A program made the translations under genes and the position numbers. This document shows positions 1 to 24,189 of a stretch of 24,189 nt of DNA, piece after piece; the first letter of the stretch is position 1; each line of letters starts with the position of its first letter. The notes under the pieces were generated by a model that saw only the letters and a program-made list of their open reading frames with translations, ran no database searches and had not been told where the DNA came from. The stretch is taken from IMG/VR virus record IMGVR_UViG_3300031951_001176, positions 1-24,189 of that record; one strand, written 5' to 3'. Origin of the DNA: a virus.

Positions 1-19
1 TTTCCACGTCAATCTTCAT
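1..19 (-). CDS. Start of a further gene, cut by the window edge
   Basis: An ATG at 19-17 is preceded by AGGAG with 9 bases between it and the start codon. The frame stays open to the window edge and reads MKIDVE. It begins 15 bases after the stop of the glycosyltransferase-like gene, so it is probably the next member of the same operon. Only six codons are visible and nothing can be said about its function. Confidence 0.55.
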
Positions 20-34
20 AATATATATCTCCTA

Positions 35-892
35 TCACTTCTTCTTTTTACCACCAATAGCGCCGGGATCGGCTGTTGCTGATGCGCCAATCTGTGCCAA
101 ATCAGCCAGAGAACCACCGAAAATGTAGGTTCCAACATGCTGCATTTTCATCCATGGACAGAACCATGTGCGTAGACCAATGTCTTGTGCCTTCTGACAG
201 AACCAATAATCCTCTGATAGATAACGCTTAGACTTGGGATCAATCTCTGCCTGAAAGAACTGTAGAATTTCTCTGGTTCCATCAAAATGCTCTGTGCGAA
301 CATGATCTGGCTTGTATGAATACTGATCCTTATACTTGTCATAAAAGGTCTGCATAGCCTTCTTGGAGACCATCATAAATCCAGTTCCAATTTCAAGAAC
401 TTCAACTGGTTCGTTCAGAGGAATAGACTGCTGCCCACCCTTTGGATTGAATACATAATCACCAACAAAGTTTTCAAGGACATTTGGATTTTCGTCAGCA
501 ATACCTTTATCTACTGCCATCTTAATCTTTTCCCAAGAAATACACTTCTTTGGGTATGGACCACCAATGATGTCGTACTTATCTTCTTCGTTAGCTTGAA
601 GTGCCATAAGAGCAATAACGTCTTGTGGATTAAAACCAATATCAGAATCAATAAACATTAAATGCTGTGACTCTGATCTCATGAATTCGTCACAACAATA
701 GTTTCGTGCTCTTGTGATTAGCGATTCGTTAAAAAGATAGTAATATTGAAGGGGAATACCGTATTGAGTACAAAGAGCCGACAAGTCTGCACATGATTTA
801 GCAAACATACCCGCACATTGTCCACCATACATTGGTGCAGCAACAAATAACTTTCTTTCACGTAGCTTTTCAATAGGAATTTTTATTTCCAT
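35..892 (-). CDS. Glycosyltransferase-like protein (GT-A type, DxD motif)
   Basis: This 285-aa protein is probably a nucleotide-sugar-dependent transferase. The N-terminus (residues 14-24) has a beta-strand followed by a Gly-rich turn (LFVAAPMYGG). Residues 78-87 read LMFIDSDIGF, with the D82-S-D84 metal/nucleotide motif of GT-A enzymes at the end of a hydrophobic strand. A later EDYWFC segment (about residues 226-231) could hold the acidic catalytic residue, and the protein ends in a basic GGKKKK tail. It starts directly after the TAA of the upstream gene (no gap), with AAGG as a weak ribosome site. Phage proteins of this type may glycosylate DNA, virion or host envelope; the sequence does not say which. 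I am confident of the fold class but not of the substrate. Confidence 0.7.
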   Translation of the reverse strand: MEIKIPIEKLRERKLFVAAPMYGGQCAGMFAKSCADLSALCTQYGIPLQYYYLFNESLITRARNYCCDEFMRSESQHLMFIDSDIGFNPQDVIALMALQANEEDKYDIIGGPYPKKCISWEKIKMAVDKGIADENPNVLENFVGDYVFNPKGGQQSIPLNEPVEVLEIGTGFMMVSKKAMQTFYDKYKDQYSYKPDHVRTEHFDGTREILQFFQAEIDPKSKRYLSEDYWFCQKAQDIGLRTWFCPWMKMQHVGTYIFGGSLADLAQIGASATADPGAIGGKKKK

Positions 893-1258
893 TTAGTCAC
901 CTTTCTTATAATGATCAACATATAACATCATCAAAGCATAATGAATTACTTTGAATAGGTCATCCTTATTTAGTCCCTTCTTCTTTCCATATCTCCATAG
1001 ATACTTCATTGCTGTATCCCTGAATGACGTAGAAGAGTTCCCAAGAGCAATCCAAGCATCGAAGCACTCGATACCTTTATCTTCTGTCTTGTAATGCTCT
1101 TGGTAAGTCTTATTAATATATTCATGAAAATCATAAATAATCTGATCTTCCATATATTTATAATTATATGTATATTCAATGGTTAAATTTTTTGTGTCCA
1201 CAATATCACCCGCTTCACCAATAGGAAATCCTGATTCATCGTATATAGTAACCATCAT
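893..1258 (-). CDS. DUF3310-like small phage protein
   Basis: This 121-aa protein has a C-terminal half (about residues 65-118) resembling the DUF3310 family: CFDAW, then FRDTAMKYLWRYGKKKG and a closing helix with HYALMMLYVDHYK. Phage members often sit near nucleotide-metabolism genes and are sometimes called nucleotide kinase-like, but no P-loop is present here and I assign no activity. The N-terminal half is not recognised. The first ATG overlaps the stop of the upstream MazG-like gene as TAATG, which suggests translational coupling. A second ATG follows directly, so the true start could be 1255. A TATAAATA octamer lies inside the gene (1155-1162), encoding Tyr-Lys-Tyr; I regard it as coding. 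Confidence 0.6.
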   Translation of the reverse strand: MMVTIYDESGFPIGEAGDIVDTKNLTIEYTYNYKYMEDQIIYDFHEYINKTYQEHYKTEDKGIECFDAWIALGNSSTSFRDTAMKYLWRYGKKKGLNKDDLFKVIHYALMMLYVDHYKKGD

Positions 1259-1635
1259 TAAACTCCATAAAGAACTTTTTTAATATCCGGTGGTGTCCAG
1301 CCTTCTGGCTTCAAAATCTTCCCATCTTCTCTACGAATTGGCTTTCCATCTACTAATTTTGCCATGTTGCTTTCGTGGACGGCGTTAAATACTTTGTCAA
1401 GAGGGATTCCATAGGATACAGCAGTACCACAAACAATGTAAATAATATCAGCAAGCTCCTTAGCAATATTCTCCAAATCATTATTATATTCACCCTTTTG
1501 ATATTCGTTAAATTCTTCTTCTAGCAAACGCATACGTAATGCACGTTCTGGTCCATCAGGAAACGCTGGTGTTTCACCTACATTCTGTCCAACGGCCAAT
1601 TGAAAATCCTTAACATCTTGATACATATTGCTCAT
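1258..1635 (-). CDS. MazG-like NTP pyrophosphohydrolase
   Basis: This 125-aa all-alpha NTP pyrophosphatase has the metal-binding pattern E39-E40-E41-x-x-E44 on one helix and E60-x-x-D63 on the next (LLEEEFNEY, then ELADIIYIV). HESNMAKL (residues 87-94) and KPEGWTPPDI near the end are typical of this branch. Family members hydrolyse (d)NTPs to monophosphates. In marine phages they are proposed to cleanse nucleotide pools or to act on ppGpp, which is inference for this protein. GAGG lies about 8 bases before the ATG. The gene follows the 2OG oxygenase by 10 bases and overlaps the next gene by one base, so it belongs to the accessory operon. Confidence 0.85.
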   Translation of the reverse strand: MSNMYQDVKDFQLAVGQNVGETPAFPDGPERALRMRLLEEEFNEYQKGEYNNDLENIAKELADIIYIVCGTAVSYGIPLDKVFNAVHESNMAKLVDGKPIRREDGKILKPEGWTPPDIKKVLYGV

Positions 1636-1645
1636 GTTATATCCT

Positions 1646-2224
1646 CTATACTAAGTCAAAATTTATTATTGCACGATACGATTCAGATGGTTGACTTGAA
1701 CAATGATATCTCCTACCATCGAACACAACCATTCTACCTTTTTTTGGTGTAACTCTTTGATGGATTTTAACATCAACACCTTGTGAACCTGGGGGTGTAT
1801 TAACTATAGTCTGTTCCATAATGATGGTATCACCATCAGAGTCATTCAAATAATAAACACAAGCGTAATGTGGATCTGGTAAATCCACATGTAAACCATT
1901 TTGTTCTTTATAAAAAGCTGGCGACAAAGGTAGTTGTAGAAATGCTCTATTGAAAAATATTTCTGATATATTCAGTTTTTCTTTATCTAATAATGCATTT
2001 ATAATTGGTACAGAAACAGCTTCATATAAATCTGAAATAACGCCATGTTCTGGGTGCTTAAACAACATATTAAATCCATAGGATGGATATCTTAACTCAC
2101 CGTTACTATATGACATATCCTTTACGAAACACCATTCTCTTCTGGACATGATCAGATCATGATATTCGTTCTGTAGATTTTCAGGAATCAAATCATCTAT
2201 CACTAAAGTAGGTTTTATATCCAT
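1646..2224 (-). CDS. 2OG-Fe(II) oxygenase, prolyl-4-hydroxylase-like
   Basis: This 192-aa protein is a probable Fe(II)/2-oxoglutarate-dependent dioxygenase of the double-stranded beta-helix fold. The iron facial triad is visible as H112-x-D114 (GLHVDLPD) and distal H174 (DGRRYHCSS). R184 (ESYRAIINF) is ten residues later, where the 2-oxoglutarate carboxylate is bound. The strand VYYLNDSDGDT (about 123-133) is typical of the viral P4H-like group. These genes are common in marine T4-like phages, with unknown substrate (protein, nucleic acid or small molecule). The start overlaps the end of the upstream 178-aa gene by 10 bases. Confidence 0.85.
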   Translation of the reverse strand: MDIKPTLVIDDLIPENLQNEYHDLIMSRREWCFVKDMSYSNGELRYPSYGFNMLFKHPEHGVISDLYEAVSVPIINALLDKEKLNISEIFFNRAFLQLPLSPAFYKEQNGLHVDLPDPHYACVYYLNDSDGDTIIMEQTIVNTPPGSQGVDVKIHQRVTPKKGRMVVFDGRRYHCSSQPSESYRAIINFDLV

Positions 2225-2751
2225 TCTGGTTTCTCACGTTTAGTCCACTTATGTAAGTTCTTTTTACCTAGCCTATAATAGTTTCTATAATTGATCATGG
2301 GATCGTCTTCTGAAACTTTATATTCGTCATCCATACATGACGGCATTGGTGTCCAATCATAGTCATTAAGATTGTGGGGAGGTGATGATAGCATATAGCT
2401 AAGATCACCATCACATTTATGTTTCTTATCATAACGATATGTATACTCCTGCATAAGAGCAAACATATGATTAACTAGCCAATTATAATTCTCAATGCTC
2501 GCACGGCACCATATGGCACTAGGATGATTGATGTGTGTGGCCTGATACACAACTGGTTCACGTGCATCATGAAGTTCCCACCTCTTCGCATTACGCCCTG
2601 TCTTTGTCTTACCTATAAACTCAAACCCATCAAGTAAACGATGGGCGGTAGAAAGTAATTGTGCCGATTCAAGAATCATCTTGACGACATGCTTATCTAC
2701 CATCATACGGGCTGCTTTGACAGGATCATGATCTATATAGAAGATGTTCAT
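2215..2751 (-). CDS. Conserved viral protein of unknown function (178 aa)
   Basis: This protein belongs to a family I recall from many marine phages: an N-terminal MNIFYID segment followed by DKHVVKMILESAQLLSTAH (residues 19-37), a THINHPSAIW segment (about 73-82) and a basic C-terminus ending TKREKPEWI. The invariant-looking His, Glu, Asn and Trp residues hint at an enzyme or nucleic-acid binder, but I cannot name an activity. No signal peptide or membrane segment is seen. Its ATG overlaps the stop of the upstream 44-aa ORF as TAATG, and it overlaps the downstream oxygenase by 10 bases, so it is an integral member of the accessory operon. Confidence 0.8.
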   Translation of the reverse strand: MNIFYIDHDPVKAARMMVDKHVVKMILESAQLLSTAHRLLDGFEFIGKTKTGRNAKRWELHDAREPVVYQATHINHPSAIWCRASIENYNWLVNHMFALMQEYTYRYDKKHKCDGDLSYMLSSPPHNLNDYDWTPMPSCMDDEYKVSEDDPMINYRNYYRLGKKNLHKWTKREKPEWI

Positions 2752-2885
2752 TAGTTGTCCAGTAAGATGAAAACCTTGATAAGGAAGTATATGAAGAAAC
2801 AGACTGCAGCAAACAGTAGAGTTTCTTCAAACTTGTGCTGATAATACACCATATCGTTCAGTTTGTCAAATGGAAAATACTTCAT
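2751..2885 (-). CDS. Tiny single-pass membrane protein (44 aa)
   Basis: The 44-codon ORF reads MKYFPFDKLNDMVYYQ at the start, then a polar stretch (HKFEET). A strongly hydrophobic segment follows (residues 23-42: LLFAAVCFFIYFLIKVFILL, with one Lys) and the end is DN. It is linked on both sides by one-base stop/start overlaps (TAATG at 2887-2883 and at 2753-2749), which supports it as a real, translationally coupled gene. An AAGGAG ribosome site lies a few bases upstream. The function is unknown; a small inner-membrane protein with its N-terminus in the cytoplasm is the simplest reading. Confidence 0.65.
   Translation of the reverse strand: MKYFPFDKLNDMVYYQHKFEETLLFAAVCFFIYFLIKVFILLDN
2841..2869 (-). 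promoter_or_regulatory. Possible internal sigma-70 promoter
   Basis: On the minus strand a perfect -35 (TTGACA, 2869-2864) is separated by 17 bases from TATTAT (2846-2841), one mismatch from the consensus -10. It lies inside the 44-aa ORF and would start RNA near 2834, just upstream of the 178-aa gene. The AT-rich background makes a chance match possible. Confidence 0.35.
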
Positions 2886-2983
2886 TATCTCTCCTTCGGA
2901 ATAAAAATAGCAGTTTTTTCTATGCCATATTCTTCTTTCTTCTCATAACCATATTTTGTTAAAAATTCAGTTATTTTATTCAT
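2885..2983 (-). CDS. Micro-ORF downstream of deformylase (32 aa)
   Basis: This ORF begins at an ATG that overlaps the deformylase stop as TGATG and ends in a TAATG overlap with the 44-aa ORF. Its product starts MNKITEFLTKYGYEKKEEYG and ends with a short hydrophobic TAIFIP before KER. GGAG lies about 10 bases upstream, inside the deformylase gene. Length and composition give no family. Double coupling and the absence of any non-coding gap here are the main evidence that it is translated. Confidence 0.55.
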   Translation of the reverse strand: MNKITEFLTKYGYEKKEEYGIEKTAIFIPKER

Positions 2984-3453
2984 CAAGAATTTCTCCATCT
3001 TCTCATAGCCTGTTCACGATGAACTCTATTGGCTTTATTATAAAACACTGTGCCTTCAAGATGATCAAATTCATGTTGAAAAACTCTTGCTGTCATACCA
3101 GTGAATTGTTTGGTTATAGTATCACCATTTGGTATATTAAACCTTACACGAATTGATTCGGGTCTTTTTATTTTCACAATTAAATTAGGATACGATAAAC
3201 ATCCTTCTTCTAAAACTATTTGTTTTTCGCTGGCGTCAATAATTCTGGGATTATAACAAACAAAATTTTCAGGCGATCCTCTCATGGCAAAAATACGGTA
3301 TGGGTTTCCTACCTGATTAGCTGCTAACCCCAATGCATTTTTTTCATACATGAAATGAATTAAAATCTTTGCATATTCTATAGGGTCAAATGGAGGATTT
3401 GAAAAATCAAAAGGCTCACACTTTTCCAATAGATATCTTTTATCTAAATCCAC
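2983..3453 (-). CDS. def: Peptide deformylase
   Basis: This 156-aa metalloenzyme removes the N-formyl group from nascent proteins. All three family motifs are present: GLAANQVG (residues 42-49), EGCLS (83-87, metal ligand C85) and HEFDH (127-131, ligands H127 and H131 with catalytic E128). The N-terminus is shorter than in bacterial enzymes, as in other phage-encoded deformylases, and there is no long C-terminal extension. The start codon is GTG at 3453, with AGGAG 8 bases upstream; the next Met is too far inside the fold to be the start. It follows gp46 by 3 bases and heads the accessory operon. Phage copies are thought to keep deformylation going during infection. Confidence 0.95.
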   Translation of the reverse strand: MDLDKRYLLEKCEPFDFSNPPFDPIEYAKILIHFMYEKNALGLAANQVGNPYRIFAMRGSPENFVCYNPRIIDASEKQIVLEEGCLSYPNLIVKIKRPESIRVRFNIPNGDTITKQFTGMTARVFQHEFDHLEGTVFYNKANRVHREQAMRRWRNS

Positions 3454-3456
3454 AGT

Positions 3457-5163
3457 TTACGCTCCTATTTCTGAGAAACTTTTATGCTTAACAAACTTTA
3501 GAACATTACTGAACTTCTCATTCATTTGTTCCTTATGAGATATAACAATAATATTACTATCTTTTGATACCTCACGAATAATGTTCATTAGATAATCAGT
3601 AGAATTTTGATCAAGAGAAGAATCAAAGATTTCATCCATGATCAATAGATTTGTGTTAATAGAATTTCTAAGTTTTGCTACTGCTCTCCATGTGAACAAT
3701 AGAGCAAGGTCAATCTTTTGCTTTTCACCTTCTGAAAATGATGCATAGGTAAATTCATCCCTATATCTTGACTTTAAAGTTTCATTAAAGTTTTCATCCA
3801 ATTCAAACGAAACGAAAAAGTCCATAGCCGAAAGATATTTGTTGATAAACTTGTTGATGACTGGTATATACTGTTTTACAATCTTTGATTTAATACCAGT
3901 GTCTTTTAGTAACACCGAAGCAGCCGAGAGAACATTTTTATCCTCTGTTAATATATTATATCTAACCTCAATTTCTTTCAACTCATTTTCATAGTCTATA
4001 AGTTTGTTATCTGAATTCTCTTTATGAACTTTTCCAAGATTTTCAATTTCAGTCTGTAGTTGTTCAATCGACTTAGAATGATTAGAAATTGCGGTTCTCA
4101 ATTCAATCTTTGACATTTCATGTCTATGAATTTCATCATTCTTTTTAATAAACTCTTTCAGACGATCATTAAGTTCTTCGTATTCTTTATTGAGTAATTC
4201 AAGACCATCCTTCTTTTCTATTATATCTTTTTTATTCTTTTCAATACTTTTTACTCTAAAGTATTCATCAATATCCTGTTTACATGTAGGACAGTTTGTG
4301 TGTTCATTAAGAAACTTAACCTCTTTATTAAGAAGGTCAATTCTTAATTCTAATTGATGTCTAATTTTAGACATCTTTTCCATCTTGGTTCTGATAGACT
4401 TGTCATCTCCAATTTCAGACTGAATGGCATCAATCGTATCTTTAAGGAAATTATACTTTTCTGTATATTCCTTAATCAAGTCTTCTGACTGTTTAATAAA
4501 TGATTTCTTTTCTTCAATTATTTTTTCATTGTTTGTTTGAACTTCTTTAATGTGTTCTTTTGTCATTTCAATCTTTGACTCAAGAACTTTTCTGTCTGAA
4601 ACAACTTCTTCTAGTTCTTCCTTGTTAGAAGAAACTTTGTCCTTTAATAGGGTATTCATAGTTGAGAAAATCTGAAGGTCCAAAAGGTCTTCGATAATCT
4701 CACGTCTCTGTGCAGCCGGAAGTTGCATGAAAGGTTGGAAGGTCGCCGAACCCAAAATAACAACATGACAAAAAGACTTATAGTTTACCTTAAGAATCTG
4801 AGTCTCAAGGATTTCCTGATAATCTTTTGATTCTGCTGATTGATTAAGAAGACTATCATTTTTATAGACTTCAAACACACTAGGTTTCAGCCCACGAATA
4901 ATTTTGTATTCGTTGGAACCAATAGAAAATTCTACCTCAACTTCTAAATTTTTTTGATTGATGGAATTCAGAAGTTGTGGCTTGTTTATCTTTCGAAAGG
5001 GCTTTCCAAAAAGACCAAAAGTCAACGCATCTAGAATCGTGGATTTTCCAGCCCCGTTCTGTCCAACAATAAGTGTGGTCTCTTTGCTCGCTAGGTCTAT
5101 CTCTGTAAAAACGTTCCCAGTCGAAAGAAAATTTTTCCATCGTATTTTCCTAAAATAAATCAT
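3457..5163 (-). CDS. 46: gp46 recombination endonuclease subunit (Rad50/SbcC-like ATPase)
   Basis: This 568-aa SMC-like ATPase pairs with gp47 to resect DNA ends in T4-type recombination-dependent replication and host DNA breakdown. The Walker A is GQNGAGKS (residues 34-41). A coiled coil runs from about 170 to 415, broken by a zinc-hook motif CPTC at 291-294. The ABC signature is SFSEGEKQ (475-482), Walker B is LLIMDE (506-511), the D-loop is SSLD (515-518) and the H-switch is SHKE (542-545). Its length is close to T4 gp46 (about 560 aa). The start overlaps the gp47 stop by 4 bases (ATGA), as expected for subunits made in fixed ratio. Confidence 0.95.
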   Translation of the reverse strand: MIYFRKIRWKNFLSTGNVFTEIDLASKETTLIVGQNGAGKSTILDALTFGLFGKPFRKINKPQLLNSINQKNLEVEVEFSIGSNEYKIIRGLKPSVFEVYKNDSLLNQSAESKDYQEILETQILKVNYKSFCHVVILGSATFQPFMQLPAAQRREIIEDLLDLQIFSTMNTLLKDKVSSNKEELEEVVSDRKVLESKIEMTKEHIKEVQTNNEKIIEEKKSFIKQSEDLIKEYTEKYNFLKDTIDAIQSEIGDDKSIRTKMEKMSKIRHQLELRIDLLNKEVKFLNEHTNCPTCKQDIDEYFRVKSIEKNKKDIIEKKDGLELLNKEYEELNDRLKEFIKKNDEIHRHEMSKIELRTAISNHSKSIEQLQTEIENLGKVHKENSDNKLIDYENELKEIEVRYNILTEDKNVLSAASVLLKDTGIKSKIVKQYIPVINKFINKYLSAMDFFVSFELDENFNETLKSRYRDEFTYASFSEGEKQKIDLALLFTWRAVAKLRNSINTNLLIMDEIFDSSLDQNSTDYLMNIIREVSKDSNIIVISHKEQMNEKFSNVLKFVKHKSFSEIGA

Positions 5164-6215
5164 TCCAATGTCAAAGCCTCATGATATAGTTCATGTATTT
5201 TATTCTGTAACTTTTCTTTATCAATGCCTTTAGAATCTGTGTTCATGATATAGGTTTTAAATATATCAAGAGTAGATTCGGCTTCATTTATGATATCCTG
5301 GTCGTCTTCAACCCCAAGATTTAAATGATCCTCAACTACCTGTAATTCTACTGGATTTTGTTTCTGGACCTTATCAATAAATGTCTCAAAAAAGTATGGA
5401 TTGTTTTTGGATTGAATAATCACCTTCACACATTTATTTGCAAACTGTGTGTAATCTATATCCTGTTCCAAAAAGTTTACTTTTTCATCATCATACCAAA
5501 ATTTATAGAACATTTTAAAAGGATTTTGAACGAAGGTTAACTTTCTCGTTTCTGTGTCAAAAACATTAAACCCTCGTGGATCATCATAATCAGACCAAGT
5601 ATACTCTGCAGCACTACCCAAGTAATGAATATTGCCCCTGCTTGACCTATGATGATAATGACCACTAGCAACGAAATCAAATCTTTCAAACATTCTAGGA
5701 TCGTCTCCATGAGAGATTGGCGATCCTTTATACATTTCGAAACCTTGTATTTCAAGATGTCCGAAACAAATTTGAGCATTAGTTTCCTTAATTAGTTTTT
5801 GGGCATGATCCCTGTTTTCCTGATTGATCCAAGGCAACAGAAGAATGTCAATACCATCTATTTTGATTTCCGTTGCCTTGTCATATATATTTAGAGGATA
5901 TGCATTAAAAAGTTCTCTAAAAGAACTGACATCATTTGTATTTTTAAATGAAACATCATGATTACCAAGAATCTGATGCCATTTAATACCCCGGCTCATA
6001 GCAGGTTCAATTAAGTCCTTGCGGAGCCGATAAGCAGTATAAATGTTAATATACTTACGACGATCAATAATATCCCCGCAATGAATGACAGTTGTGATAT
6101 TGTTATCATCGATATATTGAAAAAAGAAATCATAAAAACTCTTCATATAGTCGTGAAAAGCAAGGGAGTCATTTTTGACTCCCGCATGGCTATCTGTAAG
6201 GATTACTACTTTCAT
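5160..6215 (-). CDS. 47: gp47 recombination endonuclease subunit (Mre11/SbcD-like nuclease)
   Basis: This 351-aa calcineurin-like phosphoesterase is the nuclease partner of gp46. The metal-binding motifs appear in order: D8-S-H10 (LTDSHAG), GDIIDRR (47-53), GNHD (84-87), GH at 152-153 and GHYH (185-188). After residue 220 the sequence diverges, as is normal for the capping and Rad50-binding regions. Its length is near T4 gp47 (about 339 aa). It overlaps the upstream 62-aa gene by 4 bases (ATGA) and gp46 by 4 bases, giving a coupled 62aa-47-46 unit. Confidence 0.95.
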   Translation of the reverse strand: MKVVILTDSHAGVKNDSLAFHDYMKSFYDFFFQYIDDNNITTVIHCGDIIDRRKYINIYTAYRLRKDLIEPAMSRGIKWHQILGNHDVSFKNTNDVSSFRELFNAYPLNIYDKATEIKIDGIDILLLPWINQENRDHAQKLIKETNAQICFGHLEIQGFEMYKGSPISHGDDPRMFERFDFVASGHYHHRSSRGNIHYLGSAAEYTWSDYDDPRGFNVFDTETRKLTFVQNPFKMFYKFWYDDEKVNFLEQDIDYTQFANKCVKVIIQSKNNPYFFETFIDKVQKQNPVELQVVEDHLNLGVEDDQDIINEAESTLDIFKTYIMNTDSKGIDKEKLQNKIHELYHEALTLE

Positions 6216-6400
6216 TTTCTTCCTGAATATACCTGACCAAAATCAGCGTAATTATGCTTCTTATAAGCATCATCACAAAAGTCTCTGACTGCTTCAAGTC
6301 TCTGAAGCAATACTAGTTTCTCATTTGTAGAAATACTTTTTTCTTTCAGTCGTGCGACAATATCCTGAATGTTAACAGGAACTAAATGTTCATTCTTCAT
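6212..6400 (-). CDS. Hypothetical 62-aa protein between gp55 and gp47
   Basis: This small soluble, mostly helical protein has a Leu-rich heptad-like stretch (about residues 15-40, VARLKEK to LQRLEAV) and an acidic/aromatic C-terminus (NYADFGQVYSGRK). I do not recognise the family. The ATG at 6400 lies inside the end of gp55 (11-base overlap) with GAGG 6 bases upstream. Its stop overlaps the gp47 start as ATGA. Conserved coupling to the nuclease genes suggests a replication/recombination or transcription accessory, but that is inference. Confidence 0.7.
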   Translation of the reverse strand: MKNEHLVPVNIQDIVARLKEKSISTNEKLVLLQRLEAVRDFCDDAYKKHNYADFGQVYSGRK

Positions 6401-6926
6401 TTTTTTCCTCTTTTATAAATTTATCAAGTGCTGTGATTTTAACAGGCTTTTTTGGTTTTGTCAACTTTTCTTCAAATGATTTTACTATCTCCGCTGAATA
6501 TTCATTTGATTTCAGTTGTGTAGCATGTGTTACTTCTTCATACCTGTCCAAAAGAAAAGTATTTTCATAGTTTTTATGTTTTATGTATGTCTGTTTCTTT
6601 TCTTTATGAATACGTCTGACAAAGGCATTCCATGCTATCTGTGTAAAATAGGCAAATGGATTGTTCGTCTTGTCTGGATCAAAATTGTCAACGGCGGCTA
6701 TACAGTCCATGATGCCGTCATTGATCATATCTTCTTTATAGGTATATCCTGAGAAGTTTGGCTTCTTGGCCAAGTTATTACAAATCAAAATAATAGCCTC
6801 ACCAATATACTGCGGAACTATTGGCTTGTCAACCTTTTTCTTGATGGATTCATGTAGATCTGTTCTATAATGAATAATAACACCATATAGTGTCTTATTG
6901 TTCACATAATTTCTTTTTTTAATCAT
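6390..6926 (-). CDS. 55: gp55 late-transcription sigma-like factor
   Basis: This is the T4-type sigma factor that directs host RNA polymerase to TATAAATA late promoters. I use the Met at 6926 (178 aa) because GGAG lies 6 bases before it, whereas the ATG at 6938 has no ribosome site. The start MIKKRNYVNNKTL aligns with the YNYVNNKEL region of T4 gp55. Conserved blocks are NFSGYTYKEDMINDGI (57-72) and the sigma region 2-like NPFAYFTQIAWNAFVRRI (89-106). Near the C-terminus, ALDKFIKEE (166-174) sits where T4 gp55 carries its sliding-clamp-binding hydrophobic motif. The perfect late boxes elsewhere in the window are its expected targets. The co-activator gp33 and clamp gp45 are not in this window. 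Confidence 0.93.
   Translation of the reverse strand: MIKKRNYVNNKTLYGVIIHYRTDLHESIKKKVDKPIVPQYIGEAIILICNNLAKKPNFSGYTYKEDMINDGIMDCIAAVDNFDPDKTNNPFAYFTQIAWNAFVRRIHKEKKQTYIKHKNYENTFLLDRYEEVTHATQLKSNEYSAEIVKSFEEKLTKPKKPVKITALDKFIKEEKNEE
6436..6464 (-). promoter_or_regulatory. Possible internal sigma-70 promoter for the 62aa-47-46 unit
   Basis: Inside the 3' end of gp55 the minus strand has TTGACA (6464-6459), a 17-base spacer ending TGT, and TAAAAT (6441-6436). This is a consensus -35 with an extended -10 that has one mismatch. It would start RNA near 6429, just upstream of the 62-aa gene. The same TGn element is found at the stronger uvsY promoter. Confidence 0.4.
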
Positions 6927-6952
6927 ATTCTTCTCCATTACGAATTTTTAAC

Positions 6953-6980
6953 TTGACAGAATTTCTAATAGTGGTATAAT
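6953..6980 (+). promoter_or_regulatory. Consensus sigma-70 promoter pointing antisense to uvsW
   Basis: The plus strand carries TTGACA (6953-6958), a 16-base spacer ending TGG, and TATAAT (6975-6980), so -35, -10 and extended -10 are all consensus. It lies in the only non-coding gap between gp55 and uvsW (6927-7001) and points right, opposite to every gene here. The predicted RNA starts near 6987 and becomes antisense to the uvsW 3' end after 15 bases. The first plus-strand ORF in it has eight codons (from 6993). I see no nearby plus-strand terminator. Confidence 0.6.
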
Positions 6981-7001
6981 ACTGTTGTGGGAATGAAGAT
7001 A

Positions 7002-8453
7002 CTATTTAATATTCAGTGATACTTTGTATATTTTATAATCAAACTTCTCTTCATTGTATATCTTAACTCTCTCCATAAAGTGTTGTAATGTATAGTTCTT
7101 TCTTCCTTTCCAAGAAAGGTCATCAGCTATATCGTAAAGGGTAGCAGAAGTTTTTGTATCAGACTTACGTAGTCCACGACCAATTGATTGGAGGTTCCGT
7201 ACACGAGACTTGCTTGGGCTAGCAAAAATAATATTATGGAGATTCTTAATATTGATTCCGGTACTAAAAGTACCAAAAGAAGCGACAATAATAGCATTAG
7301 ATTCATTCTCAACTACCTTTCTTATTTCTTCTCTTTTATTACCAGATATATCTCCAGATACGAAATGTACAGACCTATCATTGTTTCCTAATATGTTTGC
7401 TAGATACATACCTTGTTTCTCTACAAATTGATAGAGAATTAAAGTATTACCCTCAAGAGACAATGCCAGATTTTTAATAAATATATTTCTTTGTGGTAAT
7501 GTTACAATATAATCCAATTCTGATTGATAATTATTAGATTTAGCAATCATCTTTTTGATATGATCAGGATAAGATAATACCAACGCTTTAATATAAAAGC
7601 CAGATAGATGTTTTTTATCTATAAGTTCTTTTGTTGTTGTTACTTTTCTTACTGGTCCGAAGAGTCCTTCAAGAACGAGCTTGTGGGTTTCAGTACCATC
7701 CAATGTTCCGGTAAATCCAAAACGGTAGCGGCATCCGGATAGTTTAGTAAGTATAGAAGTAAGAGATTTTGCTTTGAAGAGATGAGCTTCGTCTCCGATG
7801 ACAACATCAAATGAATCAAAGAATTCTTTAGGTAACTTGTATATGCTTTGCCAAGTGGTAATGGTGATTGGTTTGTCTGTTCCCTTATCCTGTCCAGCGA
7901 ACACACGATGAACAAAGCGATCGGATTCAAAACCGTAATCAGCAAAATCACTGGCAAGCTGACTAACCAAAGAAGTAGTTGGTACGATAATAAGAGTGCG
8001 TTTCGCATAATACCTCACAAGTAGATAGATAATAAATGATTTACCAGAGGCTGTGGGAGAAAGGAGCATTGCCCGTCTTTCCCTCACAGCATGAGCGAAT
8101 GCATCCAACTGATAATCTCTTGGTTGCATCGTAGGTTTTATATTTAGAATAAATTCTTTTGCTTCTTTTAATGAAAATTCTTCTAATGAAAAATCTGAAA
8201 GATATTCTAATTCATAATCTCTTGATTTGCAAAATTCTTCAATATATTTCAATAGACCAGCATAGAGCAAACCAGTCATAGGATTAAGCAATCTTATTTT
8301 ACCATCCCATACTTTGTTCTTGTATGCAGGCATGAATTTAGCGCCTGGAACAGTAAACGTAAAATATTCACTTAATTCCATCATTATACTAGGTTCAGAA
8401 CTTATTTTATTATAAACCTCATTATATTTTTCAACTTGAATTATTTCTTTCAT
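7002..8453 (-). CDS. uvsW: UvsW RNA-DNA/recombination helicase (SF2)
   Basis: This SF2 helicase unwinds R-loops and branched recombination intermediates in T4. I use the Met at 8453 (483 aa), whose ATG overlaps the uvsY stop as TGATG, rather than the one nine codons upstream, because MKEIIQVEK begins where T4 UvsW begins. The N-terminal DNA-binding domain includes NKVWDGKIRLLN (46-57), matching a T4 segment. Helicase motifs are I SPTASGKS (132-139), II DEAH (221-224), III FTGT (247-250), and VI QSIGRGLRK (422-430); FGTFSTGINIKNL (393-405) is motif V. Transcription probably starts at the uvsY promoter. A perfect promoter on the other strand faces the 3' end of this gene. Confidence 0.95.
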   Translation of the reverse strand: MKEIIQVEKYNEVYNKISSEPSIMMELSEYFTFTVPGAKFMPAYKNKVWDGKIRLLNPMTGLLYAGLLKYIEEFCKSRDYELEYLSDFSLEEFSLKEAKEFILNIKPTMQPRDYQLDAFAHAVRERRAMLLSPTASGKSFIIYLLVRYYAKRTLIIVPTTSLVSQLASDFADYGFESDRFVHRVFAGQDKGTDKPITITTWQSIYKLPKEFFDSFDVVIGDEAHLFKAKSLTSILTKLSGCRYRFGFTGTLDGTETHKLVLEGLFGPVRKVTTTKELIDKKHLSGFYIKALVLSYPDHIKKMIAKSNNYQSELDYIVTLPQRNIFIKNLALSLEGNTLILYQFVEKQGMYLANILGNNDRSVHFVSGDISGNKREEIRKVVENESNAIIVASFGTFSTGINIKNLHNIIFASPSKSRVRNLQSIGRGLRKSDTKTSATLYDIADDLSWKGRKNYTLQHFMERVKIYNEEKFDYKIYKVSLNIK

Positions 8454-8884
8454 CAACCCCCCATTGTGAATTTCTGCCATTCAATAGCATTTCTCACATC
8501 AAACCCTCTATTATGTATAACTTTTAAAATATCCATCAAAAGATCAACTTTTTCTTGCTGTTCACTGATACACAAGTTCATATTGATAATATCTTCGTCA
8601 GCATCCATATACATTGAAACTTCTGATTTTATTATAATTTTTCTTAGAGGCTTCCATCCTTTTTGAATATGTTCTTCGGAGGCACCTTGAGTGAAATACT
8701 CATACTTTTCAAACTTTAGACTTCTTAATTGAGAATCAAGTTTTTTAAGTTTAAGTCTTTCTTTTATTAATATTTCGTAATATTTGTGATGAAGTTTGGC
8801 TTTCTTTATAGATTCATCACCTAATTCAGTTTTATCAATTACACCATCAATTTTCCACTGAGAAAGTATCTCTTCAATATCCAT
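8453..8884 (-). CDS. uvsY: UvsY recombination mediator
   Basis: This protein loads UvsX recombinase on gp32-coated single-stranded DNA in T4 and is about the length of T4 UvsY (137 aa). The Met at 8884 (143 aa, MDIEEILSQW) is chosen because GGAG lies 6 bases upstream; the ATG at 8896 would leave only a few bases of leader from the predicted RNA start. Recognisable segments are the basic coiled region (about 40-70), FTQGASEE, a stretch with DADEDII, and the C-terminal hexamerisation helix LLMDILKVIHNRGFDVRNAI. Its stop and the UvsW start share one base, so mediator and helicase are co-translated. Confidence 0.93.
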   Translation of the reverse strand: MDIEEILSQWKIDGVIDKTELGDESIKKAKLHHKYYEILIKERLKLKKLDSQLRSLKFEKYEYFTQGASEEHIQKGWKPLRKIIIKSEVSMYMDADEDIINMNLCISEQQEKVDLLMDILKVIHNRGFDVRNAIEWQKFTMGG

Positions 8885-8908
8885 ATTTCTCTCCATATTA
8901 AACGATTA

Positions 8909-8937
8909 ATTATATCACGAATTTAAATAATTGTCAA
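8909..8937 (-). promoter_or_regulatory. Early sigma-70 promoter of uvsY-uvsW
   Basis: The minus strand has TTGACA (8937-8932), a 17-base spacer ending TGA, and TATAAT (8914-8909): consensus -35, spacing, extended -10 and -10. RNA should start near 8902, giving a leader of about 18 bases to the ATG at 8884. It fills the 56-base gap between the tube-like gene and uvsY and gives recombination genes early expression independent of the late structural block. Confidence 0.85.
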
Positions 8938-8940
8938 CAA

Positions 8941-9462
8941 TTATATGTTATTGATATCGTAATAATTGTATTTAAATGATGCTGATGCTTCTATATAATT
9001 GACATCTGAATCAATAGTATTGAATACTAATCCTGAAAGATTTATAGGATGTGCATCAACGAATATGACTTCATAATTTGCCATTTTAGTACTTGATAAA
9101 ACCATCAAAGATATATCTGAGTATATTCCTTCACCTGTAACTATTGCTTTTTCTGATAATACTTTATGTTCATCATATTCAGTTGGTTTACCTAATGCTC
9201 TAATCCAGTTGTGAATTTCAAGATAGTTTTGTAGGTCTTCATCAACTTTAAATGTAATGTTCAATATACCGTAGTCAATATGTTCACCAGGTATTGGAAA
9301 ATTTACTAGAGGATTTGGAAAGTTAGTTGGCTTTAATGCCATTTCTGGAATATTAACTTTCTGTATGAAAAAGTTAACATGAGGTGATCTCTTAATAAAG
9401 AATTTAAAATTAAGAGGAGAAAGGAAATTTTTATTTTCTGGTGTATTATCTATAGCTGACAT
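8941..9462 (-). CDS. Tail-tube-fold structural protein (gp19/gp54-like)
   Basis: This 173-aa late virion protein looks like a tail-tube fold. The beta-rich N-terminus FKFFIKRSPHVNFFIQKVNIPEM (within 19-41) is followed by PLVNFPIPGEHIDYGILNITFKVDEDL (within 51-77), NYLEIHNWIRALGKP (79-93) and a VDAHPI strand (135-140). The same order (conserved Met-Pro segment, F-x-(V/M)-D, N-Y-x-x-(I/M)-x-x-W, then HPI) is recalled from the C-terminal half of T4 gp54, the tube initiator. In some T4-like marine phages the gene after gp23 is called gp3, the tail-tube terminator, so that is the main alternative. Its own late promoter and AAAGGAG ribosome site mark it as a separately expressed structural gene. 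Confidence 0.65.
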   Translation of the reverse strand: MSAIDNTPENKNFLSPLNFKFFIKRSPHVNFFIQKVNIPEMALKPTNFPNPLVNFPIPGEHIDYGILNITFKVDEDLQNYLEIHNWIRALGKPTEYDEHKVLSEKAIVTGEGIYSDISLMVLSSTKMANYEVIFVDAHPINLSGLVFNTIDSDVNYIEASASFKYNYYDINNI

Positions 9463-9479
9463 TTGAAACTCCTTTCACC

Positions 9480-9487
9480 TATTTATA
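9480..9487 (-). promoter_or_regulatory. Late promoter of the tube-like gene
   Basis: A perfect TATAAATA octamer reads 9487-9480 on the minus strand, starting one base after the T-tract of the gp23 terminator. The RNA would begin about six bases downstream, leaving a leader of roughly a dozen bases that contains AAAGGAG. Confidence 0.85.
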
Positions 9488-9488
9488 T

Positions 9489-9515
9489 AAAAAAAGGGGA
9501 GCATTTCTGCCCCCC
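9489..9515 (-). terminator. Intrinsic terminator after gp23
   Basis: On the minus strand an 8-bp stem (GGGGGGCA pairing with TGCTCCCC, one G-T wobble) closes a GAAA tetraloop and is followed by seven Ts (9495-9489). It lies 35 bases after the gp23 stop and should end the very abundant capsid transcript before the next late promoter. Confidence 0.93.
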
Positions 9516-9550
9516 AGTTTATAGACGACGGATCTTTGTCCGCAGCCAAA

Positions 9551-10945
9551 TTACATAAGGTTATTAACAATAACTCTACGATAATACTTGTTAGTGCTGA
9601 GTGCAAGAGCACCAAGACCCTTATTAAGACCTTCAGCGAATGGATTTGCAACCATTCCGTAACGAGTCTTAAAGCCGATCTTTGGCTGGAAGCTTGACTG
9701 ATCAACTGCACGAACCATCTGTAGTGGAACGTATGGGCAATAGAATAGACCAGCGTCGAATGCACTTGATCCCTTATAGCCAACTGTGATATAGTTACCA
9801 CCGATAGCATATGGATCAATGTAAACACGTAGACGACCATTTAGAACACCAGCGAAAGTGTTTCCAGTATCGTCAACCTGTAGGTTGTTTGAATTAAGAG
9901 CAGGAGCGTAGTCAAGAACACCGGCCATCTGTAGAGCAGAAGCAACGTCTGAAGAACAGATAACGATGTTACCCTTACCACGACGGGTCTGCTTGGCGAT
10001 CTGGTTGGCTTCACGCTCTAGCTGGAACATTAGACCCTTGAACTTTTCAACTGACCAACGACCGTTTGAGTCAGTGTCAAGATCGAAGACACCAGCAGTT
10101 GTAACGTTATCCTGGGCACCAGCAACGGCAGTGATGTTGATTGTACGAACAACTTCACGGTTGATTTCAGCCATGATTTCTGCTGAAAGAATGTTTGCTA
10201 GTTCTGTTTCGGCGTCTAGACCATGGATTGCCTTAAGATCCTGTGCAAGTTCCATAGTATACTCTGCCTTTAGAGCACGAGTGTTGGCAGTTACAGTAAC
10301 CTTTTCAATTGAGAAGGCCATCTGTGGGAAAGCTGTATTGGAATCAGTTCCAAGAGCTTCTGCCTGTGCAGTTGACATACCAGAACCAGTGTTATATGTT
10401 GATAGTGCAGCAAGAGGTGAAGTATTAGTTGCACCTGGAATTGTACCAACATGAGCGTTACCGAAACCAGTCTTATTGTCAACACGAGTTGAGAATGAAG
10501 TATTAACTTCATCATAGAATGTTTCGTTTGCCTGAACACCAGCATATGAAGTATTTGAAGTACCATTTCCCTGGTTGTTGTACTTTGAACGCATAGCAAA
10601 GATAAGTCCTGTTGGACCTGTCATTGGCTGTACGCCGCAGATGTCATAAGCAATGAGGTTAGGCATTGCACGACGAACTAGAGAAATAAGAACTGGGTCG
10701 AAAGTATCGATACCACCAGCACCTGCAGTTGATGAAGAAGCGCCCATCTGGTTAACAGGAACCAATGAATCAGTTTCTGTTAGTGTCTGATAGGAACCAT
10801 GAGCGGCTGACTCACGGAGTGCTCTTTCAGTATTTTCAAGCATTACTGCTGTTACTGAACGGCGGTGCTGATCCTTGATAACGCCTAGAGCGTCGTGATC
10901 AAGAACTGGTGCCCACTTGTTTTGAATTTCTTCGGCTAGATACAT
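9551..10945 (-). CDS. 23: gp23 major capsid protein
   Basis: This 464-aa HK97-fold capsid subunit is shorter than T4 gp23 (521 aa). Conserved blocks are NKWAPVL (9-15), LVRRAMPNLIAYDICGVQPM (within 89-108), LKAEYTMELAQDLKAIHGLDAE (about 225-246), EIMAEINREVVRTIN, and C-terminal FQPKIGFKTRYGM with NPFAEG. The N-terminal propeptide is expected to be removed by gp21: LTE at 55-57 matches the (L/I)-x-E site, but P1' is Thr rather than Ala or Gly. A late promoter lies upstream at 10987-10980 and an AAGGA ribosome site precedes the ATG. A strong terminator follows, giving a self-contained high-output unit. Confidence 0.97.
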   Translation of the reverse strand: MYLAEEIQNKWAPVLDHDALGVIKDQHRRSVTAVMLENTERALRESAAHGSYQTLTETDSLVPVNQMGASSSTAGAGGIDTFDPVLISLVRRAMPNLIAYDICGVQPMTGPTGLIFAMRSKYNNQGNGTSNTSYAGVQANETFYDEVNTSFSTRVDNKTGFGNAHVGTIPGATNTSPLAALSTYNTGSGMSTAQAEALGTDSNTAFPQMAFSIEKVTVTANTRALKAEYTMELAQDLKAIHGLDAETELANILSAEIMAEINREVVRTINITAVAGAQDNVTTAGVFDLDTDSNGRWSVEKFKGLMFQLEREANQIAKQTRRGKGNIVICSSDVASALQMAGVLDYAPALNSNNLQVDDTGNTFAGVLNGRLRVYIDPYAIGGNYITVGYKGSSAFDAGLFYCPYVPLQMVRAVDQSSFQPKIGFKTRYGMVANPFAEGLNKGLGALALSTNKYYRRVIVNNLM

Positions 10946-10979
10946 TTAAATTTCCTTTCTTAAGAAATATACTTTATTT

Positions 10980-10987
10980 TATTTATA
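10980..10987 (-). promoter_or_regulatory. Late promoter of gp23
   Basis: A perfect TATAAATA octamer (10987-10980, minus strand) lies five bases after the gp22 stop and 35 bases before the gp23 ATG. It is the expected gp55 target for the most abundant virion protein. Confidence 0.88.
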
Positions 10988-10992
10988 AAATC

Positions 10993-12162
10993 TTACTTTT
11001 TAACAGTCTTGGTGATTGCCTGAACATAACGGTTGACCAATGGATCAACACTAACAGACTCAGATACAACACCTTCAAATGTTTCTTCTTCAATGTTTGA
11101 AGAATAAGAAGAACCTTCATTTTTGAAATAATTTTCTTTGACAATCATTAGTTTCTTTGCATAAACATCTAGATCGCCATCGAATTCAATTCCCTCTGCT
11201 AGAGCAGCAAACTTTTCTTGCTGTGTCAGTGCAAGGTCAGATGCAAGTTCACTGAATACTTCCTGCATTTGTCCTTCAACAACAAAGTTCTTTAGCTCAA
11301 TGTTTTCAGAAATTGCTTCATTTAGTGATTCTTCAAGAGCATTGACCTTTTCAGCCATTGCCTCAAGAACATCAATCTTATTCTCTGGAACATCGATATA
11401 GTGTTCAGCGAATAAGTTCTTCAATCCTTCAATGAATTCTCCTGCGAGTTCATTGCGTAGGGTTGATTCAATAGCTACTTCGTTTTCCTTCATCCAGTTT
11501 TCAGCAACATAATCTAGATATGTGTCAAGCTGAGATGTTAGTTCTTCACTGAAAGTAGCGAGTTCTTCATGTAGCTTTGCTTCATACTCTTCTTCTAGAC
11601 GAGCAGTTTCAGCAATTAATCTGGCAGAAACAGCAGCTTCAAATAGTGTAGCAGCGTTTTCCTTGAATTCTTCTGAAAGGTCTTGACCGTTGAACATCTC
11701 TTCAACGTCTTCCTTTACGCTTAGACGTGGCATAGGATCTCTTGTCTTTGGACCAGCACCAAGCTTGGAATCAATTGTTCCCTGATTGTGTGCTGAATTA
11801 TCTCCAACACCATATGTCTTACCAGGACCAAACTGAGCCATGGTTGCATTGAACCAGTGAGTTAGATCACCCTTTGACATGTTATGCATCTTACCCATAA
11901 CAGTTGTCATCATGCCAACTTTGGTCATTTTATCTCCTGGTGCAGCACCTGGATGAAGTGAAGATGCAGCAAGAGTTTCTTCTGAAACTTCTTCAGACTC
12001 TTCTTCTACTTTTTTCATCTTCTTCTTAGCATGACGTTTCTTAGAAGACTCTTCTTCTTCCTCTTCTTCTTCCTCTTCATGATGCTTTCCACCTGATTCA
12101 TACTTTGCTTCATCAAGATCAGCAACGTCTTCTACATCATATTCTTTTTCTAAATTAGCCAT
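10993..12162 (-). CDS. 22: gp22 prohead scaffold (core) protein, extended N-terminus
   Basis: This main internal scaffold is degraded by gp21 during head maturation. At 389 aa it is much longer than T4 gp22 (about 269 aa). Residues 150-385 match the T4 protein: FEAAVSARLIAETARLEEE, a coiled helix, LDYVAENWMKENEVAIES, GLKNLFAEHYIDVPE, and a closing VNRYVQAI. The extra N-terminal 145 residues hold ten consecutive Glu (29-38), a basic KKRHAKKKMKK block (40-50) and a Met/Gly-rich segment ending near HWFNATMAQFGPG (101-113). Likely gp21 cuts include LDE/A (18/19), LFE/A (174/175), LNE/A (281/282) and LAE/G (322/323). Its late promoter overlaps the end of gp21, and GGAG before the start sits in the loop of a small hairpin. 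Confidence 0.93.
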   Translation of the reverse strand: MANLEKEYDVEDVADLDEAKYESGGKHHEEEEEEEEEESSKKRHAKKKMKKVEEESEEVSEETLAASSLHPGAAPGDKMTKVGMMTTVMGKMHNMSKGDLTHWFNATMAQFGPGKTYGVGDNSAHNQGTIDSKLGAGPKTRDPMPRLSVKEDVEEMFNGQDLSEEFKENAATLFEAAVSARLIAETARLEEEYEAKLHEELATFSEELTSQLDTYLDYVAENWMKENEVAIESTLRNELAGEFIEGLKNLFAEHYIDVPENKIDVLEAMAEKVNALEESLNEAISENIELKNFVVEGQMQEVFSELASDLALTQQEKFAALAEGIEFDGDLDVYAKKLMIVKENYFKNEGSSYSSNIEEETFEGVVSESVSVDPLVNRYVQAITKTVKK

Positions 12163-12195
12163 TAGAATAGTCTCCTATTGTGAATTTACTTTAAC

Positions 12196-12203
12196 TATTT
12201 ATA
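12196..12203 (-). promoter_or_regulatory. Late promoter of gp22
   Basis: A perfect TATAAATA octamer (12203-12196, minus strand) begins two bases after the gp21 stop codon and lies 33 bases before the gp22 start. It allows more scaffold than protease to be made from the same region. Confidence 0.85.
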
Positions 12204-12204
12204 A

Positions 12205-12867
12205 TTATTTTAATTTTACCAATGAAGCAATAAAGTTTTCGAAAATAGCCATTTGCTGTTCTTCAATTTGCTTCTTGGACATTTTATGAATCTTTTTCTT
12301 TGTATTTTCTAATTTTTCTTCCATCCAAGTATCTCTCACGGCATCATAATACCATTCAACACCTTCCATAATACCATTAACAAAGCAACCAGGACCGCTT
12401 GGATCGGAGACAATATCAACTGTAGAAAGTTTAAAATCTTTTTGAACTATCATAACACCATTGCTCTCTTTAAGAGAACCCATACCACGTGTTGAAACAC
12501 CTAGCTGTCCACCGGACTCTAAAAGTCCAATAGCAACTTTACCCATTGGTGTTTCTGTTAGTCTTGCCTTACCGTTGAAATAATTCTTTTCTTTTTTCAA
12601 CTCTGTGATAATATGAGAAACATTTTGAAGATTGATTGTTGGACCTGATGGATGATTTAACTCACCATAGGCTCTCTTCATATTTACCACTTCTCTAAGA
12701 TATCTTGAAACTTCATTTTCAAGAACATCCATAGGGTACATACGACCATTTTTGTTCTTTTCTTCACCAACAATAAATCTACCTGTAATATAACGGTAGT
12801 TCTTACCGTCTTCATTCTTTTCAGTGATATATTGTGTTTCTTCTGATAGTTCTGTAATAAGTTTCAT
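12205..12867 (-). CDS. 21: gp21 prohead core protease
   Basis: This 220-aa serine protease of the T4/herpes assemblin type cleaves scaffold, core and capsid proteins after (L/I)-x-E. The likely triad is H72 (GELNHPSG), S125 (GVSTRGMG) and D151 (STVDIVSDPSGPGC), in the same order and context as T4 gp21. The N-terminal strand YITGRFIVGEEKNKNGRMYP (within 26-45) is also typical. The C-terminus is basic and helical (KLENTKKKIHKMSKKQ), as expected for a segment lost on self-cleavage. It follows the 80-aa gene by 9 bases. Confidence 0.95.
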   Translation of the reverse strand: MKLITELSEETQYITEKNEDGKNYRYITGRFIVGEEKNKNGRMYPMDVLENEVSRYLREVVNMKRAYGELNHPSGPTINLQNVSHIITELKKEKNYFNGKARLTETPMGKVAIGLLESGGQLGVSTRGMGSLKESNGVMIVQKDFKLSTVDIVSDPSGPGCFVNGIMEGVEWYYDAVRDTWMEEKLENTKKKIHKMSKKQIEEQQMAIFENFIASLVKLK

Positions 12868-12876
12868 TGTTCTACC

Positions 12877-13119
12877 TTAGTATCTGTATGCTATTGGAGC
12901 GGCTTTCATATTAGCTCCAATGATGGTATCTGTTGCTGATTTTTGTAAAATAACACTTTCAGTATTTGTTACTGTTAAATTAGCATAAACAGTTCCGTTG
13001 CTATAAGCCACATTCATTGTTGCAGATGCACCTGTATTGATGACTCTAACAAGAGTTGCATTTGAAACTGCATTTGCGGTTGCGACCGAAATTTCTGGTC
13101 CTATTAATCTGATAATCAT
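12877..13119 (-). CDS. Small beta-rich protein in the head gene cluster (80 aa)
   Basis: This 80-aa protein is rich in Ala, Val, Thr and Asn, with alternating hydrophobic residues (LVRVINTGASATMNVAY, TVYANLTVTNTESVILQK) that predict a small beta-sandwich. It ends IAYRY. I do not recognise the family. It overlaps the 301-aa gene by 4 bases (ATGA) and lies 9 bases before gp21, so it is co-expressed with prohead genes. A minor capsid or decoration protein is possible, but only by position and fold. There is no signal peptide, membrane segment or cysteine. Confidence 0.75.
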   Translation of the reverse strand: MIIRLIGPEISVATANAVSNATLVRVINTGASATMNVAYSNGTVYANLTVTNTESVILQKSATDTIIGANMKAAPIAYRY

Positions 13120-14021
13120 AGTGTTCCTACATCCATTCTACCAGTTGTCCAACCAGCAGCACCTGGTCCTGCATAATCAGTATTGGTTGCTGGTCCTGAT
13201 TCTGATTGTCCATGTCTTTTCCATGCAGTTGCATAAAGAACTTCCATGCCTTTTTTCTTACCATATTCTTTTACAAAGCGTTCTTTGTTTGCCTTGACCC
13301 ACTTTTCAATCTTTGGGTCTGGTGGTGCAACCTCATTAACGATATTTTCTTGTATCTTCTTCTTGTCAATTAGAAGTTTACGACCTTTTTTATCCTTGTA
13401 ATCTTTTTTGTCATCAGAAGGGCAAGTGGATTCACCATGAACTTCACAGTAGACTCCTTCATTTGTATGATTACAAGCTGCTTCATTTGTACGGCCACGT
13501 CTTGCAGCACTAAAAAATTCTCTTGGATCAAAGTCGCTCTTTTTCTTTTCTTTTGGTTCACGAGCAACTACAGCCTTTTTCTTTTCTTTATTTTCTTTAT
13601 TGCCTTCATCAAGTTCTGAATCTTCTTTAATACCGTGTTTTGCACGAATTTTTGCTAATACAGCACCAGCAACTTTTTTACCTCTTTCTTCGGAACCATA
13701 TCTTTCTGCTGCTTTACTGGCAATCTTTTCAAAGTTTTTACCCTTTTCACCAATGTCTTTACCAGCACGTGCAGCTTTATATGAATAAGCTGCTTCATCA
13801 ATCTCAACTTCTTCGGCTACTTTTGTTTGCTTTTTATAAGGAGCCTCTTTAGTTTTTCCCTTATAAACATCATCGCCATTACCGGCACGATCAGCATGTA
13901 CTTCAATATTTTGTTTTGCAGCCAATCTTGCGCCATCTGGAGACTTATCGTAATCTTTAAGGTCCATTGAAACTGTTTTACTGGATTTTACACCTGTGAC
14001 GTGACGTAATGGTTTTGCCAT
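13116..14021 (-). CDS. Lys-rich prohead/internal protein in the gene 68 position (301 aa)
   Basis: This highly charged, Lys/Glu-rich protein lies between gp67 and the 80-aa gene, where T4 has the much shorter core protein gp68. Two sites fit the gp21 rule: IDE/A (76/77) and LDE/G (139/140). A Cys/His cluster lies at C183, H185, C192, H195 and C200 and could bind zinc. Basic runs (146-149 and 158-161) and a conserved-looking C-terminal helix WVKANKERFVKEYGKKKG (241-258) precede a Gly-rich tail. Such features fit an internal head protein cut during maturation, possibly DNA-binding. That role is inference; homology to gp68 cannot be shown from sequence alone. It is spaced one base from gp67 and overlaps the next gene as ATGA. 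Confidence 0.75.
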   Translation of the reverse strand: MAKPLRHVTGVKSSKTVSMDLKDYDKSPDGARLAAKQNIEVHADRAGNGDDVYKGKTKEAPYKKQTKVAEEVEIDEAAYSYKAARAGKDIGEKGKNFEKIASKAAERYGSEERGKKVAGAVLAKIRAKHGIKEDSELDEGNKENKEKKKAVVAREPKEKKKSDFDPREFFSAARRGRTNEAACNHTNEGVYCEVHGESTCPSDDKKDYKDKKGRKLLIDKKKIQENIVNEVAPPDPKIEKWVKANKERFVKEYGKKKGMEVLYATAWKRHGQSESGPATNTDYAGPGAAGWTTGRMDVGTL

Positions 14022-14022
14022 T

Positions 14023-14268
14023 TTATTCTTCCTCTGGTTCTTCTATTTCTACATCACTAGCACCAATATCATCATTTTCGTCCGTATCAAATTCTTCTGG
14101 TGGTTCGTAACCATACATTTGTTGAGCTATTTGCATTTTTTTATCTTCTACAGCGGTTCTAATTCTATCAATCATTAGATCGCTGAATGCCTGTTCGAAT
14201 TCTACTGGTTTTTTATCTACAGTAGCAGTAACTAAATCATCTAATTCATATTTATTATCTTCTGTCAT
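14023..14268 (-). CDS. 67: gp67-like prohead core protein
   Basis: This 81-aa acidic protein follows the portal gene directly, as gene 67 does in T4, and is almost the same length (80 aa). The middle helix (FEQAFSDLMIDRIRTAVEDK, 25-44) resembles the T4 protein. The C-terminal third is almost entirely acidic (EEFDTDENDDIG to EEPEEE). In T4, gp67 is a core component needed for head shape and is cut by gp21. No clear (L/I)-x-E/(A/G) site is seen here. It overlaps gp20 by 4 bases (ATGA). Confidence 0.8.
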   Translation of the reverse strand: MTEDNKYELDDLVTATVDKKPVEFEQAFSDLMIDRIRTAVEDKKMQIAQQMYGYEPPEEFDTDENDDIGASDVEIEEPEEE

Positions 14269-16076
14269 TGTCCACCTTTATCATCTTGGATGCCAGCAGT
14301 GCCAGCCACTTTAGTTGCTAAATCTTTATTTTTAGCAAGAACCTGAACAGCAGCTTTATATTTTTGGTTGTCTTTATCTGTTCTGTTTTCTTTGCCTAAA
14401 TCTTTCATTTGTTTAACTACAATCTGTGCCTTACGAACATCTTCCATCTTCTTTGCTTCTTCTGATGGACCGGGAGAACCTTCTGTTCCGGGTGATAAAT
14501 CAGCACCCGGTTGTCCGGGTTGCTGCATCATAGCATTTGTTTGCATAACCATTTGTTCATTGGAAAGTATATTAGGATTGACCCATCTTGGATCTTGTGA
14601 CTGATTTTCCATTGCAATCTGTTGATCAATTTGCATGATATCATCATCAGTCTGTTTAAGAACATTCTTACGAATATAGTAGTGTGAGAAATACTTCTCA
14701 GCAAATTCTTGATATGCTCCTGCAAGACGTAGACGTTCTGTTGCAATTTCAGCATCTTTAAGTTCTGCAAAGTAATTGTCTTTAGCGAAATCAAATTTAA
14801 TACTGTTTTGAATTGTTAACCAATCTTCAAGAGCAACAATATTTTTAAGTACTAATTGTTTTTCAAGAAGCTTTAAAAATACTTGAGAAAAGCGTGATCT
14901 TAATCTTGTAATGAATCCCATGAATTTAATTTCATCACGAGTAATTTCAGTTGCACGACCTACAGAAAATAGTGCATCTGAATTAAGACGGCTAATTGGG
15001 ACATTAAGGGAGTTCAATAGTTTCTTTTGGAAATAAAGAACGTCATCCATTTGTCCAAGGGTTTGACCGCCGGGTAGGGTAGTAACCTCCGTACCTCTAC
15101 CACCTTCACGACGAGGAAGCCAATAGTCTTCAAGCATCGTCATGAATTTGCGATCATCTCTAATGTCGCCTGTTTGGGCGTCATAGATTAATCTGTTTTT
15201 ATGCTTAACCATAATGTCACGAACATATTGCTCTGCTTTCATCTTTGGAAGATTACCGACATCAATATACCAAATACGACGTTCTGGTGCTCTTGCAAGA
15301 CGATAAATCACTAGAGAATCTTCAAGTGTTCTAAGCTGATTTAATGGTTTAATTGCTTTATGGAGATATGAAAGAACCATTGTTCCTTGGTTATCAGTCA
15401 AACCAGAAACAACGTGAAGAATAGAGTCTTTGGCTACTTTCAGTCCAGTTGTTGATGTTCCAACTGACTTGTTACCAAAGTTAAATCCCTTATCATTGAA
15501 AATGTAATATTCATTTACAGTTTTTGATACTACTGAGTCACCGGGATTGTTTGCTTGAATTTTTTTCTTTTGAACTTCTCTTACTTTTCTGATCTTTCGT
15601 GGATCAACGTAACGAAGTTCCTGAATACCAGCTAGTGGATTTCTATCATCAATGATAACGTGATAATAAAGTCTTCCATCAATATACCAACGACGGTAGA
15701 CTTCATATGAATACTTATTGAATTCTAATAAATTAAGACAAGTTTGAAATTCTTGTCTGATGACCTGTTTAATATTTTCTTTTAATTGTAATTCATCAAG
15801 ATTGATTGTGACTACATGTGGTTCATCAATAGCGATAGACTCATTTACAATTTCGTCAATAGCCGAATCAACTTCTGGTTGTAATGACATTTCACGATAT
15901 TTTGTAACTAACTCCGCTTCGGATCTTACTGTGCCATCAAGATCAACATATGTACCATATGCACCACCAGCAGAGACGACAACAGCACCATCATCTGCAT
16001 CCTTTGGAGGTGCAAATGATGGTAAATCTGAAGTTGGTCTTCTTTTTCTTAATTCGAAGCCGAAAAGTTCTGCCAA
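14265..16076 (-). CDS. 20: gp20 portal vertex protein
   Basis: This dodecameric portal at the head-tail vertex is 603 aa (T4: 524). Conserved blocks are TKYREMSLQPEVDSAIDEIV, RRWYIDGRLYYHVIID, LRYVDPRKIRKVR, LHKAIKPLNQLRTLEDSLVIYRL, APERRIWYIDVGNLP, MLEDYWLPRREGG, LPGG and DNYFAELKDAEI. The C-terminal tail is longer than in T4 (Gln/Pro/Gly-rich, then Lys-rich). No ATG fits: the start is TTG at 16076, seven bases after GGGAG, giving MAELFGFEL, which matches the usual portal N-terminus. A perfect 7-bp hairpin lies in the leader and a near-consensus late box precedes it. Confidence 0.96.
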   Translation of the reverse strand: MAELFGFELRKRRPTSDLPSFAPPKDADDGAVVVSAGGAYGTYVDLDGTVRSEAELVTKYREMSLQPEVDSAIDEIVNESIAIDEPHVVTINLDELQLKENIKQVIRQEFQTCLNLLEFNKYSYEVYRRWYIDGRLYYHVIIDDRNPLAGIQELRYVDPRKIRKVREVQKKKIQANNPGDSVVSKTVNEYYIFNDKGFNFGNKSVGTSTTGLKVAKDSILHVVSGLTDNQGTMVLSYLHKAIKPLNQLRTLEDSLVIYRLARAPERRIWYIDVGNLPKMKAEQYVRDIMVKHKNRLIYDAQTGDIRDDRKFMTMLEDYWLPRREGGRGTEVTTLPGGQTLGQMDDVLYFQKKLLNSLNVPISRLNSDALFSVGRATEITRDEIKFMGFITRLRSRFSQVFLKLLEKQLVLKNIVALEDWLTIQNSIKFDFAKDNYFAELKDAEIATERLRLAGAYQEFAEKYFSHYYIRKNVLKQTDDDIMQIDQQIAMENQSQDPRWVNPNILSNEQMVMQTNAMMQQPGQPGADLSPGTEGSPGPSEEAKKMEDVRKAQIVVKQMKDLGKENRTDKDNQKYKAAVQVLAKNKDLATKVAGTAGIQDDKGGQ

Positions 16077-16095
16077 ATTTTTTCTCCCAAATATT

Positions 16096-16115
16096 GGAGG
16101 GAAATTAATCCCTCC
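16096..16115 (-). promoter_or_regulatory. Hairpin in the gp20 leader
   Basis: GGAGGGA and TCCCTCC form a perfect 7-bp stem around a 6-base AT loop, between gp19 and gp20. No T-tract follows, so it is not an intrinsic terminator. It hides a strong AAGGAGG ribosome-like site and ends 7 bases before the real GGGAG site of the TTG start. It may protect the RNA 5' end or tune portal translation. Confidence 0.55.
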
Positions 16116-16130
16116 TTAATAATATAAAAG

Positions 16131-16138
16131 TATTTATT
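16131..16138 (-). promoter_or_regulatory. Probable late promoter of gp20 (one mismatch)
   Basis: AATAAATA (16138-16131, minus strand), one base from the TATAAATA consensus, overlaps the gp19 stop codon and lies 54 bases before the gp20 start. RNA starting about six bases downstream would carry the whole leader hairpin. Confidence 0.5.
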
Positions 16139-16751
16139 ATAGTACTGACTGAGGGCCAGCTTCGGTCTGACCAAGGAATTCTGTAACCTGACCGGCAGTC
16201 TTGTTAGAAGCGTTTTCAATGATTGGTAGCCAGTAATCATATGAAAAGTTTACTGTAAACTCTTCAATAGCATTCTGTGTATCCCAACCAAGACCAATAC
16301 CAGCAACTGCAGTTGGAAATGCGCCAACTAACTGATAAGTACGAAGAATGTCACCATCCTTAGAGAACTGTGTTACTTCGACTATAGTCTTATACTGCTC
16401 TGTTGATGCAGATTGTAGTCTAACATTTGAAACAATGGTATTTATAGCATTCTGCCATGCTTCAAACATTGAACGAACACCGAAATCTTCGTCGTTCATG
16501 ATAGTTACTGACCAATCAGCGAATGAACGCTCTCCAGCAACTTTAATTCTTCTACCAAAATATGGAATTTCAATATTTGAAATTGTTGATTCTGGTAGTT
16601 CTGCTGCCTTACATGTGAAGATGAACTTCTGTAGAGCAGCAGGATTTAGACCCAATCCTGCTGGTGGTGTTAAAATAACTTCGAAGAGGGATGGTCTGGC
16701 ACCACCGTATACCAGACCTCTTGATTTGAATGCGCTAATATTAAAAGCCAT
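16137..16751 (-). CDS. 19: gp19 tail tube protein
   Basis: This 204-aa subunit (T4: 163) stacks in rings to form the inner tail tube. Recognisable features are the N-terminal MAFNISAFKSRG, the strand SLFEVIL, KFIFTCKAAELPES (42-55), IEIPYFGRRIKVAGERSFADWSVTIMND (within 62-91), FEAWQNAIN, and the late FPTAVAGIGLGWDTQNAIEEFTVNFSYDYW (within 149-180). It lies directly after the sheath gene, as in T4. GGAG lies about 9 bases before the ATG. Confidence 0.95.
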   Translation of the reverse strand: MAFNISAFKSRGLVYGGARPSLFEVILTPPAGLGLNPAALQKFIFTCKAAELPESTISNIEIPYFGRRIKVAGERSFADWSVTIMNDEDFGVRSMFEAWQNAINTIVSNVRLQSASTEQYKTIVEVTQFSKDGDILRTYQLVGAFPTAVAGIGLGWDTQNAIEEFTVNFSYDYWLPIIENASNKTAGQVTEFLGQTEAGPQSVL

Positions 16752-16776
16752 CTATTTTACTCCTTTGAGTTTTATC

Positions 16777-16784
16777 TATTTATT
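16777..16784 (-). promoter_or_regulatory. Probable late promoter of gp19 (one mismatch)
   Basis: AATAAATA (16784-16777, minus strand) overlaps the gp18 stop codon, 25 bases before the gp19 ATG. It has one mismatch to TATAAATA, the same variant as before gp20. Confidence 0.5.
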
Positions 16785-19404
16785 AAAACTTTCCAACAAC
16801 TTCACTGAATTGTACACCTGTTGGCACAGCAATAAAGTTAAGCTGAATGAAGTTAATGCTTCTCGCAGGTTTAATATAGATGTCACCAACAAACTGATTA
16901 GTATCAATAATCTGTGGAGTATTGTTAGTTTCGTCACATACTACTAGGAAGTCAGTAATACCTCTGCGACCCTTAACAGTTCTTAGATAAGGAACGACAA
17001 GGTTTCTGAACTGTGCTCTTGTAAACGCATCATTGAATTCGAATAGTGAATACTTAGCGGCAGTTGAAATTGCCTTTTCAAGAACAATGAATAGTCTGCG
17101 AACGTTGATACGATCAAACGCAGATGGCTTGGCCTGTAATGTTTTATCACCATAGAGAACAGTTCCCTGACCTGGGAATGTAACCACAGGATTAATTCCA
17201 TTAGGATATAGAATGTCTCTTTGTGGTTTGTTTGGATTAAAGGCTAGTTTAACTAGGTTCTTAATCTGACCACGATTAAATCCTGCAGGAGACCACCAAG
17301 CGTCATTTGTACTATCAGTTCTTACACATAGACCGGCAATATCACCGTTCATTGGAACCCAACGATAAACATCGTTATAACGATCATACATATATTTATA
17401 ACCGGAATCCAAAACTGCATAAGAAGTACTACGAAGAGAGCCTCTCCATGCAACAAGATCAAGAGTTTCATTGCCTACGTTGTTCAGAACAACATTTCTT
17501 GAAGGTGAAATTAGAGCAACGCAATCTCTTCTTGTTTCACAGATATTATCAATGATATAGTTTGCTAGCTGGAAGTTCTGTACAGTTCTTCCATTAACCA
17601 CAGTTGTACCACCGATAGGTCTTCCTTGTAGAACAAGTGAGATATCAATGTCTTCTGGTGACTTGAATAGATCATATGCTTGTCCAAGAATACCAAGAGA
17701 TGCATTTGATTCTGAAAGTCCATCAGCACCAAGGGTCATGATAACATTCATTGATTTTGTTGCTGTTGAAGAAGTTAGATTTACTGCAGTGTTTGAAAGA
17801 GCAGTTGGTCTATCATTTGTAACCCAGATATACTGTGATCCCTGATTAATTACATTCTTGTAATAATTGTCGGAACCATCAAGATTTTGTGCGTCTGTTG
17901 CTCTTGAAAGACCTTTGTAAACTTCAAGAATAGTTCCTGGAGTTCCTGTAAAGTCTCCTCTATCATCAACAACTACAACATGTAGCTCATCATTGGCTGA
18001 TGTATTACCGTTGAAAAGCTGCCAATTTGACTGACCTGGGGCGCTGTCAACAACATTGAAGAATTCCCACTGACGCTGTACAACATTTGAAGTATATGGT
18101 ACACGTAGTCTATATGGATCTTCAAACTGAATAGAAACTGATGAAACATTAGCAGTAAGAGTACCATCAGAACCACTAGCAGAAGTAATATTGATTGAAT
18201 CACCAAAAGGTGTTGATGAAAGCTTAACACCGCTAGAATTAGCTTCTACAACATAATATGTTGTACCTGATGTTAGACCGGAAACAACATTATTACCAGC
18301 AGCATTAGCATATATTACAGAGTCACCATTAGAGAATGGATTTGCTGAAATGGTGATAAAGTTAGTTGAATTACTAATACCACTATTACCGTCAAATGAT
18401 CCAGATGTAGTGTTATTAGCACCTGTAACTATGCTCTTTACAAGCATATACTGATAATCAATGCTACTGTTACCAGCTAGAATTTGGTCTCCAGTTGCAA
18501 AATATGCAGCATATGTTGCTGGTGAAGCATTAGCTGATCCACGGAATTTAATTGTAGCTGTGTTTGAACCAATTACGAAGTGAATTCTTGTATCAATTGA
18601 ACTTGCTAGATCAATATTTGATGAAAAACTATTAGAAGTATCACATACACTAACTCTTAATGAGTTACCCATTTCACCAGGATATTTTGCTAGATAAAGA
18701 ACATCAGTATCGAAATTACCATCTTTACTAGTGTAATCGTTTTCGTTCTTAACAATCTGATTAACTAGATTGGCAACGAAACCAACACCTGTGCTGATGT
18801 TAAGATTTGATACGCTAGTTGAATCTGGGTTGATTGCAACCGCTGAATATGCTACTTCTGAACGACCAAAGTAGATTGAAGCGTTAGATGTTGAAGAACC
18901 AGTTGAACCTGACTGATTAGAATAAACACCCTTGTTTAGGACAATAGCAGTTGTGTTGATAGATACAATCTGATAAGAATTGCCTGTTGGGATTGATTGT
19001 GAATTTGTTGTCTGGTTGATATACATACCAACAGCAAGACCAAGATTAGCAACATTAGCACTACCATTACCAGTTAGAATTGTGTTTGAAACTGTAGTGT
19101 TTGCCTGAACATTAAAATTTATGTAAGCTGGTGTTGCACCAGTTGTATTTGCAGCACGTGAAATGTAAAGACGATTGGCGTAACTTAGAAAGTTTGCAGC
19201 AGTGAAAAATGTCTCTGCATTAAAATTTGTTGGCTTTCCGAATCTTTGTACTAAAACTGTTTCGGAGTCAATGAAAACTCTTTCACCAATTGGACCCCAA
19301 CGAAACACACCAGCAAAAGCACCATCAGATGTAGCAACTGCTGGAACTACTGTAGTTAGGTCAATTTCAGTGATATTAACACCAGGACTTAATTGAAATG
19401 CCAT
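16783..19404 (-). CDS. 18: gp18 contractile tail sheath protein, enlarged
   Basis: This 873-aa sheath subunit (T4: 659) contracts to drive the tube through the host envelope. The N-terminus LSPGVNITEIDLTTVVPAV (5-23) and FAGVFRWGPIGE (30-41) and the C-terminus (FRNLVVPYLRTVKGRRGITDFLVVCDE, then DIYIKPARSINFIQLNFIAVPTG) are classical. The extra length sits between about residues 97 and 430: Ser/Thr/Asn/Gly-rich beta segments, including a module near 350-420 with PFSNGDSVIYAN and LTSGTTYYVVEANSSGVKLS. These probably extend the outer protruding domains. A perfect late promoter lies 48 bases upstream and GGGAGAG precedes the ATG. Confidence 0.96.
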   Translation of the reverse strand: MAFQLSPGVNITEIDLTTVVPAVATSDGAFAGVFRWGPIGERVFIDSETVLVQRFGKPTNFNAETFFTAANFLSYANRLYISRAANTTGATPAYINFNVQANTTVSNTILTGNGSANVANLGLAVGMYINQTTNSQSIPTGNSYQIVSINTTAIVLNKGVYSNQSGSTGSSTSNASIYFGRSEVAYSAVAINPDSTSVSNLNISTGVGFVANLVNQIVKNENDYTSKDGNFDTDVLYLAKYPGEMGNSLRVSVCDTSNSFSSNIDLASSIDTRIHFVIGSNTATIKFRGSANASPATYAAYFATGDQILAGNSSIDYQYMLVKSIVTGANNTTSGSFDGNSGISNSTNFITISANPFSNGDSVIYANAAGNNVVSGLTSGTTYYVVEANSSGVKLSSTPFGDSINITSASGSDGTLTANVSSVSIQFEDPYRLRVPYTSNVVQRQWEFFNVVDSAPGQSNWQLFNGNTSANDELHVVVVDDRGDFTGTPGTILEVYKGLSRATDAQNLDGSDNYYKNVINQGSQYIWVTNDRPTALSNTAVNLTSSTATKSMNVIMTLGADGLSESNASLGILGQAYDLFKSPEDIDISLVLQGRPIGGTTVVNGRTVQNFQLANYIIDNICETRRDCVALISPSRNVVLNNVGNETLDLVAWRGSLRSTSYAVLDSGYKYMYDRYNDVYRWVPMNGDIAGLCVRTDSTNDAWWSPAGFNRGQIKNLVKLAFNPNKPQRDILYPNGINPVVTFPGQGTVLYGDKTLQAKPSAFDRINVRRLFIVLEKAISTAAKYSLFEFNDAFTRAQFRNLVVPYLRTVKGRRGITDFLVVCDETNNTPQIIDTNQFVGDIYIKPARSINFIQLNFIAVPTGVQFSEVVGKF

Positions 19405-19451
19405 ATTTTCTCTCCCTTTATGCGAGAATGTTTATTATGATTTTCTTGTTT

Positions 19452-19459
19452 TATTTATA
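19452..19459 (-). promoter_or_regulatory. Late promoter of gp18
   Basis: A perfect TATAAATA octamer (19459-19452, minus strand) lies in the 70-base gap between gp17 and gp18 and 48 bases before the gp18 ATG. No terminator hairpin is seen between gp17 and this box. Confidence 0.85.
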
Positions 19460-19474
19460 AAAAGAGACATTTTA

Positions 19475-21139
19475 TTAAAAATTATCTAGAGTTTCTATTG
19501 GTCTCCACATCCACGCATCCGCACTGTATCCATCCTGCATTAAATCATCTACTGTATATTCGTTTTTACCCATTTCCACGAAACCAAAAGGGGCCAAATC
19601 CTGTTCAATCTCTTCTTCCGTCTTGTCTCTTAAAGACGCTAACGTGTTAATGTTTGTATAATCTTTAAAATATTGTTGTTCTGATAACCAAGCAAAAAGA
19701 ACCAGACATATTACCAAGTCGTCATTTTTACCTGATTCGGCTTCATAGGAATTATTTCTTTTGGAGAAAGTGGATAGTTCATTTATTGTCTGAAAGTCAT
19801 TTATAATTAATTGATTTTGTTCAACAAGTAATTTAAGAATTGAACAACCTACTGATTTAACTACCTTTGTTGTACGTATTCCCTTATCAACCTGACCACC
19901 ACCAAACCCGGCGGTAATTCTTTTTCCTGATCTACCCGCATTTTCAGTGAATAGAATGTGTTCATATCCAAAGTCATAATGTAAAGCATGTGAAACCTGT
20001 TCACCAATGTCATTGACTTCCACAAGAATAGAAGCATTGTTATATGCTTTAGCTATTCGGTGAATCACACCAGCATAATCATGGGGAGTGACCGCATTAC
20101 TTCTAAAAACGCATGTTTGTTGGTAAGGCATTTTTGTGACATTTATAAGCTGAAATGCAGAATAATCCAGACCTTTACCTCTTGAAACGTCACATATCAT
20201 CATATAGACATTATTTTGTTCTGGTTGGAAGTATTGAATTAACCCATCTCTTTCCATGACAGGTGGCATATGAACCAGTTCTTTTAGTTTCCAACCGGCA
20301 ATAAGAGTTCCTGATGAACCCAAGAATTCACAGTTATATTCCTGATCGAACTTTTCTATGTCAAAGTTCATACCAGCAAGAGTTTCTTGCTTCCATTTAT
20401 CATCTCTACCAGGAACAGCTTGCCAATTAACTAGAATTGGATTATAACCGTTGTGTTCGTCACCTGTCTTGAATGCACCCGCCCATGTTTTATGGAAATG
20501 ATTCAAACCATTAGGAGTGGAAACAAGAACAATCTTGGATTCGGAGCCTGATGAAATTGTTGGGAACACAGATGTAAAGAATTCGTCCCAATTATCAATG
20601 AATGCTGCTTCGTCAATGAATAGTAGATTGATAGAATAACCACGAACGGCTGATGCTGATGTTGCGGCGGCAATAACTCTTGAATTGTTTTCAAGAACAA
20701 ATGAACCTTTATTCCATTCAACAACACCCTGTTGAAGCCATTTTGGTAGATGTTGATAAGCTAACTGAACACGACTGAGAATTTCACGGGCAGTATCACC
20801 TTTGTTCGCTAGTAGAGCGACAACTTTTTCAGAATGAAATATGATATACCAAAGAATGAAACCGCATGTTGTGGTTGATTTACCTGCCTGACGTGCAGTT
20901 GTTACTATACTATAACGGTTGTCCTTGAAGGACTTTATCATTTCTTTCTGATAATCATATAGTTTGAAATTTACAAGACCTTCATCAACATTGATGATCT
21001 TCATATATGTTTCAATAAAGTAAACAGGATCTTCCGAACATTTTACATATTCGGCTACAAGATCAGGTGTCCAATCTATAGATTGATTTGATTTTTTTAG
21101 GAGGACATTACCCTTATATCCTCCAACAATATCAGTCAT
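19475..21139 (-). CDS. 17: gp17 large terminase subunit
   Basis: This 554-aa packaging motor has an N-terminal ATPase and a C-terminal RNase H-like nuclease (T4: 610 aa; the N-terminal extension is shorter here). The Walker A-type motif is ARQAGKST (82-89), Walker B with catalytic Glu is LLFIDEAAF (172-180), and the coupling motif is VSTPNG (206-211). Nuclease acidic residues are D317 (MICDVSRG), E374 (ILVEVNDIG) and D473/D474 (KNDDLV), matching T4 D401, E458 and D542. EWNKGSF, SGTLIAG and the region GCSILKLL are also shared with T4. The ATG overlaps the end of gp16 by 8 bases. Confidence 0.97.
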   Translation of the reverse strand: MTDIVGGYKGNVLLKKSNQSIDWTPDLVAEYVKCSEDPVYFIETYMKIINVDEGLVNFKLYDYQKEMIKSFKDNRYSIVTTARQAGKSTTTCGFILWYIIFHSEKVVALLANKGDTAREILSRVQLAYQHLPKWLQQGVVEWNKGSFVLENNSRVIAAATSASAVRGYSINLLFIDEAAFIDNWDEFFTSVFPTISSGSESKIVLVSTPNGLNHFHKTWAGAFKTGDEHNGYNPILVNWQAVPGRDDKWKQETLAGMNFDIEKFDQEYNCEFLGSSGTLIAGWKLKELVHMPPVMERDGLIQYFQPEQNNVYMMICDVSRGKGLDYSAFQLINVTKMPYQQTCVFRSNAVTPHDYAGVIHRIAKAYNNASILVEVNDIGEQVSHALHYDFGYEHILFTENAGRSGKRITAGFGGGQVDKGIRTTKVVKSVGCSILKLLVEQNQLIINDFQTINELSTFSKRNNSYEAESGKNDDLVICLVLFAWLSEQQYFKDYTNINTLASLRDKTEEEIEQDLAPFGFVEMGKNEYTVDDLMQDGYSADAWMWRPIETLDNF

Positions 21140-21539
21140 CTTTTTTCATTTCTTGTATCATTTTTTGTAATTCTGCTGTTGAACCAACAAAGAGATTGTT
21201 AGTAACATTTTTGGCTTTTTCGTTCACTGGCGAATCAGCATGATTAATTTCACGAATTTTAGTCTGTAGATTCAATAGTTCTTTATTGGCGTTTAATACA
21301 GAATCCATCATCTTGGCATAAACTTCAAATGCTCTTGGATGTTGGCTTGAAGCGGCTATCTCTGCTAATTTTTGCATTGACTGTTTTCCATCTTCAATCA
21401 TTTCATGAATATTTGAACGGGCCATTTCAAAATCAACAGACGCCGAATCATCGTGGCCCTTTTTTAAAAGATCATCAATAAATTTAGAATCTTCAATATA
21501 TGGTTGTAACTCTTTTGGAGTTTCATTATCATCTGTCAT
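21132..21539 (-). CDS. 16: gp16 small terminase subunit
   Basis: This 135-aa ring-forming regulator of gp17 (T4: 164 aa) recognises DNA and stimulates the motor ATPase. The central helical pair (VDFEMARSNIHEMIEDGKQS and SQHPRAFEVYAKMMDSVLNANKELL) aligns with the T4 oligomerisation helices. The NNLFVGSTAELQKMIQEMK end (within 113-131) matches the T4 segment before its C-terminus. The N-terminus is acidic and shorter than in T4. It starts 13 bases after gp15 and overlaps gp17 by 8 bases. Confidence 0.92.
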   Translation of the reverse strand: MTDDNETPKELQPYIEDSKFIDDLLKKGHDDSASVDFEMARSNIHEMIEDGKQSMQKLAEIAASSQHPRAFEVYAKMMDSVLNANKELLNLQTKIREINHADSPVNEKAKNVTNNLFVGSTAELQKMIQEMKKDD

Positions 21540-21552
21540 TTTATTTTACTTT

Positions 21553-22422
21553 TTATTCTAACTCATCTTTTGTATAGATTTGAGTGATAAATCCATAATC
21601 ATCATCAACTTCGATTTCAGCGTATGGTATTGTTCCAGTTTCAGCATTTGGTTTACCAGTATATGTTATTGGCTGGCCGTTTGCGTCTAATCCAGGTTGT
21701 ATTGTTATTTTTTCTGCGATAGCCGTATTACCGACTGCATCACTGAGTTTTCCATCTGCAACAGGAGGTATGTAAAAATTAAGATTGATGAATTTAATAA
21801 TAGCAGATTTTTTAACAGGTCCATAAAAATATCCTTTCAATAAGAAATCTAAAGACCATATAATAGTTCTACGATCTTTAAACTGACCATCATATTTATC
21901 ATCATAATTAATATTTGTTAAGACGATTGGAATGTCCATTGAAATTTCCATTTCTGGAATAAGACTACAAGTGGTTGTCCAATCTGGTGTAAAGTATGGA
22001 AGTATTTGTTCAATGATCTTAGTTCCATCTTCAACATTTTTAGCATATATGTATGCTTTAAATGATATATTATATGGAACAGGATTGTATTGATATTTAA
22101 ATATACTTTTTTGGTCAGCGCCTGTACTCTTTACAGTGCTTTTACCTATTGTATTGAGTTTTCTTGTTCCATCATATTTTATCTCACCCATTTCAAATGA
22201 AATCATTGGTAATGTTGCTGTTGCTGTAGGTCTATCAAGAGCGGGGTCTTGCATAATACGAGCAAGCATTTTATCTTTAGGTGCATATGTGATAGGAACT
22301 TTTAACAGATCAATGGTATTTCCGTTGGCGTCAGTTCTTGTTATGCGAATGTTATTAAGCAATGTGCCCATCAAAATAACATATTTGCGAATAAGGCTGA
22401 AATAAAATGGTTTTCCGAACAA
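21553..22422 (-). CDS. 15: gp15 tail terminator / sheath stabiliser
   Basis: This 289-aa protein (T4: 272) forms the ring that ends the tail and joins it to the neck. Conserved parts are KVPITYAPKDKM, QYNPVPYNISFKAYIYAKNVEDG, IIEQILPYFTPDWTTT, MDIPIVLTNINYDD and RRTIIWSLDFLLKGYFYGPV. The start is TTG at 22422, directly after the gp14 TAA: it gives MFGKPFYFSLIRKYVILMG, which matches the T4 N-terminus MFGYFYNSSFRRYATLMG. The first ATG (22371) would remove that conserved segment and has no ribosome site. GAGG inside the end of gp14 probably serves as ribosome site, so translation is coupled. Confidence 0.94.
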   Translation of the reverse strand: MFGKPFYFSLIRKYVILMGTLLNNIRITRTDANGNTIDLLKVPITYAPKDKMLARIMQDPALDRPTATATLPMISFEMGEIKYDGTRKLNTIGKSTVKSTGADQKSIFKYQYNPVPYNISFKAYIYAKNVEDGTKIIEQILPYFTPDWTTTCSLIPEMEISMDIPIVLTNINYDDKYDGQFKDRRTIIWSLDFLLKGYFYGPVKKSAIIKFINLNFYIPPVADGKLSDAVGNTAIAEKITIQPGLDANGQPITYTGKPNAETGTIPYAEIEVDDDYGFITQIYTKDELE

Positions 22423-23145
22423 TTAAATATGTTCCTCTGTAAATGGATTTTGTGCTGTCCAATCAACAAATAGATCAGACTCTTCTTGAATTTGGTCATT
22501 ATCAGAAGCAACAATAAGATCAGTAATAGAAGAATTTTCAAGGATTAGATAATCACCTTCTTCATCAAGTAGATAATCCCCGTCTTGATCTTTAATTCCC
22601 CAGTTAAGAATGTCTGTGCTAAACTTGGTCTGAATAGAATCTATTTCTTCAATACCAGTACTAAACTTTTCACCGGCATATTCAAATACTTCTGTTGTTA
22701 CTGACCATGTTTGTAGAGCGCCTAATTGATAGAACATTTCATACTTGTCAACAAAACGAATAACAAACAATCTCTGGTTTAATGGAAAATAAATCAAGTC
22801 GCCTTCATTAGGTCTGACTTGTGTTGTTATTGTTCCAATTTCTTCTGAGAATATTCTTCGTGCTATTGAAAAGATAACTTGATTTCTGATTTCAATACCA
22901 AATTTTGACAAGAATTCACCATCTCCAGTGAATCCATCAATTGATTTAATATACATTTCAATAGGAATAGCTTGTTCATATGATGAAACATCATCAGCAC
23001 CATAAACTGAATCATAGTTGTTTAGTTTGCGTGGAATATAGTATACATCATGGCCATAAATTTTTATTGACTCAATAACTAGATTTTCGAGTAGTAACTG
23101 TTCCTGTGAAGCTTGGAAGTTATTAAAGAAAAAATTCGTAGCCAT
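22423..23145 (-). CDS. 14: gp14 neck protein
   Basis: This 240-aa head-completion neck protein (T4: 256) joins the portal to the tail with gp13. Shared features are LVIESIKIYGHDVYYIPR (22-39), FLSKFGIEIRNQVIFSI, GDLIYFPLNQRLFVIRFVDKYEMFYQLGA (within 115-143) and the C-terminal NPFTEEHI, similar in place to the acidic end of T4 gp14. A short tandem repeat, DGDYLLDE and EGDYLILE (188-203), is extra to T4. It starts 7 bases after gp13, and its stop touches the TTG start of gp15. Confidence 0.93.
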   Translation of the reverse strand: MATNFFFNNFQASQEQLLLENLVIESIKIYGHDVYYIPRKLNNYDSVYGADDVSSYEQAIPIEMYIKSIDGFTGDGEFLSKFGIEIRNQVIFSIARRIFSEEIGTITTQVRPNEGDLIYFPLNQRLFVIRFVDKYEMFYQLGALQTWSVTTEVFEYAGEKFSTGIEEIDSIQTKFSTDILNWGIKDQDGDYLLDEEGDYLILENSSITDLIVASDNDQIQEESDLFVDWTAQNPFTEEHI

Positions 23146-23152
23146 AGGACTT

Positions 23153-23893
23153 TTATCCTATCATATCTGTGGCTGGCAAACTGTAAGTGTAGATCATTTC
23201 TTTCTCTAATACATCTCTTTCTTGAGTTGCTTCATCATAAATCTTCTGACCATTAAACTCCAGCCCACCAGGAAGTTTCATTCCTTGGAACTTCTTCATA
23301 TTCTGACCCCACTGTTGTTTAATCAAACAAGTGGCATATCTTAACAACCAACGATCAGCCCAAGCATTAGTATATGTATCAGGATCAACAACCTGATATG
23401 CTTCAACGACTAGATAATTATCAGTAGCAATTTGATCCCAAGACATGTCTATGTAGAGTTTATTCATATGACGATTATATCTTATTGGTTGTTTACCAAC
23501 AAGCATCTGTTCAAGAAATTGAATATGTGACATAGCCATATAATATGGAACCATTGACACAGATGTAAGGGTATAGAGATCATTAAGAGCGATCTGATAT
23601 CTAATATTAAACAGATTATTAAGTCCAAGTGCCGAACCTAGATCAAAAATATTTACAACACCAATAATATTTTCTGGAATGGTGATATATTTGTTATCTA
23701 TGTCTTGCTGTGTTATTATGTGTTTATAATATGTTTTCTCAGAACCGTCAAAATGATAATCCCAATAATATCTTAATGCTTCATCAATACGATCAGAAAC
23801 CTGATCGTCGTCAACGTTAATTTCGATGACTGGTTTGCCTAAACGTCTTAGACAATTTTCAGTAAATTCTGATCTTGATGTTGGAACTGCCAT
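23153..23893 (-). CDS. 13: gp13 neck protein
   Basis: This 246-aa head-completion protein (T4: 309 aa) binds the portal after packaging. The N-terminus FTENCLRRLGKPVIEINVDDDQVSDRIDEALRYYWDYHFDG (within 10-50) is the family hallmark, followed by TYYKHIITQQDID and an ENIIGVVNIF segment. The C-terminus is shorter than in T4. It heads the visible structural operon, with two tandem late boxes just upstream, and no strong ribosome site other than AAGG about 10 bases before the ATG. The gene 13-14-15 order is as in T4. Confidence 0.92.
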   Translation of the reverse strand: MAVPTSRSEFTENCLRRLGKPVIEINVDDDQVSDRIDEALRYYWDYHFDGSEKTYYKHIITQQDIDNKYITIPENIIGVVNIFDLGSALGLNNLFNIRYQIALNDLYTLTSVSMVPYYMAMSHIQFLEQMLVGKQPIRYNRHMNKLYIDMSWDQIATDNYLVVEAYQVVDPDTYTNAWADRWLLRYATCLIKQQWGQNMKKFQGMKLPGGLEFNGQKIYDEATQERDVLEKEMIYTYSLPATDMIG

Positions 23894-23916
23894 TTGCTAG
23901 CCTTAAACGTTTCAGG

Positions 23917-23924
23917 TATTTATA
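23917..23924 (-). promoter_or_regulatory. Late promoter of gp13 (proximal)
   Basis: A perfect TATAAATA octamer (23924-23917, minus strand) followed by CC lies 24 bases before the gp13 ATG. It is one of two late boxes spaced 12 bases apart. Confidence 0.82.
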
Positions 23925-23928
23925 TTAT

Positions 23929-23936
23929 TATTTATA
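23929..23936 (-). promoter_or_regulatory. Late promoter of gp13 (distal)
   Basis: A second perfect TATAAATA octamer (23936-23929, minus strand) overlaps the stop codon of the preceding gene. Either this or the proximal box may be the active one. Confidence 0.6.
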
Positions 23937-24189
23937 GATTAGATGCATCTCTAAAAAATTGATCAATCTGAAAAGTAGTTTTACCAAAAGAATTTCCTAT
24001 TATTTCAGATAAAGGATTGTTTCTATCAAAATAAATTGCTGACACTAATTTCATTTCTGCATCAAATTTTTGATCTGGATCTGATATGTTATTTAAAATA
24101 CTTTGAATATTAGATGGTATTACTTTATTAACAAGGGCGTCTTTTACTTCTTGTTTTGTTAATATTCCTTCTTTTTCAGCTTGCATATA
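23932..24189 (-). CDS. C-terminal part of an unknown protein upstream of gp13 (partial)
   Basis: The frame is open to the window edge, so the Met at 24186 may be internal. The visible 84 codons are helical and charged (EKEGILTKQEVKDALVNK, IQSILNNISDPDQKFDAEMK) and end QFFRDASNL. I do not recognise it and T4 gives no clear counterpart at this position. Its stop codon overlaps the distal late box of gp13. Confidence 0.6.
   Translation of the reverse strand, partial: YMQAEKEGILTKQEVKDALVNKVIPSNIQSILNNISDPDQKFDAEMKLVSAIYFDRNNPLSEIIGNSFGKTTFQIDQFFRDASNL

Follow-up and report, generated by a model that had tools for sequence, protein, structure and literature searches.

A conserved, predicted sigma-70 promoter pointing backward into the gene that precedes the late sigma factor in T4-like aquatic phages

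In many T4-like phages of aquatic bacteria, a strong host-type promoter that points backward is retained behind the gene preceding that of the late sigma factor. We describe this element starting from a viral DNA stretch of 24,189 nucleotides (hereafter the window), in which it lies between uvsW and gene 55 (gp55) and faces uvsW, and follow it through related gp55 loci. Beyond what the initial annotation of the window had recognised, we find that the element is widespread, that its distance from the end of the upstream gene is fixed, and that it usually carries a palindrome at its predicted start site. The adjoining gene is that of the late sigma factor, which acts as the switch in T4-like development. 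Retention of a backward promoter there in many lineages of abundant aquatic phages suggests that their timing regularly involves antisense transcription, which would then be more than noise. Our preferred reading, in which we place about even confidence, is that this is a functional, conserved sigma-70 promoter firing from behind uvsW into its 3' end, and that it acts by transcription interference at the boundary of the uvsY-uvsW unit.

The promoter and its neighbours in the window

The element at 6953-6980 on the plus strand (TTGACA GAATTTCTAATAGTGG TATAAT; Table 1) agrees with the sigma-70 consensus at 12/12 positions, with TGG directly before TATAAT and a 16-bp spacer that falls within the 16-18 bp of such promoters, so the perfect promoter facing uvsW that had been described in this gap is indeed there. 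It is oriented into the opposite strand of uvsW and has no gene of its own, which is the arrangement of a cis-antisense promoter. Its sequence predicts an antisense RNA that would enter uvsW at its 3' end, with a predicted start near 6987 as counted from the -10. The other full match that had been reported, before uvsY, is also present (8937-8909, minus strand). Together these make 2 sites for TTGACA-N14..19-TATAAT in the 24 kb of the window, against a mean of 0.07 in dinucleotide shuffles, and two sites were reached in 0 of 100 shuffles. Window-wide, promoter-like sites are as frequent as in shuffles.

By PHROG profiles, uvsY, uvsW, gp55 and the gp47/gp46 genes (SbcD/SbcC-like) that follow gp55 all lie on the minus strand. 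The gap between uvsW and gp55 exists between two minus-strand genes as annotated, but its 63-bp size rests on the less likely gp55 start: the second ATG, at 6926, is likelier than that at 6938, as a GGAG ribosome site and homologous N termini fit it. The second in-frame ATG of uvsY (8884), which has a GGAG-type ribosome site, is probably the true start rather than 8896. The best sense promoter for gp55 in the window reaches 9/12 only. Elsewhere in the window, a strong intrinsic-terminator-like hairpin (GGGGGGCAGAAATGCTCCCC, with seven T) was observed at 9515-9496 on the minus strand, between the genes for the major head protein and the tail tube.

Table 1. Coordinates of the antisense promoter and neighbouring features in the window.
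Feature	Position	Strand	Remarks
gene 55, late sigma factor	6390..6938	-	phrog_234, E 5e-50; likely true start 6926
uvsW-gp55 gap, promoter inside	6939..7001	.	63 bp by ORF caller; from 6927 with second-ATG gp55 start
-35 hexamer TTGACA, antisense promoter	6953..6958	+	direct reading and pattern search; relatives TTGACT/TTTACT/TTGACA
16-bp spacer, GAATTTCTAATAGTGG, TGG at end	6959..6974	+	extended -10 TG at 6972-6973
-10 hexamer TATAAT	6975..6980	+	same in all 26 clade sequences
post-(-10) region, ACTGTTGTGG	6981..6990	+	no good dyad; palindrome there in relatives, e.g. CACATATGTG
uvsW helicase	7002..8480	-	phrog_16, E 3e-109; predicted antisense RNA enters 3' end
uvsY, overlaps uvsW start	8453..8896	-	PHROG match; likely true start 8884
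second perfect sigma-70 promoter, TTGACA-17-TATAAT, TGA	8909..8937	-	sense, precedes uvsY; for uvsY-uvsW

Conservation and distribution across gp55 loci

Loci were taken from viral contigs, anchored on gp55 and uvsW. In the window's clade on the gp55 tree the gene order is unchanged, with the backward promoter likewise behind uvsW, and 25 of 26 members carry it at the same place, the sole exception (L005) having a 587-base interval there. Across 24 clade sequences, pairwise identity is 100% in the -10 and 80% in the -35, against 34% in the spacer and 36% in the bases 15-40 downstream, figures that are partly a matter of ascertainment as the rows of the motif table were picked by promoter score, a bias from which the 25/26 count is free. 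The spacer measures 16 or 17 in all clade rows while its sequence is not conserved. The promoter thus outlasts its surroundings and probably does a job. Relatives retain both hexamers and their orientation with a drifting spacer, which is the outcome of the comparison that the initial annotation had proposed; the extended -10 that it had named is real in the window, but the TG is not conserved in relatives. Most members of the clade have no gp55 sense promoter of similar quality.

For the wider survey, 220 gp55 loci were dereplicated at 85% identity to 127 representatives, 83 of which have a gap of at least 45 bases. Of these 83, 26 have a best backward score of 12/12, 24 one of 11 and 18 one of 10, so that scores of 11 or 12/12 occur in 50/83 gapped representatives compared with 6/193 other gaps of the same loci; a score of 11 was reached in 0.6% of shuffles. 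The promoter is not a chance match. A wider scan of all 127 loci yielded 76 carriers, 43 loci without a gap able to hold the promoter and 8 gapped non-carriers, with carriers on both sides of the midpoint root of the gp55 tree, itself a weakly supported root. Nine sampled cultured Kyanoviridae are carriers at 10-12/12 (including Syn10, S-RIM8, S-PM2, S-RIM2, S-SZBM1 and P-SSM4), as is Syn9, which is the same as Syn10 at this site. In Syn9 the -10 occupies 123,705-123,710 on the minus strand, which puts the predicted antisense start near 123,698. P-TIM40 has no antisense promoter before gp55, Melnitz has only a weak match, and the four T4-type Straboviridae tested, in which other genes precede gp55, have none there. 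Lineages without a gap survive without the element, which points to a role in fine tuning and not in an essential step.

Position behind the upstream gene and the start-site palindrome

Across the 76 carriers, the predicted start lies a median of 16 nt past the upstream stop codon (IQR 13-22). The upstream gene is uvsW-sized in 36 of them and small in 40, with similar start distances, whereas the distance to gp55 varies from 28 to 190; it is thus the 3' end of the preceding gene, and not gp55, to which the element is anchored. A sense promoter belonging to gp55 itself stands back to back with the antisense one in Kyanoviridae and many others, and the -35 elements of the two overlap in Syn9/Syn10, S-RIM2 and P-SSM4.

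Immediately downstream of the -10, inverted repeats whose arms are 3 or longer occur in 81% of 73 backward promoters, compared with 18% (sd 4) in shuffles, and those with arms of 4 or longer in 48% compared with 5%. The arms are lineage-specific (CACATATGTG, CCTTATAAGG, AGCATTTATGCT and AAGGTTATCAACCTT), and the window's own ACTGTTGTGG forms no good dyad. As hairpins in the sense RNA of relatives, the palindromes are weak (mean MFE -1.0 kcal/mol). One genome, G005, has four such promoters with four different palindromes; a single sequence-specific operator for all sites was rejected on the ground that palindromes differ inside one genome. The start-site motif was also rejected as a general cyanophage early motif, with 1-3 copies each in 8/10 records and none in 2. 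When the window-clade motif was searched as one fixed pattern a single site was returned, a search too narrow because palindrome length varies. Promoter plus AACnnTGTnnGGGTT motif occurs at Syn9 52764 (L252), S-RIM8 41953 (L253), S-RIM2 48347 (L256) and 13313 (L255), and S-PM2 153216 (L254), with motifs of the AACnnTGTnnGGGTT type similar within each phage. The genes that follow are gp88, a conserved small gene whose homologues (PHROG 718, function unknown) have the combination before them in sense orientation in Syn9, S-RIM8 and S-RIM2, together with S-RIM2 cpeT and the T4-GC 49 gene of S-PM2.

Further copies lie behind other genes. In 13 genomes or contigs, 17 gap promoters scoring at least 11/12 are aimed into a gene's 3' end, at a median distance of 16, and the gp55 site makes up about half of them. 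Apart from the gp55 site, three copies occur in G005, at fibre-like and exonuclease genes; in G006 one follows a fibre-like gene, and in G001 one follows a small gene of unknown function. A dyad accompanies 13/17 of these 3'-end-facing promoters, compared with 10/47 sense promoters and 16/78 inside ORFs. At G005 180366 (L299), where two genes converge, a backward promoter aimed into the 3' end of the exonuclease gene was observed together with CCCTTTAAGGG, an almost perfect palindrome. It is conceivable, if doubtful, that all these sites belong to one class of antisense promoters at 3' ends: strong sigma-70 elements about 16 nt behind stops, in which a sequence-independent start-site palindrome (about -6 to +8) slows promoter escape, perhaps via a hairpin in the strand that is opened. 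Polymerase parked in this way would then be a conditional terminator until the takeover by the late sigma factor removes it.

Candidate functions and known systems

No opposite-strand ORF of at least 40 aa starts at the promoter in the carrier representatives, neither a conserved backward ORF nor a conserved intrinsic terminator for the antisense transcript was found among relatives, the antisense region has no match in Rfam, and synonymous conservation in the last 60 uvsW codons is above background neither in carriers nor relative to non-carriers. These results point to transcription as such, or to pairing alone, and less to a sequence-specific product, and the small regulatory RNA that had been suggested is accordingly not favoured. 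Further upstream in uvsW, at about codons 60-100 counted back from the 3' end, synonymous conservation is extreme in L077, L085-L122, L007, L013 and L020 over roughly 110 nt (GGAACTTTCTCCACAGGTGTTAACATT ... CATAACATTATATTTGCTAGTCCTTCAAAATCC), with an excess of identical codons of 0.31-0.36 compared with about 0.1 elsewhere; this stretch may be a target of homing or recombination, or may conceal another element.

Most likely, the element's job is to hold back traffic between two transcription units, and among the functions proposed earlier, limiting uvsW or gp55 read-through fits best. We infer the activity, timing and interference of the promoter as follows. During early and middle infection, while host sigma-70 polymerase is in use, polymerase would load at the antisense promoter and collide with, or occlude, polymerase descending uvsY-uvsW, which would lower read-through and set a boundary between uvsY-uvsW and the gp55-47-46 unit without requiring any particular sequence or product of the antisense transcript. 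With polymerase diverted by gp55 to late promoters, the block would fade and read-through would rise, so that the two units would be apart early and joined later. Premature UvsW would undo R-loop origins in T4, which makes a brake on UvsW plausible. That the window retains the antisense arm without a good gp55 sense promoter supports interference. Against it, gp55 in Kyanoviridae and others has a sense promoter of its own and so need not depend on read-through there; lineages with abutting genes, the four Straboviridae and P-TIM40 manage without the element; and no early/late logic is obvious for the copies that G005 and G006 carry at fibre-like and exonuclease genes. Interference also does not account for the start-site palindrome, which the window itself lacks.

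A rival reading is a regulated cis-antisense RNA that pairs with the mRNA 3' end of uvsW (or of the small gene) and alters its stability, the palindrome being a regulator's operator. The excess of palindromes at antisense promoters (81% compared with 18% in shuffles) argues for such an RNA, as does the recurrence in Kyanoviridae of promoter and motif, similar per phage, before the Syn9 gp88 homologues, S-RIM2 cpeT and S-PM2 GC49. However, G005's four promoters with four palindromes are hard to reconcile with one regulator and the window has no good dyad, and we consider this account unlikely. T4 has a replication origin at the uvsY promoter, and the element adjoins uvsY-uvsW, so its transcript might prime leading-strand synthesis as at T4 ori(uvsY), with UvsW later removing the R-loop; similar elements at the ends of fibre genes, and the element's attachment to the 3' end of a gene instead of to uvsY, make an R-loop origin improbable. 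A strong promoter with no gene behind it could also begin a trans-acting small RNA or small peptide gene, which the lack of a conserved ORF or terminator, of an Rfam match and of synonymous constraint in the overlapped uvsW end renders quite improbable.

Two further readings deny the promoter a role. The conserved bases might act on the sense strand, as a gp55 ribosome site or in uvsW mRNA processing or termination, with the promoter likeness incidental: the clade -35 often touches the gp55 ribosome site (AAGTCAAGG), and the palindrome would be a hairpin in sense RNA. Those hairpins are weak, as given above, 12/12 promoter matches are common, and the distance to gp55 ranges over 28-190 while promoter spacing holds at 16-17; we consider action on the sense strand highly improbable. 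A chance match, or a pervasive spurious promoter of an AT-rich genome, is scarcely credible: the DNA is AT-rich and promoter-like sites overall occur at the shuffled rate, but the element is conserved across deep gp55 lineages, and both the 2 sites against 0.07 expected and the 50/83 against 6/193 control gaps speak against accident. The preferred reading, interference by a functional promoter, makes the gp55 site a concrete place for studying convergent-polymerase interference in a phage.

Cyanophage middle promoters are reportedly host-like. The gp55-site element shares their host-type consensus, but those promoters drive genes, whereas it faces a gene's end. Our literature search, to which the Syn9 transcriptome (Doron 2016) was external, found no report of an antisense site before gp55. 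In the accounts cited here, the T4-like cyanophage S-PM2 makes an antisense RNA of unknown function, CfrI, at the 3' side of psbA (Millard 2010; PMC2984593, PMC5931967). The likeness lies in antisense orientation at a gene's 3' side in T4-like cyanophages; the difference is that CfrI is a single case, at another locus, shown by experiment, whereas the gp55 element is predicted and recurs in many lineages. According to PMC4503421, the PeSL (promoter early stem-loop) cassettes that T4-like phages carry (Arbiol 2010, Comeau 2014) place a strong sigma-70 promoter and an inverted repeat in intergenic gaps. The gp55 site resembles them in having such a promoter beside an inverted repeat in a gap, and the window's gap contains the promoter. 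Unlike in PeSL cassettes, the promoter points against the genes, and the repeat straddles the predicted start, has no T tract, folds weakly as RNA and is not a terminator; the stem-loop terminator of PeSL has no counterpart in the window, whose gap holds no terminator-like site or dyad, and hairpins are weak in its relatives. Divergent sigma-70 promoter pairs, finally, describe the gp55 site of Kyanoviridae, whereas the window's sense arm reaches only the 9/12 noted above, and its clade keeps the antisense arm only, driving no gene.
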